Part shown: piece by piece, positions 1 through 64,000 of the stretch
Numbering within the stretch: position 1 is the first letter of the stretch
How the letters are laid out: the number at the start of each line of letters is the position of its first letter
DNA from: Desulfobacula sp.
Lineage (GTDB): Bacteria > Desulfobacterota > Desulfobacteria > Desulfobacterales > Desulfobacteraceae
Assembly: GCF_030611305.1 (NCBI RefSeq)
Contig: NZ_JAUWQB010000005.1
Span: 1 to 64,000, forward strand
DNA: 64,000 nucleotides
Direction: 5' to 3'
Translations under genes and position numbers: made by a program
Notes under the pieces: generated by a model
The model's database searches: none
What the model saw: the letters and a program-made list of their open reading frames with translations, nothing else
What the model was told of the DNA's origin: nothing

Positions 1-138
1 GGGTTAATATCTGTCAAAGATCAGTGGGTGAAAATTCATTACCCGGCCTCGGCCCGGTAATCTTGGTGAAACGCCCTGTGCGGACCCGCATGCAGGGTGT
101 TGTGGGGGCTGGGGGATTAAAACCCCCGGCTACCCGAT
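1..138 (+). mobile_element. 3' end of a group II intron (domains V and VI)
   Basis: A domain V-like hairpin lies at 71-100. Its lower stem contains a CGC triad (72-74), a two-base bulge lies near 91-92, and a GACC loop caps it (83-86). A CGC triad is known from class C introns, whereas most others have AGC. A second hairpin (about 104-135, GGGGG arm 111-115 with CCCCC arm 123-127) fits domain VI. The element ends with CTACCCGAT (130-138), a common bacterial group II intron 3' terminus. An imperfect hairpin at 37-58 (TTACC/GGTAA, GGCC/GGCC) may belong to domain IV. The reverse transcriptase would lie upstream, outside the window. The class assignment is tentative. Confidence 0.75.
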
Positions 139-155
139 TGGATAATATTTATGAT
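139..155. promoter_or_regulatory. Operator-like 17-mer abutting the intron end
   Basis: TGGATAATATTTATGAT begins at the first base after the proposed intron 3' end. Its first 14 bases are identical to the palindromic elements at 57606 and 57628, but the right half-site is degenerate. It may be an operator disrupted by the intron, or a chance AT-rich match. There is no plus-strand gene immediately downstream. Confidence 0.25.
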
Positions 156-195
156 GTGGATTAACTTCGTCTCCAGTTTTTTGGGGGAAGATCAA

Positions 196-801
196 CTATT
201 TACCATCGTCCAAAGAATTTAAAAAATCTGCTAGTATATCTCCATGGCATGCTTCAGGTTTGCAAAAACATCCAAGCCTTTTACCCGATAGCTTATACAC
301 TTCTGACTTGTCTTTGTTTGGAAATGTTTCAAAATCAAAGTCATACTTGTATTTTCTAATGACTTCTTCCCTGCCATCCCCACCTTCATTCATTGAATAT
401 GGATTACCCCAATATGAACCTCGCCCGATGTATTGATAAGTTGGAGTGCTTTTTACATTACGATATTTAGTCTCTTTTTTGATATTAATTACACGAGTTA
501 TAGCAATTGTTATTATTCTCAAAGGAATACTTTTTGATTTAAGAAATTTTGTTTCTATAGGAAATTCCTCGCCATCATCGAATACGATACCATGAGTCAC
601 TTCACTTTCTTTCCAGTTTTCATCTATATGAATTTCAGTGTTTATATCATTTTTTGATCTTAATCTTTTTATGAAATTATTGGGGTCATCTGGACATATG
701 ATTGAAAATGATTCAATATTTTGTGTTATTTTCAATATTTTTCTTGAAAACTTATCATAAGATTTAAAAAGTTTCGGATATAAAATAATAATTCTATTCA
801 T
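196..801 (-). CDS. DUF4326 domain protein
   Basis: The C-terminal half has the DUF4326 signature: YIGRGSYWGNPY near the middle and LGCFCKPEACHGDILADFL near the end, with conserved Cys and His residues. The N-terminal hundred residues match nothing I recognise. I choose the ATG at 801 (201 aa). It lies one base beyond the stop of the upstream DUF488 gene (803-805), whereas the longer reading frame would begin with TTG at 831 and overlap that gene. It is the last gene of a DuOB-DUF488-DUF4326 cassette. The biochemical function of DUF4326 is not established to my knowledge. The cysteine/histidine cluster could bind metal or serve in catalysis, but this is inference. Confidence 0.75.
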   Translation of the reverse strand: MNRIIILYPKLFKSYDKFSRKILKITQNIESFSIICPDDPNNFIKRLRSKNDINTEIHIDENWKESEVTHGIVFDDGEEFPIETKFLKSKSIPLRIITIAITRVINIKKETKYRNVKSTPTYQYIGRGSYWGNPYSMNEGGDGREEVIRKYKYDFDFETFPNKDKSEVYKLSGKRLGCFCKPEACHGDILADFLNSLDDGK

Positions 802-802
802 T

Positions 803-1246
803 TTAATAAAGGTGCTTAATTTTGAGTTCAACGTCTGAATTCTTGCTTAAATACTCGGCTACCAAACGTCGATGACAATGGATAGGTTCATGCTCGCTAC
901 ACAATAAACAGCTATTGTTTAAAATTTCAGGCTCAACTAATCGTTCGATATGACGCTGAGCCATTAAATTTGAAAACTTATCTTCATATTTTTCCCAAGA
1001 TATTTCTTTTTTCTTGTATGCGTTAAGAATCTCTTTCGTCGGCGCCAGTTTAGGCACATGTACATACTCCGCATCACAAAGTATTTTTAAGAAATACTTT
1101 AGGTCATCTCTTTTAGCGAAGCCAGCTAACTGAGAAACATTATTTAGACGAACATCAATTAATGTTGAAACATTAGCAGACTTGATAAGCCCAAAAAATG
1201 TTTCCGCATTCTTCTTTGTGAAACCTATAGTATAAATCATATTCAT
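803..1246 (-). CDS. DUF488 family protein
   Basis: At 147 aa this has the usual compact size of DUF488. The N-terminus YTIGFTKKNAETF is followed by LIDVR, and the C-terminal CSEHEPIHCHRRLVAEYL motif is characteristic, with conserved Cys, Glu, His and Arg residues. The function of the family is unsettled. It recurs beside nucleic-acid-processing and mobile genes. A ribosome binding site AAGGA overlaps the stop of the upstream DuOB gene (TAAGGACACC before the ATG), so translation is probably coupled. The next gene follows after one base. The family assignment is firm; any function would be a guess. Confidence 0.85.
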   Translation of the reverse strand: MNMIYTIGFTKKNAETFFGLIKSANVSTLIDVRLNNVSQLAGFAKRDDLKYFLKILCDAEYVHVPKLAPTKEILNAYKKKEISWEKYEDKFSNLMAQRHIERLVEPEILNNSCLLCSEHEPIHCHRRLVAEYLSKNSDVELKIKHLY

Positions 1247-1257
1247 TTATGGTGTCC

Positions 1258-1959
1258 TTACTGGTAGCTCCTAATTTCCTGGTGGAATTTAGGAAATGTA
1301 TATATTCCATTTACCTGCAACCAATAACCATTTCGGTCACTAATTTGAAAAGCTCTACTTAAACCTATTCTTAAATATATATCATCTTGAGACTGAAGAA
1401 AATTTTGAAGTATATTAAGGCTACCATCGTTCTGATGACGCTGAGCATAATCATAGAAACCACGGTCTGTTATTGACAAATATCTAAATTGATTTCCACT
1501 TTGGTCAGTAAAGCTGCATTTTACTTTACCCGGCTTATATTGATCTTCGTGAATCTGAATTTCATAGGGGTTAACTTTTATAGTAATTATGGAACAGTTC
1601 GCATTCATTTCAATTGGAATATATTTTTGTCCAACCCCAAATGCAATACCAAAACCTAATGATACCGTTCCAGACAATGAGTTATCCAATATGTCTTTAA
1701 ATTCTTTTGCTTTAGATGGACCATGAAATTCGAGTTTTGTGTAGTTTGCATCTTCAATGTGTGGACTTGTGGTATTAACATGGATGTTAAGATCGCCTTT
1801 AAGAATAGCACCAGGTTGAATATTTAGTTCTGCACAACGAGCGCTGTTTAAATATGGCATTGGTCTTAAACACTCCCCTGTATCAACATCAATGCCAGCA
1901 GTACAAACCTTATCGCCTTTAGAAAATCTTGTTAGATCAGTAACTATTATTTTTTTCAT
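1258..1959 (-). CDS. Dual OB (DuOB) domain-containing protein
   Basis: This 233-aa protein opens with MKKIIVTDLTRFSKGDKVC, followed by AGIDVDTGECLRPMPY. That layout matches proteins annotated as dual OB domain-containing, which are predicted to hold two OB-type beta barrels and to contact nucleic acid. It is the first gene of a three-gene unit with DUF488 and DUF4326. A strong SD (AAGGAGC) precedes the ATG, and a sigma-70-like promoter lies at 2007-2035. I infer that this protein is the nucleic-acid-binding component of the cassette. No catalytic motif is visible. Confidence 0.7.
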   Translation of the reverse strand: MKKIIVTDLTRFSKGDKVCTAGIDVDTGECLRPMPYLNSARCAELNIQPGAILKGDLNIHVNTTSPHIEDANYTKLEFHGPSKAKEFKDILDNSLSGTVSLGFGIAFGVGQKYIPIEMNANCSIITIKVNPYEIQIHEDQYKPGKVKCSFTDQSGNQFRYLSITDRGFYDYAQRHQNDGSLNILQNFLQSQDDIYLRIGLSRAFQISDRNGYWLQVNGIYTFPKFHQEIRSYQ

Positions 1960-2006
1960 GGGCCTTGCTCCTTATGGTACTTAACAAGTTTACCAAAAAA
2001 TGTACC

Positions 2007-2035
2007 GTCATAATTTCATGTTGAAAATTTGTCAA
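2007..2035 (-). promoter_or_regulatory. Sigma-70-like promoter of the DuOB operon
   Basis: On the minus strand TTGACA (2030-2035) is followed by a 17-base spacer and TATGAC (2007-2012). It lies about 50 bases before the DuOB start codon. The -35 is perfect and the -10 matches four of six positions. The rest of the 1960-2256 interval is AT-rich with no gene. Confidence 0.55.
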
Positions 2036-2201
2036 AAATATTATCTAAAATATCTTCCAATATCAAATACTAATTGTAATGCTAAAGTTTGAAAAAAAGA
2101 GTAGTCCATATTTTAAACAATAGGCACAAAATCATGCTGTATTCTATAATGGTTTTGGATTTTATTAATCATCATATTTTTTTTAAGAGAACTTTGAAAA
2201 T

Positions 2202-2219
2202 AACCGGTCACACCCGGTT
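2202..2219 (-). terminator. Weak hairpin after the HEPN-like gene
   Basis: AACCGG (2202-2207) pairs with CCGGTT (2214-2219) around a six-base loop. On the minus strand it is followed by a short ATTTTC stretch, 38 bases beyond the stop of the gene ending at 2257. The stem is only six pairs, so this is a weak terminator candidate. Confidence 0.3.
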
Positions 2220-2256
2220 CATTTTTATTGTTGGAAGTAAGTAAGGTGTCCCCCGA

Positions 2257-3126
2257 TCAATAGTTAACCTTCCTCAACTTATTTAATGTCGCCAGTACTC
2301 GCGCCCAGAATTCACCACATAAATCAGGCAGTTTCTCATTGATTTTTTGATCATTAGAGAAGAATCTTTTCCTATTGATTGCAACTTCAAGAGTTCCTGA
2401 TTCTAACAAATCTGGCAGGAAAATAAATTTTTCGACTACATTTTTATCTTCAATCTTGTAATGGACCTTTGGAACTGACTCCCATGTTCCGTTATGAATA
2501 AGTTCATGCCTTAAATTTTCGATTATTTTTATAGTCTTCGAATCTTCAAATACCGTGTCCGTAAAATCAATTCTTTGAATTTTACGTTTGTCACCGAAAA
2601 GTGTTTTTTTGCATTTCATTTTCCGATATTTGGAAAAATCATTAGGCATATTCTCAAATTGAAATGATAATTTGGCCAATAAATCTAATGACGCGTACAT
2701 CGTTATTATAAGGTCATGTAACGCGGAAAAAACTGCCACAATATTTTCTCCAGAGGTCCAATAATATCCATCTTTTTCTAATACGATTGCGTTTACATTT
2801 TCTAAATATCTGAAAAAATTTTGATATTGTGTTCTCGTCGACATCAATCTATTCTGGACACTTCCTATTAAATTATGGCAATCTGCAAGAAACAAATGTT
2901 TGTAATACCTTTCATTAGTAATTTCTTTGACCCAGTTATTAAATATATCTTTGCTTACAGCAGAATCGGAATCTATGCCAGTATGGTAGACCCATTGAGG
3001 GATCATAGACATTTCATCATAATACTGTTGAATATCATCAAAGATTAAACCTGTGAAAGTATCATATAAATCGACACAACAATTATCAATATCGTAGAAG
3101 ATTTGCGGCGTACCATTATTCAACAA
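2257..3126 (-). CDS. Hypothetical protein with a HEPN-like RxxxxH motif
   Basis: This 289-aa protein is not clearly assignable to a named family. The helical second half contains NLRHELIHNGTW, in which R206 and H211 form the Rx4H pattern typical of HEPN domains, many of which are RNases. The protein opens with a TTG codon at 3126, supported by AAGGA seven bases upstream. No ATG lies near. It is the last of three co-oriented genes, 32 bases after a PD-(D/E)XK nuclease gene, so it may belong to a defence cassette. Many HEPN-like helical proteins of this type (DUF4145-like or C-terminal HEPN) are unstudied. A non-catalytic HEPN fold is possible. Confidence 0.55.
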   Translation of the reverse strand: MLNNGTPQIFYDIDNCCVDLYDTFTGLIFDDIQQYYDEMSMIPQWVYHTGIDSDSAVSKDIFNNWVKEITNERYYKHLFLADCHNLIGSVQNRLMSTRTQYQNFFRYLENVNAIVLEKDGYYWTSGENIVAVFSALHDLIITMYASLDLLAKLSFQFENMPNDFSKYRKMKCKKTLFGDKRKIQRIDFTDTVFEDSKTIKIIENLRHELIHNGTWESVPKVHYKIEDKNVVEKFIFLPDLLESGTLEVAINRKRFFSNDQKINEKLPDLCGEFWARVLATLNKLRKVNY

Positions 3127-3158
3127 TTATGTTTCCTTATATTAGCCTTGCTCGCTCT

Positions 3159-4079
3159 TTATAGACCCAACTTATACACAGGAAGATATATTTCCCCTGT
3201 TTGTGCTGCATGTCTTTTTTTTCTTATTAATAACGAGACCAAATCTATTCTCTCTTCAAGTACCGCCATTAAATCCGACCCATCCATTAGGATAATGTTT
3301 GGTCTGCCAATTGAATGAGCTCTTATACCATCTTCAGAAAAGCCATTCATTGATAAAAATACACCCAGGGTATTGTCCAATTTTCGTGATACTTTCATTG
3401 AGAATGAATCTAAATCATTGGCTGATATAAGTAGAGCGTGCCATTTTGCTTCGAAAAGGTATTCTGTGCCTTCTAAATAGAAAGATCCATCCAGCTGCTC
3501 ACCAATAATTCTAAATGAAGCCTTTGGGTCTAAATCAAAAAGCTCAAAGATATCATACATTAACTTTTCAAGCTCATATCCCTTTTTCTGGGCATTTCCA
3601 CCTGTGGCAATTCCCAAAAAAGATGCATTCAACTCTGCAAGTTTTTTTCTTACTGCTTTATTGCTCTTTAATTTATCAGAATAATCTCTTTTTCTGGCTT
3701 CTAATTGTTCTTTTTCTTTTTTCAATTCCTGGTGGGGTTCGACCAACTCCTTAAGTTGCTTCACAGCATTCCTCGCTCGTTCTGCCTTCTGTTTCCCTCC
3801 ATCAATAAGCTCTAAATGTGAAAAGTTGTTGATACTAATTGTCTCGAAGCAAAGCCTTGTAAGGGCTGACAGGTATTTATCTTGATCACTACAAAGAATA
3901 TCAACTAAATCAGAGACAATTTGTCGTTTGTAGTTATTCCAATCTAAACTTGCAACAAGATGCCTATCATTCAGGCAATTTGTTAAAAAGCTTCTCAATT
4001 CATTTTTATACCAATAAATGCTACATAGTGCTTCTTTCAAGGCGTTAATTGCAGCCGGTGACATTCTTTTTGATTTCAT
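3159..4079 (-). CDS. PD-(D/E)XK restriction endonuclease-like protein
   Basis: The 306-aa product has a helical N-terminal region (about 1-90), a charged coiled-coil segment (about 98-150) and a C-terminal nuclease-like domain. The domain shows GYELE (E171), D197 in GEQLDGSF and E210-A-K212, which together give the D-Xn-E-X-K arrangement of Mrr-type restriction endonucleases. I choose ATG 4079 because AGAAGG lies about seven bases upstream. A GTG at 4112 would extend it by 11 residues. The gene sits between an unknown gene (4128-4721) and a HEPN-like gene, all on the minus strand. A role in DNA restriction or another defence process is inferred from the fold and context. Confidence 0.7.
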   Translation of the reverse strand: MKSKRMSPAAINALKEALCSIYWYKNELRSFLTNCLNDRHLVASLDWNNYKRQIVSDLVDILCSDQDKYLSALTRLCFETISINNFSHLELIDGGKQKAERARNAVKQLKELVEPHQELKKEKEQLEARKRDYSDKLKSNKAVRKKLAELNASFLGIATGGNAQKKGYELEKLMYDIFELFDLDPKASFRIIGEQLDGSFYLEGTEYLFEAKWHALLISANDLDSFSMKVSRKLDNTLGVFLSMNGFSEDGIRAHSIGRPNIILMDGSDLMAVLEERIDLVSLLIRKKRHAAQTGEIYLPVYKLGL

Positions 4080-4127
4080 GTATCCCTTCTTTTTTGGAAA
4101 TGAACGCTGCACATCACTGGCGTGAGG

Positions 4128-4721
4128 TTACGAGCATCCTTGTGAATGCGTTTTGTTAGCCACATCATGAATTATATACGGAACACCAACTGCCCTTTTT
4201 ATAACCTCATTCCAACCAATCACTTTAAGAATACACTTAACATTTGAATCTACAGACAGATATATTGGCGACAGCAGATTCAATATGTTTTCATATCCAG
4301 ATGAAAAATATTCATCTTTGGTAACAAGTATTATATTGTTGGTATCTTTAAGTTCGATTTCGAAAGCCAACCCGTCTTCTAAAACTTCCTCAGTGCTCCC
4401 CGATTGCCTAATCCTTTTATGTTGGGCGACAAAAAGTCTGCCTCTCACCCAGCAAACATTGCCATGAACATCCTTATTGACTTCTTGAATTTTAGGGTAT
4501 TGTTCGAGACTACTTTTTAAGCCTTTGTACATGCCATATACTGAAACTTTATATAATTTCACCTCTTTTGAATGTGCCCCACCACTAGCAAATGGGATTT
4601 TTATTCCTGCTTGAAAACCTTCGTCACGAACAAGCGAAGTCATAACTGGCTCGTTATTCTCATCTTCATATTTTTTACTCAAATATTCAGCGTCCAGATA
4701 TATTATATCTTCACAATTCAT
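4128..4721 (-). CDS. Hypothetical protein upstream of a PD-(D/E)XK nuclease
   Basis: This 197-aa soluble protein starts with MNCEDIIYLDAEYLSKKYE and has no signal peptide or transmembrane segment. An ATG with AAGGA eight bases upstream supports the start. I do not recognise the family. The YLD opening and alternating beta-strand-like pattern faintly recall DUF6414-type proteins, but I would not assign it. It is the first gene of the three-gene unit with the nuclease and the HEPN-like protein, and may be a specificity, sensor or antidote subunit. That role is inference from position only. Confidence 0.55.
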   Translation of the reverse strand: MNCEDIIYLDAEYLSKKYEDENNEPVMTSLVRDEGFQAGIKIPFASGGAHSKEVKLYKVSVYGMYKGLKSSLEQYPKIQEVNKDVHGNVCWVRGRLFVAQHKRIRQSGSTEEVLEDGLAFEIELKDTNNIILVTKDEYFSSGYENILNLLSPIYLSVDSNVKCILKVIGWNEVIKRAVGVPYIIHDVANKTHSQGCS

Positions 4722-5081
4722 TTCACAATCCTTTGCCTAACCAGTTATTATGCAGATCTGGATTTCATGTAATTTGGAATGTTATCCGACATGCAACGAT
4801 TAAAAAATTTGATCTATAAAACAGTATCAGTGTTTCAAATTTGTGTAAAGTGCTATTCAATATTTACCAAACTCAATCAAATGGACAAATCTTCCACTAA
4901 ACCATATTGGAGTTGAACTTGATTATTTTAAAAAACTTAGTTTCATTCAATGCCAAGATATCTAAAAATTTTTTCAATGTACATGCGATTGGCCCTGTGA
5001 AGGGAACATGTAAATCTTGACCCGAAAAATATTATCCTATACCATGGGCAAGATTACAAATATATTCTTGAGATAAAAAAA
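4722..5081. other. Intergenic region before dinB
   Basis: These 360 AT-rich bases separate the minus-strand nuclease cassette from dinB, so divergent promoters must lie here. I see no convincing -35/-10 pair, no LexA-like CTG-N10-CAG box and no RNA structure. Confidence 0.4.
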
Positions 5082-6278
5082 ATGATCTTGCATATTGACA
5101 TGGATGCGTTTTTTGCGGCGATTGAACAAAGAGACAATCCAGCTTTAAGAAACAAACCTGTTATAGTATCAGGTAAGTCAGAAAGAAGCGTGGTGGCAAC
5201 GGCAAGTTATGAAGCAAGAAAATTCGGTATCCGGTCAGCCATGCCGGTATTCCAGGCAAAACAAAAGTGTGACCATCTTGTGATTGTTCCCGGGAATATG
5301 AAAAAATATCAGGCTGAATCAAAAAAAATAATGGAGATTATTTCACATTTTTCCCCGCTGATGGAACAGGTTTCCATTGATGAGGCATATGTTGATATTA
5401 AGGGGTGTGAAAGGCTGTTCGGCTCACCAAAAGAAATTGGCCTTGCCATAAAAAACAAGATCAACAATGACCTGTTTTTAACCTGCTCTGTTGGGATTGC
5501 ACCCATTAAATTTCTGGCAAAAATCGCATCTGACATGAACAAACCGGATGGATTAACCCATATTAAAGAACACCAGGTGAAAAATTTCATTTTTACCCTG
5601 CCCATCCAGAAAGTACCGGGAATCGGGAAAAGTACAATGAAGGTAATGGAGATATTGCAGATCAGAACCCTGGGAGACATAAATAAATTTACCCTCCCCA
5701 TATTAACCCAAAAATTTGGTAAAATGGGTCAAAAGCTGATAGCGCTTTCAAATGGTATTGATCCGTCAAGGGTCGAAACCAATTATACGAGAAAATCCAT
5801 TTCCAGTGAGACAACCCTGCCAAAAGACATCTTTGATTTTGAAACCATTAAACAGGTGATACTGGGCAGATCTCAAAGTGTTGGCAGGGATTTAAGAAAA
5901 AAAAATCTTGTGTGTGAAAATGTATTTATAAAGCTTAAGTTCTCTGATTTTTCACAAATTACCAGGAGCAAAAAACTTGATACATCCATTTGTTCTTCAT
6001 CTGCTATCTTTAACGAAGCACTTGCCCTGTATAAAAAAATTCAGTTAAAAAAGAGAATAAGATTGGTGGGTGTTGGTGTCACAGCACTCAAAGATAAAAA
6101 CACCCCGGTCCAGATGCAGTTGATTCAAGATCCAAACAGGCAGAAAAAGCAATGGGAATCGGTGGATTCGGCTGTAGATTCGATATCGGAAAAATTTGGC
6201 ACCAATATTATTAAAAAAGCATCACTAAGCGAAATAAATTATAGGAGAAACCCCGATGCCGAAGAAAATTCAAATTAA
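5082..6278 (+). CDS. dinB: DNA polymerase IV (Y family)
   Basis: This 398-aa protein performs error-prone translesion DNA synthesis. The Y-family palm is clear. ILHIDMDAFFAAIEQ supplies the first metal-binding Asp, VATASYEARKFGIRSAMP follows, and SIDEAYVDIKG (about residue 105) carries the catalytic Asp-Glu pair. A helix-hairpin-helix stretch (VPGIGKSTMKVM, about 180) and a C-terminal little-finger domain complete it. Length is slightly above the 350-residue norm. The last 23 bases overlap acyP, so the two are probably cotranscribed. No obvious SOS box is seen upstream, and the ribosome binding site is weak. Confidence 0.95.
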   Translation: MILHIDMDAFFAAIEQRDNPALRNKPVIVSGKSERSVVATASYEARKFGIRSAMPVFQAKQKCDHLVIVPGNMKKYQAESKKIMEIISHFSPLMEQVSIDEAYVDIKGCERLFGSPKEIGLAIKNKINNDLFLTCSVGIAPIKFLAKIASDMNKPDGLTHIKEHQVKNFIFTLPIQKVPGIGKSTMKVMEILQIRTLGDINKFTLPILTQKFGKMGQKLIALSNGIDPSRVETNYTRKSISSETTLPKDIFDFETIKQVILGRSQSVGRDLRKKNLVCENVFIKLKFSDFSQITRSKKLDTSICSSSAIFNEALALYKKIQLKKRIRLVGVGVTALKDKNTPVQMQLIQDPNRQKKQWESVDSAVDSISEKFGTNIIKKASLSEINYRRNPDAEENSN

Positions 6279-6537
6279 AGTTATTGTCAGCGGCAGAGTC
6301 CAAGGCGTTTTTTACCGGTTCCACACCAAAAATACGGCCGACAGGCTTGGCGTTAAAGGATATGTCAAAAATCTGTCCAATGGCTCTGTAGAGGCTGTCT
6401 TCGAAGGAGAACAACCAAGTGTCACCCAGATGATGGACTGGTGTCATAAAGGGCCTGCAGCATCAAAAGTTGAAGATGTCCTGGCTGAAAAAGCAGAAGC
6501 CCCATCGAATTTTGAAACATTTGAAATCAGATATTAG
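6256..6537 (+). CDS. acyP: Acylphosphatase
   Basis: A 93-aa cytosolic enzyme that hydrolyses acyl phosphates. The signature VSGRVQGVFYRFHT includes the phosphate-binding loop and catalytic Arg, and VKGYVKNLSNGSVEAVFEG carries the catalytic Asn. This is the full length of the family. The ATG is preceded by AGGAGAAACCCCG inside the end of dinB. In an acetate-using anaerobe it could act on acetyl phosphate, but the physiological substrate is unknown. A good hairpin terminator overlaps its stop. Confidence 0.93.
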   Translation: MPKKIQIKVIVSGRVQGVFYRFHTKNTADRLGVKGYVKNLSNGSVEAVFEGEQPSVTQMMDWCHKGPAASKVEDVLAEKAEAPSNFETFEIRY

Positions 6538-6572
6538 TTAATCAACCCCAATATCTGAATTTTATTTTTTTT
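6528..6572 (+). terminator. Rho-independent terminator of dinB-acyP
   Basis: CAGATATT (6528-6535) pairs with AATATCTG (6550-6557) and is followed by AATTTTATTTTTTTTT. The stem starts inside the acyP coding end and the T tract runs into the stop of the convergent DUF166 gene. Confidence 0.7.
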
Positions 6573-7185
6573 TCTTTAACCGGGCTTTCAAAACAGCGGT
6601 ATGAACGTCTGCCGCAAGATGAACCGGGCTTTTCCCCCAAAGCGGATCCCAGGATGCCGGATCTGCCGAACAAAAAAATTGAACCTCAAGACCGAATCGT
6701 GTCAACGCCTTTTCAATAGGCATATTTTTTATTTTTTTGGCCGCATTCCATGTAGCCCCGCAGGGCGCACCCTTTGAGACCTTGATATTTGTAATAACGT
6801 CTTTTTTTGTCATTACTTCAATTTCAGGTTTACCAAAAGCCTTGCCATAATCTCCAAGACAATCCTGCCTGGAAAGTGCACAGCATATTGGAGGACAAAT
6901 GGCATCCCCGGTTGTTATTTTTTTTCCTGAAGCAATAACCGGGACATTGAATTTTTTGCATAAAACGCTTAAATCATCTGAAAGGTCCCTGTGTTTTAAA
7001 TAATCAAGCACAATATCTACTTCAATCTTATCCGGCAAATATTGTGATGTATTGTCAATCACAGGCGGCAACGGTTCATCAATATCAAATGTTTTAATAA
7101 TAAATTGTTTCTCACCGAATTTATTAATACCCTCTATTTTACTTTTCCCGGACCCATTCTGTTGGAAAACCATAATTTTCTGCAT
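6562..7185 (-). CDS. DUF166 family protein
   Basis: The 207-aa sequence has DUF166 hallmarks: SGKKITTGDAICPPICCALS in the middle, then VSKGAPCGATWNAAKKI. Several conserved cysteines suggest metal or Fe-S binding. The family is typical of methanogens and Desulfobacterota and is uncharacterised. It lies three bases downstream of a LUD-domain gene, so the two probably form an operon and may act together. The poly-lysine C-terminus may be a tail rather than a domain. Confidence 0.8.
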   Translation of the reverse strand: MQKIMVFQQNGSGKSKIEGINKFGEKQFIIKTFDIDEPLPPVIDNTSQYLPDKIEVDIVLDYLKHRDLSDDLSVLCKKFNVPVIASGKKITTGDAICPPICCALSRQDCLGDYGKAFGKPEIEVMTKKDVITNIKVSKGAPCGATWNAAKKIKNMPIEKALTRFGLEVQFFCSADPASWDPLWGKSPVHLAADVHTAVLKARLKKKK

Positions 7186-7188
7186 ATT

Positions 7189-7842
7189 TTAAAATCCCAA
7201 ATCTTCGTTTACAAGAATAATTTTAATCCTGTTTTTTATAAAACTTTTTTCTGTAATTGTCCAGTAATTGCAAATTCTGTCAGGGCTGCTGCAATCATGA
7301 CAAACACCGGTTTTGCGGCAGGGTGTTTTCTTGTCGAGGTTCATGGTATTTACAGGGGCGGCATAATTTTTTATCCTGACCATGGCATCTTCCAGGTCAC
7401 CTGTAATTTTATTCCTGCCAATTATTAGTAATACGGCTTTGGGACCCCACATTATAGCTGCAACCCTGTTTCCTATCATATCAAGATTAACCAGCTGGCC
7501 TGCTTCAGTGACTGCATTTGTACTGGTAATAAACAAATCTACCATTAAGGACTGTCTTCTTAAGTCCATCATTTCTTCTTTTGAAAGGGTTTGATCAAAT
7601 GTATTGAGGACTTCAATATCCGGGCTGTCCTTTAATTCATGGAAAAGGCCGGTGGCAACAAAGGACATTGAACCGCCCCATGAAACACTTTTAATGTTAA
7701 GTTTAGGGATGATATCATTGGTGGCAATCTCTTTTGCAGCCTTTGCATTCTGGGCTATAAAGACTTCAAAATTATTATTCTCAAGGTTCTCTTTTACAGA
7801 TTCCAATTTGAGGTTCCAGTAGTTATCAACAGGATTTTTCAT
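7189..7842 (-). CDS. LUD-domain (lactate utilization-type) protein
   Basis: At 217 aa it matches the single-domain LUD (DUF162) family related to LutB/LutC. Typical stretches are SVSWGGSMSFVATGLF, DLFITSTNAVTEAGQLVNLD and the GRNKITGDLEDAMVRIKNYAAP loop. A C-terminal cysteine group (PCRKTGVCHDC and RICNYW) could hold an iron-sulfur cluster. The ATG at 7842 is adopted. It is paired with the DUF166 gene. The exact role is unknown; lactate oxidation is not implied, since no LldG/LutA-type partner is adjacent. Confidence 0.85.
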   Translation of the reverse strand: MKNPVDNYWNLKLESVKENLENNNFEVFIAQNAKAAKEIATNDIIPKLNIKSVSWGGSMSFVATGLFHELKDSPDIEVLNTFDQTLSKEEMMDLRRQSLMVDLFITSTNAVTEAGQLVNLDMIGNRVAAIMWGPKAVLLIIGRNKITGDLEDAMVRIKNYAAPVNTMNLDKKTPCRKTGVCHDCSSPDRICNYWTITEKSFIKNRIKIILVNEDLGF

Positions 7843-8473
7843 TTTTATACCCTTTCTTTTTTTATTTTAATAAATCAACAATTCAAGACACTATAAACGA
7901 AACTTTTGTTTTCATGCAATAAAAATTTATTAGTAACAATGTGCGAAATAATGGAACAATTACACAATCCACCGAAATTTCTGATTCCATGCTTGGGAAA
8001 ACATCAATTTATTTTATTTTTTTTTAATAAAAGCACAATTTTTTACTTAAAAATTTCTTGTTTGAGGAGATCAAACAATGTTTAAGACGCTTTATTCCCA
8101 AGGATTTTGGCAAGTTAGCATCTTTTTCTTACCAAGCAATACAGGTATTGCAGATTTTTACAGGAATTTTATTTAAAAAAACGCTTTTTTTTGTTGACTT
8201 CCGCTTTCGTTCTTAATAATTCATACACTACGACATAAATCGGATTCACTAAATGACTACGATTTTTCTTCTCCTTTGGTACGTTGCCTGTACTTGGCCT
8301 GAACTGGGAAAAGCAGGCTGCTTTAAGTAAAAATAAGTTTAAGTTGTAAGATATATATTTTTATTAATACCAGTATTTATTTGTAAAAAAGGGAGGTGGT
8401 GCTATCTTTATTGTTTTCTTTTAATTTTAACAACTTAGCAGTTAAACCAATATCAAACCAAAGGAGATGATTC
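7843..8473. other. Long leader region before acs
   Basis: This 631-base AT-rich stretch separates the divergent LUD gene from the acyl-CoA synthetase. It contains a possible 32-codon ORF (8078-8176), a weak TTGACT...TAATTC element (8194-8222) and a purine-rich GGAGGTGGTG (8392-8401) that also occurs before the symporter gene at 12497. I see no defined riboswitch. Confidence 0.4.
8078..8176 (+). CDS. Possible 32-aa small ORF
   Basis: ATG at 8078 is preceded by GAGGAG about nine bases upstream and runs 32 codons to TAA at 8174. The predicted peptide starts MFKTLYSQGFWQVSIFF and is partly hydrophobic. I recognise no family. Only the ribosome binding site and position in a long leader support it. 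Confidence 0.25.
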   Translation: MFKTLYSQGFWQVSIFFLPSNTGIADFYRNFI

Positions 8474-10504
8474 ATGAGCAAAAAAGAAGTTGTCGAAACC
8501 ACTGAGGCCCAGATAGCTGTTCACTGGAAAGAGGAAGACTATTATTATCCATCCACAAAATTTATTGCTCAGGCCAACCTTACCGATGAAGGAATTTTTG
8601 ACAGGTTCAGTCTGGATAATTTTCCAGATTATTATACGGAATTTGCTGATCTGCTGACATGGTACAAGTACTGGGATGAAGTCCTGGATAGCAGTGACGC
8701 CCCCTGCTACAAATGGTTTAAAGGCGGAAAACTCAATGCCAGCTACAATTGTATTGATCGCCATTTAAAAGACAATAAAAATAAAACTGCCATACATTTT
8801 GTTCCTGAGCTGGAAGAAGAAAGCGTTCAGCATATCACTTATCAGGAACTTTATGTCAGGGTGAATGAATTTGCAGCATTGTTGCGTGATACGGCAAAAC
8901 TTAAAAGAGGAGACCGGGTCACCATCCACATGCCCATGTCAGCAGAACTTCCCATTACCATGCTGGCCTGCGCAAGACTGGGTGTTATTCACTCGGTTGT
9001 TTTCGGCGGGTTCGCACCCAGTGCAAGTGCAGACAGGATTGTTGATTCCCAATCCAGGGTATTGATTGTCACAGATGCCTACTACCGCGCAGGAAAACTA
9101 CTTGAACATAAAAGCAATGCTGATAAAGCTGTTAAAATTGCAGCGGATCAGGGGCAAGAAGTGGATACCGTCCTTGTATGGCAGAGATATCCGGGGAAAT
9201 ATTCTTCCGATACCCCAATGGTCGAAGGACGAGACATTTTTGTCAATGAAAAGTTAAAAGACTATTATGGTGCCAGGGTTGAACCCGAACAAATGTTGAG
9301 TGAAGATCCTCTCTTTTTAATGTATACCAGTGGTACCACGGGCAAACCTAAAGGCTGCCAGCATGGTACCGGCGGATACCTTGCCTATGTCACCGCCATG
9401 TCAAAATATATCCAGGACATTCATCCTGAAGACGTTTACTGGTGCATGGCAGATATCGGATGGATCACAGGCCACTCATTCATTGTTTACGGCCCGCTTG
9501 CCCTGTGTGCCTCTTCTGTGATTTTTGAAGGGGTCCCAACCTACCCGGATGCAGGAAGATCCTGGAGAATTGCCCAGGAGCTTGATGTCAACATTTTCCA
9601 TACCGCACCGACAGCCATCAGGGCTTTAAGGAAACTCGGGCCTGATGAACCCGCAAAATATAACTATCATTTCAAACATATGACAACCGTTGGTGAACCC
9701 ATCGAACCTGCTGTATGGAAATGGTATGAATCTGCTGTTGGTAAGGGAGAAGCCGTTCTTGTTGATACCTATTGGCAGACTGAAAACGGAGGATTCCTCT
9801 GTAGTACAGTCCCGGCTCTCAAACCCATGAAACCGGGCAGTGCGGGTCCGGGTGTTCCCGGAATTCATCCGATTATCTTTGATGATGATGGCAATGAAGT
9901 TGCGGAACCCGGAATAGCCGGTAATATCTGCATCCAGAATCCCTGGCCCGGAATGTTCCAGACCATCTGGGGTGACAGGGACAGGTTTGTTGATACTTAT
10001 TTTGCAATGTATAATACAAAACCCGACAGCAAGGACTGGAAAGACTGGCCATACCTGACCGGTGATGCAGCCACCATGTCCGAAGACGGCTACTACAGGA
10101 TCCTTGGAAGAATCGATGATGTCATCAATGTGTCCGGTCACAGACTGGGTACCAAAGAAATCGAGTCTGCGTCTCTTGTTGTTGATGAAGTCGCTGAGGC
10201 TGCAGTTGTGCCGGTTGCCCATGAGATTAAAGGCAAGGAACCTGATCTGTATATTGCTCTTAAGCCTGGCATCCCTGCAACGGATGAACTTGCGCAGAAA
10301 ATCTCAGATGCCATATGTGAGCAGATCGGAAGAATTGCCAAACCCAGAAAAGTATGGCTGGTTCCGGATATGCCGAAAACCAGGTCAGGAAAGATCATGA
10401 GAAGGGTTTTGGGTGCTATCTCCAATAAGACTGATGTGGGGAATGTCATGACCCTTGCAAATCCGGAAGTTGTTGAAGAAATCAAGACCATGGTTGAAAA
10501 ATAA
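8474..10504 (+). CDS. acs: Acetyl-CoA synthetase (AMP-forming)
   Basis: A 676-aa adenylate-forming enzyme converting acetate, ATP and CoA to acetyl-CoA, AMP and PPi. The P-loop-like MYTSGTTGKPKG (about 280), the YWQTENGG motif, GRIDDVINVSGHRLGTKEIES and the C-terminal PKTRSGKIMRR with the catalytic, acetylatable Lys are all intact. An excellent SD (AAAGGAGATGATTC) precedes the ATG. It is 31 bases from a PrpE-like gene and upstream of an SSS symporter, which together suggest acetate uptake and activation. Substrate preference cannot be proven from sequence, and propionate is possible. Confidence 0.92.
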   Translation: MSKKEVVETTEAQIAVHWKEEDYYYPSTKFIAQANLTDEGIFDRFSLDNFPDYYTEFADLLTWYKYWDEVLDSSDAPCYKWFKGGKLNASYNCIDRHLKDNKNKTAIHFVPELEEESVQHITYQELYVRVNEFAALLRDTAKLKRGDRVTIHMPMSAELPITMLACARLGVIHSVVFGGFAPSASADRIVDSQSRVLIVTDAYYRAGKLLEHKSNADKAVKIAADQGQEVDTVLVWQRYPGKYSSDTPMVEGRDIFVNEKLKDYYGARVEPEQMLSEDPLFLMYTSGTTGKPKGCQHGTGGYLAYVTAMSKYIQDIHPEDVYWCMADIGWITGHSFIVYGPLALCASSVIFEGVPTYPDAGRSWRIAQELDVNIFHTAPTAIRALRKLGPDEPAKYNYHFKHMTTVGEPIEPAVWKWYESAVGKGEAVLVDTYWQTENGGFLCSTVPALKPMKPGSAGPGVPGIHPIIFDDDGNEVAEPGIAGNICIQNPWPGMFQTIWGDRDRFVDTYFAMYNTKPDSKDWKDWPYLTGDAATMSEDGYYRILGRIDDVINVSGHRLGTKEIESASLVVDEVAEAAVVPVAHEIKGKEPDLYIALKPGIPATDELAQKISDAICEQIGRIAKPRKVWLVPDMPKTRSGKIMRRVLGAISNKTDVGNVMTLANPEVVEEIKTMVEK

Positions 10505-10535
10505 TTTATCCGCTGAAGTTTTGGGAGGTTATTAT

Positions 10536-12437
10536 ATGTCCAATTTGTATGACAAAGCCTATGATCAATCCATAAATGATCCTGACGGATTTTGGGGGGC
10601 CATTGCTGAAGACTGCCACTGGTATAAAAAATGGGATAAAGTACTGGATGATTCAAACAAGCCTTTCTACAGGTGGTTCGTAGGAGGAGAAACAAACACC
10701 TGTTACAATGCGGTTGATCTTCATGTGGAGAATGGCCTGGGTGATCAGGATGCCATTATCTATGACAGCCCGGTAACAGGTACCATCAGAAAATATACCT
10801 ATTCTAAGCTTAAAGAGATTGTTGCAGAATTTGCCGGGGTTCTGGCATCTAAGGGAGTCGGCAAGGGTGACAGGGTTGTTGTTTATATGCCCATGATCCC
10901 GGAAGCAGTTTTTGCAATGCTGGCCTGTGCCAGGATTGGGGCTGTCCATTCTGTGGTATTCGGCGGATTTGCAGCCAATGAGCTGGCCACCCGTATTAAT
11001 GATGCCAAACCCAAAGTAATTGTAACCGCGTCCTGTGGTATTGAGGTGAAAAAGGTCATTGAATACAAGCCGCTTTTAGATGAGGCTATTGAATTGTCCG
11101 ATTCCAAACCTGATGCTTGTATTATTTTACAAAGGCCTCAGGCCCGGGCAGATTTGATAGACGGCCGGGATTTTGACTGGAATGATGAAATGGAAGCAGC
11201 AAGTCCCAAAGATTGTGTTCCTGTAAAAGCCACTGATCCGCTTTATATCCTTTACACTTCCGGAACAACAGGAGAACCCAAAGGGGTTGTAAGGGATAAC
11301 GGCGGCCATATGGTGGCTTTAAAATGGAGCATGGGAGCCATTTACGGGGTTGATAAGGGTGATGTATACTGGGCAGCCTCAGATATTGGCTGGGTCGTAG
11401 GCCATTCATATATTGTTTACGGCCCCCTTCTTAAGGGATGTACCACCATTCTTTTTGAGGGAAAGCCTGTCGGGACTCCCGATGCATCTGTGTTCTGGAG
11501 AGTTATATCCCAGCATAAGGTAAACACCCTTTTTACGGCCCCCACTGCATTCAGGGCTATTAAAAGGGAAGATCCAAGTGCTCAAATGATGTCAGACTTT
11601 GATCTATCCTGCTTTAATTATTTGTTTCTGGCAGGAGAAAGACTGGACCCGGATACATTGACCTGGGCGGAAAACGCTCTCAAGGTTCCGGTGATTGATC
11701 ACTGGTGGCAGACAGAGACCGGATGGGCCATTGCAGCCAATTGTGTCGGGCTTCACCAGTTTGACGTCAAACCGGGATCTCCCACAAAAGCGGCTCCGGG
11801 ATGGAATCTGGCTGTTCTGGGAGATGACGGAAACCCGATTGGCGCAGGAGACATTGGTGCAATTGTAGTCAAACTGCCCCTGCCTCCGGGGTCATTGCCC
11901 ACGCTCTGGCAGAAGGATCAAAGATATGTCGATTCTTATCTGAGCGTATTTCCGGGATACTATGAAACTTCTGATGCAGGGTTTATTGATGAAGACGGCT
12001 ATGTCTTTGTCATGGCCAGAACAGACGACATTATCAATGTTGCTGGCCACAGACTGTCCACCGGCGGCATGGAAGAGGTGATTGCAGAACATCCGGATGT
12101 AGCCGAGTGTGCGGTCATGGGCGTTGCAGACCAGCTTAAGGGGCAGATACCCCTTGGGATGATGGTATTGAATGCCGGTGTTGAAAGAGATCATGAGGAG
12201 GTGGTCAAAGAAGTTATTGGCCTGGTCAGAAACAAGATCGGCCCTGTTGCATCCTTTAAGACTGCCATGGTGGTCAAACGACTTCCCAAAACAAGATCCG
12301 GCAAAATCTTAAGGGGTACCATGCGGGCCATTGCAGATAAAAAAGATTATAAAATCCCTGCTACCATTGATGATTACACATCCCTGGATGAAATAGAAGA
12401 ATCCTTAGGGAAAATCGGATATGGCAGCAAGGCATAA
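10536..12437 (+). CDS. Propionyl-CoA synthetase-like acyl-CoA synthetase (PrpE/ACSS3 type)
   Basis: The 633-aa protein begins at ATG 10536 behind TTGGGAGGTTATTAT; a longer frame from 10455 lacks a good start and overlaps acs. It shares all adenylation motifs (YTSGTTGEPKG, DHWWQTETG, ARTDDIINVAGHRLS, PKTRSGKILRG). The PrpE/ACSS3-like features are KGVVRDNGGHMVALKWSM, GWVVGHSYIVYGPLLKG and the shorter N-terminus. It most likely activates propionate or another short acid as a paralogous partner to acs. It is cotranscribed with acs. Confidence 0.88.
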   Translation: MSNLYDKAYDQSINDPDGFWGAIAEDCHWYKKWDKVLDDSNKPFYRWFVGGETNTCYNAVDLHVENGLGDQDAIIYDSPVTGTIRKYTYSKLKEIVAEFAGVLASKGVGKGDRVVVYMPMIPEAVFAMLACARIGAVHSVVFGGFAANELATRINDAKPKVIVTASCGIEVKKVIEYKPLLDEAIELSDSKPDACIILQRPQARADLIDGRDFDWNDEMEAASPKDCVPVKATDPLYILYTSGTTGEPKGVVRDNGGHMVALKWSMGAIYGVDKGDVYWAASDIGWVVGHSYIVYGPLLKGCTTILFEGKPVGTPDASVFWRVISQHKVNTLFTAPTAFRAIKREDPSAQMMSDFDLSCFNYLFLAGERLDPDTLTWAENALKVPVIDHWWQTETGWAIAANCVGLHQFDVKPGSPTKAAPGWNLAVLGDDGNPIGAGDIGAIVVKLPLPPGSLPTLWQKDQRYVDSYLSVFPGYYETSDAGFIDEDGYVFVMARTDDIINVAGHRLSTGGMEEVIAEHPDVAECAVMGVADQLKGQIPLGMMVLNAGVERDHEEVVKEVIGLVRNKIGPVASFKTAMVVKRLPKTRSGKILRGTMRAIADKKDYKIPATIDDYTSLDEIEESLGKIGYGSKA

Positions 12438-12458
12438 AATTTTTTAACATAAAAGAAC

Positions 12459-12482
12459 GGGGGCAGATTTAAATCTGTCCCC
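12459..12482. repeat. 24-bp near-perfect palindrome
   Basis: GGGGGCAGATTT (12459-12470) is directly followed by AAATCTGTCCCC (12471-12482). All twelve pairs match except one G-T. There is no loop spacer and no following T run. It lies between the PrpE-like gene and the symporter. The GGGG-CAGATTT core resembles palindromic repeats common in this bacterial group, so it may be a REP-type unit. Confidence 0.6.
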
Positions 12483-12496
12483 AGTCACAAGATGAA

Positions 12497-12545
12497 GGAG
12501 GTGGTGTGATATGCCCTGATTATCCTTAATCAAAAATGATAATCA
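12497..12545 (+). promoter_or_regulatory. Leader with strong SD, two-codon ORF and hairpin
   Basis: AAGGAGGTGGTGTGAT precedes ATG CCC TGA, a two-codon reading frame. TGATTATC (12517-12524) then pairs with GATAATCA (12538-12545) around a 13-base loop. The symporter start lies 55 bases further with its own SD. The same GGAGGTGGTG occurs at 8392 before acs. A translational control element is possible but unproven. Confidence 0.3.
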
Positions 12546-12599
12546 TGAAGTGATCCATCCAAATTCGAAAGAAATTATGATACAGGAGGAAAAATTTTT

Positions 12600-14387
12600 A
12601 TGGAACCGAAAACTTGGGTATTTCTATTGTTAGGAATATACATCATTTATTGTTTCTGGTGGGGTTTAAAAGGTTTTTTTACTGAAAAAACCGCATCAGG
12701 CTATGGAATTGCAGGGCGTTCCATCCCTTTTATAGCATTCTTAATGGCAGCAACCGCGGCTTCCTTTTCTGGGTGGACATTTGTAGGGCATCCAGGTTTG
12801 ATCTGGAAGGTGGGGCTGGTATATGCATTTGCTTCGTTCTATGTCTTGACCATTCCCATTACCGGAGCGTTTTTTGCCAAAAGAAACTGGCTCATGGGTA
12901 AACGCTATGGCTTTATTACCCCGGGTGATATGTTTGCATATTACTATAATAATGAATTCATTCGCTGGTTGGTTGTTATAGCAGCACTTTTATATTCAAT
13001 CTTTTATTCAGGCATTCAGCTGATCGCAGCATCAAAACTATTTTACTGGGTAGCCGGCGTTCCACCGACCATTGGTCTTATATTCATGGCCTTTATTGTA
13101 TGGTTCTATGTGGTCACCGGTGGTCTTAAAGCCAGCACCTGGGTAGGCGTTCTCCAGTTTGTGCTTTTGGTCGGCGGTATTATTCTGTTAGGGTTTTATG
13201 TTGTCACATCCGATGCTTTTGGCGGATGGTCCGGCATGTCAAAGTCTTTAGCGGCCCTTCCTCCTAACTTTACGCAAGTGCCGGGGATTATCCACTTTGG
13301 TATCGGAGGCGGCTGGACTGCGGTGATGGTCTTGACCTATATGTTTGCTCTTATGGGTATTCAGTCATCACCGGCTTTTATTCTGTGGAACTTTGGTATT
13401 GCATCTCCTAAACCTTTGGCTTGGCAACAGGTTTTCATGTCAACATTTATTGTCGGGGTCTGCTTGTTTTTCTTTTCAGCTTTCCAGGGAATGGGTGCTA
13501 AAATTCTCGAGCTGTCCGGTGAAATGATCATCGCCAATAACGGAGATGTTGTCCCCAAACTCATGACAAAATTCTTACCAGGACCTGTCCTGGGTCTTGT
13601 TTTCCTTGGCGCCATTGCAGCCATCCACTCCACCTCCGCTCCCTATATTGGTACCGGTGGTACCATCATCCAGAGAGATGTCTGGTGGAGATATGTCAGA
13701 GGCCAGAAAGGCAGCCATTCCGAACAGATCTGGACCAACCGTGTCATGGCTACACTCTTAACATTTGCAGCTGTGGTGGTCAGCCTGACATCATCTGATG
13801 CCATTGTTATGATTGGCGGGTTTGCAACGACCTTTGGCACCATTATGTACCTTATGCTCTGCGGTGTTCACTGGGGTTTTAAATTTCCCACCACCGGCGC
13901 AGCTTTAGGTCTTCTTGCCGGTATTATCGTAAATATGTTAACCTATTTTGTCTGGAAATATCCCTTGTCAATGCATACGGCATTCTGGGGCCTTTTTGCC
14001 GGTTTTGCCGTGGCATACGCTTGCCGCGGGCTTGGATTCAAAAACACTGAAGAAACCGATGCGCGGCAAAAAGAAGTCAGAGAATGGCTTGACAGCATTG
14101 ACGGACCTTCTGAGAATGGTAAAATATGGCGTTCCAGGATGAAGATTATTATTCCGATATGGTATTTCTTTGCTCTTGGACCCGCTATTATGCTGGGCAA
14201 CAATGCATTTTCCTTCTGCGGATTCCCTGCACTATGGTCATGGCAGATTGCCTGGTGGATCGTTGGTATTATCATGATGTGGGCTCTTTGCTTTAAAGCT
14301 GAAATGTCTACCACGTCCGAAGAACAGATCCGGCGTGCGGATGTTGAAACTCTGGATGTAACCAAAGAAGCAGATGACATGGCATAA
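12600..14387 (+). CDS. Sodium:solute symporter (SSS family), probable acetate-type transporter
   Basis: This 595-aa inner-membrane protein has about 13 hydrophobic segments. SSS-like features include the early ASGYGIAGRSIPFIAFLMAATAASFSGWTFVGHPG and the IAAIHSTSAPYIGTGGTIIQRDV region around residue 345. An AGGAGG box lies just before the ATG. Location after acs and prpE-like genes, and before a 28-residue accessory peptide, suggests Na+-coupled uptake of acetate or another monocarboxylate. It is divergent from classic ActP, so the substrate is inferred from context. Confidence 0.88.
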   Translation: MEPKTWVFLLLGIYIIYCFWWGLKGFFTEKTASGYGIAGRSIPFIAFLMAATAASFSGWTFVGHPGLIWKVGLVYAFASFYVLTIPITGAFFAKRNWLMGKRYGFITPGDMFAYYYNNEFIRWLVVIAALLYSIFYSGIQLIAASKLFYWVAGVPPTIGLIFMAFIVWFYVVTGGLKASTWVGVLQFVLLVGGIILLGFYVVTSDAFGGWSGMSKSLAALPPNFTQVPGIIHFGIGGGWTAVMVLTYMFALMGIQSSPAFILWNFGIASPKPLAWQQVFMSTFIVGVCLFFFSAFQGMGAKILELSGEMIIANNGDVVPKLMTKFLPGPVLGLVFLGAIAAIHSTSAPYIGTGGTIIQRDVWWRYVRGQKGSHSEQIWTNRVMATLLTFAAVVVSLTSSDAIVMIGGFATTFGTIMYLMLCGVHWGFKFPTTGAALGLLAGIIVNMLTYFVWKYPLSMHTAFWGLFAGFAVAYACRGLGFKNTEETDARQKEVREWLDSIDGPSENGKIWRSRMKIIIPIWYFFALGPAIMLGNNAFSFCGFPALWSWQIAWWIVGIIMMWALCFKAEMSTTSEEQIRRADVETLDVTKEADDMA

Positions 14388-14424
14388 GTTATTTTGCATA
14401 AAACTTTTTCAAGGAGGACATATT

Positions 14425-14511
14425 ATGGCGTTAGAAGATAAATATCTAATCGCAACAATCATATTCTGTATTTTGTTCACTGCCAGTTTCGGTTGGGGAT
14501 GGTGGGGATAA
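14425..14511 (+). CDS. Symporter small accessory protein (28 aa)
   Basis: ATG at 14425 follows AAGGAGGACATATT and runs 28 codons to TAA at 14509. The peptide has a short charged start (MALEDKYLI), one hydrophobic segment (about residues 8-22) and a GWGWWG end. This fits the small single-TM peptides annotated as symporter small accessory proteins that follow SSS genes. It lies 37 bases after the symporter and before a strong terminator. A role in stabilising or regulating the transporter is inferred. Confidence 0.75.
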   Translation: MALEDKYLIATIIFCILFTASFGWGWWG

Positions 14512-14543
14512 CCACCCTACTTAAATAAACATTAAATCTTAAA

Positions 14544-14590
14544 AAGAAGAATTCTATGATGAATCTTTTTATCATAGAATTCTTCTTGTC
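14544..14590 (+). terminator. Strong hairpin terminator of the acs-symporter operon
   Basis: AAGAAGAATTCTATGAT (14544-14560) pairs perfectly over 17 bases with 14571-14587, with a ten-base loop ending in TTTTT. The descending arm is followed by only a short pyrimidine tract. The next gene starts 14 bases later, so this could also act as an attenuator. Confidence 0.65.
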
Positions 14591-14600
14591 TTTGGATTGA

Positions 14601-16712
14601 ATGAAGCAGACCAACCGATTCTGGAAAATTATTTTTTTTACCCTGCTTGCAACAATGGTTGTTATCAGCGGTATTTTATTTTTTTTATGGCAGACATTGA
14701 GTGAAGAACAAATTCATGCTGTCACTACCATCACCAGCGATCATTCCTTATACATTATCAGCGCTATTTTTATTTGTGCTTCTGTAGCATTTGCCGGGCT
14801 TGAATTTATATTTATTTCCTACATCGAGCCTTTGAAAAAAATCTCTGCCGAAGCCGCCATGATTTATTCATCCAACCCTTCCCACAGATTAACCATCACA
14901 GGGAATAAAGATATTAATAATTTAACATCTGTAATTAATAACTTTGCAGATATGTTTGAGAACCTGAACAAAAACATTACCCAACAGATACTTGTTGCCA
15001 GAAAAGAGACTGAAAAAGAAAGAAATTTACTGGCGGCTATCATGGCTGAACTCCCCCAGGGGGTTATTATCTGCAATAATAGCGGCAGAATTTTACTGTT
15101 TAATTCTCTTGCAAAAAAAATGTTTACACAAGAAACCCATTCAAGCACAGCTGAATATTTTATCGGGCTTGGCAGATCCATTTTCCACCTGATTGATAAG
15201 ACATTGATTGCCCATGCCATTGAAGAAATTGAAGAACACCTTAATAATGGCAGACAGAGTGTGGCCTCTTATTTTTTTACCCCTATTTATACCGGACGCT
15301 TGATCAGCATTGAAATCACACCTATCCTTGATCAGAATAACCTGATGACCGGTTTTATCCTTACTTTCCAGGATGTGTCGGATGATATTGAGCGGTATGA
15401 AAATATCAATCAAACTCTTTTGTCTTTTAAACAAATGCTGGACAACAATATCTTACAGGAAGGATCGTTTATCAGCGATCTAATCAAACAGACGGATAAA
15501 GAGCTTTTCAGAGATTTTCAACTCATTGACGAGAAATACCTTCAAATGTCAAGTTTTATTCTTGATTCAACTTTGAATAAGAGGCCTTTAACAACCCTCT
15601 CTCTGAGCCTCTTTCTTTCTTCACTACAAAAAAAACTATGGGATGAGAATGGGATAAATATCAATTTATCAAATGATGACAATGACACACGGATCTTGGC
15701 AGACACCTATTCATTCACTGTGGCACTTGTTTTTCTCCTGGTAAATTTATCAGAATTCACTACACAAAATGAATTTGATCTGGAAATTTCAACACGAAAA
15801 AAAGAAATCTGGTTTGATATAAAATGGCAGGGAAATACCGCAAGTCCCGCAAGTCAAACCCAGATTAAAAATATGCTCTCAAAAAAAATAAGAGGTTTGC
15901 CTTCATTTGGATATGTTCTAAAGCAGAACAGGTCTGAATTTGAAATTATTGCACACAACAATCAACCCTGTTCACAGGTCAGGATTAAAGCAAAATCCCA
16001 ATTAAAATATTCCTCTACCAGGGAAAACAGACCTGCTGTAATGGCAGTAAGCAGACCTGAATTTTATGATTTTGATCTTTTTGATATTAAAGATGCGAAT
16101 CTTGATCTTTTGGACACCAGTTTAAAAAACATCACCTACACGGTTTTTGATACTGAAACAACCGGCCTGAACACGGATGGCGGTGATGAGATTATAGCCA
16201 TTGCTGCCGTGAGAATTGTCAACAATAGAATCGTATACCAGGATATTTTTGAGGAACTGGTGGACCCGAAAAGAGATATCCCTATGGAATCTTATAAAAT
16301 TCATGGTATTAATTATGAAATGGTGGCCGGAAAAAAGGATATCAATACGATTTTACCTGTATTTAAAAAATTCACTTCAGACACGGTGTTTGTGGGGCAT
16401 AATATTGCTTTTGACATGAAGATGTTAAAAAACAAGGAAAAGACCACCCATATTAAATTTCTAAACCCCGTACTTGATACGCTTCTTTTATCTGCAGTCT
16501 TGCATCCCGTCCATGAACAGCATGATATGGAAAATATTGCAAACCGCCTGGGGGTTAATATTATCGGAAGGCACACAGCCCTTGGGGATGCCATAGCAAC
16601 AGCAGAAATTTTTTTAAAATTGCTCCCCATTTTAAACAGCAATGGAGTCCTGACTCTCAAAGATGCCATTAAAGCATCTAAAAAAACTTATTATGCGCGA
16701 TTAAAATATTAG
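14601..16712 (+). CDS. Membrane sensor (TM-HAMP-PAS) fused to a DEDDh 3'-5' exonuclease
   Basis: This 703-aa protein has two transmembrane segments (about 9-31 and 50-73), a HAMP-like linker (74-125) and a PAS-like domain (140-260). A helical region and a degenerate kinase-core-like region (280-480) follow, lacking a phosphoacceptor His and ATP-binding glycine boxes. The C-terminal domain (512-690) is DnaQ/RNase T-like: FDTETTG, VGHNIAFDMK and GRHTALGDA supply the DEDDh residues. Such exonucleases are often separate genes near acetate-uptake and DUF294 genes. Here one is fused to a membrane sensor. Nucleic acid or signalling-oligonucleotide cleavage is possible. No clear SD precedes the ATG. 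Confidence 0.8.
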   Translation: MKQTNRFWKIIFFTLLATMVVISGILFFLWQTLSEEQIHAVTTITSDHSLYIISAIFICASVAFAGLEFIFISYIEPLKKISAEAAMIYSSNPSHRLTITGNKDINNLTSVINNFADMFENLNKNITQQILVARKETEKERNLLAAIMAELPQGVIICNNSGRILLFNSLAKKMFTQETHSSTAEYFIGLGRSIFHLIDKTLIAHAIEEIEEHLNNGRQSVASYFFTPIYTGRLISIEITPILDQNNLMTGFILTFQDVSDDIERYENINQTLLSFKQMLDNNILQEGSFISDLIKQTDKELFRDFQLIDEKYLQMSSFILDSTLNKRPLTTLSLSLFLSSLQKKLWDENGININLSNDDNDTRILADTYSFTVALVFLLVNLSEFTTQNEFDLEISTRKKEIWFDIKWQGNTASPASQTQIKNMLSKKIRGLPSFGYVLKQNRSEFEIIAHNNQPCSQVRIKAKSQLKYSSTRENRPAVMAVSRPEFYDFDLFDIKDANLDLLDTSLKNITYTVFDTETTGLNTDGGDEIIAIAAVRIVNNRIVYQDIFEELVDPKRDIPMESYKIHGINYEMVAGKKDINTILPVFKKFTSDTVFVGHNIAFDMKMLKNKEKTTHIKFLNPVLDTLLLSAVLHPVHEQHDMENIANRLGVNIIGRHTALGDAIATAEIFLKLLPILNSNGVLTLKDAIKASKKTYYARLKY

Positions 16713-16780
16713 TTGAACTATTCGGTATTTAAATGATACTTGAGTGCACATTAACCGTTAACACTAAAAAGGAGTGACAT

Positions 16781-17395
16781 ATGCCGCATCGATGGTTTCA
16801 AGTTGCCGGATTCTGTTTTGTTTTTTTTGGAATTGTATTGTTTTGTGTTGTTTTAGGGGGATACACCAGTTTTTGGAGATCCCAAAATAGAATTGAAGCT
16901 TCAAAGTCAATTTTGACGGATGCCTGCCAAAAGAGGTCGGAGTTATTACCCGGACTTATTGAAATGGCAGAAAAAAGTAAGACACCAATAGATAGGCCAG
17001 GGATAAACCAAACAGCCCAAAAAGCAAACAAGATTTTGCAACTGGTCATTTCTCAAAAAACCCCCCTTGAAAAGGAACTGATCAAAGAATTTGAAATTTC
17101 TCAGTCAAAACTGACGTTCCAATTAAAAGACCTGTTCATTCAATTGGAAGGGTCTCCTGAACAAAGTTCTCAACAATTTAAAGCCTTGAGAAACAGTGTT
17201 TATGAAGCCCATAACAACATACTTTTGATAAAGCGGCGTTATAACGATGAAGTGAACTATTTTAATACAAGAGCAGTTGCATTTCCTGCGTTTTTATTTG
17301 CAAAACTGTTTGGGTTCGATAAAATGGAATATATAGAAATTTCAAAAGATCTGTTTTTGCCGGCAGAAAAAACGTTTGCACCATCAACCTCATGA
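16781..17395 (+). CDS. lemA: LemA family protein
   Basis: A 204-aa protein with one N-terminal membrane helix (about 7-30) and a helical-bundle domain. The C-terminal signature NEVNYFNTRAVAFPAFLFAKLFGF-like region (RRYNDEVNYFNTRAVAFPA, then KLFGF) is typical of LemA. The ATG follows AAAAAGGAGTGACAT. The family is widespread, membrane-anchored and without a settled biochemical role. It lies between the sensor-exonuclease and the DUF294 protein, and all three are co-oriented. Confidence 0.85.
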   Translation: MPHRWFQVAGFCFVFFGIVLFCVVLGGYTSFWRSQNRIEASKSILTDACQKRSELLPGLIEMAEKSKTPIDRPGINQTAQKANKILQLVISQKTPLEKELIKEFEISQSKLTFQLKDLFIQLEGSPEQSSQQFKALRNSVYEAHNNILLIKRRYNDEVNYFNTRAVAFPAFLFAKLFGFDKMEYIEISKDLFLPAEKTFAPSTS

Positions 17396-17419
17396 ATTCT
17401 GAAAAAGGGTGAATTTTAT

Positions 17420-19294
17420 TTGAAAAAAGAATTACAGACGTATCCATTCTCAGTGCTTTCAAAGCAGGAGCAGGAGAAATTGACCCATGCGTTCTCCTAT
17501 GAAAAAGTCAAGAAAGACACTATTCTCCTTGAACAGGAAATCACAAGGGTTGAAAAACTTTATATTCTCTCCAGGGGCCATGCTCAATATTATTATGAGA
17601 TGAACAATACAAAAATACTGTCCGGAGAATTGAAGATTGGAGACAATTTTGGCGGTATTTCAATTCTATTGAATGATGCGGTTTCCATCAGATCCTTAAA
17701 GCTTCTTGAAGACTCAGTCTTTATGACCCTTAAGGCAGATTTTTTTTTAACCTTATGTAATGAAAATTCAGAATTTCAAGATTATTTTACCAATGAATTC
17801 GGCAAATGCATGCTGAACAAATCCTTTTCCGGAATTATTTCAAGACAGATAAAAGACAAGGAATTTAACCTGCCCTTTTTCAATCGACCCATCCGGAGCA
17901 TTTTCAAGCCCAATATTATCACCTGTCCGATGGAGACCAGCATTGAAAATGCAGCCATTAAAATGAGCCGGAACAATGCCAGTGCTATTTTGATAAAAAA
18001 AGACAAGCGAACCATTCAAGGCATTGTCACTGATGCAGATCTAAGGAAAAAAGCAGTGGCACAAAATATGGATATGTCCCAACCCGTCTCAGATATTATG
18101 TCCTCCCCCATTATTTCCATTTCAGCTGACTGCCAGGTGTTTGAAGCATTTTTATCCATGATCGAAAATGACAAAAGGCATTTGGCTGTTTATAGCCAAT
18201 CAGGTGATATTACCGGTATCGTCAGTGAAAAAGATCTCATATCCGCCCAGACAAAATCAACATATCTTCTGATAAAAACCGTTAAATCCGCCAAGACCAT
18301 TCAGCAAATTGAAAATATTCATTCAAAGCTTGAAAAAATGCTTCTCGACCCCATAAAAAATGGAGCCAGCCCTGAATACATCACGCGCCTGATCGCTACA
18401 TTTTCAGATGCAATAATTGATAAGGTAATAAAATTTTCCCTTGATAAAATGGATCCCCCGCCTTGCAAATTTGCATTTTTAACCATGGGGTCGGAGGGCC
18501 GTGAAGAACAGACCCTGATATCTGACCAAGACAACGCCATTGTCTATGAAGACGCTGAACACCCCAAAGAGGCAAAACACTATTTTGACGAGCTTTCTCA
18601 ACTCATCTGTGACCAGCTGGATTTAGCGGGATACAGGTTCTGTGACGGTAATAACATGGCAAAAAACCCGAAATGGTGCCAGCCCTTATCCAAATGGAAA
18701 GAGTATTTCAACACCTGGATTCGGACCTCAAATCCTGAAAATCTTCTTCATTCCAGTATTTTTTTCGATTTCCGGGGAACCTGGGGAGACATAGCCCTGG
18801 CAGATGAATTAAAAGAATATCTTCTGGGTGCCATAGGAGGCTGGGCCGGGTTTTTAAGAAACCTCACGGAAAACACTCTTTATTTCAAACCGCCCATTGG
18901 TCGGTTCGGCAAACTTATCGTGGAAACCCAGGGTGAGCAAAAAGGATCTTTGGATATAAAACTGGCTATGCTGCCGCTTATTGATTTTACGAGGGTCTAT
19001 GCCCTTAAAAACGGCATTTCACAAACCAATACCTTGACAAGGCTGTTCAGACTCTACACCCGGCATGCATTAACCAGTAAAGAATACACTGATATTGTCA
19101 GGGCCTATAATTATATGATGCAATTAAGATTTGTAAGACAGATCACCACCATTATGGACGAAGAAAAAAGCCCTGACAATTATATTAATCCCCATAATCT
19201 TTCAGCCCTCGATCAAACCCTGTTAAAAGAAATTTTTAAAATGACTGAAAAACTTCAACAAAAACTGGGTATCGAATTCACCGGAGTTGTTTAA
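17420..19294 (+). CDS. cNMP-binding/CBS/DUF294 nucleotidyltransferase-like protein
   Basis: The 624-aa cytosolic protein has a cyclic-nucleotide-binding-like domain (1-130), two CBS domains (about 165-280) and a DUF294 nucleotidyltransferase domain. GSEGREEQTLISDQDNAIVYED (about 355-375) holds the GS and DxD-type residues. A C-terminal substrate-binding helical domain follows (about 480-620). The only nearby start is TTG 17420, with AAGGGTG about 12 bases upstream. The architecture resembles GlnD-like regulators and recurs next to acs/ActP-type genes, so it may sense energy or nucleotide status and modify a target in acetate metabolism. The target is unknown. Confidence 0.85.
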   Translation: MKKELQTYPFSVLSKQEQEKLTHAFSYEKVKKDTILLEQEITRVEKLYILSRGHAQYYYEMNNTKILSGELKIGDNFGGISILLNDAVSIRSLKLLEDSVFMTLKADFFLTLCNENSEFQDYFTNEFGKCMLNKSFSGIISRQIKDKEFNLPFFNRPIRSIFKPNIITCPMETSIENAAIKMSRNNASAILIKKDKRTIQGIVTDADLRKKAVAQNMDMSQPVSDIMSSPIISISADCQVFEAFLSMIENDKRHLAVYSQSGDITGIVSEKDLISAQTKSTYLLIKTVKSAKTIQQIENIHSKLEKMLLDPIKNGASPEYITRLIATFSDAIIDKVIKFSLDKMDPPPCKFAFLTMGSEGREEQTLISDQDNAIVYEDAEHPKEAKHYFDELSQLICDQLDLAGYRFCDGNNMAKNPKWCQPLSKWKEYFNTWIRTSNPENLLHSSIFFDFRGTWGDIALADELKEYLLGAIGGWAGFLRNLTENTLYFKPPIGRFGKLIVETQGEQKGSLDIKLAMLPLIDFTRVYALKNGISQTNTLTRLFRLYTRHALTSKEYTDIVRAYNYMMQLRFVRQITTIMDEEKSPDNYINPHNLSALDQTLLKEIFKMTEKLQQKLGIEFTGVV

Positions 19295-19311
19295 TCAAGG
19301 TTTTTTTATTT

Positions 19312-20298
19312 CTATTTCAGTTGGCCGGATATATGTATCCGCTCTCCATCTCTATAAATTAAAAGCAATATTTTTCCTCCGGATTCTGTATTCTTGATTT
19401 CTTCTAAAAGAACCTGAGGTTCGTTTGTAACCTTCTCGTTGACTGTGAGAATAATGTCCTGTTTTTGTACTCCCATCTCTTGTGCCAAACTGTTTTCAGC
19501 TATTTCCAGGACAACAACACCTTCCTTTTTCTCAAGGTCGAATGCATTCATATATTCCTGGGTCAATGGTGTGATTGTTACCCCAAGACGCTCTTTTCCC
19601 GTGAAGTGGCTTATACTATGAGCATCGGTGGAACCTCTTTTTATCTGGATAACCTCCGGACCGTTCGACTCGACGTTGACCTTCAGTTTTTGCCCTGTAT
19701 TTGTCCCGAAATAAGGTCTTCCGGCAGCAATTATATGTGGAAGCGCAATCCGTAAATCAGAAGTAGTTCCTTCGCTTTTCAAAGTGGTTTTCCACAGTTG
19801 AGAATGGTCTTTTGAGTCATACGCCTCTAAGATTAAAAATCTTGCATAAGTCGTTGAGCTAGTTGTTACAGTTTTTGTCGTAGGTGGCACATGTATCCAC
19901 GTCCACCCGACCGGGTAGCTGTATCCGCCGGAAGTATTATAAGTTCTTGTGGAGGTCTCTGTTTTAGGGCTCCCTATCCCATATGCCAGGCGGATAAGCA
20001 GGTCTGCGCCCTCTTTACTGCTGATATATTTATACCCTTTCTGTGACAGAGCGTTTCCTACATACCTTGCAAACTCTTTGAATTGTAAATCGTTATCGCT
20101 GGTGTTTTTCATGGCGGATGACATGGTATAAGTCCTGCCTCTTAAATCAGCGCCGACATCAGCTATAGAGTCAACTTCTACCGTATAATACTGTCGGGGT
20201 GCTACATAGGGAGCAGGAGTGGTAGCACATGCGGTTAACAATAGAGTAAATATGGTAAAAACACCTGAAATCAATACAGCAGTCTTTATTCTTTTCAT
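19312..20298 (-). CDS. DUF4136-like lipoprotein with C-terminal PDZ domain
   Basis: A 328-aa envelope protein with a lipobox at LLLTACATT (Cys near residue 23). The middle region (about 40-210) resembles DUF4136 or a related lipoprotein fold: a possible GADLLIRLAYGIG strand and a YARFLILEAYDSKDHSQLWKT segment. The C-terminal 90 residues form a PDZ-like domain (RLGVTITPLTQ to QDIILTVNEKV and ILLLIYRDGERI). It is transcribed alone, convergent to the DUF294 gene with 17 bases between stops. The function is unknown; the PDZ suggests binding of envelope protein termini. Confidence 0.75.
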   Translation of the reverse strand: MKRIKTAVLISGVFTIFTLLLTACATTPAPYVAPRQYYTVEVDSIADVGADLRGRTYTMSSAMKNTSDNDLQFKEFARYVGNALSQKGYKYISSKEGADLLIRLAYGIGSPKTETSTRTYNTSGGYSYPVGWTWIHVPPTTKTVTTSSTTYARFLILEAYDSKDHSQLWKTTLKSEGTTSDLRIALPHIIAAGRPYFGTNTGQKLKVNVESNGPEVIQIKRGSTDAHSISHFTGKERLGVTITPLTQEYMNAFDLEKKEGVVVLEIAENSLAQEMGVQKQDIILTVNEKVTNEPQVLLEEIKNTESGGKILLLIYRDGERIHISGQLK

Positions 20299-20630
20299 GT
20301 TTTCCCCCAGTCTTGTTCGCTCTTTTTTTAATCAAATTTCGGCTCGGTTCTCATTTCGATAATTACTTCTTCTTTTTTTGCGATATTGTCAAGTTTATTG
20401 ACTAAAATTATTCTCTGCCAAATTTTTAAGACTTTGTTTCAGGTCCTTACCACTACCACTGTCAAAAATAAAAAAAAGTCATGACAGCATTTGAGGACTT
20501 ATAATATTCTCGCCTAATGAATTGAAATTATTTAGAATTTGTTGCAGCAAAATATTTTCTTATTGATTAATAGAAAAAATACTGTTAAATTTCCACCCTT
20601 GAAATTTGGAATACAGGGAATTTAAACTTA
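20299..20630. other. Intergenic region between divergent lipoprotein gene and prfC
   Basis: This 332-base AT-rich region must hold both promoters. A TTGTCA-N17-TATTCT arrangement near 20387-20415 points toward prfC but lies about 215 bases from its start. I see no other structure. Confidence 0.3.
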
Positions 20631-22235
20631 ATGAACTCGAAGAATATAGATAAGACACTTTTAAAACAAATTAATAAACGCAGGACATTTGCGATTATCA
20701 GTCATCCTGATGCCGGCAAGACAACCCTGACAGAAAAACTATTGCTGTTTGGCGGTGCCATACAACAGGCCGGTGCCGTTAAATCAAGGAAAGCTGCAAG
20801 GGCTGCAACAAGTGATTTTCTCTCTATTGAACAGGAAAGAGGGATCAGCGTGTCTTCTTCTGTTATGAAGTTCACTTATAAAGGGTATGAGATTAATCTT
20901 CTGGATACCCCCGGGCACAAGGATTTTTCAGAAGACACCTACAGGGTTTTGACTGCTGTGGACTGTGCCGTCATGATCATCGACAATGCAAAAGGGGTTG
21001 AACCCCAGACTCAAAAATTGATGGAAGTCTGTAGGATGCGGAACACGCCGATTATTACTTTTATTAATAAACTGGATCGTGAAGGCCTTGAGCCGCTGGA
21101 TATTTTTGAAGATATTGAGGATAAACTCCAGATAGAATGTATTCCTTTAACCTGGCCCATTGGTATGGGCAAGAGGTTTAAAGGTGTTTATAATCTTGAA
21201 AAAAAAGAGCTGGGTGTTTTTTCTCCCGGGTTTACGCCCAGGGATGATGATGGTGTTTTTATTGATGATCTAACAGATTCAAGGCTTGATGAACTGATTT
21301 CCGAAAGCCAGGCAGAACAGCTCAGGGAAGATGTGGATTTGATTATTGGCGCATCAGATCCGTTTGATCTTGATTTATATTTGAATGGTACTCAGACGCC
21401 TGTTTTTTTTGGATCAGCCATTAATAACTTTGGTGTCCGGGAAATGCTGGATGCTTTTGTCAAAATCGCACCTAAGCCGGGAAATCGGCCCACGGCCACA
21501 AGAGATGTAGAACCCCATGAAAATGCATTTTCCGGATTTACGTTTAAAATTCAGGCCAATATGAATCCGGAACACAGAGATCGTATTGCGTTTTTCAGAA
21601 TCTGTTCAGGAAAATTTACCAAAGGGATGAAAGTAAAACATCATCGAATTGGAAAAGAGATCAAAATTTCCAATGCAATTATTTTCATGGCCCAGGAAAG
21701 AAATAATATCGAAGAAGCCTATCCAGGTGATATTATAGGGATACACAATCATGGAACCATCAAAATCGGTGACACCTTTACATTAAAAGAACCTTTAAAA
21801 TTCTTAGGCATTCCCAGTTTTGCTCCCGAGCACTTCAAACGGGTGATCTTAAAAGATCCGATGAAGGCAAAGGCGCTTGCAAAGGGATTGACTCAGCTTT
21901 CAGAAGAAGGAACCATACAGGTGTTCAGGCCTTTAATTGGGAACATGCACATTATTGGTGCGGTTGGGGTGCTTCAGTTTGATGTGACCATGGCACGGCT
22001 TAAAGCAGAATATAATGTGACTGCTGATTATGAAACTATTGATTTATCCGTTGCAAGGTGGGTAACATGTAAAGATGATAAAATACTGAAAGACTTTAAA
22101 AAGAAGAATGAATCCAGCCTGACCATGGATTCCGAGGGATGGCTGACCTTTTTGACAACCAGTGAGTATCAGCTGGGATTCACCATGGAAGAGTGGCCGC
22201 AGATAGAATTTCATAAGACAAGAGAGCACAATTGA
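20631..22235 (+). CDS. prfC: Peptide chain release factor 3
   Basis: A 534-aa class II release factor GTPase that recycles RF1/RF2 from the ribosome. GTPase motifs are present: [15 protein letters not shown] (G1), [14 protein letters not shown] (G3) and FINKLDREG (G4). The [25 protein letters not shown] switch is RF3-specific. Full length matches the family. It precedes serC by 30 bases, so it may be cotranscribed with the serine genes. Confidence 0.97.
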
Positions 22236-22265
22236 TTAACCTACTTAAGATAAAGGAAAATAAAA

Positions 22266-23354
22266 ATGACAGATCAACGAATTTTTAATTTCAATGCCGG
22301 TCCTGCTGCGTTACCTTTACAGGTTCTGGAAAAAATACAAGCCTCTTTTTTAAATTTTAATCAGTCTGGTATGTCGATTACAGAAGTCAGCCACAGGTCT
22401 TCTTATTTTGATGATGTTATCAACGACGCAGTTGATCGGGCAAAAAGACTCTTAAAACTGGATGACCGGTTTCATGTTCTTTTCATACAGGGCGGGGCCT
22501 CCCTTCAATTTGCCATGATTCCCATGAATTTTCTTTCTGAAAGTGATACTGCAGATTATGTCAATACCGGCACATGGTCAACAAAAGCGATAAAAGAAGC
22601 CGAGATTCTAAAAAAGAATTACACGGTTGTTGCTTCCTCGGAAGACAAGAATTTTTCATATATTCCAAAAAATATCGAGTTTTCAAATGATGCCAAATAT
22701 GTTCATCTGACATCCAACAATACCATTAAGGGAACCCAGTTTCATGAATTTCCGGATACAAACGGTATTCCCATTGTTTGTGATATGTCTTCAGATATTT
22801 TTTCACGACCTCTTGATATGGAAAAATTTGGTTTAATATATGCCGGAGCTCAAAAGAATCTTGGGCCATCAGGTACCTGTATGGTGATTATCAGGCAGGA
22901 TATGCTGGATATGGCAAATGTTGATCTGCCGTCCATGTTAAAATATTCGACCTATGCATCAAAAAATTCCATGTATAATACGCCGCCCTGTTTCGGGGTA
23001 TATACGATTGATCTTGTATTGAAATGGATTGAAGAAGAGATGGGTGGGATTGAAAAGATGGAAGAATACAATATTAAGAAAGCAGATCTTTTATATGATT
23101 TTATCGATTCGAGTTCCTTTTACAGAACCACAGCAGAAAAAGACTCAAAATCCTTAATGAATGTGACCTTCAGGCTTCCCGGCGAAGAACTGGAAAAGCT
23201 GTTTGTTGTTAAAGCCACTGAAAAAGGACTCGGCGGACTTAAAGGGCATAGATCGGTTGGTGGGTGCAGGGCTTCCATTTATAATGCAACAACCATGGAG
23301 GGCATCAATGCTTTAATTCAATTTATGGAATCCTTTGAAAAGGAGAATAAATAA
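22266..23354 (+). CDS. serC: Phosphoserine aminotransferase
   Basis: A 362-aa PLP enzyme converting 3-phosphohydroxypyruvate and glutamate to phosphoserine and 2-oxoglutarate. It begins with FNFNAGPAALPLQVLEKI. The PLP-lysine motif YAGAQKNLGPSGT (about 195) and the GLGGLKGHRSVGGCRASIYNA end are typical. Length equals the family norm. The stop TAA overlaps the serA ATG by one base (TAATG), indicating translational coupling. Confidence 0.96.
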   Translation: MTDQRIFNFNAGPAALPLQVLEKIQASFLNFNQSGMSITEVSHRSSYFDDVINDAVDRAKRLLKLDDRFHVLFIQGGASLQFAMIPMNFLSESDTADYVNTGTWSTKAIKEAEILKKNYTVVASSEDKNFSYIPKNIEFSNDAKYVHLTSNNTIKGTQFHEFPDTNGIPIVCDMSSDIFSRPLDMEKFGLIYAGAQKNLGPSGTCMVIIRQDMLDMANVDLPSMLKYSTYASKNSMYNTPPCFGVYTIDLVLKWIEEEMGGIEKMEEYNIKKADLLYDFIDSSSFYRTTAEKDSKSLMNVTFRLPGEELEKLFVVKATEKGLGGLKGHRSVGGCRASIYNATTMEGINALIQFMESFEKENK

Positions 23355-24934
23355 TGAAAGTTCTTGTCAGCGATAAAATGGGCGAAGCCGGGTTAGAGAT
23401 ATTTGAAAACCAGGAAGGAATCGAACTCGATGTAAACACAGGGCTTACCCCGGAGGAATTAAAACAAATTATAGGTAAATATGATGCTCTGTCCATCAGG
23501 AGTGCTACTAAGGTCACAAAAGAGATTCTTGATGCTGCAACTAATCTCAAAGTTATTGCAAGAGCCGGAATAGGGCTTGACAATGTCGATATTGATGAAG
23601 CCACAAAAAAGGGTGTGGCGGTTATGAATACCCCGGGTGGAAATACTGTTACAACGGCAGAGCATGCCATTGCAATGATGATGGCGTTGACAAGGAATAT
23701 TCCACGGGGCACCCAGTCCATGAAGGAAGGCAAATGGGATAAAAAACTGCTCCAGGGAAGAGAAATCAGTAATAAAACATACGGCGTTATCGGGTTTGGA
23801 AATATCGGCTCCATTGCGGCAAACCTTGCAAAAGGTTTGAGAATGAAAGTTGTTGTATTTGATCCCAATATTTCTTCCGAGCATATTGAAAAGGCCGGAT
23901 TTGAATACGTCTCTTTAGATGAATTGTATGAGCGATCTGATTACATCACCATCCATGTTCCTAAAATGGATGCCACTATTGATTTGCTCGATGCTGAAGC
24001 GTTTGCCAGAATGAAAGATGGCGTCATGGTTATCAATTGTGCAAGGGGAGGCATTATTAATGAGTCTGCCCTTTATGATGCCATCCAGTCCGGTAAGGTC
24101 GCAGGAGCTGCCCTTGATGTATTTTCCACCGAACCTCCGGGAGATCATCCTTTGTTAACGCTTGACCAGGTCATCGCTACCCCCCATCTGGGAGCATCCA
24201 CCAAAGAAGCCCAGACAAATGTTGCGGTTGCAGCAGCAAACCAGATTATTGCCTACTTGTTACAGGATACCGTCATTAATGCAGTCAATGTTCCATCCGT
24301 TACCGGGGAAGTGTTAAAGCAGCTTGCCCCCTTTTTATATCTTGCTGAAAAAATGGGTATAATGCAGGCACAGATTACAAAGGGCGGGGTCAGGGAAATC
24401 AACATCGAATATATTGGCAAATTTCCTGATTTTGATTTGAAGCCCATTACCATATCGACGATTAAAGGATTTCTATCACAATTTGTTCAACATGAAGTCA
24501 ATTCTGTTAATGCGATTTCTCTTGCCAATGAAATGGGAATCAAAATTTCAGAATCAACTTCACAGGAAGCAGGAAATTTTTTAAACCTTATAAGGATAAC
24601 AATTGTATCGGAAGAAGAAACCAATATCCTTGAAGGTACCATTTTTGGCAAAGATGATGCCAGAATTGTCAAAATTAATAAGTTCCGATTAGAGGTCATT
24701 CCCGAAGGGCATCTCAGTTTGATTCACAATCTTGACAAGCCCGGTTCCATTGGTTCCATGGGCGTGACGCTTGGAAAGCATAATATTAATATTTCCCGTA
24801 TGATGGTGGGTAGAGAAGAAGACGGTCAGAGAAATATTATATTTTTGAAAACAGATACCCCTATTTCTCCTGAAGTTGTAAAAGAAATCGAAGACCTGGA
24901 GCTTGTCATCAGTATGACAACCTTTGAATTGTAG
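23354..24934 (+). CDS. serA: D-3-phosphoglycerate dehydrogenase
   Basis: The 526-aa NAD-dependent enzyme makes 3-phosphohydroxypyruvate, the first step of serine synthesis. It has the Rossmann motif GFGNIGSIAANLAKGL (about 145), NCARGGIINESAL and ATPHLGASTKEAQ with catalytic Arg/Glu/His residues. An intervening ASB-like domain and a C-terminal ACT domain (about 455-526) complete the long type. It follows serC with overlapping codons. A DUF3683 FAD/Fe-S oxidoreductase gene begins within 20 bases of its end, suggesting a functional link. Confidence 0.96.
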   Translation: MKVLVSDKMGEAGLEIFENQEGIELDVNTGLTPEELKQIIGKYDALSIRSATKVTKEILDAATNLKVIARAGIGLDNVDIDEATKKGVAVMNTPGGNTVTTAEHAIAMMMALTRNIPRGTQSMKEGKWDKKLLQGREISNKTYGVIGFGNIGSIAANLAKGLRMKVVVFDPNISSEHIEKAGFEYVSLDELYERSDYITIHVPKMDATIDLLDAEAFARMKDGVMVINCARGGIINESALYDAIQSGKVAGAALDVFSTEPPGDHPLLTLDQVIATPHLGASTKEAQTNVAVAAANQIIAYLLQDTVINAVNVPSVTGEVLKQLAPFLYLAEKMGIMQAQITKGGVREINIEYIGKFPDFDLKPITISTIKGFLSQFVQHEVNSVNAISLANEMGIKISESTSQEAGNFLNLIRITIVSEEETNILEGTIFGKDDARIVKINKFRLEVIPEGHLSLIHNLDKPGSIGSMGVTLGKHNINISRMMVGREEDGQRNIIFLKTDTPISPEVVKEIEDLELVISMTTFEL

Positions 24935-24950
24935 CCATGATACTGTTGAA

Positions 24951-27900
24951 ATGATAGATCCAAAAAGAAAGATACCTTACAACTACACCTCAGCCGACGA
25001 TGACCAGATCATCAAACATCTTTTTGGATCTAAACTGCTCAATGTCATTAAGAAGCTTGAACCCGAAAAAGAGTTCGACAGATCTTCTATACTCCTGCAC
25101 AGGTTTATGGGGGATCTGTTTATTATCCAGAGGAATCCGTTTCTTTTCCAGGAACTTGTTGAGCATCCACACCAAAGAAAGCGATTGTTTTTTGAATTTA
25201 AAAATGATCTTACCATCATTGAAAAGAATGCCGGACAAGAGGATGTTTTTGTCATTCTTGAAAAGTGTAAAAAAAGGCTGAACAGGCTTTCAGAAAGAAT
25301 CAGAACCGTCCAATCCGATCAGAATCGCATTTTAAAGCATCTGTCACCGATCATTGGCAAGGCTAATATCTATTTTGATCCGTTTAATATTACAGCCCAT
25401 GCAACCGATGCCACAGACTGGCGACTTTACACACCCGTTGCAGTTCTGCGCCCCGACAAAGAATCCCAGGTGCCAAAACTTGTAAAAAAGATTGAAAGCC
25501 TGGGATTTCAAATCATTCCAAGGGGTGCGGGCACCGGATTGACAGGAGGGGCAACACCTTTGACATCAACTTGTGTCATGCTCAATACTGAAAAATTGAA
25601 TCAAATTTCAGATATTGCGGTTGAAAAGGATAAAAATGGCAAAGAGTATGCCGCCATTACACTTGAGGCAGGAGTCATTACACAGGATGCGATGGCCGCT
25701 GCAAAAAAACATGGGTTTATTTTCGCAACCGATCCTACCAGTTCCTGGGCATGCACCATAGGCGGGAATCTATCTGAAAATGCAGGCGGAAAAACGGCTG
25801 TTTTATATGGAACTGCCATTGACAATGTGCTGTCCTATCATATTACCATGCCGGATGCGGTGTCCTATACGGTTAAAAGAAAAGATCATCCCTTAAGGAA
25901 AATACTTCCTCAAGACAATGTCATTTTTGATATATATGATCAGAAAGATCAATTATTCAAAACTATTATACTTAAAGGCAGCCAGATTCGAAAAAAGGGG
26001 CTGGGTAAAGATGTTACCAATAAAACGTTAAACGGGCTTTTTGGTATTCAAAAAGAAGGGTGCGACGGTATTATTACCTCTGCCACGTTTGTTTTATATC
26101 CTGAATTTAAATTTAAAAAAACCGTTTGCATAGAGTTTTTTGGTAATGATATGAGCCAGGCAGGATTGGTGATCGCAGATATTTCCAGGGCATTCTCTAA
26201 TCAGCGGCCGGCTTTGATGGCGTTAGAACATTTTGATGAACAGTATATTAAGGCCATAAAATATAAAACCAAAACATCTGTCGGAACAAGACTTATTGCC
26301 GTACTTCTCGTTGATATGGTTTCAAATGATGAAAAACAATTGCAAACAGGTGTTAAGACCCTTGAAACCATACTCGAACCTTATGACAAGACAGGTTTGA
26401 GTGTTGCTAAAGATGACAGGCAAGTTCAAAGATTCTGGCAGGACAGAAAACGTTTAGGGGCTATTGCCGCTCATACCAATGCCTTTAAATTAAATGAGGA
26501 CGTTGTATTGCCGGTAGATTCATTGGCCAAGTTTGCCAGGTTTGTCGACCACTATAATATTGAAGAGAAAAAATTCAATCAGACTCAGACCATACTAAAT
26601 ATTATTCAGTATCTTGATACGGCAATTCCATTGTCAGATCCCGAGCTTTTACGAAAAAGGGTGGGGCAGGCAAAGGATCTGGCATATAGAACAAGAAAAA
26701 AACTGGATATTGCCTCCAGAGATGCTCTTGAAGCCTCTATTCATTCTAAAAATTTTTACAGGGAGGTCATTAACAATTTACACGGGTATACGCTTGTTAT
26801 TGAAAATGTGACCCGGGTTTATGAAAAAACAAAGGCAAGGCTTATTGTCATTGCCACTCATATGCACGCCGGTGATGGAAATGTACATATCAATATTCCG
26901 GTTTTATCAAATGACCGTCAAATGATGGAAAGAGCGAATTTTACGGCTGATAAAATAATGGAAAAGGCAGTCCGGTTAAATGGAGTTGTTTCCGGGGAGC
27001 ATGGAATTGGAATCACAAAATTTAAACACCTTGATCCGGAAAGGGTAAAGGAGTTTACTAACTACCGTAAAAAGGTTGATCCTAACGGATTAATGAATCC
27101 TGACAAACTCTTTGTGCCGGACATTATTGAAAAAGTATTTACGCCTTCTTTTAATCTTCTTGAGCTTGAAGCCAGGATTTTAAAACATGGTTCTTTATCA
27201 AAACTTGCCATGAATATTGCCAATTGTGTACGGTGTGGAAGATGCAAGTCTCAATGTCCGGCATTTTATCCTGGGCAAAACATGTTTTTCCACCCGAGAA
27301 ATAAGAATTTATCCATAGGGGCATTGATCGAGGCATTGCTCTACATTACCCAGCGGACACAATCTACGGGATTTAAAATTCTTAAAAATATAGAGCAAAT
27401 GGCAGATCATTGTACCATTTGCCACAAGTGCTTTAATAAATGCCCGGTGAATATTGATTCTGGAAACATATCCATTGAAGAGAGGGATATCTTACAGAAT
27501 ATGGGGTTTAAGCACGCATCTTTGTTAACAAATCTAACCCTTAAATATCTTTCCAGTAAAAGTAAGGTTTTAAATCCTGTATGGAGAGCCTCTCTTCTTG
27601 GTATTGGAGGAACCCTTCAGAGGACGGCAACAAGTGTTTTGTCGCCGCTGATAAAAATAAACGGGTTGAAACCCAACGGGTTTTTCCAATTGTTCAAATC
27701 GCCGGCAGCAAAATTTGATTCTGGAACTTTAAGGACTTTTTTATCAAATACAAATAAAAATCAAGCGGTTATTTTAGAACCTGAAACCAAAATCAGGGCG
27801 ACTGTTTTTTATTTTCCCGGGTGTGGAAGCGAAAGGATTTTCTCTAAAATATCAATGGCTGCAATTTATCTTTTATTGGAAAATCAGAACAGAGTGATTT

Positions 27901-28547
27901 TACCACCTCCCTATATGTGTTGCGGCTATCCTTTCCTCGTCAATGCAAAGAAAAAAGAGTATGACCAGATGGTGCTTGAAAATATTATTATTCTGACCCA
28001 GATAAAAGATATGTTCAGGGATCTGACATTTGATGCATACATTGTCAGTTGCGGGACCTGTATGGAATCTCTCAATGAAATCAACATTTCCCAAATATTT
28101 GACTGCCCGGTTCAAGATATTTCAGAATATGTACTGAATCAGGATCAATCCATACAAATGAACCAAAATTATTTCTACCACACCCCCTGTCACGATTCTT
28201 TAGAGGACAATGCAATGGCATTGTTGAAAAGACATTTAAAGGACAACGACATTCGAAAAATTCCTTATTGTTGCTCAGAAGCCGGAACAATGGCACTTTC
28301 AAGGCCGGATATTACCAATGCAATGCTGGAACGAAAAAAGCATGCATTAAAAAAGGAAGACACAAAAGGCGGATTAAAAAAAATATTAACCAATTGCCCG
28401 TCATGCATACAGGGGCTTTCCCGGCATCAAAATCTAAAATTGCAGCCCATCCATCTTGCACAGGAACTTGCTTTAGTTAAAGGCGGAAAAAACTGGGAAA
28501 GAAAACTGAAAACTTTTGTACGTCAAAACGAGGTTGTCACATTTTAA
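24951..28547 (+). CDS. DUF3683 FAD-linked/(Fe-S) oxidoreductase, D-2-hydroxyacid dehydrogenase-like
   Basis: A very large, probably cytosolic or membrane-associated fusion of about 1198 aa. The N-terminal 130 residues match DUF3683 (PYNYTSADDDQIIKHLFG, then GDLFIIQRNPFL). A GlcD-type FAD domain follows (PRGAGTGLTGGATPL, about 190; HMHAGDGNVHINIPV near 640). Two 4Fe-4S motifs (CVRCGRCKSQCP and CTICHKCFNKCP) come next. Two CCG-type segments (FPGCGSERIF with CCGYPF, and CHDSLEDN with CCSEAG) end it. I start at ATG 24951; an upstream TTG overlaps serA. D-2-hydroxyglutarate or D-lactate is a likely substrate, with electrons passed to the quinone or ETF pool. The serA neighbour favours D-2-hydroxyglutarate. 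Confidence 0.82.
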   Translation: MIDPKRKIPYNYTSADDDQIIKHLFGSKLLNVIKKLEPEKEFDRSSILLHRFMGDLFIIQRNPFLFQELVEHPHQRKRLFFEFKNDLTIIEKNAGQEDVFVILEKCKKRLNRLSERIRTVQSDQNRILKHLSPIIGKANIYFDPFNITAHATDATDWRLYTPVAVLRPDKESQVPKLVKKIESLGFQIIPRGAGTGLTGGATPLTSTCVMLNTEKLNQISDIAVEKDKNGKEYAAITLEAGVITQDAMAAAKKHGFIFATDPTSSWACTIGGNLSENAGGKTAVLYGTAIDNVLSYHITMPDAVSYTVKRKDHPLRKILPQDNVIFDIYDQKDQLFKTIILKGSQIRKKGLGKDVTNKTLNGLFGIQKEGCDGIITSATFVLYPEFKFKKTVCIEFFGNDMSQAGLVIADISRAFSNQRPALMALEHFDEQYIKAIKYKTKTSVGTRLIAVLLVDMVSNDEKQLQTGVKTLETILEPYDKTGLSVAKDDRQVQRFWQDRKRLGAIAAHTNAFKLNEDVVLPVDSLAKFARFVDHYNIEEKKFNQTQTILNIIQYLDTAIPLSDPELLRKRVGQAKDLAYRTRKKLDIASRDALEASIHSKNFYREVINNLHGYTLVIENVTRVYEKTKARLIVIATHMHAGDGNVHINIPVLSNDRQMMERANFTADKIMEKAVRLNGVVSGEHGIGITKFKHLDPERVKEFTNYRKKVDPNGLMNPDKLFVPDIIEKVFTPSFNLLELEARILKHGSLSKLAMNIANCVRCGRCKSQCPAFYPGQNMFFHPRNKNLSIGALIEALLYITQRTQSTGFKILKNIEQMADHCTICHKCFNKCPVNIDSGNISIEERDILQNMGFKHASLLTNLTLKYLSSKSKVLNPVWRASLLGIGGTLQRTATSVLSPLIKINGLKPNGFFQLFKSPAAKFDSGTLRTFLSNTNKNQAVILEPETKIRATVFYFPGCGSERIFSKISMAAIYLLLENQNRVILPPPYMCCGYPFLVNAKKKEYDQMVLENIIILTQIKDMFRDLTFDAYIVSCGTCMESLNEINISQIFDCPVQDISEYVLNQDQSIQMNQNYFYHTPCHDSLEDNAMALLKRHLKDNDIRKIPYCCSEAGTMALSRPDITNAMLERKKHALKKEDTKGGLKKILTNCPSCIQGLSRHQNLKLQPIHLAQELALVKGGKNWERKLKTFVRQNEVVTF

Positions 28548-28548
28548 T

Positions 28549-29259
28549 ATGAACCTTGTCCTTTTGGAAAATAAAGATTTTATTGGTAATGAACGGGTTG
28601 TTATTCAAGGAAGACAGTTCCAGCATTTGATCTCGGTAAACAAGGTGAAGAAAAACGATCGACTGGTCTGCGGCCTTTTAAATGATAAGATCGGTACGGG
28701 TTTGATCACAAATGTATGGAAGGATTCTCTTGAAATGGAAGTTCATCTGACTAAGGATCCACCCGGACCATTACCCCTGACCCTTGTTTTAGCTCTTCCA
28801 AGACCGAAAATGCTCAAACGGATTATTGAGAACGTTACAAGCCTCGGTGTTAAAAAAATTTATCTGATAAATTCCTGGAGAGTGGAAAAAAGCTTCTGGC
28901 AAAGCCCATTGCTTAAAAAAGAGTATCTTAGAAAACAGATGATTCTGGGACTGGAACAAAGCCGAGATACGGTATTACCCAAGATTTATCAAAAAAGGTT
29001 TTTTACTCAATTTGCAAATGAAGAACTCCCTCAAATTTCAAAAAACAGTTTGTGTATTACAGCCCATCCTAAATCTTCAAAAATCTGTCCGTCTGGTGTA
29101 AATAAAAAGATAACACTTGCGATAGGTCCCGAGGGCGGGTTTATTGATATTGAAGTTGCAACATTAAAAAAACAAGGGTTTTTTTCATGCCATATCGGAC
29201 AAAGAATTTTAAGGGTTGAAACCGCTGTGACCTGCTTAATTTCACGATTGTATTCATAA
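28549..29259 (+). CDS. rsmE: 16S rRNA (uracil(1498)-N(3))-methyltransferase
   Basis: A 236-aa SPOUT-class methyltransferase. It has an N-terminal PUA-like part (RVVIQGRQFQHLISVNKVKKNDRL) and the C-terminal knot with ALPRPKMLKRIIENVTSLGVKKI, and AIGPEGGFIDIEV and RILRVETAVTCLISRL signatures. The ATG 28549 begins one base after the stop of the upstream oxidoreductase, so it is translationally linked. A longer frame from 28516 would overlap that gene. Confidence 0.94.
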   Translation: MNLVLLENKDFIGNERVVIQGRQFQHLISVNKVKKNDRLVCGLLNDKIGTGLITNVWKDSLEMEVHLTKDPPGPLPLTLVLALPRPKMLKRIIENVTSLGVKKIYLINSWRVEKSFWQSPLLKKEYLRKQMILGLEQSRDTVLPKIYQKRFFTQFANEELPQISKNSLCITAHPKSSKICPSGVNKKITLAIGPEGGFIDIEVATLKKQGFFSCHIGQRILRVETAVTCLISRLYS

Positions 29260-29273
29260 AAGAGGAACGACAT

Positions 29274-29441
29274 ATGAAAGACAAAAAGAAAATTGATAAA
29301 GAACGGCAAATATCTTATGACAGTTTACCCTCAAGTGTTAAAGAGAGCTTAACAGAGGAAGAAAAAGAGCTTTTTCTTTATGCAGAGCAATGGCCGGATT
29401 CTCTGTTTGAAAAACTGGAAGAATTCATTATTAAAGATTAA
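29274..29441 (+). CDS. Small hypothetical protein (55 aa)
   Basis: ATG 29274 follows AGAGGAACGACAT, 14 bases after rsmE, and reads 55 codons to TAA 29439-29441. The product is highly charged: a lysine-rich start and an acidic, amphipathic C-terminal half containing LTEEEKELFLYAEQWP. No family is recognised. The last 11 bases overlap the end of the convergent ABC-F gene. The good SD and fit behind rsmE support its being real. Confidence 0.55.
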   Translation: MKDKKKIDKERQISYDSLPSSVKESLTEEEKELFLYAEQWPDSLFEKLEEFIIKD

Positions 29442-31239
29442 CTTTTGTTTTTTTTGTATCTAGGCATTCCCATCTTTCATAAAGGTGATGTGACTTTTCC
29501 TGTGCCTGTTTGAGCATGGAACAATAGTGTTTCATTTTTTCAGGTGTGTTCATGATTTCAGGCTCTTGTATTTTATCGGAAAGCAATTGAACCTTGTCTT
29601 CAGCCTTTAAAATTTCTTCTTCGATATGGTCCAGTTCATATTTGTCTTTATATGAAAAACTTAAGGGAGGGTTGGTTTTTTTTCTGTCTGTCTTTTTTAT
29701 TTTCCGGGGTTTTTCAAGGAGTGTTAAACGGTGGTTCATAATCTGATTAAAATCTTTAAAAAACTTGGCTTCCGAGCCGGGATCAAGATATAAAATTCGA
29801 TGACAGACCCTGTCCATAAGAAAACGGTCATGGGAAACGATAACAACCGCACCCGGGAATTGTCTTATACTGTCCTCAAGAACTTCTAAAGATAAGATAT
29901 CAAGATCATTGGTGGGTTCGTCCAAAAGAAGGATATCGCAAGGGGAAAGCATGATATTGGCAATGGTAATTCTTGCCTTCTCGCCGCCGGATAGTCTTTT
30001 GACAGGCATATCAAGCTGATCCGGCATAAATAAAAATCGCTTTGCCCAGGTTACGATATGAATGGACCTGCCTTTATAATTAACACTGTCTCCACCGCCT
30101 GGATTAAGGGCTTCTTTTAAACTTAATTTCGGGTTTAACTTAGAACGGCTTTGATGAAAGCCAATGACTATTAAATTTTCAGCCCATTGGACTTTACCTT
30201 CATCCGGGAGGATTTTTTTTTCAAGGATTGATAAAAATGTAGACTTCCCACTGCCATTTTCTCCAACAACACCGAGGCAAACCTTAGGTCCAAGTTCAAA
30301 GGTGATATCAGAAAATAGTTCTTTGTCATTGATACTTTTTTTAAGATGATAGGCTCTTAACAGTTTTTTGGTCTGTCTGCCGGTAGCGTGAAAGGCAATA
30401 TCCATAGTAGCGGTATTTTTATTTCTGTCCTTTAAGGCATACAATTCCATCCTTAATTTTTGGGCCTGCTCAATTCGATATTTTGCTTTTGTGCTTCTGG
30501 CTTTGGCTCCTTGCTTGAGCCATTCGTCTTCCCTTCTCATTTTGCTGGATAATGAAGCCTGTTTTTTTTGCTGCCCTATTAAAAACTTTTGCCGCTCTTT
30601 TTCAAATTTCTTATACTGACCGGCAATTTTAAAATATCCTGCAGGATAATATTTTGCAATTTCCATCACATTGAAACAGACATTTTCAAGGAAGGTACGA
30701 TCGTGGCTGACAACGATAAATGAAAACTGTGCAGATTTCAATATATCCTCCAGCCACAAAATACCATTAATATCAAGATGATTGGTCGGTTCGTCCAATA
30801 GAAGAATATCAGGTTTACAGCAAAGCGCTCTTGTGACAGCTAATTTTTTTTTCCATCCGCCGGATAAATTTCCAACCCGCATATTTGCATCTTCAAATCC
30901 ACCTTTCCCCAATGCTTTTTGAACAATTTTATGGCGCTCCCTGTCATCAAAAGGGCTGTCCTTTGAACTGTCATATAAAAGCTGTTCCACTGTTTGATCG
31001 GGATTGAGACGGTCTTCCTGGGAAAGATATATAAATCTTAAGCCGGTTTTGGTAATTAATTCTCCGGTATCGGGTTCAATTTTATTTGCAATGAGTTTTA
31101 GCAGTGTGGATTTACCGGAACCATTCATTCCAATAAGCCCCAGCTGTTCATTTAATTTAAAATCAATGGAAAGGTCGTGAAAAAGCGTATCATCCCCATA
31201 GGTTTTTGAAACATTTTTAAGGCTGAAAGTATGGCTCAT
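29431..31239 (-). CDS. ABC-F family ATPase (Uup-like)
   Basis: A 602-aa soluble twin-ABC protein. The first cassette has GMNGSGKSTLLKLIA, LSGGWKKKLAVTRAL and LLLDEPTNHLD. The second has GENGSGKSTFLSIL, LSGGEKARITIANIML and LLLDEPTNDLD. A charged linker of the ABC-F type lies between them (about residues 210-280), and a C-terminal coiled-coil segment (about 540-595) resembles Uup. It lacks membrane segments and acts at the ribosome or in DNA-related processes by family knowledge. The start overlaps the stop of an upstream small membrane protein (ATGA). Confidence 0.92.
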   Translation of the reverse strand: MSHTFSLKNVSKTYGDDTLFHDLSIDFKLNEQLGLIGMNGSGKSTLLKLIANKIEPDTGELITKTGLRFIYLSQEDRLNPDQTVEQLLYDSSKDSPFDDRERHKIVQKALGKGGFEDANMRVGNLSGGWKKKLAVTRALCCKPDILLLDEPTNHLDINGILWLEDILKSAQFSFIVVSHDRTFLENVCFNVMEIAKYYPAGYFKIAGQYKKFEKERQKFLIGQQKKQASLSSKMRREDEWLKQGAKARSTKAKYRIEQAQKLRMELYALKDRNKNTATMDIAFHATGRQTKKLLRAYHLKKSINDKELFSDITFELGPKVCLGVVGENGSGKSTFLSILEKKILPDEGKVQWAENLIVIGFHQSRSKLNPKLSLKEALNPGGGDSVNYKGRSIHIVTWAKRFLFMPDQLDMPVKRLSGGEKARITIANIMLSPCDILLLDEPTNDLDILSLEVLEDSIRQFPGAVVIVSHDRFLMDRVCHRILYLDPGSEAKFFKDFNQIMNHRLTLLEKPRKIKKTDRKKTNPPLSFSYKDKYELDHIEEEILKAEDKVQLLSDKIQEPEIMNTPEKMKHYCSMLKQAQEKSHHLYERWECLDTKKTKVNL

Positions 31240-31478
31240 GACTGATTATTATTGGCTTGATTGTTAATGTGTCGATAGACACTGATCATTTTAATCAAAA
31301 AACTGATAGACAAAGCTAAACTGATCAGTATGACAAAGCTTGCAGCAAAAAAGGTCATAATAAAACTAAAAGGATCATTCAAAGAATAGGAGCCAATAAT
31401 CAGATCGAATCCGAAAACCAGAAAAAAAATAGATACAAGCATCATGCTCACCTGGAAAATCCACCACGTATATTTCAT
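31236..31478 (-). CDS. Small hypothetical membrane protein
   Basis: An 80-aa protein with two predicted transmembrane helices (about 5-25 and 36-62) and a polar asparagine-rich tail. No family is recognised. Its stop overlaps the ABC-F start codon by four bases, so the two are translated in a coupled way. The divergent two-component genes lie on the other side. Confidence 0.6.
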   Translation of the reverse strand: MKYTWWIFQVSMMLVSIFFLVFGFDLIIGSYSLNDPFSFIMTFFAASFVILISLALSISFLIKMISVYRHINNQANNNQS

Positions 31479-31563
31479 AAAGAGAAAATTTCCTTATTAA
31501 AAATTTCACAACTTGTAAAAATCAGGACAAGTCTATAGTGTTGACTTTAAAAAATCAAACCCA

Positions 31564-31591
31564 TTGATTTGTTTTACCAAGACATTATAAT
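31564..31591 (+). promoter_or_regulatory. Sigma-70-like promoter of the two-component/degP genes
   Basis: TTGATT (31564-31569), a 16-base spacer and a perfect TATAAT (31586-31591) lie 37 bases before the response-regulator start. Confidence 0.55.
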
Positions 31592-31627
31592 GCATTTAAT
31601 AAAGAATAATTGAACAGGAGCATTATT

Positions 31628-32299
31628 ATGAGAATTCTGGTTATAGAAGATGATTTAAAAATTGCAGAATTCATTCAAAAAGGCCTTAAATCATCAGGAT
31701 TTGCAGTTGATCATGCCGCAACAGGAAACCAGGGGTTTGAAATGGCCTTTGAAGAGCCTTATGATACAATGGTTGTGGATATTATGCTGCCGGAACTGGA
31801 TGGTATATCATTAATCAAAAAAATTCGGGAAAAGAAAAATAATACACCGATTATCATTTTAAGTGCAAGAGATCGAGTGGATGACAGGGTAAATGGTCTT
31901 CAGGCCGGTGCTGATGATTATCTGACAAAACCTTTCGCATTTTCTGAGCTTCTTGCAAGGATACAGGCGCTTATCAGACGAGCGGGGAATATTACAGATC
32001 CCGTGAATCTTTCATATGCCGATTTAAGCATTGATATATTAAAGCGCCAGGTAAAAAGGAATGATGAAATTGTTGAATTGCAACCCCTGGAATTTTCTCT
32101 TCTGGAGTATTTGTTGCGTAACAGGGAACGTGTGGTTTCAAGAACCATGATTATGGAACATGTCTGGGATTATAATTTTGATCCGATGACCAATGTTGTT
32201 GAAGCAAGAATTTGCAGACTGAGAGATAAAATTGATAAAGACTTTGAACCCAAATTAATTCATACGGTTCGGGGTGCAGGTTATGTGCTGAAAGTTTAA
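31628..32299 (+). CDS. OmpR-family response regulator
   Basis: A 223-aa regulator. The receiver domain (1-120) starts MRILVIEDDLKIAEFI, has the phospho-acceptor Asp in VVDIMLPELDG and LTKPFAFSEL. The C-terminal winged-helix DNA-binding domain follows (about 125-223; MIMEHVWDYNFDPMTNVVEARI). ATG 31628 with AGGAG eight bases upstream is preferred over TTG 31610. The stop overlaps the ATG of the sensor kinase (TAATG). With degP directly downstream, an envelope-stress role like CpxRA is plausible but not proven. Confidence 0.93.
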   Translation: MRILVIEDDLKIAEFIQKGLKSSGFAVDHAATGNQGFEMAFEEPYDTMVVDIMLPELDGISLIKKIREKKNNTPIIILSARDRVDDRVNGLQAGADDYLTKPFAFSELLARIQALIRRAGNITDPVNLSYADLSIDILKRQVKRNDEIVELQPLEFSLLEYLLRNRERVVSRTMIMEHVWDYNFDPMTNVVEARICRLRDKIDKDFEPKLIHTVRGAGYVLKV

Positions 32300-33705
32300 T
32301 GATTTATAAAATTTTTAATACAATAGCGTTTAGATTAGCACTCTGGTTTACAGGAATTTTTACCATCTGTTCCGGTGTTGCCTTTGTTTTGTTTTATTTT
32401 CTTGCCACTCAAACCATTCAGAGTCAAATTGATCAGGAGCTTTTGGATAATGCATCTAAATTTTCTGCTATTATTCACAGGAACGGATTGGTGGGTGCAA
32501 GAGAGCTTGCCGTGGTAGAAGCCCAGGCAGCAGGAGAAAAAGTCATATTTTTCAGGCTTGTGTATCCAACAGGAGAAGTATTTGCATCTTCTCATATGTT
32601 CTATTGGAAACAGGTTCATGTGAGCAAGAATGCCCTGCAAACCCTTGTCCTTAACAAAAACCCCATATTTGAAACCATTCTCATTCCATCAACCAGACAA
32701 AAAGCAAGAATTCTTTACAGCTATGTGGCAAACAATGCCATCTTACAAACCGGAATAGTCATGGATTTTTCCGCTAAATTTTTATCGGCCTTTAAAAAGG
32801 TTTTTATCGGTGCAATGGGCTTTATCATTGTTTTTTCCGCAGTGTCCGGCTGGCTTTTGATTAGAAAAGCATTGTCCGGTGTTGCGACCATAACTAAAAC
32901 AGCTCAAAATATTACCGGCAGCAACCTTGAAGCAAGAGTTGCAGGAACCGGCAATAAGGATGAGCTTGAACATCTGGCTAATACATTTAACTCCATGCTT
33001 GACAGAATCGAAGAACTTGTAAAAAGCATCAGGGAGATGAGTGATAATATTGCTCACGATTTAAAAAGTCCGATTACCAGAATCAGAGGTTTTGCTGAAC
33101 TATCACTTACCCATGAGGAAAACCTGGAAGATTACCGTGGCATGGCCTCAAATACCATTGAAGAATCAGATCGTCTCTTGGACATGATCAACACCATGCT
33201 GGTGATTTCAAAGGCTGAAGCCGGCGAGGGAGAATTTGAGTTTAAAAAAACTAATCTTTCCGTAATGATCAAAGCGGCATGTGACCTTTTTGCGCCGCTG
33301 GCAGAAGATAAAAATATAGATTTTGACCAGACCATTGAAGAGCAGATATTTATTGCTGCAGATATAAAGATGCTTCAGAGGGCATTTTCCAATTTGTTAG
33401 ACAATGCAATCAAATATACGCTTGAAAACGGGAGGGTAAGTGTTACTGTCTTTAAAGAAAACAATTTAATTACCATTAAAATTCAAGATACAGGAATTGG
33501 TATAGAATCGGAATATTTTGAAAAAATATTTGAAAGATTTTACAGGGCAGAGTCATCCAGAACAAGTGCCGGAACCGGTTTGGGTCTTAGCCTTGCCAGA
33601 ACCATTGTTCGACAGCACAAAGGGGATATTTCAGTGTCAAGCCGGCAGGGCAAGGGCTCTGTATTTGTGATGACATTACCATATAGTAATCTTGAGGTCA
33701 TTTAA
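32299..33705 (+). CDS. Sensor histidine kinase (HAMP)
   Basis: The 468-aa kinase has two membrane helices (about 12-36 and 165-190) flanking a periplasmic sensor of about 125 residues, then a HAMP domain. HisKA carries the phospho-acceptor His in AHDLKSPITRIRG (about 252). HATPase boxes are intact: NLLDNAIKYT (N), IQDTGIGI (G1) and GTGLGLSLA (G2). It is the cognate kinase of the overlapping OmpR regulator. The sensor region resembles no ligand domain I recognise, so the signal is unknown. Confidence 0.93.
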   Translation: MIYKIFNTIAFRLALWFTGIFTICSGVAFVLFYFLATQTIQSQIDQELLDNASKFSAIIHRNGLVGARELAVVEAQAAGEKVIFFRLVYPTGEVFASSHMFYWKQVHVSKNALQTLVLNKNPIFETILIPSTRQKARILYSYVANNAILQTGIVMDFSAKFLSAFKKVFIGAMGFIIVFSAVSGWLLIRKALSGVATITKTAQNITGSNLEARVAGTGNKDELEHLANTFNSMLDRIEELVKSIREMSDNIAHDLKSPITRIRGFAELSLTHEENLEDYRGMASNTIEESDRLLDMINTMLVISKAEAGEGEFEFKKTNLSVMIKAACDLFAPLAEDKNIDFDQTIEEQIFIAADIKMLQRAFSNLLDNAIKYTLENGRVSVTVFKENNLITIKIQDTGIGIESEYFEKIFERFYRAESSRTSAGTGLGLSLARTIVRQHKGDISVSSRQGKGSVFVMTLPYSNLEVI

Positions 33706-33776
33706 TCGTCATATTTATGGTTTATTATTAAAGTCGGTAAGGGAAATATCGATTTTAAAATTTATGGGAGGTTAAA

Positions 33777-35195
33777 ATGAAACAGATAAATAAAATATTT
33801 TTTATCATTATTGTGATAGCCCTGGTGGCCGCACCGGCAATTGCTAAAAAGAATTTTAAAAATACCAGAATGGTGCCGGTAAGTTTTGCTGAGCTTGCCA
33901 AACAGGCAAAACCCGGTGTTGTAAACATACAGACAGTTAAAACAATTGAAGGTGGTGGAAGGGTTTACAAACATTTTTTTGGCCAGCCCTTTGGCGGAAA
34001 CCGAAATCCGTTTGATGAATTCTTTTCACCTTTTCCTAATCAAAGACCGCAAAACAGGAAAGAAAGCAGTCTGGGTTCCGGCTTTGTTATCAGTAAAGAC
34101 GGATATATTGTAACCAATAACCATGTGATTAAGGATGCGGATCAAATCAAGGTAATATTACATGATAAGACTGAATATGAGGCAAGTATCATAGGAACTG
34201 ATCCCATGACAGATCTGGCACTCATTAAAATTAAGGCAACGGATTTGGTGCCCTTAAAATTCGGAAGTTCCTCTGAAGCTGAAGTCGGATCATGGGTGGT
34301 CGCCATTGGCAGTCCATTCGGACTTGAGCAGACAGTAACTGCCGGGATTGTCAGTGCAAAAGGGAGAATCATCGGATCGGGACCCTATGATGATTTTATC
34401 CAGACCGATGCCTCCATTAATCCGGGTAATTCCGGCGGGCCCTTGTTGAACCTTGATGGTGAAGTCATTGGTATCAATACAGCCATTATCAGGGCAGGGC
34501 AGGGCATCGGGTTTGCTATCCCTTCGGATCTTGCAACCGGCATTATTGATCAATTAACAGAACAGAAAACTGTTTCCCGGGGTTGGCTGGGCGTGGCCAT
34601 TCAAAATGTCACGGAACAGCTGGCAAAATATTATGGAATCAAGGAAACCAAAGGCGTATATGTTGCCAAAGTGTATGAGGGAGATCCGGCAGATAAGGCA
34701 GGTATTAAAGTTGGGGATGTCATCTTTTTGATCAATGATAAAACCATTGATTCATCCAGGGATCTTACTTTGACCATTGGAAGTTCATCTGTTGGTGAAA
34801 CGGTTACTGTCAAGCTGATCCGTGATGGTAAAGAAAAAATTGTAAAGGTTAAACTTGGCAAGAGACCGGAACAAAATCCTGAAACAAAAGAAACAATTGA
34901 TGGATATGATTCTTTTGGATTCAGGCTAAAACAAATGGATTCAGATATTGCCCGGAAACTTGGCTATCCTGAAGATATCAAAGGACTTGTCGTCATTGAC
35001 ATAGAATCAGGCAGCCAGGCTTCAAAAACAAGTGTCCGTCATGGCGACCTTCTAATGGAAGTGAACCGCAATAAAATTGCCAGCATTGAAGAGTATCGGC
35101 AATATATGAATAAAATAAATAAAGGCGGTATTGCCCAGCTTCTCTTTAGAAGAGGTAACAGCCACGTGTTTGTTGTGGGTTTTGAAAAATCATAG
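33777..35195 (+). CDS. degP: Periplasmic serine protease Do-like (HtrA/DegP)
   Basis: A 472-aa trypsin-fold protease/chaperone with an N-terminal signal peptide ending near AIA-KK (residue 23). The catalytic triad lies in [18 protein letters not shown] and the nucleophile motif GNSGGPLL. Two PDZ domains follow (about 275-365 and 385-470). ATG 33777 is preceded by GGGAGGTTAAA. It stands 71 bases behind a two-component system, which suggests regulation by it. Degrades misfolded envelope proteins by family knowledge. Confidence 0.95.
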
Positions 35196-35247
35196 CAGAT
35201 ATCAGCAAGGATGGTTGTAGATTTAAATATCATGACAGAAAAAGAAG

Positions 35248-35323
35248 TGGTGGAGCTGAGGGGGATCGAACCCCTGACCTTACGGCTGCCAGCCGTACGC
35301 TCTCCCAGCTGAGCTACAGCCCC
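35248..35323 (-). tRNA. tRNA-Ala (GGC anticodon)
   Basis: On the minus strand the 76-base sequence begins GGGGCTGTAGCTC and ends with the discriminator A and an encoded CCA. The acceptor arms GGGGCTG and CAGCTCC pair, with one G-T. The anticodon stem TACGG/CCGTA encloses CTGGCAG, giving anticodon GGC. The T arm GGTTCGATCC is canonical. Confidence 0.97.
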
Positions 35324-35340
35324 ATGGTAAAAGCATTACT

Positions 35341-35369
35341 TAAATAATAGATTGAATCTATTGTGTCAA
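35341..35369 (-). promoter_or_regulatory. Promoter of tRNA-Ala
   Basis: On the minus strand TTGACA (35364-35369), 17 bases and TATTTA (35341-35346). Expected initiation falls about 10 bases before the tRNA 5' end. The -10 is weak. Confidence 0.4.
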
Positions 35370-35412
35370 CAAAAAATTGTTTATAAATATTTAAATTTAA
35401 ATTAATAAAATA

Positions 35413-35442
35413 TTGACACATGGTTTTATGAAAAGATATTAT
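35413..35442 (+). promoter_or_regulatory. Sigma-70-like promoter of the PpiD-like gene
   Basis: A perfect TTGACA (35413-35418), an 18-base spacer and TATTAT (35437-35442) lie 55 bases before the PpiD-like start codon. Confidence 0.55.
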
Positions 35443-35497
35443 AAGCGTTTATTTAATTAAAATATTTTTATTTTACACCAGAGTTAAGGAGAAAGTG

Positions 35498-37390
35498 ATG
35501 CTGGGTTACTTGCGTGAAAATACCGGAAACTGGATCATTAAAATATTTCTTGGGATTATTGTCATTGTATTCGTGTTTCTCGGTGTGGGGTCATTTGGAA
35601 CAAGAAGGAACGATTCAATTGCGACCATTAATGATGAACCGATTACCATGGAGGAATATCAGCAGGCTTATAAGGCTATTGTTGATCAGATGAGAGCAAG
35701 ATTCGGGAAAAATTTGAATGATGATATCCTGAAGGCACTCAATGTAAAGCAACAGGCTCTTGACTCATTAATTGAACAAAAACTAATTTTAGCCGAAGCA
35801 GATAAACTGGAAATTGTAATTTCTGATAAAGAACTTCAAGAATCTTTACTGTCAATTAAAGCCTTTCAGAAAGATGGAAAATTTAATTTAGATCAGTATA
35901 AAAAAGTTTTAAGTTTGAATTCTTTGAATTCTGAAGTTTTTGAGCAAAACCAAATCAATTCACTAAGACAGGAAAAAATAAGGGATATGGTGTTGAGTGC
36001 GGTCAATGTATCAGACCTTGAAGCACGCAATTGGTATCTTTTTCAAAATACAAAAATTGCGGTTGATTATCTCTTATTTAACCCTAGCGGCTATTCCGAT
36101 ATTCATCCTGATGAAGAACAGATCAAAAATTTTTATACTGAAAATAAAGACAATTACAAATCTGATCCTAAAATCAAGGCATTGTATTTAAAGTTTTCTC
36201 CTGAAGACCATAAAGATAAAGTAACCGTCAGTGAAGCCAATATCAAAGATTATTACGAGGAACATCAGGAAGAGTTTAAAATACCCCAAAAGGTTGAAGC
36301 CAGGCATATTTTAATTAAACTTGCCGAAGATGCCGAAGAAGCAGAAGTTAAGGCGGCAGAAAAAAGAGCCTTAGAAATTTACGAGATGATTGGTAAAGGC
36401 CAGGATTTCGAGCAGCTTGCCAAAAAATATTCAGAAGGCCCTTCAAAAGAGGGCGGTGGATATCTGGGTATATTTGAAAAGCAAAGCATGGTAAAACCTT
36501 TTGGCGACAAGGCATTCTCCATGAAAGCCGGTGAAATCGGCAAACCTGTAAGAACAATGTTTGGCTGGCATATCATTAATGTGATGGCTAAATTTGACGC
36601 TTCCACTCAGGCTTTGGCGCAGGCTTCAGGGAAAATAAAAAAAGCACTTGAACAACAGGAACTGCAAAATCTTGCCTATGATAAAGCGGGAGAGGCATTT
36701 GATGCTGTGATTGACGGGGACGATTTTGAACAGGTAGCCCTCATTGCCGACAAAAAAATTATTAAAACCAAAGAGTTCAGTATGAATGGTGAAGGTCTTG
36801 ACATCATCGACAATGCAGGATTTGCAAGAGCTGCTTTTGAGCTTTCTTTGGATGATATCAGTGATGTAAAACAATTTGGTGATTCTTATTATTTGATCAA
36901 GTCAATTTTAAAAATTGAACCTGTTGTTCAAGAGCTTGATCTTGTTAAAGACAGAATTTTAAAAGAATTTACTGCAAAACTTCAAAAAGAACAGGCAAAA
37001 AAAGAGGCTCAATTGTATATAACAAAAGCAAATGATGAAAAAACACTGGAACAACTGGCTGAGGAACATCATCTAAAAGTCAAATCCACAAACCTATTCA
37101 CAAGAAACAGCACTATTGAAGATGTGGGAAATTCTCCCGAATTTATCCAGGCAAGTTTTTCATTAAACCAAAATAATAAAATTTATTCTAAAATAATTGA
37201 AACACCGGCCGGGTATTATATTATCGGGCTTAAAGAAAAAAAATCTCCTGAAGAATCTGAAATTTCAGAAAATCTTAAAAGTGTAAAGAATGAAATTGCC
37301 TGGAGAAAACAGACACAATCTTATCAGGCATGGATCAATGGATTGAAAAAACACAGTGAAATCAATTATGATCCTCAAATTTTGAATTAA
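35498..37390 (+). CDS. PpiD-like periplasmic peptidyl-prolyl isomerase
   Basis: The 630-aa protein has a single N-terminal membrane anchor (about 12-33), a SurA_N-type chaperone region and a parvulin domain (about 265-365; ARHILIKLAED, GGGYLGIFEKQSMVKPF, TMFGWHIINV). The C-terminal chaperone-like segment is elongated. This is the PpiD layout, and length is close to that of E. coli PpiD. ATG 35498 has AAGGAGAAAGTG directly upstream; a GTG at 35495 is also possible. It helps folding of outer-membrane and periplasmic proteins by family knowledge. Confidence 0.9.
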   Translation: MLGYLRENTGNWIIKIFLGIIVIVFVFLGVGSFGTRRNDSIATINDEPITMEEYQQAYKAIVDQMRARFGKNLNDDILKALNVKQQALDSLIEQKLILAEADKLEIVISDKELQESLLSIKAFQKDGKFNLDQYKKVLSLNSLNSEVFEQNQINSLRQEKIRDMVLSAVNVSDLEARNWYLFQNTKIAVDYLLFNPSGYSDIHPDEEQIKNFYTENKDNYKSDPKIKALYLKFSPEDHKDKVTVSEANIKDYYEEHQEEFKIPQKVEARHILIKLAEDAEEAEVKAAEKRALEIYEMIGKGQDFEQLAKKYSEGPSKEGGGYLGIFEKQSMVKPFGDKAFSMKAGEIGKPVRTMFGWHIINVMAKFDASTQALAQASGKIKKALEQQELQNLAYDKAGEAFDAVIDGDDFEQVALIADKKIIKTKEFSMNGEGLDIIDNAGFARAAFELSLDDISDVKQFGDSYYLIKSILKIEPVVQELDLVKDRILKEFTAKLQKEQAKKEAQLYITKANDEKTLEQLAEEHHLKVKSTNLFTRNSTIEDVGNSPEFIQASFSLNQNNKIYSKIIETPAGYYIIGLKEKKSPEESEISENLKSVKNEIAWRKQTQSYQAWINGLKKHSEINYDPQILN

Positions 37391-37398
37391 GGTTCCAT

Positions 37399-40236
37399 AT
37401 GAAAAATAGTACCATCGCCTTTAGAGTTGTAGTTTTAGGACTCTTACTCCTATTTTCATGTGCGCCGAAGCATCCGATTGTTGATCCCAATAATGGTATT
37501 CAAACCGATCCTGCCATTGTGTACGGTGTCCTGCCCAATGGGTTTCAATATATCCTCATGGAGAATTCCACACCAGAGGACAGGGTTAATATTCATCTTG
37601 ATATTTTTGCGGGTTCAATGAATGAGACAAATGAACAACAGGGTGTCGCCCATTACCTGGAACACATGCTGTTTAACGGATCAGAGCACTTTAAACCCGG
37701 AGAATTAATCCAATATTTTCAATCCGTTGGTATGGACTTTGGTTCTGACGCCAATGCCCACACCTCTTTTTTTAATACTGTTTATGATCTGTCTCTCCCA
37801 AACGCAGATCAAAAGCATATGGATGAAGCCTTTGTTGTCATCCAGGATTATGCAAAGGGTGCCCTTCTTCTGGAAACCGAAGTTGATCGGGAACGAGGAA
37901 TTATTTTAGCTGAAAAAAGGGAGAGAGACTCGGTATCTTACAGGACCTTCAAAAAATCAATGGAATTTGAACTTCCAGATTCACTTTTTAACCAAAGGTT
38001 TCCCATTGGGACTGACGATGTCATAAAAAAAACGGATCGAAAACTTTTAAAATCATATTATGATCAATGGTATCGCCCTGATAATATGGCGTTAATTGTT
38101 GTAGGTGACTTTGATATCAAGACTGTCCAGCCTATGATTATTAAAAGATTTTCCAAGCTGAAACCCCGCAGTTTTTTTTTTAAAACTCCTTTATCAACCA
38201 AATGGAAAGAACATCAAGGAATAAAAACGTTTTATCATTATGAGCCCGAAGCAGGTAGCACTGATATCACAATAGAGACCATTTCCCGGATGCCGTTTGA
38301 AACACAAACCCTGGAGACTATAAAAAAAAGAACTTTAAATCATATTGCAAATTCAATATTGCAAAACAGGCTTTCCAGAATGGTAAACAAGCAAACTGCC
38401 GATTTTTCTGAAAGCTCTGTTTTTTCAGGATCATTTTTGCATCATATTTCATTGTCTGCCATTAGTGCGACTAGTGAACCGGATAAGTGGGAAAAAGCTC
38501 TTCATCAAATCGAAAATGCTTTGAGACAGGGACTTACATACGGGTTTACAAAAAAAGAACTCGATAGGGTTAAGGCCGATTTTATTTCTTCTCTTGAAAA
38601 AGAGCTGAATCAGGTTGAATCGCGGAGAAGTCCGGATCTGTCCAGAAAAATTTTGAGAACCATCAATCGAAAGGGGCTGCTTTTATCTCCTGAACAGAGA
38701 AAAGATTTTTTAGAACCCTATATTGAATCGATTTCATTGCAGGATGCCCATGAGGCACTAAAAGAATTATGGTCAAAAGATCACAGGCTGGTACTGGTAA
38801 CAGGGAATGCTGATATAGATGCAAAAGAGCCTGAAACAGCCATTCTCGATGTATATCAGAAAAGTCTTATTAATAAGGTGAGCAAGTATGAAGGGTTTGA
38901 ATCAAAAAAGTTTCCTTATCTTGAATTGCCGTCTACAAAAGCCGGGATACGGACAAGAGAAGAAAACGTCAAGGATCTTGGCATTACTATAATCGATTTT
39001 CATAATAATGTTCGATTGAATTTAAAAAAAACAGATTATAAACAAAATGAATTCCAGTTCAAGGTTTGTTTTGGAGAAGGGAAAAAATCTGAGCCTGTAT
39101 CAAAGCCTGGTTTAGCGCTTGTCAGTGAGAGCGTTTTTAGGACAAGCGGGCTTGGAAATCTTGATGCGGACCAGTTGGAAGAAGCCTTGGCCGGTAATAA
39201 GATCCGTGTCGGATTTGGAATTAATGAGAATTATTTTTCTTTATCCGGTTCTGGTGATCCAAAAGAAGCCGAGCTTATTTTTCAACTCATATATCATTAT
39301 TTCAATGATCCGGGATACAGGGATGAAGCTTTGAATCTTGCAAAGATTCGATATAAACAGCGGTATGACAACCTTATCCGAACACCCGAAGGCATCATGC
39401 AGATAAAAGGAGAGCTGTTTCTTGCCAAAAACGATTCAAGATTTGGGCTGCCTCAGCCTGAGACGATTAACCGTTATACTTTAAATGATATTAAAAACTG
39501 GTTATCCCCGTATTTTCAAAATTCACCTGTGGAGGTGTCTATTGTGGGAGATTTTAATCTTGAAAATATGATCAGCCTTGCTTCAAAATATATGGGAACA
39601 TTTAAGAAAAGGAAAAAACTTTCAAATGAATTGAACAAGCCCGGGAAAATATATTTCCCAAAAGGAGAGCAACTTGAATTGGAAACAGAGACAAAAATTA
39701 ATACGGGCGTTGTTCATGTCGCATTTCCAACCGATGATTTTTGGGATATTATGCAAACCCGAAGGCTCTCTGTTTTATCCAGGGTTTTTTCAGAAAGATT
39801 GAGAATTTCCATTAGAGAAGAGCTTGGCGAAACATATTCTCCGTATGTATATAATGATCCGTCCATGAGTTTTAATGGCTATGGAATAATGCATGTGGTT
39901 GTCAATGTAAAACCTGAAAGTCATAAATTTATTTACCATAAAATTAAAGAAATCGTTTATTCTTTAATCACAAAGGGTATTTCAAAAAAAGAGACGGATT
40001 TAGCTTTAAAACCAGTTCTAAATCATCTAAAAGTTCTTCGAAAGACCAATGGTTATTGGTTAAATTCCGTTATGGCCAACTCTTTAACTTACCCACAAAA
40101 ATTTGACTGGTCCAATAATATGATGACTGGCTACAATACCATCACCAATGATGATTTAACAACCCTCGCAAAAAAATACCTGAATATCGATAGAAGTGCG
40201 TTGATTGTAATAAAACCGGAAAATAGTACGGATTAA
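37399..40236 (+). CDS. M16 family zinc peptidase, lipoprotein
   Basis: A 945-aa protein with a lipobox LLLFSCAPK (Cys near 21). The N-terminal peptidase unit has the inverted zinc motif HYLEHMLFNGSEHF (HxxEH) and a downstream Glu region (ERGIILAEKRERDSVSYR). A second, inactive M16-like half follows (about 500-945; includes IREELGETYSPYV). This two-unit structure matches PqqL/insulinase-type peptidases. It follows ppiD by nine bases, suggesting cotranscription. The substrate is unknown. Confidence 0.9.
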   Translation: MKNSTIAFRVVVLGLLLLFSCAPKHPIVDPNNGIQTDPAIVYGVLPNGFQYILMENSTPEDRVNIHLDIFAGSMNETNEQQGVAHYLEHMLFNGSEHFKPGELIQYFQSVGMDFGSDANAHTSFFNTVYDLSLPNADQKHMDEAFVVIQDYAKGALLLETEVDRERGIILAEKRERDSVSYRTFKKSMEFELPDSLFNQRFPIGTDDVIKKTDRKLLKSYYDQWYRPDNMALIVVGDFDIKTVQPMIIKRFSKLKPRSFFFKTPLSTKWKEHQGIKTFYHYEPEAGSTDITIETISRMPFETQTLETIKKRTLNHIANSILQNRLSRMVNKQTADFSESSVFSGSFLHHISLSAISATSEPDKWEKALHQIENALRQGLTYGFTKKELDRVKADFISSLEKELNQVESRRSPDLSRKILRTINRKGLLLSPEQRKDFLEPYIESISLQDAHEALKELWSKDHRLVLVTGNADIDAKEPETAILDVYQKSLINKVSKYEGFESKKFPYLELPSTKAGIRTREENVKDLGITIIDFHNNVRLNLKKTDYKQNEFQFKVCFGEGKKSEPVSKPGLALVSESVFRTSGLGNLDADQLEEALAGNKIRVGFGINENYFSLSGSGDPKEAELIFQLIYHYFNDPGYRDEALNLAKIRYKQRYDNLIRTPEGIMQIKGELFLAKNDSRFGLPQPETINRYTLNDIKNWLSPYFQNSPVEVSIVGDFNLENMISLASKYMGTFKKRKKLSNELNKPGKIYFPKGEQLELETETKINTGVVHVAFPTDDFWDIMQTRRLSVLSRVFSERLRISIREELGETYSPYVYNDPSMSFNGYGIMHVVVNVKPESHKFIYHKIKEIVYSLITKGISKKETDLALKPVLNHLKVLRKTNGYWLNSVMANSLTYPQKFDWSNNMMTGYNTITNDDLTTLAKKYLNIDRSALIVIKPENSTD

Positions 40237-40268
40237 AAGCCCTTAAATATTACCAGAGAATCAAAAGA

Positions 40269-40754
40269 TTATATTTTTTCTTCAAATAGTTTTAAGATTC
40301 TGTTTTTCCTAACATTCTCCGGTGTAAAAATCTTGCCACTAATGGCAAGATACACACCATTCGGTAATATTTGAACTGCGGCGACCGCAGACCCTAAATT
40401 AAAAATGGCATCGCTTGATTTAAACTTAGCCGGCTCCATGGCACCGGTAAGAACAATGACCTTGTTTTTAACGGTACCAAGTGCTTTTGCCGTTTCAATC
40501 ATGGTGTCAGTGCCGTGAGTGATGATAATTTTATCATTAGGTTCGTCTTGTACAGCCTGCCGGATGGTTAACCGATCTTTGTCAGTCATTTCAAGAGAAT
40601 CTTTTTTCAATATGGAAGAAACATCATATTTAAAATTTACCCTTGCATCTTTTAGAATATCACCAATATTGGATTCTCCAACTTCATATTTGCTTAAGGC
40701 ATCAAAGTATACTTTATCAATGGTTCCGCCCACAGCAAAAAATTTAATTTTCAT
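40269..40754 (-). CDS. Asparaginase-like single-domain protein
   Basis: The 161-aa protein equals only the N-terminal half of L-asparaginases. GGTIDKVYF and HGTDTMIETA supply the catalytic threonines and TGAMEPA is conserved. The C-terminal half (about 160 residues) is absent, but stand-alone proteins of this length are common in proteobacteria, so I do not regard it as a fragment. It is two bases from the recX stop. Asparaginase activity is not assured. Confidence 0.75.
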   Translation of the reverse strand: MKIKFFAVGGTIDKVYFDALSKYEVGESNIGDILKDARVNFKYDVSSILKKDSLEMTDKDRLTIRQAVQDEPNDKIIITHGTDTMIETAKALGTVKNKVIVLTGAMEPAKFKSSDAIFNLGSAVAAVQILPNGVYLAISGKIFTPENVRKNRILKLFEEKI

Positions 40755-40755
40755 T

Positions 40756-41238
40756 TCAACCCTCTTTTATTGAGTTTTTTGATTCTAAAAAAAAGTTCAG
40801 CGTTGATAGGCAGATATCATAATTAAATCCTCTGTACCGTAAAAAGTTCATCATCTTTTTTTTGAATTTTTCATCATCAAGATTTTGCCACATCCTGATT
40901 TTCGGTCTTACAGCTTTTAAAGCCAGATCCTGATCATCATATTGCTCTAAAATAGCATCAATGATTGAAGGGTTAACCCCTTTTTTCTTGAGTTCATATT
41001 GAAAAGCAAATTTTGATTTGGGTTTGTTTCTTACTTTACTTTCGACAAACAGGGTTGCAAAATCCTTATCATTTAGATGATTTTGTTCCAGTAAAATCCC
41101 AATAATTTTTTTAATAATATCTTCACTAAAACCTTTCTTTTTGATGTATTCCTGCATTTCATAAACCGTTCTTGGCTGATAGGATAAATAGTTTATTGCA
41201 AGATTCAAAGGCTGATTAATTGATTTAATATCATTCAC
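40756..41238 (-). CDS. recX: RecX family regulator
   Basis: A 160-aa protein made of three-helix repeats: NLAINYLSYQPRTVYEMQEYIKKKGF, then ARTLF-like DKDFATLFVESKVRNKPKSKFAFQYELKKKGV, then a third repeat (RPKIRMWQ to YRGFNYDICLSTL). This is the RecX fold, which modulates RecA filaments. It starts with GTG 41238 overlapping the AsmA-like stop. No recA is present in the window. Confidence 0.82.
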   Translation of the reverse strand: MNDIKSINQPLNLAINYLSYQPRTVYEMQEYIKKKGFSEDIIKKIIGILLEQNHLNDKDFATLFVESKVRNKPKSKFAFQYELKKKGVNPSIIDAILEQYDDQDLALKAVRPKIRMWQNLDDEKFKKKMMNFLRYRGFNYDICLSTLNFFLESKNSIKEG

Positions 41239-44200
41239 TATATACTTTATCCCATAACTTAACAGGCGTTTTTAAGATATTGGACATCATATTTATAAGG
41301 CTTTTGCCAACCGAAGAGGGGTGCAAAGGGATAACTATCGGATCGGAAAGTTTTCCGGTCGCTTTTACCGGAACCGATAGCAGCCGTCCTTCAAGGAATG
41401 TATTTACAATGGGAATGTGTTCGATAATAAGATCAACCGTTTTAAAAGGAGCAACAAGACAAGTCAGATCTATTTTATCATTTACAGGGTCAATCCAACC
41501 ACTGAATATAAGTGTCATGTCCTGTCCATCAATTATTGCTTTGGTAAGATAAATGGTACTATCCTTGATATCTGCTTCTATAGAAATGTTTTTATAAGCA
41601 AATCCATCTTGTGTCACATTTGGAATTTTCCCTTTAAAAATCTTTGAAACATTTAAAACGGAAAGAATTCTTGAAAGAAGGGTTAATTTATAAATACGCC
41701 CTTTTTCAGCGTTAAATATAAATGCGCCTGTTAATTTATTTAAAAAATCTTTTTTAGTGTCATTTGATAGGATACTGCCGGTTAAAGAATATTGACCATC
41801 CATAAATTCATTTTTTTGGAAAAGACAGGTTAATAGATCCTTAATATTGGCTTTGTTATTGGCCTCAAAAGGGATATTTGCATAAATCACATCTTTTTTT
41901 AGATTGATGTAACCGCTTGTTTCCAAATCACATAAAAGAGCTTTTTTAAATCTGACAGATAAAAGGTCTTTTTTAAAAGATAATGTACTGTCAATATCTG
42001 TAATGGTCAGATTTTTAAGTTTAAGTTCATCTGTTTTTAAATTAATAATTTTATTGGATAACAGACGGTTGTTCAATGAGAATGGTTTGGAATGAGAAAT
42101 AAGTGAATTTAGATCTAATCTCTTGGTGATGATATTTAAAGTAGAATCCTTATCCGTATATATTAATATGGATTGTCCTTTTGTAAGGGCATCAATTTTT
42201 TTTGACCAGTAACTGTCCGGTACAACAACTTTATTTAATGTTGTTGTATCTAAGATTCCATTAAAGTCAAATAGAGGTTTATCATTATTGTGATTAAAGG
42301 ATATTGATCCATTTGAAAGCCCCGGATCAATAAATTTTATTGAGTTTAAGGTTAATGATGCAGGTGTTTTACCTTTTAGATCAATATAGAGTTCCGGCCC
42401 GCCGGCGAATTTAAGGCTGCTTTTAAAAAAAGAATCTTTTGTGCCGATATGGAAATTACCGTTTTCCATATCAAATGGTACTAAAATATTATCAGAATAT
42501 TTTTTTTCAATAAGTGGTTCCATCCATGAAAGGTCATTTATTTTCATCTGAATCGTCTTCAAATTTAAAAGATCATCCGATATATGATATTGACAGGACA
42601 GGTCCTCTATCTGTTTATGATTCAACTGTGTCGTAACATCAATTTCGACTCCTGTACCTTTTAAATCATATTCCCATAGGTCCGGGTTTAATATGGGCCC
42701 GGATAGATTTATTGATGTGACATGAATTTTACCGCTTCCAGCCCTGACGGGTGAAATAATTTCTTTGGTTTTTTCATAGGACATCAACCAGGGGATCATT
42801 GAATCCAGGTAAATCATCCCGGAACCTGACTGGATGCTAATCTGCGCTTCATCCTTAAAAGCGAGTACCGTATTAAGATCATAAATTGTACTGCCGTTAA
42901 TAACACCATTAAGGCGTTTGAGATATACTATATCTGGTTCATAGTTAAAATTTACATTTTCAAGGGTAATATCACCGGGGATACGATCATATAACCCCGT
43001 AACAGAAAAATCATTTGTATTAATTTTAACGTTAAGATCAGCGAAGCCTTGTTCCAAAGAAAGGTTTAATTTGGCTTTTGAACGTCCTGTAACATCATGA
43101 ACAAGTGATAATTCTTTTGCCAGAAGAGTGTCTGGCAGAAGTGATATTAAAGTTTGTGGAATCATTGAAAGATCAACGTCAAGTAAAAACTCACCTTGAA
43201 ACGGAAAATCTTTATAATTTAAAAGGTCAATAGTGAGACTGCTCTTCCCAATTTTTGAACTTTGAATTATCGCGTTGGTCGTTTTTATATCAAGAACGCC
43301 ATTGTGTATTTGGGCAGCCCCAAATACATGTGAGGCAATCAAATTTGTTTGGGGAATATGTACCAAACCATCCTCAATATCCCCCTTAAGTGTTAAATGA
43401 TTCCCATTAAAAAGATCTTTAAGTTCTTTGCTTTGAAAAGATGCATTAATTTTGGGTGCAATACCGCTATGGAGAATTTTAAAAATACTTTTTGTGATTT
43501 CATTATCCTTGAACAACAATAAGGACATTTCTCTTGCCTGATCAATATGAATATCGGTTCCGGTAAATTGTATCTTTGATTTTTTTTGGATTTGATTGTC
43601 TTCAAAATGAATGGCTACCAATCCATTCGGATAATTCAGTTTAAATGGTTTTATATCAATTTGATAAAAATCATCAGACAGTTTAAAAGACGACTCAATG
43701 ATGTTTGCATCGAACAATATGTGGTTGTTTTTGGATTTAAGCTTTGGAGCAATGAAGCTGCATTGTCCTTGAATTTCGCCTTCCGAACTAAGCTTAACAG
43801 TACTTTTTAGTTGATCAAGTTCAATGGATTCTAAATCAAGATATTTTTCTAAAGAGGCGTTAGTTAGTGTAGATGGCCTGAATTCTATGTTTTTTATTGT
43901 GGTGTTTAAAATGATCTCTTTTTTTTCTTTTGACAGATAAAGTGAGCCGTCCATCTGCTTAAAATATTGAGACATTGCATTTTTGAACCTAAGCTCAACA
44001 GAATTCTGGTGTTCTGGTAAAAAAGCAAATATTTTTTTTAAGTCTTTGATATGTTTTGAAACGGAAAAATCAACGGGTAAAGCGGATTGTTTTTCTTTTA
44101 TACTGATGGTTTTAATTTCAGGTTTTTCAATTGTTATCTGATCTACATTTATTTTGCCGCGCAAAAGCTTTTGAATATCAACATCAAATTTTAAAAATTT

Positions 44201-44458
44201 AATGTTGATATTTATTCTATTGTCAGGATTAAAATTAAAATTTTCTATATTGAAGCTTGCTTGTGGAAAAAGGGTAAGAGAAAGTTTGGAAGAATCAATA
44301 TCCGCACCGGTTTTTTGATATATAAAAGAAGATATTTTATTTTTTATATAAGAGGTATTGATAAACCAGGTAATTAGAAAAGGAGATGATAATATTAGAG
44401 TAAAAATTAAAACTATGCTGTAAATAACAGATTTTTTAATTTTGTAAAAAGGTTTCAT
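41231..44458 (-). CDS. AsmA-like envelope protein
   Basis: This protein of about 1075 aa has one N-terminal membrane helix (about 10-32), followed by a long beta-rich periplasmic region. It shows AsmA-type features: the early KISSFIYQKTGADIDSSKLSLTLFP and the C-terminal LTKAIIDGQDMTLIFSGWIDPVNDKIDLTCLVAPF and GKLSDPIVIPL. AsmA-like proteins (YhdP, TamB type) are implicated in phospholipid transport between membranes. ATG 44458 lies seven bases after the upstream protease stop. A TTG at 44464 overlaps it. Confidence 0.8.
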   Translation of the reverse strand: MKPFYKIKKSVIYSIVLIFTLILSSPFLITWFINTSYIKNKISSFIYQKTGADIDSSKLSLTLFPQASFNIENFNFNPDNRININIKFLKFDVDIQKLLRGKINVDQITIEKPEIKTISIKEKQSALPVDFSVSKHIKDLKKIFAFLPEHQNSVELRFKNAMSQYFKQMDGSLYLSKEKKEIILNTTIKNIEFRPSTLTNASLEKYLDLESIELDQLKSTVKLSSEGEIQGQCSFIAPKLKSKNNHILFDANIIESSFKLSDDFYQIDIKPFKLNYPNGLVAIHFEDNQIQKKSKIQFTGTDIHIDQAREMSLLLFKDNEITKSIFKILHSGIAPKINASFQSKELKDLFNGNHLTLKGDIEDGLVHIPQTNLIASHVFGAAQIHNGVLDIKTTNAIIQSSKIGKSSLTIDLLNYKDFPFQGEFLLDVDLSMIPQTLISLLPDTLLAKELSLVHDVTGRSKAKLNLSLEQGFADLNVKINTNDFSVTGLYDRIPGDITLENVNFNYEPDIVYLKRLNGVINGSTIYDLNTVLAFKDEAQISIQSGSGMIYLDSMIPWLMSYEKTKEIISPVRAGSGKIHVTSINLSGPILNPDLWEYDLKGTGVEIDVTTQLNHKQIEDLSCQYHISDDLLNLKTIQMKINDLSWMEPLIEKKYSDNILVPFDMENGNFHIGTKDSFFKSSLKFAGGPELYIDLKGKTPASLTLNSIKFIDPGLSNGSISFNHNNDKPLFDFNGILDTTTLNKVVVPDSYWSKKIDALTKGQSILIYTDKDSTLNIITKRLDLNSLISHSKPFSLNNRLLSNKIINLKTDELKLKNLTITDIDSTLSFKKDLLSVRFKKALLCDLETSGYINLKKDVIYANIPFEANNKANIKDLLTCLFQKNEFMDGQYSLTGSILSNDTKKDFLNKLTGAFIFNAEKGRIYKLTLLSRILSVLNVSKIFKGKIPNVTQDGFAYKNISIEADIKDSTIYLTKAIIDGQDMTLIFSGWIDPVNDKIDLTCLVAPFKTVDLIIEHIPIVNTFLEGRLLSVPVKATGKLSDPIVIPLHPSSVGKSLINMMSNILKTPVKLWDKVYSE

Positions 44459-44464
44459 TAACAA

Positions 44465-46537
44465 TTACCAGGAAAAATCAAAATTATTGGAAAGATTAAT
44501 AAAATCAGCCATCACAAGATGGGTTTGATTCATCAAAATTTTTTTAAAGTCAATTGTTTCCGTGTCGTCCTGATCAAATTTTTCTATTGGTTCTTTGCCG
44601 ATAGATCTCAAATAATTATTTTCAATATCAAGTTCTAATTGTTCATATCGTTTTTTCCTTGATTTTCGTGCATCCAGATTTAATGAAATTGAAGTTTGGG
44701 AATTCAGTTTAGATATCATTTTGATTCTTTGATTCAGATAGTTTAATCCGGGATCTTTGAGAGATCTTTCCTGGTACCGCGTGGTAAGCTTTGTATGAAT
44801 GACTTGAAGTTTTCGATAAGGCTTGTAGGATGTTCTGACCGTCGTATCCCAGGGAAGGGCGCCATCTAAAGAGTTTTCTCCTGTATCTTCAATTTTATAT
44901 AGTTGCGGATATTTCAAATCCGGTACAATACCAAGGTTTTGAGTGCTTTCGCCTGATACACGATAAAATTTTGCACTGGTAATTTTAAGTTTTCCTTTTC
45001 CAAGCGGCTTCAATTCCTGAACGGTTCCTTTACCAAAACTTCTTGTACCGACAATCACGCCTCGATGATAATCTTTAATGGCTCCGGCAAAAATCTCAGA
45101 AGCTGATGCACTCATCCGATTGATTAAAACGATAAGGGGACCGGAATATTCGATGCTTGAGTCATCATCATATAGCCGCGTGATTCTGTGCTTTGTTTTA
45201 ACCTGTACTGTTGGACCTGATTTAATAAAAAGTCCAGTCAGTTGGTTTGCTTCTTTTAAGGAACCGCCGCCATTGTCCCGCAAATCAACAATCAATCCAT
45301 CAATGTTCTCTTCTTTTAGTTCAACAAGTAATTTTTTAACGTCTTTTGTTGTGCTTTTATAGTCTTTATCCCCCCTTTGATAGGCCTTAAAATCAATATA
45401 AAAATGGGGAATTTCAATAATGCCGATTTTCAGGGTTTGGTTGTTATGGTCAATGGTTATCACACTTTTTTTTGCAGCTTGTTCTTCTAATTTAACCCGG
45501 TCTCTTTTTATTTGAATTGTCTTGGTGGAACTATTTTTTTTAGCAGGGATGATTTTTAGTCGTACAAATGTATTTTTGGGGCCTCTGATAAGTTTGACAA
45601 CATGATCAATGCGTTGACCTATTGTATCTTTTATTTCTCCGGTTACTCCCTGTCCCACACCAATAATTTTATCACCGGGCATGAGTAAATTTGATTTATC
45701 AGCAGGGCCTTTGGAAATTAACCGTACCACCTTGGTATATTCATACTCATTTTGAAGTACGGCTCCAATACCTTCAAGTGATAAACTCATATGGATATCG
45801 AAATCCTCGGAAGCCCGGGGGGGGAAAAATTGAGTATGGGGGTCAAAACTTCCAGTAACATTATTCATAAAGATTTGAAAAATATCATTTGAATCGGTTT
45901 GCAATAATCGTTTAAGCCTGCTTGAATATATTTTGACAAGCGTATCACTGATTGAGCCATTACCCTGATCATCCAGAGTCAATAAAATAATATGATTTTT
46001 CAACTCTTTTTTCCAAAGAGAATAAAGCATGCGTTTATTCTGTTTCCATTGCCGCAAATCATCGTCTATGATCATGGATTCGGTTTTATTAAAATCCAAC
46101 TCTTTTTCCCATGTTTTTATCAGTAAAGAGATATATTCCAATCTTTCCTTTGATCGTGCCATATATAAATTAAATATTTTGAAAGCAATATTCAGATTTC
46201 CCCTTTTAAGTTCATCATCCAGACGAAATTGATATTGCTTGAAGGAATGGATATCTTTCAGGGTGAATAATTGTTTTCTCGGATCAAGTCGTTTTAAATA
46301 TCGAGTAAGAATAATCGAGGACATAGTATCGTCAAGATTTTTTTCAAGATAATGATATCGTTCAAGTGCGCGTATAATCTTGACACATTGAGAAGACTGT
46401 TCAGAGTTCGGTTTGATTGCGTTGCCAATATTTGCCCATGAGGATGATGAATATAATATAAGGATGAGTATGGAAAAAAAATATTTCAAGCCCTTTGCCA
46501 TATCAATAGGCCCCGTTTTTTTTGATTTAATTGTCAT
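44465..46537 (-). CDS. prc: Tail-specific (carboxy-terminal processing) protease
   Basis: A 690-aa S41 peptidase, Prc/Tsp-like. An N-terminal signal sequence (about residues 12-36) is followed by an N-terminal helical domain, a PDZ domain (SLEGIGAVLQNEYEYTKVVRL) and the S41 core (GLIVDLRDNGGGSLKEAN, with Ser in LINRMSASASEIFAGAIKDY and Lys in VGTRSFGKGTVQEL). The Ser-Lys dyad is intact. I choose ATG 46537 (SD AAGGA eight bases upstream); the frame extends to 46561. It trims C-termini of periplasmic proteins by family knowledge. Confidence 0.9.
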   Translation of the reverse strand: MTIKSKKTGPIDMAKGLKYFFSILILILYSSSSWANIGNAIKPNSEQSSQCVKIIRALERYHYLEKNLDDTMSSIILTRYLKRLDPRKQLFTLKDIHSFKQYQFRLDDELKRGNLNIAFKIFNLYMARSKERLEYISLLIKTWEKELDFNKTESMIIDDDLRQWKQNKRMLYSLWKKELKNHIILLTLDDQGNGSISDTLVKIYSSRLKRLLQTDSNDIFQIFMNNVTGSFDPHTQFFPPRASEDFDIHMSLSLEGIGAVLQNEYEYTKVVRLISKGPADKSNLLMPGDKIIGVGQGVTGEIKDTIGQRIDHVVKLIRGPKNTFVRLKIIPAKKNSSTKTIQIKRDRVKLEEQAAKKSVITIDHNNQTLKIGIIEIPHFYIDFKAYQRGDKDYKSTTKDVKKLLVELKEENIDGLIVDLRDNGGGSLKEANQLTGLFIKSGPTVQVKTKHRITRLYDDDSSIEYSGPLIVLINRMSASASEIFAGAIKDYHRGVIVGTRSFGKGTVQELKPLGKGKLKITSAKFYRVSGESTQNLGIVPDLKYPQLYKIEDTGENSLDGALPWDTTVRTSYKPYRKLQVIHTKLTTRYQERSLKDPGLNYLNQRIKMISKLNSQTSISLNLDARKSRKKRYEQLELDIENNYLRSIGKEPIEKFDQDDTETIDFKKILMNQTHLVMADFINLSNNFDFSW

Positions 46538-47369
46538 GTTCCAGATCCTTTGGCGTTTCAAAACTTATTCTTCCTATTTTACCGGCCCTAAGTTCGCGAA
46601 TCAATGCTTCAGACGCTTTCTGAAAATTCACGACACCTCCTTTTTTCAGGCATCCCCTTGCAGAACCAATTTTTTCTATAAGCGTCAGCTCATCGTCTGG
46701 TAAAGTTTTTAAAAAAGAATATCGCTGCATCAATAAGTCAGGATACCTTTTCATTAAAAAATTGGCAGCAAAAAATGCAATATCACTATAATCGATGGCT
46801 GTATCAGATATCGCGCCGCTGGCTGCCAGGATATATGCCTTTTTCTCTGGTTCTATCACCGGCCATAATATTCCAGGTGTATCATAAATATCAATATTAT
46901 TTTTTAAACTGGTTCGTTGCTGGTGCCGGGTGATTGCAGGCACATCTCCGATGTTTGCAATTTTTTTTCCTGCAAGTGAATTCAAAATAGTGGATTTCCC
47001 TGTGTTTGGAATACCTACAACCATTACTTTTATTTTTCTGGCTCGATTCCTGTCAATTTTATTCACACAATAATTTAATGCCTCGTACGCCTGGGATTTT
47101 TGGGTGCCACAAATTGAGATGGCAGACGTCCCCTCTTTTTTTTTAAAATAATCAAGCCATAGTTTTGTTTGTTCCGGGTCTGCAAGATCATTTTTATTTA
47201 AAATCTTTAATCTGAATTTGTCTTTACAGATTTTATTTACGAACGGATTAGCGCTTGCCTCAGGCAGTCTTGCATCTAAAATTTCCCAAACAACGTCCAC
47301 TTTAGATATAGCCTTTTTAAGCAGGTTTTCCGTCTCAACCATATGTCCTGGAAACCATTGAATTGTCAT
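46527..47369 (-). CDS. Ribosome biogenesis GTPase (RbgA/YlqF-like)
   Basis: A 280-aa circularly permuted GTPase. The order of G motifs is diagnostic: the G4 ILNKNDLAD (about 55) precedes G1 GIPNTGKSTILNSL (about 122) and G3 DTPGILWP. The N-terminus MTIQWFPGHMVETENLL and the ANFTAR-like C-terminal domain fit the YlqF family, which acts in large-subunit assembly. The 3' end overlaps the protease start by 11 bases. Confidence 0.92.
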   Translation of the reverse strand: MTIQWFPGHMVETENLLKKAISKVDVVWEILDARLPEASANPFVNKICKDKFRLKILNKNDLADPEQTKLWLDYFKKKEGTSAISICGTQKSQAYEALNYCVNKIDRNRARKIKVMVVGIPNTGKSTILNSLAGKKIANIGDVPAITRHQQRTSLKNNIDIYDTPGILWPVIEPEKKAYILAASGAISDTAIDYSDIAFFAANFLMKRYPDLLMQRYSFLKTLPDDELTLIEKIGSARGCLKKGGVVNFQKASEALIRELRAGKIGRISFETPKDLEHDN

Positions 47370-47425
47370 TTTTTTTTATTTTTCTTTTTTAATTTGCGCA
47401 ATTTCATTTTTTATAACCTATGGAT

Positions 47426-48199
47426 TTATTTGAAGTTTTCAAGCAACTTCTTTTGAAGATATTTGTTGGTCGCGATGATTCCCTGTTCAGGGAAATTAAA
47501 ACCTCCTCTGAAATCACAGACAATTCCTCCTGCTTGTTCAACAATAAAAGCACCTGCTGCAATATCATAAATATTTAAATTCATTTCCCAGAAGCCGTCA
47601 AGTCTGCCACATGCCACATAACAAAGATCAATCGCCGCAGAACCATATCGTCGAATATCTCTTAACTTTGGAACAATTTTATTAAAATAGAAAAGGTTAT
47701 TGGTTGGAAGATCCGCTCTCAAACAGGCGAATCCTGTAGCCATGACACAGTTAATAAGTTTGTCGGCTTTTGAGACACAAATAGGATGATCATTTAAAAA
47801 AACGCCGCTATCTTTGCTCGCATAAAACAATTCATCCAAATTCGGTGCGTAGACAGCACCGCAGATCGTTTGACCATGATACTGCACAGCAATACTGATA
47901 GAATAAAATGGCTGCTGATGAACAAAAGAGGTGGTTCCGTCTATTGGATCAATGATCCATAGATAATCTGAAAAAAAATGGGTTCTGCCGGTTTCCTCTC
48001 CAAAAATATCATGTGAGGGATATGTTGCTCTGATATTTTTAATGATAAAGTCTTCAACCTTTTTATCGGTAATGGTGACTAGGTCTTTTTTATTTTTAAA
48101 ATTTACATCTGAAGGCCTTAAAAGCTTTTGCTCTTTTCTGCAAATATTGCCGGCCTGTTTAATAAGGTCTTTTAAAAATGCTATCAATTGCGCACCCAA
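47426..48199 (-). CDS. Inositol monophosphatase family protein
   Basis: A 257-aa Mg-dependent phosphatase of the FIG superfamily. Metal-binding motifs are HDIFGEETG, LWIIDPIDGTTSFVHQQPFYSISIA and IYDIAAGAFIVEQAGG. Length is normal. The start is TTG 48199 with no clear SD and no in-frame ATG nearby, so the N-terminus is uncertain. It may be SuhB-like. The substrate is not known. Confidence 0.88.
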   Translation of the reverse strand: MGAQLIAFLKDLIKQAGNICRKEQKLLRPSDVNFKNKKDLVTITDKKVEDFIIKNIRATYPSHDIFGEETGRTHFFSDYLWIIDPIDGTTSFVHQQPFYSISIAVQYHGQTICGAVYAPNLDELFYASKDSGVFLNDHPICVSKADKLINCVMATGFACLRADLPTNNLFYFNKIVPKLRDIRRYGSAAIDLCYVACGRLDGFWEMNLNIYDIAAGAFIVEQAGGIVCDFRGGFNFPEQGIIATNKYLQKKLLENFK

Positions 48200-48347
48200 A
48201 TGGTTTTAATTAAAATTTTGTTAATTATGGCATATCAGTGCAATTTTTTCAAAGGCAAACACCTTTAGCCAAACACCTTATGCAAGCAATCCTCAGCATA
48301 GTCCTGTTTTAACGTTCAGTCTTTGGTAATGAGCCATTTTTATTCAC

Positions 48348-48364
48348 TGGATAAAATTTATCCA
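48348..48364. promoter_or_regulatory. Palindromic operator TGGATAA-AAT-TTATCCA
   Basis: Perfect 7+3+7 inverted repeat. Its centre is about 95 bases upstream of the sigma-54 -24 element at 48451. The same consensus occurs twice upstream of the ZraP-like gene and twice upstream of the SHOCT gene at 57796. Probably an enhancer-binding-protein site. Confidence 0.65.
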
Positions 48365-48450
48365 CCTGCGGTCAGGCAAGCCGGGTATGAAAACCGTAAT
48401 TATAAAAAATATGCTGTAAAAACAAATAGTTATAGTGTCTGTTCATTTCG

Positions 48451-48466
48451 TGGCACACGTTTTGCT
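48451..48466 (+). promoter_or_regulatory. Sigma-54 promoter of the YHS gene
   Basis: TGGCAC-ACGTT-TTGCT matches the -24/-12 consensus TGGCAC-N5-TTGCW in full, with GG and GC at the right spacing. The start codon lies 43 bases after the -12 element. Confidence 0.8.
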
Positions 48467-48508
48467 CTGTTGATATATAAAAGCAACTTTTAAAAAGGAG
48501 AATAAAAA

Positions 48509-48769
48509 ATGAATCATTTACACGCAAATAAAAAATCAAACCATAAAGATCCTGTATGTGGAATGGATGTCTCCTCTGAAAATAATGCAATCACTGCTAC
48601 CTGGAACAATGAGATATATTATTTTTGTGCTGAGCACTGCCGCAAGGAATTTGAAAAATCACCTGAAGCTTATAAGAAAAAGAATTCTTTTTTTCTGACA
48701 AGATGGTGGAACAATTATCTTAAACGCCTGAACAAGGTTACCAACGGCAAACCCAAATGCTGTGGTTAA
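48509..48769 (+). CDS. YHS-domain metal-binding protein
   Basis: An 86-aa cytosolic protein. The YHS domain (about 12-58) has DPVCGMDV and YYFCAEHCRKEFEKSPEAY, with cysteines arranged as in heavy-metal-binding YHS domains found in copper transporters and metal-response loci. The tail is aromatic and basic (RWWNNYLKRL) and ends in CCG, possibly an extra metal site. It has a strong SD (AAAGGAG) and its own sigma-54 promoter with a palindromic operator. A metallochaperone or metal-buffer role is inferred. Confidence 0.85.
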   Translation: MNHLHANKKSNHKDPVCGMDVSSENNAITATWNNEIYYFCAEHCRKEFEKSPEAYKKKNSFFLTRWWNNYLKRLNKVTNGKPKCCG

Positions 48770-48781
48770 AGACTGCAAAAG

Positions 48782-48808
48782 CCCTGGTGATCATACACCG
48801 GGGTTTTT
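48782..48808 (+). terminator. Terminator after the YHS gene
   Basis: CCCTGGTG (48782-48789) pairs with CACCGGGG (48796-48803) around ATCATA, followed by TTTTT. It separates the YHS gene from lgt. Confidence 0.8.
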
Positions 48809-48824
48809 GTTTCAGGAGGTTCAC

Positions 48825-48848
48825 ATGATACAAATTATTTCTGATTAA
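48825..48848 (+). CDS. Possible seven-codon leader ORF before lgt
   Basis: ATG 48825 is preceded by CAGGAGGTTCAC, an excellent SD, and reads MIQIISD to TAA 48846-48848. The lgt SD and ATG 48861 follow within 13 bases. Could be a leader peptide or a chance reading frame. Confidence 0.25.
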   Translation: MIQIISD

Positions 48849-48860
48849 AGGAGAAGAAAG

Positions 48861-49631
48861 ATGCATCCCGTTTTTTTTCAAATCGGGCCCTTAACCCTCA
48901 GGTGGTATGGTCTCATGATAGCTATTGCATGCATGGCCGGGTTGTGGGTCGCAAAACAAGAGGCAAGACGGAATCAGATTGAGACCCAAAAAGTTGAAAC
49001 CTTTTTTCTCTTTGCTGTTCTTTTTGCCGTTATGGGCGCCCGGTTCTATTACATTGCATTTACGGAACCCGCTTTGTTTTGGAAAAACCCTTTTGCGGTT
49101 CTGGCCATTTGGGAGGGAGGACTGGCCATACATGGTGCTATTATAGGAGGCGTTTTGACCGGTATAGTATATACATGGCGGCAGAAAATTTCCTTCTGGA
49201 AATTTGCAGACACCCTAGCCCCTTCACTTGCCATTGGTCAGGCAATTGGCCGGATCGGATGCTTTCTCAACGGTGATGCCCACGGTTATCCCACAACCAT
49301 GCCGTGGGGACTGATTTATTCCCCTGAGAGTCCGGCAGGACAAATGTATCCGGGACAAACGCTCCATCCCACTCAGCTCTATGAAATGGTGTTTAACCTG
49401 ATCATTTTCGGTGTGTTATGGGCAATGAGAAAAAAGATTAAAACAAGTGGCCATTTGTTCTTATTATATACGATTTTGTATTCTGCCGGCCGCATATTTG
49501 TGGAACATTTCAGAGCGGATAAACTCACCTATTTGGGCAATATTTCCGCAGCCCAGTCTATCGGGGTTTTGGGTATACTCACAGCAGTGATTCTGATGAT
49601 TTTGCTACGCAAAAAGGTCATTCGTATATGA
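48861..49631 (+). CDS. lgt: Prolipoprotein diacylglyceryl transferase
   Basis: A 256-aa polytopic inner-membrane enzyme that transfers diacylglycerol to the lipobox Cys. The signature GRIGCFLNGDAHGYPTTMPWG (about residue 133) contains the essential Arg and the Lgt motif; HGAIIGGVL is also conserved. Length is normal. It lies between the YHS and ZraP-like genes, inside the sigma-54 locus. It could be a locus-specific copy; whether a second lgt exists elsewhere cannot be seen here. Confidence 0.93.
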   Translation: MHPVFFQIGPLTLRWYGLMIAIACMAGLWVAKQEARRNQIETQKVETFFLFAVLFAVMGARFYYIAFTEPALFWKNPFAVLAIWEGGLAIHGAIIGGVLTGIVYTWRQKISFWKFADTLAPSLAIGQAIGRIGCFLNGDAHGYPTTMPWGLIYSPESPAGQMYPGQTLHPTQLYEMVFNLIIFGVLWAMRKKIKTSGHLFLLYTILYSAGRIFVEHFRADKLTYLGNISAAQSIGVLGILTAVILMILLRKKVIRI

Positions 49632-49668
49632 AATTCAGGATTCTTTTTTGCTACATTTTTTTCCACCC

Positions 49669-49685
49669 TGGTTTATTATTATCCA
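49669..49685. promoter_or_regulatory. Operator copy 1 upstream of the ZraP-like gene
   Basis: TGGTTTATTATTATCCA matches TGGATAA-N3-TTATCCA with a perfect right half and two mismatches in the left. Its centre is about 108 bases before the -24 element at 49785. Confidence 0.5.
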
Positions 49686-49691
49686 CCCTTT

Positions 49692-49708
49692 TGGCTAAAA
49701 TATATCCA
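49692..49708. promoter_or_regulatory. Operator copy 2 upstream of the ZraP-like gene
   Basis: TGGCTAAAATATATCCA has one mismatch in each half of the consensus. It is 23 bases from copy 1 (about two helical turns) and about 85 bases before the -24 element. Confidence 0.5.
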
Positions 49709-49784
49709 CTTTGGCAAACATATTAATTTTCTCTCAAGCTCAAAAAAGCATAAACATTCTATAATTTCAGTTGGTTGATAACGT

Positions 49785-49800
49785 TGGCACGCTTGTTGAT
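49785..49800 (+). promoter_or_regulatory. Sigma-54-like promoter of the ZraP-like gene
   Basis: TGGCAC-GCTTG-TTGAT has a perfect -24 but GA instead of GC at -12. It starts 69 bases before the gene. Two operator copies lie upstream, at the same distances as at 57719, which supports it. Confidence 0.55.
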
Positions 49801-49853
49801 ATTATAATTTCCAGAGTTTGAGAGAAAAGTTAACCATAACAAAGGAGTTTAAA

Positions 49854-50345
49854 ATGAAAAAACTTACCACTAAAAAAACAATACTTATTGCATCAATTGT
49901 TCTTATCGCAGGGATTATCGCCTCACAGGCGGTTGCTTACATGGGCGGCGGATACCATATGGGAGGCGGGTATCATATGAGCCGCGGGTACGGTATGATG
50001 AACGGCAACCAGATGGGCTATGGCATGATGGGGAACGGTTACATGATGGAGAGCCTTTCTGCCGAAGACCAACAAAAAATGCTGGACCAGATGAACACCT
50101 TTTTTTCCTCCACCAGGGAAGTCAGGGAACAAAGTTATCAAAAACAACTTGAATTGAACAAGGAATATTTGAAATCAGAGAAGGATCAGGAAAAGATTGC
50201 GACCCTTCAAAAAGAATTGTTTGAACTTTCTTCCCAGTTTGAAAAAGAAAGATTTAATCACATGACTACCCTACAGAAATTGTTTTCCGATAAAAATAAC
50301 GGAAATTTCATTGGCATGGGCGGCGGATATGGCGGCGGCTGCTAA
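49854..50345 (+). CDS. ZraP/CpxP-like periplasmic metal-responsive protein
   Basis: A 163-aa protein starting at ATG 49854 behind AAAGGAGTTTAAA. A signal peptide (1-27, ending near SQAVA) is followed by a His/Met/Gly-rich stretch (MGGGYHMGGGYHMSRGYGMM), then a helical domain (about 65-140) of the Metal_resist/ZraP type (LSAEDQQKMLDQMN). A GGGYGGGC tail closes it. The methionine- and histidine-rich repeats suggest Cu, Ag or Zn binding. E. coli zraP is sigma-54/ZraR dependent, and this gene has a sigma-54-like promoter. Confidence 0.8.
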   Translation: MKKLTTKKTILIASIVLIAGIIASQAVAYMGGGYHMGGGYHMSRGYGMMNGNQMGYGMMGNGYMMESLSAEDQQKMLDQMNTFFSSTREVREQSYQKQLELNKEYLKSEKDQEKIATLQKELFELSSQFEKERFNHMTTLQKLFSDKNNGNFIGMGGGYGGGC

Positions 50346-50356
50346 TTGATCGATTG

Positions 50357-50386
50357 TTTCCGGGGCGCTTATAACAGCCCCGGAAA
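50357..50386 (+). terminator. Hairpin after the ZraP-like gene
   Basis: TTTCCGGGGC (50357-50366) pairs with GCCCCGGAAA (50377-50386) around a ten-base loop. The following sequence is only weakly T-rich, but the GC stem and location 12 bases after the stop fit a terminator. Confidence 0.6.
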
Positions 50387-50547
50387 ACAACTGTATAATT
50401 TTGATACATATGCCCAAAACAATTGTAGAATATTATACAAAATATAAATTTTTATAAATTTACAGATAAGATTAATACAAGTTTCAAATATAATATTTCT
50501 TTTGTTTACAGTAGATTAAACAAATTTCAGTCTGATTTTGACCAATC

Positions 50548-50563
50548 TGGTATCGTTCTTGCT
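50548..50563 (+). promoter_or_regulatory. Sigma-54-like promoter of the copper/heme operon
   Basis: TGGTAT-CGTTC-TTGCT carries GG at -24 and GC at -12 with correct spacing, 39 bases before the SHOCT gene. No copy of the palindromic operator is visible between 50387 and 50547. Confidence 0.6.
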
Positions 50564-50602
50564 GTAACAGGTAATCAGATGAATTAATTTTCAGGAGGTA
50601 AT

Positions 50603-50941
50603 ATGAGCACAAAAAGAATCATTTTTATTTCTGTATTGACGTTGGCCGGATTTGCAGGCGCATACTTTATCAGCATAAATACCAGTTTTTTGGAATCTTT
50701 TTTTTATAATGAATGGCGCTCCATGGGCCCGGGGTTTTATCATGGACACATGATGGGAGGAATTATGCATTTTGTTTTCTGGCTGGTCTTATTCTTTATT
50801 CTGATTTCAGCACTGGGTGGCAGGAAATCAACACCTGCACGCATCACGGACTCTGCCGTTGAAATCCTGAAGAAAAAATATGTCAACGGGGATATCGGCA
50901 AAGCTGAATTCAACGATAAAATGAATTATTTAAATCAATAA
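50603..50941 (+). CDS. SHOCT-domain membrane protein 1
   Basis: A 112-aa protein with two hydrophobic segments (about 6-26 and 52-70), separated by a Met/His-containing stretch (HGHMMGG). The C-terminal SHOCT motif is SAVEILKKKYVNGDIGKAEFNDKMNYL. An excellent SD (CAGGAGGTAAT) precedes the ATG. It heads the copper/heme gene group and resembles the second SHOCT protein at 57796. SHOCT domains are short oligomerisation modules; the specific role here is unknown. Confidence 0.75.
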   Translation: MSTKRIIFISVLTLAGFAGAYFISINTSFLESFFYNEWRSMGPGFYHGHMMGGIMHFVFWLVLFFILISALGGRKSTPARITDSAVEILKKKYVNGDIGKAEFNDKMNYLNQ

Positions 50942-50966
50942 CATTATCAGTCCAGGAGAACGAGCA

Positions 50967-51344
50967 ATGAAGGAAAAAACAGCTTTTAAATTCACCACTA
51001 TTTTCGCATTCCTTTTTATTGTGGCAGGAATGCTCTTTTTTAACCCCTTAACAGCCATGGCTTGCGGATATGGGAACTCCGGAGGCAGTGATTTTGTCCC
51101 CCAGAGACAGTCTCCTTCCTGGGGCAACCAGGCGCCAGGCAATCAGGCGCCAGCCGCCATAGGGCAGGAGCAGGCTAAAGATATCGTCAAAAGCCATGTC
51201 AGCAGGCTTAACCCGGATCTTGCAGTCGGCAACATCAATGACGCAGGTGGTTTTTTTGAGGTCGAGGTCATTAACAAATTCGATGAAGTGCTCCAGCTGG
51301 TAGGTGTAGACAAGTTTTCCGGACGTTTGATGCTGTTAAACTAA
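50967..51344 (+). CDS. Periplasmic PepSY-like protein
   Basis: A 125-aa protein with an N-terminal signal sequence (about 1-32). A Gly/Gln/Pro-rich linker contains CGYGNSGG and a tandem QAPGNQAP. A C-terminal PepSY-like domain (about 70-125) reads AKDIVKSHVSRLNPDLAVGNI, GGFFEVEVINKFDEVLQLVGVDKFSGRL. The family assignment is plausible, not certain. It has a strong SD (CAGGAGAACGAGC) and lies between the SHOCT and CuA genes. Confidence 0.6.
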   Translation: MKEKTAFKFTTIFAFLFIVAGMLFFNPLTAMACGYGNSGGSDFVPQRQSPSWGNQAPGNQAPAAIGQEQAKDIVKSHVSRLNPDLAVGNINDAGGFFEVEVINKFDEVLQLVGVDKFSGRLMLLN

Positions 51345-51362
51345 TAAAAAGAGACCTGGCCC

Positions 51363-51827
51363 ATGGATAACAGGAAAGCGGATTTCATATACTTTGCAAT
51401 GGTGATATTTGTTGTCATTGTGCTGCCTTTTGGCATATCAGCTTATGACAGACACATCTGGAGTCAGAAAATTCCACAGGATGCAAAAGTCTTTAACCTG
51501 ACCGGCCATACTCAGAAAGGGTGGGTCTCTGGCAGTATTGATGCCTCTGATGTTTTAACCGACAGCCTTATTCTTAAGGAATTTACACCTCCTGTGATTA
51601 GAGTAAACAAAGGGGACCGGGTGGTATTAAAGCTGACCAGCAGTGATGTGGTTCATGGATTCAGCCTTAAGGATTTCGGCATTTTTATCAATGACGGGAT
51701 TCACCCGGGCAAGCCCCAGACGGTTTCTTTTATTGCGGATAAGGAAGGCACTTTTACCTTTGCCTGCAATGCGATCTGCGGCAGCCATCACGAAAATATG
51801 CTTGGTACCATCATCGTCAATGCATAA
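51363..51827 (+). CDS. Membrane-anchored CuA-type cupredoxin (COX2/NosZ-like)
   Basis: The 154-aa protein has one N-terminal membrane helix (about 9-27) and a cupredoxin domain facing the periplasm. The CuA ligand set is complete: H98 in VVHGF, C135 and C139 in CNAICG, H143 and M146. This spacing is that of subunit II of heme-copper oxidases and of nitrous oxide reductase. No oxidase subunit I or nosZ is in the window, so it may work as an isolated electron carrier or belong to a partner elsewhere. It lies between the PepSY-like and cytochrome genes. Confidence 0.85.
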   Translation: MDNRKADFIYFAMVIFVVIVLPFGISAYDRHIWSQKIPQDAKVFNLTGHTQKGWVSGSIDASDVLTDSLILKEFTPPVIRVNKGDRVVLKLTSSDVVHGFSLKDFGIFINDGIHPGKPQTVSFIADKEGTFTFACNAICGSHHENMLGTIIVNA

Positions 51828-51931
51828 TATGTTGAAATTGCTTCGTCCTAATGATAGATTATGAGAACATGTAAAAAAATAATTTGCGAAAACTCATCTC
51901 AAAACCAAGATACTATTTTCCGGAGGCTGTT

Positions 51932-53617
51932 ATGAAAAAGACCATCTTTTTCACCAGTTTTATCAGTATTATAGCTGTAATTACTGCCGTTCAACTGATT
52001 ATGCCAATCACGGCACGGTCTTCCCAGAAAAAGATCACTTCCGTCATCAGGGGTGTGGTTGCCTCCCAGTATGGGATGGTCGCAGATGCCAGGGTCAGGA
52101 TCGCTGGAAGCAAAGATTTCACATTAACTGATGTCAATGGCCGGTTCACAGTTGAAGCCCCTTTATTCAGCAGCCGGACCATAAAAATTACAGCCGGCAA
52201 GGACGGGTGGTTCAATAATTCAGTTAATGCCCTGCCCGGAAACCAGAACGCCAATGTCATGCTTTTTCCTATACCGGCTAAAGACAATCCAAATTACAGG
52301 TTCATATCGCCGGCTGTTTGTGCCAGGTGCCACAATACCCTGGCAAAATACTGGGACAAATCCAAAATGGCCCACACCACATCCAATGTAAAGGTGCTGA
52401 ACATGTATAACGGCACCGATGCCACAGGCCGGGAACTTTCCGGTCCCGGGTACAAAATTGATAATCCGGGTAAGGACGGAAACTGTGTGTCCTGCCACGC
52501 CCCTTCGGCTGCGGTATCAAATGGTGGCGCCAAAGATATTGAAAAAGCTTTATGGTCTCCCAGAGCTGAATGGGATGGTATCAGTTGCGATTATTGCCAT
52601 AAAATTCGAAAGATCACCAAAACCAATAACACACCGAGCCTGTTTAAGTCCCACCTGAAGCGTCAAACCCCTTTAAAGGGCAACTCCATACTTGTGTTCG
52701 GCCCCTATGATGATGTGGTTAATACTGTCATGTCTGCGTCTTACAGCCCTGCTTTTGACAAAGGTAACTTTTGCGCGGCCTGCCACAGCCAGATCAAAAA
52801 ATCTGATAACAAGGATACCTGGAACAGAAAACAAGTTTACACGGATGCAGAATGGAAAAGCTTTGATATCGGCGATGATTCCGTCATCCCCGTCCAGACC
52901 ACCTACCAGGAATGGAAAACCTGGCAGAATTCCTTGCCTGCTGATGACAGCAACAAGGGCAAAAGATGCCAGGACTGCCACATGAGCTGGAGAAAGGAAA
53001 TGCTGCCCTATGACAATTATATCATTGACGGCCAGGCCAGGAACATGTGGGGGACAAAACGGGATCCCCAGAATATTCGACCCCATCATTTTGACGGCGG
53101 GACCCAGATACAATTGAAAACCGCTCTTTCAATGGAAATTGAAGGAGAGATTAATGGTAACATCCTTGATGTAAATGTCTTTATCACCAATACCAACGGC
53201 GGTCACTGGATTCCGACAGGAGACCCCATGAGAAACGTGATGATGGTCCTGTCTGCCACAGACTCGGACGGCAAGGTATTAAAGAAAATAAAAGGGGAAG
53301 AGCTGCCGACCTGGACAGGGATTGGGAAAATAGAAGACGGCAATTATGCGGGACTTCCCGGAAAAATGTTTTCAAAGGTGTTAAAAGACAAGAAGGGCAA
53401 TATCAATGTGCCTTTCTGGCAAGCCACAGAAGTGGCAGCTGATACCCGGATCAGACCCAAAACAACTATTAAATTAACGTATCAATTTAAAATTGAAAAT
53501 CCGGATGACGAACCCGTGGCAGAAGCAAAACTGATTTACAGACCTTTTATGAAATCTTTGGCTAAAGTTAAAAAATGGGAAAGTAACGATATTTTAATTA
53601 CGCAAACTGCCTGGTAA
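51932..53617 (+). CDS. Pentaheme cytochrome c (c554-like) with N-terminal carboxypeptidase-regulatory-like domain
   Basis: A 561-aa periplasmic protein from ATG 51932 (SD CGGAGGCTGTT). A signal peptide (1-29) is followed by a carboxypeptidase-regulatory-like beta domain (about 37-112). Five CXXCH heme sites follow: CARCH (130), CVSCH (185), CDYCH (219), CAACH (281) and CQDCH (346). After residue 360 comes a beta-rich C-terminal region with a VNVFITNTNGGHWIPTGDP motif. The heme part recalls cytochrome c554-type multiheme proteins. A role as electron carrier or reductase is inferred. Confidence 0.85.
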   Translation: MKKTIFFTSFISIIAVITAVQLIMPITARSSQKKITSVIRGVVASQYGMVADARVRIAGSKDFTLTDVNGRFTVEAPLFSSRTIKITAGKDGWFNNSVNALPGNQNANVMLFPIPAKDNPNYRFISPAVCARCHNTLAKYWDKSKMAHTTSNVKVLNMYNGTDATGRELSGPGYKIDNPGKDGNCVSCHAPSAAVSNGGAKDIEKALWSPRAEWDGISCDYCHKIRKITKTNNTPSLFKSHLKRQTPLKGNSILVFGPYDDVVNTVMSASYSPAFDKGNFCAACHSQIKKSDNKDTWNRKQVYTDAEWKSFDIGDDSVIPVQTTYQEWKTWQNSLPADDSNKGKRCQDCHMSWRKEMLPYDNYIIDGQARNMWGTKRDPQNIRPHHFDGGTQIQLKTALSMEIEGEINGNILDVNVFITNTNGGHWIPTGDPMRNVMMVLSATDSDGKVLKKIKGEELPTWTGIGKIEDGNYAGLPGKMFSKVLKDKKGNINVPFWQATEVAADTRIRPKTTIKLTYQFKIENPDDEPVAEAKLIYRPFMKSLAKVKKWESNDILITQTAW

Positions 53618-53633
53618 GAAAAGGAGAATTTAA

Positions 53634-54257
53634 TTGAACAGTAAACGAATTTTAATCTTTGGTTTGATTTTTCTGATGATGACAACCACCCATGCCTTTG
53701 CATCTGACCTGTTGTCCGGCAATGTTAAGGCGCAGGGGTTGAGAAAACAGGATAATATCCTGGTATATCTCACCAAAACACCGGATCAGACAACGCCTCC
53801 TCAAGAAGTGTTTGTTCTGGACCAGAACAACCTCACATTTCTGCCCCATATCCTGGTGATCCCGAAGGGTTCAACCGTGTCCTTTCCCAATAACGACAAG
53901 GTGGATCACAACGTATTTTCCCTTTCCAGAACAAAAAAATTTAATTTCGGCAGTTACAAACCAGGGGTTAGCCATAATGTCACCTTTGACAAACCAGGTA
54001 TTGTGGAACTCAGGTGTGATCTTCATTCCGAGATGATTTCCTATATCCTGGTCATGAAAAATTCCTATTTTGCTTTAACCGATAAAAAGGGCAACTTTAC
54101 CCTTGATGTGACAGGGCTTGCTCCAGGTAAGTATTTCCTTAAAACCTGGCACGAAAAACTTAAAAACAGCAAGATGGCGATTGATCTGGCGGTAGCTGCC
54201 GGTAAAAAGCTCACCATTAACCTGAAAAGAGGGGCACCAGGTGTGCTTTACAAATAA
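53634..54257 (+). CDS. Periplasmic cupredoxin, type-1 copper-like
   Basis: A 207-aa secreted protein starting with TTG 53634 (AAGGAG eight bases upstream). Signal peptide 1-24. The cupredoxin domain (about 65-145) reads VIPKGSTVSFPNNDKVDHNVFS and ELRCDLHSEM, giving His-Cys-His-Met ligands in a type-1 copper pattern. A beta domain (about 145-200; ALTDKKGNFTLDVTGLAPGKYFLKTWHEKL) resembles the carboxypeptidase-regulatory fold. It is related to methylamine-utilization-type plastocyanins. It may pass electrons between the pentaheme cytochrome and the CuA proteins. Confidence 0.8.
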   Translation: MNSKRILIFGLIFLMMTTTHAFASDLLSGNVKAQGLRKQDNILVYLTKTPDQTTPPQEVFVLDQNNLTFLPHILVIPKGSTVSFPNNDKVDHNVFSLSRTKKFNFGSYKPGVSHNVTFDKPGIVELRCDLHSEMISYILVMKNSYFALTDKKGNFTLDVTGLAPGKYFLKTWHEKLKNSKMAIDLAVAAGKKLTINLKRGAPGVLYK

Positions 54258-55001
54258 ATGATGACCATGGAGATATCAATGATCATGGCTCTGACTGCCG
54301 GGATCGTATCCTTTTTGTCTCCCTGTGTGCTCCCTCTGGTGCCCGGATATGTCTCTTTTATTTCCGGCGTATCCATCAACGAGATCATGGAGATGGAAGA
54401 TAGGCCCAGGCTGTTTGACAAGACCCAGATCTCTGTCATTTTCAATGCGCTTTTGTTTATTTCAGGTTTTTCCCTGGTATTTGTCGCTCTTGGGGCGTCG
54501 GCCACATGGATCGGTTCTTTTTTTAGTTCCAATCTTGGTGTGCTGACCAAAGTCTCAGGTCTGGTCATTATATTTTTCGGGTTGATCAAACTGAATATCA
54601 TCCGCATCAACTGGTTTTTTAAAGATATGAGATTTCATCTCAATACCCGGAAAAAAGGCGCTTTTTTTTCTTTAATTCTGGGCATGGCCTTTGCCTTTGG
54701 CTGGACCCCGTGTACAGGCCCGATTCTGGGTGCGATCCTCACCTATGCCGGAACCGTTGACCAGGCGGGTTCGGGAATCCGGCTATTATTGATTTATTCG
54801 GCCGGACTGGGCATCCCCTTTCTTTTGACAGCTATCTTTATTCAATATTTTTTCAAGGTTTTCAACCGAATTAAAAAGCATCTCTGGATCATTGACAAAG
54901 GCACCGGGTTGATATTGATTCTCATGGGAATTCTGATCTTTAACGATTCTTTTACTGCGATTACCGGCTGGTTCAGCATGTTTAACGCATTTACCCTATA
55001 A
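54258..55001 (+). CDS. ccdA: CcdA-type cytochrome c biogenesis protein
   Basis: A 247-aa polytopic protein with six predicted membrane helices. The redox cysteines are in LSPCVLPLVPGYVSFI (about 23) and FGWTPCTGPILGAIL (about 150), as in CcdA/DsbD. It transfers reductant from cytosolic thioredoxin to periplasmic thiols needed for heme attachment or copper-site assembly. The ATG abuts the upstream stop. It is followed by a TlpA-like partner, consistent with maturation of the cytochrome and CuA proteins of this locus. Confidence 0.92.
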   Translation: MMTMEISMIMALTAGIVSFLSPCVLPLVPGYVSFISGVSINEIMEMEDRPRLFDKTQISVIFNALLFISGFSLVFVALGASATWIGSFFSSNLGVLTKVSGLVIIFFGLIKLNIIRINWFFKDMRFHLNTRKKGAFFSLILGMAFAFGWTPCTGPILGAILTYAGTVDQAGSGIRLLLIYSAGLGIPFLLTAIFIQYFFKVFNRIKKHLWIIDKGTGLILILMGILIFNDSFTAITGWFSMFNAFTL

Positions 55002-55016
55002 CCCCTTGTCCTGATT

Positions 55017-55607
55017 ATGAAAAACAGCAACCCTGAGAATAAATGTTTTGCCATCCTTGCCCTCTGCTTTTTTGCTGTACTGTTTTTTTCCATTGATTAT
55101 GCATATCCGATTGATAAGGCTTATGCGGAAGATAATGTTCTGGATAAGAAGTTCAAATCTCTGGGAATCATCAAGCTTGCCGGGATCGCTCCCCCGGCAA
55201 GCCATGATCTTATGGACATAGACGGAAATCCGGCAAAGCTTTCAGATTTTCAGGGGAAAATTGTGTTTTTAAATTTCTGGACCACCTGGTGCCCGGACTG
55301 TGTGGATGAAATGCCGGATATTGAAAAACTGCATCAAAAAATAAAGAGCAAAGAGTTTATAATTATAGCCGTTGACCTGAAAGAATCTAAAAAAAAAGTA
55401 AAAAAATTTATTAAAAAACATACCCTGACCTATAAAATTCTTCTGGATAAAAAAGGCGATATGGGAAGAGTATTCGGGATACGCTCCATCCCCACGACCT
55501 TTATCCTGAACCGGCAGGGCGGGCTGATCGGCAAGGCCATGGGAGCCCGGAACTGGGACAGCAGAAAATCCCTTGATCTGTTTGAATATTTGTTGGAAAC
55601 CTATTAA
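55017..55607 (+). CDS. TlpA/ResA-like thioredoxin
   Basis: A 196-aa periplasmic thioredoxin-fold protein with an N-terminal anchor (about 10-27). The active-site FWTTWCPDCVDEMPDIEKL (CPDC) and a cis-Pro region SIPTTFILNRQG identify the family. Probably reduced by CcdA from the gene before it, and in turn reducing CXXCH apocytochromes or CuA cysteines. The start has no strong SD visible. Confidence 0.88.
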   Translation: MKNSNPENKCFAILALCFFAVLFFSIDYAYPIDKAYAEDNVLDKKFKSLGIIKLAGIAPPASHDLMDIDGNPAKLSDFQGKIVFLNFWTTWCPDCVDEMPDIEKLHQKIKSKEFIIIAVDLKESKKKVKKFIKKHTLTYKILLDKKGDMGRVFGIRSIPTTFILNRQGGLIGKAMGARNWDSRKSLDLFEYLLETY

Positions 55608-55633
55608 CAAAGATCTGCCTTAAGAGGACCTCA

Positions 55634-57565
55634 ATGATATCAAAAGCCATACGGATCATACTGATTATTTTTCTGTTTTTTGCAGCAATAGGTCTGCCGC
55701 GGTTTTTATCAAAGATACCCGGCGAAAACAAAACCCATATCATAGAACTTGTGGCAGGAAAATACGGGTATACTCCGGAACGGATTTTTGTCAACAAAGG
55801 CGACACCATTATTATCAAACCCACTTCCAAAGATGTGACCCACGGATTTCTTTTGGACGGTTATCCGGTTGAGTTCATCATCAAGCAGGGCGGTGTTGCA
55901 TACCAGAAATACGAATGGGAAGATGACGCGGGAAAGCTTCAAACAGACTGGGACAAAGTCACCGAGATTGAATTTACGGCAGACAAGCCGGGTAAATTTA
56001 TTTTTCGCTGTACCCAGGTTTGCGGAAACCTTCACCCCTTTATGACCGGAGAACTGATTGTGGCGCCCAACACACTGTATCATACCATGGTCTCTCTTTC
56101 CATCTGGGTGGTCATAAGCCTGTTTTTATGGTTTGGATCAGGGCGCAGGCCTTTACAAAAGAAAGAGAAAACCCTGAACCTGTTTGATATCATACCCGGA
56201 TTGAAATGGTTGGTGAAACGCAGAAGTTTCCAGTTTTTTCTGCTGTTCCCGGGATTTGTCATCTTTTATTTGTTTATTATTGCAAGTCTCAAAGGAAGTC
56301 CCGTGGGAAACCACAATATTGCCATTATCATTGTCTGGATTTTATGGTGGTTCCTTTTAAAATCAGTCTTTGTCCCCCTGGGAGGAAGGTTGTGGTGCAT
56401 GATATGCCCGCTGCCGGCACCTGCCGAGTGGATCAGCAGAAAAGCTTTTACCGCAGTACGATTCATCAAAAAGCCCATCAAAGGCAAGCATCACAAATAT
56501 ACGGGCCTTGGCCTTGACTGGCCCAAAAAATTAAGAAACATGTGGCTCCAGAACATCATCTTTCTTTTAATGATTTCCTTTGGCATTATCCTGATCACAA
56601 GACCTGTGGCAACAGCCATCATGTTCCTGCTCATTCTTGGAGCAACGCTTATCGTGGCCTTTATCTTCCGGAACCGGGTTTTCTGCCTCTATCTTTGCCC
56701 TGTGGGCGGATTTTTAGGAAATTATTCCATGGCCTCCATGACTGCTTTGCGGGTCATTGACAAGGATGTCTGCAAAAAACATAAAAACAAATGCTGCGTC
56801 AAAGGAAGTCCCGACGGATGGGGATGCCCATGGAATCAGTATCCCGGAACCATGGACCGGAACAATTACTGCGGACTTTGCACGGAATGCGTTAAAACCT
56901 GCCCGGAGGACAATGTTGGATTCTTTTTAAGACCCTTTGGTTCTGACAGGAGCGTTAAAGATTATTCAGAAATGTATAATATACTCATTATGCTGGTGGT
57001 GGCCATTGCATTCAGTATCACCATGTTGGGTCCCTGGGGATTTATCAAAGCGGCGGCTAATATTACAGAGTCCCGGGATATCTATTCTTTTCTGATTTAT
57101 ATTGGTGTTTTATACACCATGTCCCTATGTGTTTTTCCCGGGATATTCATCTTTTTTTCCAGAATGTCAGCCAGATTTGCCGGATACAAAGGAAATGTAA
57201 AACAGCTTGTTCTGCAACTTTCCTATATGCTGATCCCGGTGGGTATTTTTGCCTGGATTGCCTTCAGCCTGCCCTCCATCATGGTCAATTACTCCTATGT
57301 GCTCAATGTGCTGTCAGATCCCCTTGGGTATGGATGGGATATTTTCGGGACCGCCCATGTTCATTACAATCCCTTTTATCCTGAAATCATCCCTTTGATC
57401 CAGGGCCTTTTGCTTCTCACCGGGCTTTATTTCGGCATCAACAGGGTGAATCTATCCTTAACAGGAATAATTTTCGACTCGTTAAAAAGAAAGAAAGCCA
57501 TTTTGTTCCCCGCCCTTTTTGCCCTGGGCGTGGTCAATATCTTTTTAAAACTTTATCTGGGATAA
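55634..57565 (+). CDS. CuA cupredoxin fused to NosR/CcoG-like membrane ferredoxin
   Basis: A 643-aa membrane protein. After an N-terminal helix (about 5-22) comes a periplasmic CuA domain with H70, C126, C130, H134 and M137 (CTQVCGNLHPFM). A polytopic region follows with CMICPLPAPAEW (about 260), CLYLCPVGG (about 350) and CGLCTECVKTCP (about 417), typical of NapH/NosR/CcoG polyferredoxins. Further membrane helices form the C-terminus. Fusion of a CuA domain to such a membrane Fe-S unit is unusual. It may transfer electrons from the quinone pool to periplasmic copper centres. The SD AAGAGGACC precedes the ATG. Confidence 0.82.
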   Translation: MISKAIRIILIIFLFFAAIGLPRFLSKIPGENKTHIIELVAGKYGYTPERIFVNKGDTIIIKPTSKDVTHGFLLDGYPVEFIIKQGGVAYQKYEWEDDAGKLQTDWDKVTEIEFTADKPGKFIFRCTQVCGNLHPFMTGELIVAPNTLYHTMVSLSIWVVISLFLWFGSGRRPLQKKEKTLNLFDIIPGLKWLVKRRSFQFFLLFPGFVIFYLFIIASLKGSPVGNHNIAIIIVWILWWFLLKSVFVPLGGRLWCMICPLPAPAEWISRKAFTAVRFIKKPIKGKHHKYTGLGLDWPKKLRNMWLQNIIFLLMISFGIILITRPVATAIMFLLILGATLIVAFIFRNRVFCLYLCPVGGFLGNYSMASMTALRVIDKDVCKKHKNKCCVKGSPDGWGCPWNQYPGTMDRNNYCGLCTECVKTCPEDNVGFFLRPFGSDRSVKDYSEMYNILIMLVVAIAFSITMLGPWGFIKAAANITESRDIYSFLIYIGVLYTMSLCVFPGIFIFFSRMSARFAGYKGNVKQLVLQLSYMLIPVGIFAWIAFSLPSIMVNYSYVLNVLSDPLGYGWDIFGTAHVHYNPFYPEIIPLIQGLLLLTGLYFGINRVNLSLTGIIFDSLKRKKAILFPALFALGVVNIFLKLYLG

Positions 57566-57605
57566 TCCCAAAGACTTTTTCCCAACAATGTTTGGCATGC
57601 CTGGG

Positions 57606-57622
57606 TGGATAATATTTATTCA
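57606..57622. promoter_or_regulatory. Operator copy 1 upstream of SHOCT gene 2
   Basis: TGGATAATATTTATTCA, one mismatch from the palindromic consensus, lies 22 bases centre to centre from copy 2. Its centre is 105 bases before the -24 element. Confidence 0.6.
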
Positions 57623-57627
57623 TCCCC

Positions 57628-57644
57628 TGGATAATATTTATCCA
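57628..57644. promoter_or_regulatory. Operator copy 2 upstream of SHOCT gene 2
   Basis: TGGATAATATTTATCCA is a perfect 7+3+7 palindrome. With flanking C and G it extends to CTGGATAATATTTATCCAG (57627-57645). The centre is 83 bases before the -24 element. Confidence 0.7.
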
Positions 57645-57718
57645 GTTCGATGGCCATTTTCTTTTTTTAGATTGCCGCCAATGCGCAATCGTCTTTTATG
57701 CTGAGCAGATGCCGTTCC

Positions 57719-57734
57719 TGGCATGAAACTTGAA
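57719..57734 (+). promoter_or_regulatory. Sigma-54-like promoter of SHOCT gene 2
   Basis: TGGCAT-GAAAC-TTGAA has a good -24 but GA at -12. Operator spacing matches that of the ZraP-like gene, which supports it. The gene starts 62 bases later. Confidence 0.5.
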
Positions 57735-57795
57735 TTTTAAATAAACAGGTAAGTTTCAGGAATAGAGGAATTAAGATTTTTTTAAGGACAAGACA

Positions 57796-58134
57796 ATGAA
57801 AATTAAAACAAGTTTATTCTCTGTATTATTATCCGCTTTTTTTCTGTTGCCTGCTCATGATGCGGCCTTTGCCGGATGGGGGGATAATAACTATGGATAT
57901 TACGGCGGCCATATGATGGGAGGAGCTGGATATATGGGATGGTTCATGATCCTTTTCTGGGGGCTGTTACTTATTTCATTGATTTTTATCATCCGCTGGA
58001 TTTCACATTTGTCTATGGGGAAAGAAGCAGGGCAGGGACCTGACAAAAAATCGCTGGACATTTTAAAAGAGCGCTTGGCCAAAGGAGAAATCGAAATTGA
58101 TGAGTACAGGGAAAAAAAACAATACCTTTCCTAA
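57796..58134 (+). CDS. SHOCT-domain membrane protein 2
   Basis: A 112-aa protein with an N-terminal signal-like segment (1-24), a Gly/Tyr/His/Met-containing stretch (GHMMGGAGYMG), one membrane helix (about 52-70) and a C-terminal SHOCT motif (SLDILKERLAKGEIEIDEYREKKQYL). It is close in layout and equal in length to the protein at 50603. It has its own sigma-54-like promoter and two operators, so it is expected to be coexpressed with the ZraP-like gene. Confidence 0.78.
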   Translation: MKIKTSLFSVLLSAFFLLPAHDAAFAGWGDNNYGYYGGHMMGGAGYMGWFMILFWGLLLISLIFIIRWISHLSMGKEAGQGPDKKSLDILKERLAKGEIEIDEYREKKQYLS

Positions 58135-58196
58135 AATTCTCATAGGCTTTTTTTTAAGTGTAATCGTGATCAATCATTGAAGTATGATCGTTTTGA

Positions 58197-58883
58197 TTAC
58201 CGAACAACCGCATAATGTTTTCTTGCCCAGTCAACAATACCACGTCTGAGATTGAGGATTTTGGTAAACTCTGAGTCAATTAGTATTTTTGAAGCAACCG
58301 TGCTCCTGTTTCCAGTTGCACAATAAATCAATATGTCATTATTTTTATGGGCATCCAATTCATTGACACGCCTCTGGAGTTCCTGGACCGGAATCAAAAT
58401 TGAATTTTCAAGATGTCCCATTGCATACTCCCGCCGAGTCCTGACATCAAGAATAAGAGGTTTGTCCGTCTTTATATAAGCATTCGCCTCTTTAGATGAC
58501 AAGGCCCTGTAATTTACCTGCTGATATTCGATTACAGTGATTTGCCCCTTGACAGAATCTATCTGGAAAGGATGAATGCCAGTCTGTTTCATTTTGAAGT
58601 ACGAAGTCGTTTCAAGGTCATGAGTGAGCTGTTTTTTTTCTTTCAGTGTCGGAAAAACAGCAGCCGATTCACCAAATTCTTTTGGCAGCCTGAATTTGAT
58701 ATAGTCACCGCGATATACTGTAAATTTTTGAATTTCTTTATTCATGTCGAGATTTAAAATACGGTATCCATCCTTGATTTCCCCTAATACCTTGCCTTCT
58801 GATGAATATGACAGTTCGATCAATAAAAAATTGATTGTAAAGACAGATAACAAAATAACCCAAGCCAGTTGTTTATGTTTCAT
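58197..58883 (-). CDS. Rhodanese-like envelope protein
   Basis: A 228-aa protein with an N-terminal signal sequence or anchor (about 8-26), a beta-rich middle region (about 35-120) that might be cupredoxin-like, and a C-terminal rhodanese domain. The domain has LILDVRTRREYAMGHLENSILIPVQELQRR and the active-site loop YCATGNRSTVAS with Cys. Rhodanese domains transfer sulfane sulfur. It is convergent with SHOCT gene 2 and its promoter lies on the integrase side. Whether it belongs to the sigma-54 system is unclear. Confidence 0.82.
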   Translation of the reverse strand: MKHKQLAWVILLSVFTINFLLIELSYSSEGKVLGEIKDGYRILNLDMNKEIQKFTVYRGDYIKFRLPKEFGESAAVFPTLKEKKQLTHDLETTSYFKMKQTGIHPFQIDSVKGQITVIEYQQVNYRALSSKEANAYIKTDKPLILDVRTRREYAMGHLENSILIPVQELQRRVNELDAHKNNDILIYCATGNRSTVASKILIDSEFTKILNLRRGIVDWARKHYAVVR

Positions 58884-59589
58884 TTTTTAAATTTATCCCT
58901 TGAAGTGTTGTCTTTATTTTGTGCTCTATTTATCCATAGAGCCATACCCGATATCCATTAAAGCAAAAAAAATGCCACCACAGGAGCAATTCATATTTAA
59001 ATATAAGTACTTGATAATAATAGAAACATTTTGGCGGAGACATAAAAGAATAAAATCACTGATTAATCCATTGTTAACCTATTATCAACCTGTTGTTAGC
59101 AGGGGATGTTGTGGTTAATATCTCTACCTAAACAAGCCTTGGCAAAATGGCACGCACGAACTTTTTATCTTCTCTTTTTATTGACCACTGCAAAATCTAA
59201 ACTTGAAATATGGCAGTCTACTCCTATATAGTTCATCTGGGTGTCTCCTTAGTAGAATTCTCAATAGATAATAAGAATTGTGATCTTGAACGAAGACCTG
59301 TCAGGGGTGGTTTCCCCAAAAGTCTGAAGGGGATGTGGGAAAGTTTTTTCTTGATTGTTTGTTCCAAAGATATCTTGTGTAGGTCTTGATTCAGAAAACC
59401 CGGGACTTTTAATTAGTGCTCATGTTTAAATCCGGCATTTGTCGGCAACAAAAAATAGATGGCCTGAGTTTTTGAAGCAAGGTTCTGATTAATCTCCAAC
59501 TTGACGTAACAAAATCATAATTGACCTTTGAATGGTCTTAGGCGATTATCTACTTGATATTTCTACAAAAAATAGAAATGGAGGTCGAT
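58884..59589. other. Intergenic stretch between rhodanese and recombinase genes
   Basis: About 700 bases with no firm gene. A reading frame at 58900-59118 ends in SRGCCG, faintly like the tail of the YHS protein at 48509, but has no SD. It may hold the rhodanese promoter and an end of the recombinase-bearing element. I see no direct or inverted repeat that I can trust. Confidence 0.35.
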
Positions 59590-60639
59590 ATGAACCCTGA
59601 TTTAATGTCTCACCAAACAAATTATGAATATGTTCCTTTTCGGGAAAATACTCGCTATCAAAATCAGACACCTTTTAAAAAACTTAAGGTTGATCATTAT
59701 CTAAGAATACTTGATGACACTGGCGTGCCGTCACCGATGCTTGAACATATATCAGAGTTTTTTCAGTCTTTAGTTAGACGTAATCTCAGCATGGGCTCTT
59801 TGGTACAATATTTTCATGCTCTGAAAAGATTTTTCTTATTTTTCAAATCATTGGGTATATGCAGGCTTGAATTCGTCGATAGAGAACATTTAGGTGCATT
59901 CATCGAATATTTGCAAGACGACAATTTGATGTCATCTTCTATTAATGGGTACTTAAGAAGCTTATATGCGATTTTTGGATTTCTGGCAGAAAAAAATGTG
60001 ATCAGCTCAGATATAATGAAAAACAAATTTAGATTAAAAATGCCGGATATACATCCCAAAGCGATTGATCCGGACGATATCAAGCTTTTTCTATCTGTTA
60101 TAAATACTGTCAGGGAACGTGCATTAATCCTGGTTCTTTTAAGAACGGGCATGAGGATAGGAGAATTACTGGGAACAAAAATCATAGATATTAACTTTCA
60201 AGAAAGAAAAATTGAGATTCCCCAGGCTTATAAAAATTATGAGGGTCGAATAGTGTACATGGGTGATGATGCTTGTTCTGCTTTAAAGAACTGGTTGAAA
60301 GAAAGGTTACCTGGTAGGGAATACATCTTTTACGGCAAAGGGAACCGTGAAAAGCTATCGTATGCCATGGCCAGAGTTCTGTTTATTAAACATATGCAAA
60401 AAGCAGGGTTATCTCACAAAGGATATACGTTGCATTGTCTGAGGCACACATATGCCAGTGAATTGCTAAATGCTGGAATGCGGCTCGAATGCCTACAAGT
60501 TCTCTTAGGACATCAGGATATTGAAATGACAAGGCGTTATGCCAGGCTGACGGACAATACCAGAAAAAACGAGTATTTCAAAGCAATGGAAATAATTGAA
60601 AGGGGAGAAATTGATGGACATTACCGATTCGATAATTAA
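59590..60639 (+). CDS. Tyrosine recombinase 1
   Basis: A 349-aa site-specific recombinase from ATG 59590, preceded by GGAGGTCGAT. An N-terminal SAM-like core-binding domain (about 55-150) is followed by the catalytic domain with RTGMRIGELL, HCLRHTYASELL and LGHQDIEMTRRYARL, giving the R, H-x-x-R, H and Tyr set. It overlaps a second recombinase by 26 bases, so the two are translationally linked. Similar tandem recombinases occur in Tn554-type and RIT-type elements. Confidence 0.88.
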   Translation: MNPDLMSHQTNYEYVPFRENTRYQNQTPFKKLKVDHYLRILDDTGVPSPMLEHISEFFQSLVRRNLSMGSLVQYFHALKRFFLFFKSLGICRLEFVDREHLGAFIEYLQDDNLMSSSINGYLRSLYAIFGFLAEKNVISSDIMKNKFRLKMPDIHPKAIDPDDIKLFLSVINTVRERALILVLLRTGMRIGELLGTKIIDINFQERKIEIPQAYKNYEGRIVYMGDDACSALKNWLKERLPGREYIFYGKGNREKLSYAMARVLFIKHMQKAGLSHKGYTLHCLRHTYASELLNAGMRLECLQVLLGHQDIEMTRRYARLTDNTRKNEYFKAMEIIERGEIDGHYRFDN

Positions 60640-61483
60640 TTATAGGCGCTTTTTAAAGAGAAAGAACTGCGCCAAAGGAACAATTAAAAATTACATGAAT
60701 TCTCTGAAAAACTTTGCCATTTGGATTGACCTTCCAATAGAAGAGGTGACCAATCAGCATATACAAGCGTATATAGATTGCCTTTTGGATAAGAGACTTA
60801 GACCAAAGACAATCAATAATAATCTGGATAGCATACGGGGTTTTTACAATTATCTTCAAAATGAAGAAAAAGCTGTTAACAGCAATCCGGTTAAAAAAGG
60901 TTATTGTTTGCGTTTAGGCAGGCCTTTACCAAAGCACCTGAGAGATGAGCAAGTTCAAGAAATTTTCCAATTCATTAACTCCATTCGGGATCGGGCTATT
61001 TTTATGTTGATGCTGCGTTGTGGATTAAGAGTGGAAGAAGTCGCTGATCTTACCTTAAGTGCGATTGATTTGAAAAGAGGTCAGATTTTAATATTCAAAG
61101 GAAAAGGGGCAAAAGGACGTATCGTTTATTTCAGCAAAGATACGTATGATGCGCTTGTAGCCTATATAAAAAGAAGAAAACCTTTAAGAACTCAAGGGCT
61201 TTTTCTTGTTGAAAAAGGGACATGCAAAGGGAAAGAAATCTCAGTTCGGGGCATTCAAAAGCGTATTGAGTACTACTCAAAAAAAAGCGGGATAAAAGTA
61301 TCCTGTCATTATTTACGGCATACGATGGCAACACAATTATTAAATGCAGGTGCAGATCTTGAGATAATACAGGACCTGCTGGGACATAGCAAAATTACAA
61401 CTACTCAGCGATATTGCAAAGTATCGAATTTAAGGGTTCAACGAGATTACCACAAGGCAATGGAATATGTGCTCCAAAGATAA
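60614..61483 (+). CDS. Tyrosine recombinase 2
   Basis: A 290-aa recombinase from ATG 60614 (SD GGGGAG six bases upstream). The N-terminal SAM-like domain (about 5-90) is followed by the catalytic part with RCGLRVEEVADL, a K-containing GKGAKGRIVYF hairpin, HYLRHTMATQLL and LGHSKITTTQRYCKV. All active residues are present. Its length is close to XerC/XerD. It starts within the 3' end of recombinase 1. Confidence 0.88.
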   Translation: MDITDSIINYRRFLKRKNCAKGTIKNYMNSLKNFAIWIDLPIEEVTNQHIQAYIDCLLDKRLRPKTINNNLDSIRGFYNYLQNEEKAVNSNPVKKGYCLRLGRPLPKHLRDEQVQEIFQFINSIRDRAIFMLMLRCGLRVEEVADLTLSAIDLKRGQILIFKGKGAKGRIVYFSKDTYDALVAYIKRRKPLRTQGLFLVEKGTCKGKEISVRGIQKRIEYYSKKSGIKVSCHYLRHTMATQLLNAGADLEIIQDLLGHSKITTTQRYCKVSNLRVQRDYHKAMEYVLQR

Positions 61484-61863
61484 AAAAGGAATTTTACCCG
61501 ATTATAATGGGGCTCTGCCCCAAACCCCGGGATTTAACGCTTTGAGGAAACAAGCATGGTTAGTTAAAAGAGGGGCAGCGCATTACACACTGCCCCCATG
61601 CTTTAGTCACCAGATTCGGCGCTCGGGTTGCTTCCCAGCAAGAGCCCTATCCTCCGAGCTGGCAAAAATAGAATATTAAAAATGTTGAAAAAGCGCAATA
61701 TAATGGTACAATTAATTTTAAGTAGGCAATATGTTTAACATCAAAACACCATGTTTGACGCATAAGATGTAAGTTATTGATATAATAAGAAATATCGAGA
61801 TATGTTACGTCAAGTGATATAATAAACAGAAGATAGTTAAGATTCATGAATTGGAGATGCAGA
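61484..61863. other. Region after the recombinases with nested GC-rich hairpins
   Basis: GGGGC-TCT-GCCCC (61509-61521) is a small hairpin. A nested inverted repeat spans 61552-61603: AAGCATGG pairs with CCATGCTT outside, GGGGCAG (61572-61578) with CTGCCCC (61590-61596) inside. These may be terminator, recombination-site or element-end structures. The remainder to 61863 is AT-rich with no gene seen. Confidence 0.5.
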
Positions 61864-64000
61864 ATGAGGAAGTTTAAAATATGTTCAGTAAATCGTTGGA
61901 ACATAATTGTTATAGTGTTTTTGCTGTTGATATCAATAGATTTAGGAGCCCAAACCGGGAGCATAAATTTTACAACTGAAGAAAGTAAATGGCTGTCGGA
62001 GCACCGGGTAATAAGAGTATCTAATGAGATGGACTGGGTACCCTTCAATTTCAATAAGAATGATATACCCCAGGGATTTTCAATCGATTATATAGCACTA
62101 CTTGCAGAGATAATCGGGTTTGAAATCGATTTTATCTCAGGTCCCTCATGGAATGATTTTATGGAAATGATTCAGAACAGGGAACTGGATATAATACTTA
62201 ATATCGCATTTTCCGAAGAGAGGGCTAAATTTTTAAAATTCACAGAACCTTATTTTGAATTTGCTCCCGGTCTTTATACCCGCAAAGATTATCCAACCAT
62301 TAAATCGGTCGAGGATCTATATGGCAAGAAATTCGCAGTACCCAAAGGTTTCTTTTATGAGGATTTTTTTAAGGAACATCCTCAGGTAGAATTAGTCAGA
62401 GTCCTTGATACGAGGGAAGCAATTCTCGCAGTTTCCAACGGTAATGCCGATGCTATGCTTGATCTGATGCCTGTTGTTAGTTTTTTACTCAACCAGCTTA
62501 TGGTTTCAAATCTGCACCTGGACGGAACACTTGGACAATATGAGAGCGCTCCTATAGCGGTACATATCGGAATTCGGGATGACTGGGATATTTTCCGCGG
62601 AATTATTGATAAGGGGATGGAGATCCTTCCGAAAGACAAGCTTCATGAACTAAGGGTTAAATGGCTTGGATATTCCGAATTTCAGGCCCTGAATCTGACA
62701 GAAGAGGAAAAGAGCTGGGTTGAAAAAAATCCCGTTATCAAAGTTGCTGCAACACCTGACTGGCCGCCTTTCGAATTTCAGGAGGAAAATCTCTACCTTG
62801 GCCTTCACGCCGACATCCTGCGGTTGGCTGCCGGCAAGGCGGGACTGGAAATAGAGCCGGTATTCGATCAATGGTCCGTTCTGCAGGATAAACTGGAAAA
62901 AGGAGAATTGGATCTATGCCCGGGTTTGAATGCCACAGATATCAGAAAAGAATATCTACTTTTCACCGATCCCGTTAGTGAGACTTCTCAAGTGATTATA
63001 ACAAAAACGGCAGATGAGGTTTCTTCTATAAAGGATTTGGATGGACGTACAGTTGCTGTCGAAAAGGGTTATGCAAATGAAACTTTCTTGAGGCAAAACT
63101 ACCTGGATATTAATCTACTCATTACTGACAACACCCTTCAGGCAATAAAATCAGTGATTACCGATAAGGCTGATGCTTATATAGGCACCCAGGCAGTAAG
63201 CCTTTACCTTATTAAAAAACACCGGTTTATTGAACTGAAAGTTGCAGCCTTTTTTGAGGAATCAAAACCATCTCATTATAGAATTGGTGTGATCAAAAGC
63301 AAGCCGTTGCTAAGGGAAATTCTGCAGAAGGGTTTGAAAGCCATAAGTAGAGATGAAATGGTAATAATTGAAAATCGTTGGTTTGACAATTCAGAATTAG
63401 TTGATAAAGATAAAACTACTGAGTTTGAATCTCTGAACCTTACAGAAGAGGAAAAGAACTGGATACAGATTCATAAAATCATTAGATTCAGCGGTGACAA
63501 CTACCCTCCGTTTGAGATTATTGATGACAACAATGTATATAGCGGTATAGCTTCGGACTATATAAAACTAATAGAGAACCGTCTTGGTGTAACGTTCAAG
63601 TTTGTTCCAGGCCTGACATGGACTGAGGTGGTAGACGGGTTAGGAAATGGAACCATAGATCTCGCGCCTGTCATTACAGCTACTAAAGAGCGCAGGGAAC
63701 GCATAAGTTTTACACAGTCTTACATCAATTTTCCGCAAGTGATCGTGACACAGACGGATTATCCACCAGTAAAAAGTATACAGGATTTTACTGGAAAGAC
63801 CTTTGCCGTATCAAAGGGTTATTCCGAAGTAGAGGAATTCGAACAATTATACCCAACAATCAACCTGCATATTGTCGATAGTCCTCTTGAGGAATTAGGC
63901 GCTGTCGCCATAGGTCAGGCTGATGGAGCCCAGGGAAGTCTTGCTGTTTTCAGCTACCTCATTGATAAGCATCATTTACTCAATCTGCATATAGCTGCAC
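61864..64000 (+). CDS. Large multi-SBP_bac_3 periplasmic sensor, N-terminal part (truncated by window end)
   Basis: An open frame from ATG 61864 to the window end gives about 712 residues with no stop. A signal sequence or anchor (about 12-31) precedes three tandem solute-binding (SBP_bac_3/PBPb) domains starting near residues 37, 277 and 525. Repeat linkers TEEESKW-like and LTEEEKSWVEKNP / LTEEEKNWIQIH show they are repeats of one another. Each has a D/N-x-P-PF-like ligand segment (TPDWPPFEF, NYPPFEI). Such multi-SBP proteins usually continue into PAS, histidine kinase or GGDEF domains, which would be off the window. Ligands are probably amino acids or related anions. Confidence 0.82.
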   Translation, partial: MRKFKICSVNRWNIIVIVFLLLISIDLGAQTGSINFTTEESKWLSEHRVIRVSNEMDWVPFNFNKNDIPQGFSIDYIALLAEIIGFEIDFISGPSWNDFMEMIQNRELDIILNIAFSEERAKFLKFTEPYFEFAPGLYTRKDYPTIKSVEDLYGKKFAVPKGFFYEDFFKEHPQVELVRVLDTREAILAVSNGNADAMLDLMPVVSFLLNQLMVSNLHLDGTLGQYESAPIAVHIGIRDDWDIFRGIIDKGMEILPKDKLHELRVKWLGYSEFQALNLTEEEKSWVEKNPVIKVAATPDWPPFEFQEENLYLGLHADILRLAAGKAGLEIEPVFDQWSVLQDKLEKGELDLCPGLNATDIRKEYLLFTDPVSETSQVIITKTADEVSSIKDLDGRTVAVEKGYANETFLRQNYLDINLLITDNTLQAIKSVITDKADAYIGTQAVSLYLIKKHRFIELKVAAFFEESKPSHYRIGVIKSKPLLREILQKGLKAISRDEMVIIENRWFDNSELVDKDKTTEFESLNLTEEEKNWIQIHKIIRFSGDNYPPFEIIDDNNVYSGIASDYIKLIENRLGVTFKFVPGLTWTEVVDGLGNGTIDLAPVITATKERRERISFTQSYINFPQVIVTQTDYPPVKSIQDFTGKTFAVSKGYSEVEEFEQLYPTINLHIVDSPLEELGAVAIGQADGAQGSLAVFSYLIDKHHLLNLHIAA

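Follow-up and report, generated by a model that had tools for sequence, protein, structure and literature searches.

NapH and NosH carry membrane CxxCP, CxxxCP and CxxCxxCxxxCP cysteine motifs. In the NosGH/NapGH relay to clade II NosZ, a NapH-like membrane FeS protein feeds a periplasmic enzyme. A second related group is the pentaheme family of T. tepidum c552 (5ze8), ExtKL, Gsu2801 and the cable-bacteria pentaheme cytochrome, in which five CXXCH motifs precede a beta domain. Relatives of the window's pentaheme cytochrome (PHC) were named potentially catalytic on the grounds of predicted five-coordinate hemes, and the family was grouped with ExtKL and nanowire-like cytochromes (PMC11976967).

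The locus described here has parts that resemble both groups. Judged from its sequence, it is a conserved operon encoding copper- and heme-based electron carriers in uncultured relatives of sulfate-reducing bacteria. It probably feeds electrons to PHC, and its control is apparently shared with copper-resistance genes. Among the matches listed in a search of open-licence PMC literature (titles and abstract beginnings), no CuA-NapH-PHC operon is described.

The gene row and its copper and heme sites

The analysed window is a 64,000-nucleotide stretch of Desulfobacula sp. (contig NZ_JAUWQB010000005.1), from a genome that is 97% complete. Eight ORFs occupy positions 50603-57565, all on the + strand, with intergenic gaps of 0-56 bp; the gap before PHC is 104 bp if PHC starts at the ATG at codon 17. 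They encode, in order, a small membrane protein, a PepSY-like protein, a CuA protein, PHC, a type-1-copper cupredoxin, CcdA, TlpA and a CuA-NapH fusion. The sequence-only reading had described a unidirectional periplasmic copper/heme row that encodes electron carriers together with assembly factors but lacks an obvious catalytic end enzyme. The ORF list, profile searches and ligand alignments bear this out, and most of its gene labels stand. Two labels lack a family match. The 'SHOCT' protein (50603..50941, +) scores 14.1 bits with PF09851 against a cut-off of 27, and the secreted 'PepSY-like' protein (50967..51344, +) matches no Pfam or NCBIfam family at E 0.1. A second SHOCT-type small membrane protein at 57796..58134 (+), 29% similar to the first across 85 residues, also stays below this cut-off (7.9e-5, 22.7 bits).

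Both CuA sites contain the complete H...CxxxCxxxHxxM ligand set. In the membrane-anchored CuA protein (51363..51827, +; Pfam COX2 2.6e-9), H98, C135, C139, H143 and M146 do not vary across the 22 aligned rows, one of which is the window's. The 643-residue fusion (55634..57565, +) joins a CuA domain (Cupredoxin_1 below cut-off) to a NapH-like membrane polyferredoxin (Fer4_5 just above cut-off). Its CuA ligands and 11 further cysteines are kept in 31/31 aligned rows. Those of the membrane part (C255, C258, C351, C355, C413, C416, C419 and C423) match the NapH/NosH motifs. The fusion does not reach the curated NCBIfam NapH model, scoring 24 bits against a cut-off of 213; by comparison, the NosH-like protein of the genus reaches 265. 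No NapG/NosG partner was matched among the operon ORFs scanned with Pfam and NCBIfam profiles.

The cupredoxin (53634..54257, +; Copper-bind 6.9e-5, above cut-off) is followed by a C-terminal regulatory-like domain with a weak match, and its ligands H92, C128, H131 and M134 are kept in 19/19 aligned rows. CcdA (54258..55001, +) is a DsbD-like membrane domain (DsbD_TM 2.3e-11). The TlpA/ResA-like thioredoxin (55017..55607, +; AhpC-TSA 7.4e-26) carries a WCPDC motif.

PHC (51884..53617, +) matches Cytochrome_C554 above cut-off. An N-terminal carboxypeptidase-regulatory/transthyretin-like domain (weak Pfam match) precedes the hemes, and the C-terminal beta-rich domain matches the end of 5ze8, the nearest solved structure by profile, sequence and model. 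With five CXXCH motifs, a following beta domain and this similarity, PHC has the features of the c552/ExtKL pentaheme family. Its best NCBIfam match is ExtKL (NF040886, 3.7e-12), yet at 45.5 bits against a cut-off of 250. The five CXXCH motifs are identical in 21/21 aligned rows. Apart from the five motif histidines, only three other histidines and four methionines are invariant, so that at least two PHC hemes have no invariant distal histidine; the methionines could be distal ligands. In the AlphaFold2 model the heme domain has a mean pLDDT of 57, too low for reading heme coordination. ExtKL-like paralogues of about 450 residues were also seen.

The reading had further stated that a heme-copper oxidase subunit I and a nitrous oxide reductase are missing, and this extends to the whole genome. 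A profile search with PF00115 gave 0 matches. The NosZ profile, whose cut-off is 625 bits, picks up just this locus's two CuA domains, at 56 and 20 bits. Within the window, nothing further was found with probes for oxidases, NO reductase and NosZ. The locus was therefore rejected as a heme-copper oxidase or nos remnant. Across the genus, PF00115 is present in 14/26 genomes, with no clear tie to the operon (COX1 in 5/7 genomes with it and 9/19 without). A lactonase-type NosZ was likewise rejected: none of six beta-propeller or copper-oxidase-like neighbours scanned reached the family cut-off. Neighbours at two loci (L072, L104) are multicopper-oxidase-like and one (L120) is a propeller-oxidase fusion, all below oxidase cut-offs.

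Conservation and exchange of partners

One scan gave 111 tblastn-confirmed relatives of CuA-NapH from several phyla, and 80 of these were compared. Among the matches listed, 25 of the 35 nearest loci keep PHC-cupredoxin-(CcdA)-(TlpA)-CuA-NapH in this order and on one strand, so the genes are not scattered in relatives. Gene presence was scored per locus by tblastn with hits on the strand of the fusion, and the core order was recounted without the strand filter. In these 25 PHC loci, a PepSY-like relative lies upstream of PHC in 18, CcdA is found in 11, and TlpA is located between cupredoxin and fusion in 16. A separate CuA gene is upstream of PHC in 18/25, a fragment is present in one (L050), and six were not judgeable. 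At L042, L046 and L070 this gene was established by tblastn, having been overlooked by ORF picking. Distances co-vary within the unit (r 0.80-0.92), as vertical descent would also lead one to expect.

The partner of the module can differ. In six of the 35 nearest loci listed, a triheme cytochrome and a b561 protein replace PHC. An octaheme cytochrome is visible in four of these six, namely those whose contigs extend far enough. The six sit in a group of nine (93/81) nested inside the PHC-type relays; the label for this type was there also given to L057 and L069, where partner genes were not seen. Among 45 distant loci, two (L091 and L089, both Acidobacteriota, 44-45% identity) have CuA-NapH-CuA directly upstream of clade II nosZ. 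The nosZ frame of L091 is broken by an in-frame stop. In L089 the contig begins within the first CuA, and NosD, an ABC ATPase and a cupredoxin of the same family follow downstream. Other distant relays adjoin molybdenum enzymes.

Taken together, the partner swap and the nosZ-linked relatives make the CuA-NapH module look like a relay across the membrane whose partners can be exchanged, with PHC at the position of a terminal reductase. PHC could thus be the catalyst, as the sequence-only reading had suggested, occupying the place held by NosZ beside the distant module. The two positions are not strictly equivalent, since the nos cluster of the genus itself has a NapG/NapH-type pair about 8 kb from nosZ.

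Sigma-54 motifs and copper-gene surroundings

The nosZ-linked relatives are new with respect to the sequence-only reading, as are the sigma-54 motifs and the copper-resistance surroundings. A perfect sigma-54 type promoter motif, TGGTATCGTTCTTGCT, lies at 50548..50563 (+), 39 bp upstream of the first gene. It was revealed by a scan of the operon's upstream region for FNR, CueR, CsoR, NsrR and Fur consensus sites, which gave nothing convincing. Two more perfect motifs bring the 64-kb window to 3 against 0.35 expected. One (48451..48466, +) is 42 bp upstream of a gene at 48509-48769 whose product has a YHS domain above the Pfam cut-off. The other (58962..58977, -) is 78 bp upstream of a rhodanese gene (58197-58883, -; Rhodanese 5.8e-16). 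The motif at 50548 is identical at 15/16 bases across six aligned upstream regions of the genus and is absent upstream of L046. About 107 bp further upstream, the near-palindrome TTGTAGAATATTATACAA (50423..50440, +) is a candidate activator site. It has 0 mismatches, but when up to 3 mismatches are tolerated, chance would give 1.34 matches in the window. It recurs at nearly equal distance in L041, L042 and L030, provided that one position may be either A or G, and was not found in L043, L045 or L046.

Nine of 16 assessable loci have a perfect sigma-54 motif ahead of the row, and four more have 10-of-11 matches; the perfect site of L055 belongs to the 30 counted next. The operon loci contain 30 perfect sites in 386 kb (25 PHC loci plus L048, six of these 26 belonging to one genus), compared with 12 in an 800-kb control. 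Nine of the 30 precede the operon and ten precede CopA, TolC-family, YHS, ZraP, SHOCT or multicopper oxidase genes, the TolC-family gene being the head of a Cus-like cluster. Three are before a TlpA/NapH paralogue group and eight before other or no recognised genes.

In the window, a ZraP/Metal_resist-like periplasmic protein is encoded just ahead of the row (49818..50345, +; PF13801 1.1e-9, above cut-off). At least one probed metal-handling gene occurs in 16/25 PHC loci against 0/40 control stretches. The CopA, Cus, FtrD-like, HMA and PCYCGC probes were drawn from test or distant loci; without L044 and L063, which count via themselves, the ratio is 14/25 to 0/40. The controls were evenly spaced stretches from three genomes without the operon; two of them (G007, G034) have weak PHC matches of 27-30% identity and the third (G044) none. 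A ZraSR-like pair adjoins two of six genus loci and the regulator alone a third, with matches below family cut-offs. The motif enrichment suggests a sigma-54 copper regulon shared by the operon and copper-resistance genes.

Possible function and comparison with known systems

The sequence-only reading had named a novel copper-dependent respiration, oxygen or NO detoxification and metal redox as possible roles. We tentatively propose, with confidence somewhat short of even, a copper-regulated and copper-dependent chain in which PHC is the candidate reductase of a high-potential oxidant. A reductant from the membrane or cytoplasm (menaquinol or a cytoplasmic donor) would pass electrons to the FeS clusters in the fusion's NapH-like portion. 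In the predicted membrane orientation, the CuA domain of the fusion would then take the electron on the outer side, and the separate CuA protein and the cupredoxin would hand it to PHC. If electrons flow in this direction, PHC may act as terminal reductase of a small oxidant of high potential, with O2, an N-oxide or peroxide as candidates. While the proteins are assembled, CcdA and TlpA would keep the cysteines of the CuA and heme sites in the reduced state. Transcription, shared with the copper efflux genes, would depend on sigma-54 together with an activator of the NtrC type; a ZraSR-like two-component system answering a presumed copper signal is a plausible one. T. tepidum c552, the only relative with a solved structure, bears 'low-potential' in its title, a poor fit behind CuA.

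Detoxification explains a copper regulon no less well than this chain does. The main alternative, which we consider rather unlikely, is that the cupredoxin and PHC act on copper itself, either oxidising Cu(I) to the less toxic Cu(II) without O2, where CueO fails, or reducing Cu(II) for export as Cu(I) by CopA and CusCBA, with the CuA-NapH relay accepting or supplying electrons. CopA and CusCBA transport Cu(I). Metal-handling genes in 16/25 PHC loci (14/25 minus self-hits) against 0/40 controls point in this direction, as do the 10/30 perfect sigma-54 sites ahead of the CopA, TolC-family and other genes named above, next to 9/30 at the operon. However, distant relays adjoin NosZ and molybdenum enzymes, the probed metal genes are missing from 5/6 octaheme-type loci, and copper genes may simply provide cofactor. 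Oxidation of Cu(I) to menaquinone is also uphill by the redox potentials.

CcoG-type polyferredoxins and TlpA load and reduce copper centres. The row could accordingly be a cuproprotein maturation set, in which CuA-NapH, the PepSY-like protein, CcdA and TlpA load or reduce copper centres and PHC is an accessory carrier. The occurrence of CcdA (11/25) and TlpA (16/25) in PHC loci agrees with this, but both are often absent where PHC-cupredoxin-CuA-NapH persists, and no further cuproenzyme was noticed in the row. NCBIfam includes a CcoG model, which is not among the fusion's matches at E 0.1. We regard this role as improbable. Least probable of all appears a conduit to or from the cell surface, in which PHC would belong with the ExtKL and cable-bacteria cytochromes proposed for extracellular transfer. 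ExtKL is the best NCBIfam match of PHC (3.7e-12), and its family is grouped with ExtKL and nanowire-like cytochromes (PMC11976967). However, the ExtKL match falls far below its cut-off (45.5 against 250 bits), and no outer-membrane porin gene was seen in the row by eye. Both copper sites also speak against it; CuA and type-1 copper are atypical of extracellular electron conduits.

Extended to its full scope, the proposed chain to PHC would be a reductase, either respiratory or protective, that lacks a classical catalytic subunit and in which a quinol-linked NapH-CuA relay lets PHC reduce O2 or another high-potential oxidant. It would be copper-induced via sigma-54 in uncultured Desulfobacterota, with related relays serving NosZ and other enzymes in other phyla. 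This complete scheme we hold with considerable doubt. If true, CuA-NapH relays would be a widespread plug-in electron supply for various periplasmic enzymes, possibly including the N2O reductase of some Acidobacteriota. The link of a pentaheme cytochrome to copper in Desulfobacterota would give the c552/ExtKL/cable-bacteria PHC family a testable role. A further suggestion is that a 'coxB' call in genomes of this kind does not have to indicate an oxidase; the locus shares with heme-copper oxidase subunit II a CuA domain with the full ligand set, but subunit I has no match in window or genome.

FtrD is an FeS protein. The FtrABCD ferrous iron uptake system is similar in that a periplasmic cupredoxin is encoded with further membrane components (PMC11966278); unlike it, the window has CuA and type-1 sites in place of those of FtrB, and no Ftr1-type permease was seen by eye. 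The NosGH/NapGH relay is closer, given the distant CuA-NapH module directly ahead of nosZ in two Acidobacteriota. In the present locus, by contrast, CuA is fused to the NapH part, no NapG/NosG was noticed and NosZ is absent. Compared with the pentaheme family, PHC of the window has no truncated hemoglobin match at its locus (Pfam), carries an extra N-terminal regulatory-like domain and is encoded with CuA and a cupredoxin. The ZraSR/ZraP, Cue and Cus systems are matched by the sigma-54 motifs, the ZraS/ZraR-like pair and the ZraP-, CopA-, CusBA- and CueO-like genes of the islands, several below equivalog cut-offs. What sets the presumed regulon apart from them is that it would hold a copper/heme electron chain.

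The gene row and its conservation

The operon comprises eight open reading frames on the + strand between 50603 and 57565, separated by gaps of 0–56 bp, or by 104 bp before the cytochrome if it starts at the ATG at codon 17. In order, they encode a small membrane protein, a secreted PepSY-like protein, a membrane-anchored CuA protein (51363-51827), a pentaheme cytochrome (PHC, 51884-53617), a type-1-copper cupredoxin (53634-54257), CcdA, a TlpA/ResA-like thioredoxin and a 643-residue protein in which a CuA domain is fused to a NapH-like membrane polyferredoxin (55634-57565). The profile searches bear out the sequence-only reading for the last six. Of its two other labels, the membrane and secreted proteins are present, but SHOCT matches only below the cut-off and the PepSY-like protein has no family match. 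The copper ligands are invariant in alignments that include the window's row (CuA 22/22, fusion 31/31, cupredoxin 19/19), and 11 further cysteines of the fusion are kept in 31/31 rows. Oxidase subunit I and nitrous oxide reductase had been described as missing, and profile searches of the genome (97.4% complete) agree: COX1 has no match, and NosZ matches solely the two CuA domains of the operon. The nearest named locus is that of Candidatus Desulfobacula maris, with the NapH part of the fusion 93% identical, placing the window in a Desulfobacula-like genus. An Rfam match to a group II intron (48.7 bits) lies at the left end of the window (69-138).

PHC is found at 57% identity or more in 7 of 57 other genomes searched: six are among the 25 from the same genus, and the seventh is from another family of the order. 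Scanning a genome collection with the fusion alignment yielded 111 relatives confirmed by tblastn; the analysis covers 80 of them. The closest 35 of the 80 (54% identity or more) are in metagenome-assembled or uncultured genomes, as labelled in their records. Scattering of the genes in relatives, named in the sequence-only reading as a finding that would refute it, is not what is seen: PHC, cupredoxin and fusion follow each other on one strand in 25 of the 35, and the operon is a conserved unit. CcdA (11/25) and TlpA (16/25) lie between cupredoxin and fusion. CuA is upstream in 18 of the 25 and a fragment in L050; the other six cannot be assessed, as they start within or close to PHC or contain N stretches. 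In L050 both CuA and cupredoxin are reduced to fragments, and the operon may be decaying in that genome.

In 6 of the 35 loci, PHC and cupredoxin give way to a triheme membrane cytochrome plus a b561. An octaheme cytochrome is visible in four of these, while the other two contigs start too late. This variant is seen in L066 (2309-5153), L061, L065 and L104; one carrier is Candidatus Desulfatibia vada. Of the four remaining loci, L069 has just CuA and fusion, and the other three are truncated. Distances co-vary between the four core proteins (Mantel r 0.80-0.92 over all common rows, 0.72-0.86 outside the genus), as would also be expected from vertical descent. In a tree of NapH domains, the relays of octaheme type sit within a group of 9 (support 93/81) nested in the PHC type. 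This suggests partner swaps around a constant relay.

Sigma-54 motifs and copper-resistance genes

The upstream regions of six operons of the genus share TGGTATnGTTCTTGCT, with 15/16 bases identical in the alignment, a sigma-54 motif by its consensus. The seventh, L046, lacks it. The window contains three perfect TGGYAYN5TTGCW sites where 0.35 are expected, a number reached in 1 of 100 shuffles; they lie 39 bp upstream of the operon, 42 bp upstream of a YHS gene and 78 bp upstream of a rhodanese gene. The latter (58197-58883, - strand; 5.8e-16) has an N-terminal half that looks cupredoxin-like by eye. Over the 25 PHC loci and L048, 30 perfect sites occur in 386 kb, while control stretches totalling 800 kb contain 12 (p 3.5e-7); loci from beyond the genus have 20 in 273 kb (p 1.1e-5). 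Such a site precedes the operon in 9 of 16 loci with a readable upstream region. L050, L062, L063 and L072 have 10-of-11 matches within 400 bp upstream (shuffle p 0.01-0.05), L070 has a 9-of-11 match, and L051 and L046 have none. Among octaheme-type loci with upstream sequence, a perfect site lies shortly before the row in one of four (L104).

Ten of the 30 sites precede CopA (L041), a TolC-family gene heading a Cus-like cluster (L044), YHS (L041, L049, L055, L103), ZraP (L050, L055), SHOCT (L050) or a multicopper oxidase (L072). Besides these and the nine at the operon, three lie upstream of a TlpA/NapH paralogue group, and eight lie upstream of other genes or of none that is recognised. L041 and L042 are flanked by a ZraS-like kinase and a sigma-54 response regulator most like AtoC, then ZraR, with all matches below cut-offs. 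L043 has the regulator alone, at a contig end, and the window's genome has a similar pair on another contig (regulator 90% identical). Met/His-rich stretches occur in the sensor domain. Distantly related regulators adjoin several distant modules, but occur in controls too.

Probes for metal handling (YHS, SHOCT, ZraP, CopA, CusA/B/C, PCYCGC, FtrD-like and HMA proteins) match in 16/25 PHC loci, or 14/25 without two self-hits, several probes being derived from the loci under test. They match in 1/6 octaheme-type and 15/45 distant loci, and in 0 of 40 control stretches (20 kb each, three relatives). The YHS probe (10/25) and a second SHOCT protein (7/25) both come from the window. The ATPase exceeds the threshold for copper-translocating P-type ATPases; for the adaptor the best match is CusB, at a score under that family's cut-off. 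A CueO-like multicopper oxidase (305 bits, cut-off 525) is encoded upstream in L072.

A second NapH-like protein, ~29% identical to the fusion and with an N-terminus that is not CuA, occurs in L042 (1608-4730), L041 (4417-6045, fragmented) and L029 (309-3357), beside TlpA-like and PCYCGC-motif proteins. In L041 and L042 this group diverges from the main operon and has its own sigma-54 motif. Two tandem phage-integrase-family recombinase genes lie immediately past the window's island (59554-61483), a possible sign of mobility.

The cytochrome, distant relays and the end of the chain

The only convincing solved relative of PHC is the pentaheme cytochrome c552 of Thermochromatium tepidum (5ze8; 4.5e-13 by profile, 6.3e-10 by sequence). 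It is also the top fold match of the AF2 model, itself poor (mean pLDDT 57). PMC11976967 groups ExtKL, Gsu2801 and cable-bacteria cytochromes as one PHC family, regards the cable-bacteria members as potentially catalytic on account of hemes predicted to be five-coordinate, and refers to a proposal of O2 reduction by truncated-hemoglobin-fused members. Our 21-row alignment contains the five motif His, exactly three other invariant His (164, 401, 441) and four invariant Met (162, 283, 367, 388). Judged by this alignment, three non-motif His for five hemes leave at least two hemes that cannot take an invariant His as sixth ligand; these may be either vacant or His/Met.

The 45 distant loci (Acidobacteriota, Planctomycetota, Chloroflexota and others) often have CuA and NapH as separate adjoining genes; a further CuA protein comes next, in many cases carrying one or two CXXCH motifs. 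nosZ directly follows this CuA-NapH-CuA row in two, L089 and L091, both Acidobacteriota. L089, its first CuA cut by the contig start, encodes a NosZ of 873 bits (cut-off 625), followed by NosD, an ABC ATPase and a cupredoxin 37% identical to the window's. In L091, a single in-frame stop interrupts the nosZ frame. Each NosZ is ~55% identical to that of G003, a genome of the window's genus. Other neighbours of relays are molybdenum enzymes (L068, L071, L083, L097) and a 12-heme cytochrome (L099). Arsenite-oxidase-type molybdenum enzymes lie near CuA-NapH modules of Planctomycetota, with a Rieske_3 domain identified by Pfam (L088, L090) or similarity (L095). A multicopper-oxidase/di-heme peroxidase protein is encoded in L095 as well, and L090 has one like it. 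Four oxidase/NO-reductase probes detect oxidase subunit I in one of the 80 loci (L077, ~7 kb off) and NO reductase in one (L113, opposite strand).

CuA and type-1 copper carriers are high-potential, so the chain would make sense chiefly with a high-potential oxidant as the final electron acceptor. Outward flow is suggested by the distant relay next to NosZ. On these grounds we tentatively place PHC at the chain's end: electrons would run through the CuA and cupredoxin carriers to PHC, acting as reductase of a high-potential oxidant, with the operon expressed when copper is available and CcdA/TlpA serving assembly. This is a real possibility, somewhat short of probable. Weighing on it, the NosZ link consists of two loci, one with a broken frame, and the T. 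tepidum c552 is low-potential by title. The presumed copper regulon would fit equally well an operon that handles copper itself, a role we consider rather unlikely.

In place of CuA-NapH-CuA, the nos cluster of G003 encodes one NapG-like protein and one of the NapH family (265 bits, cut-off 213), ~8 kb upstream of nosZ. By its title, Hein et al. 2017 assigns NosG and NosH to an electron transport module in Wolinella. As families, NapH-type relays and PHC are known. In the literature searched, no paper turned up that combines them with CuA and a sigma-54 copper regulon, here presumed.
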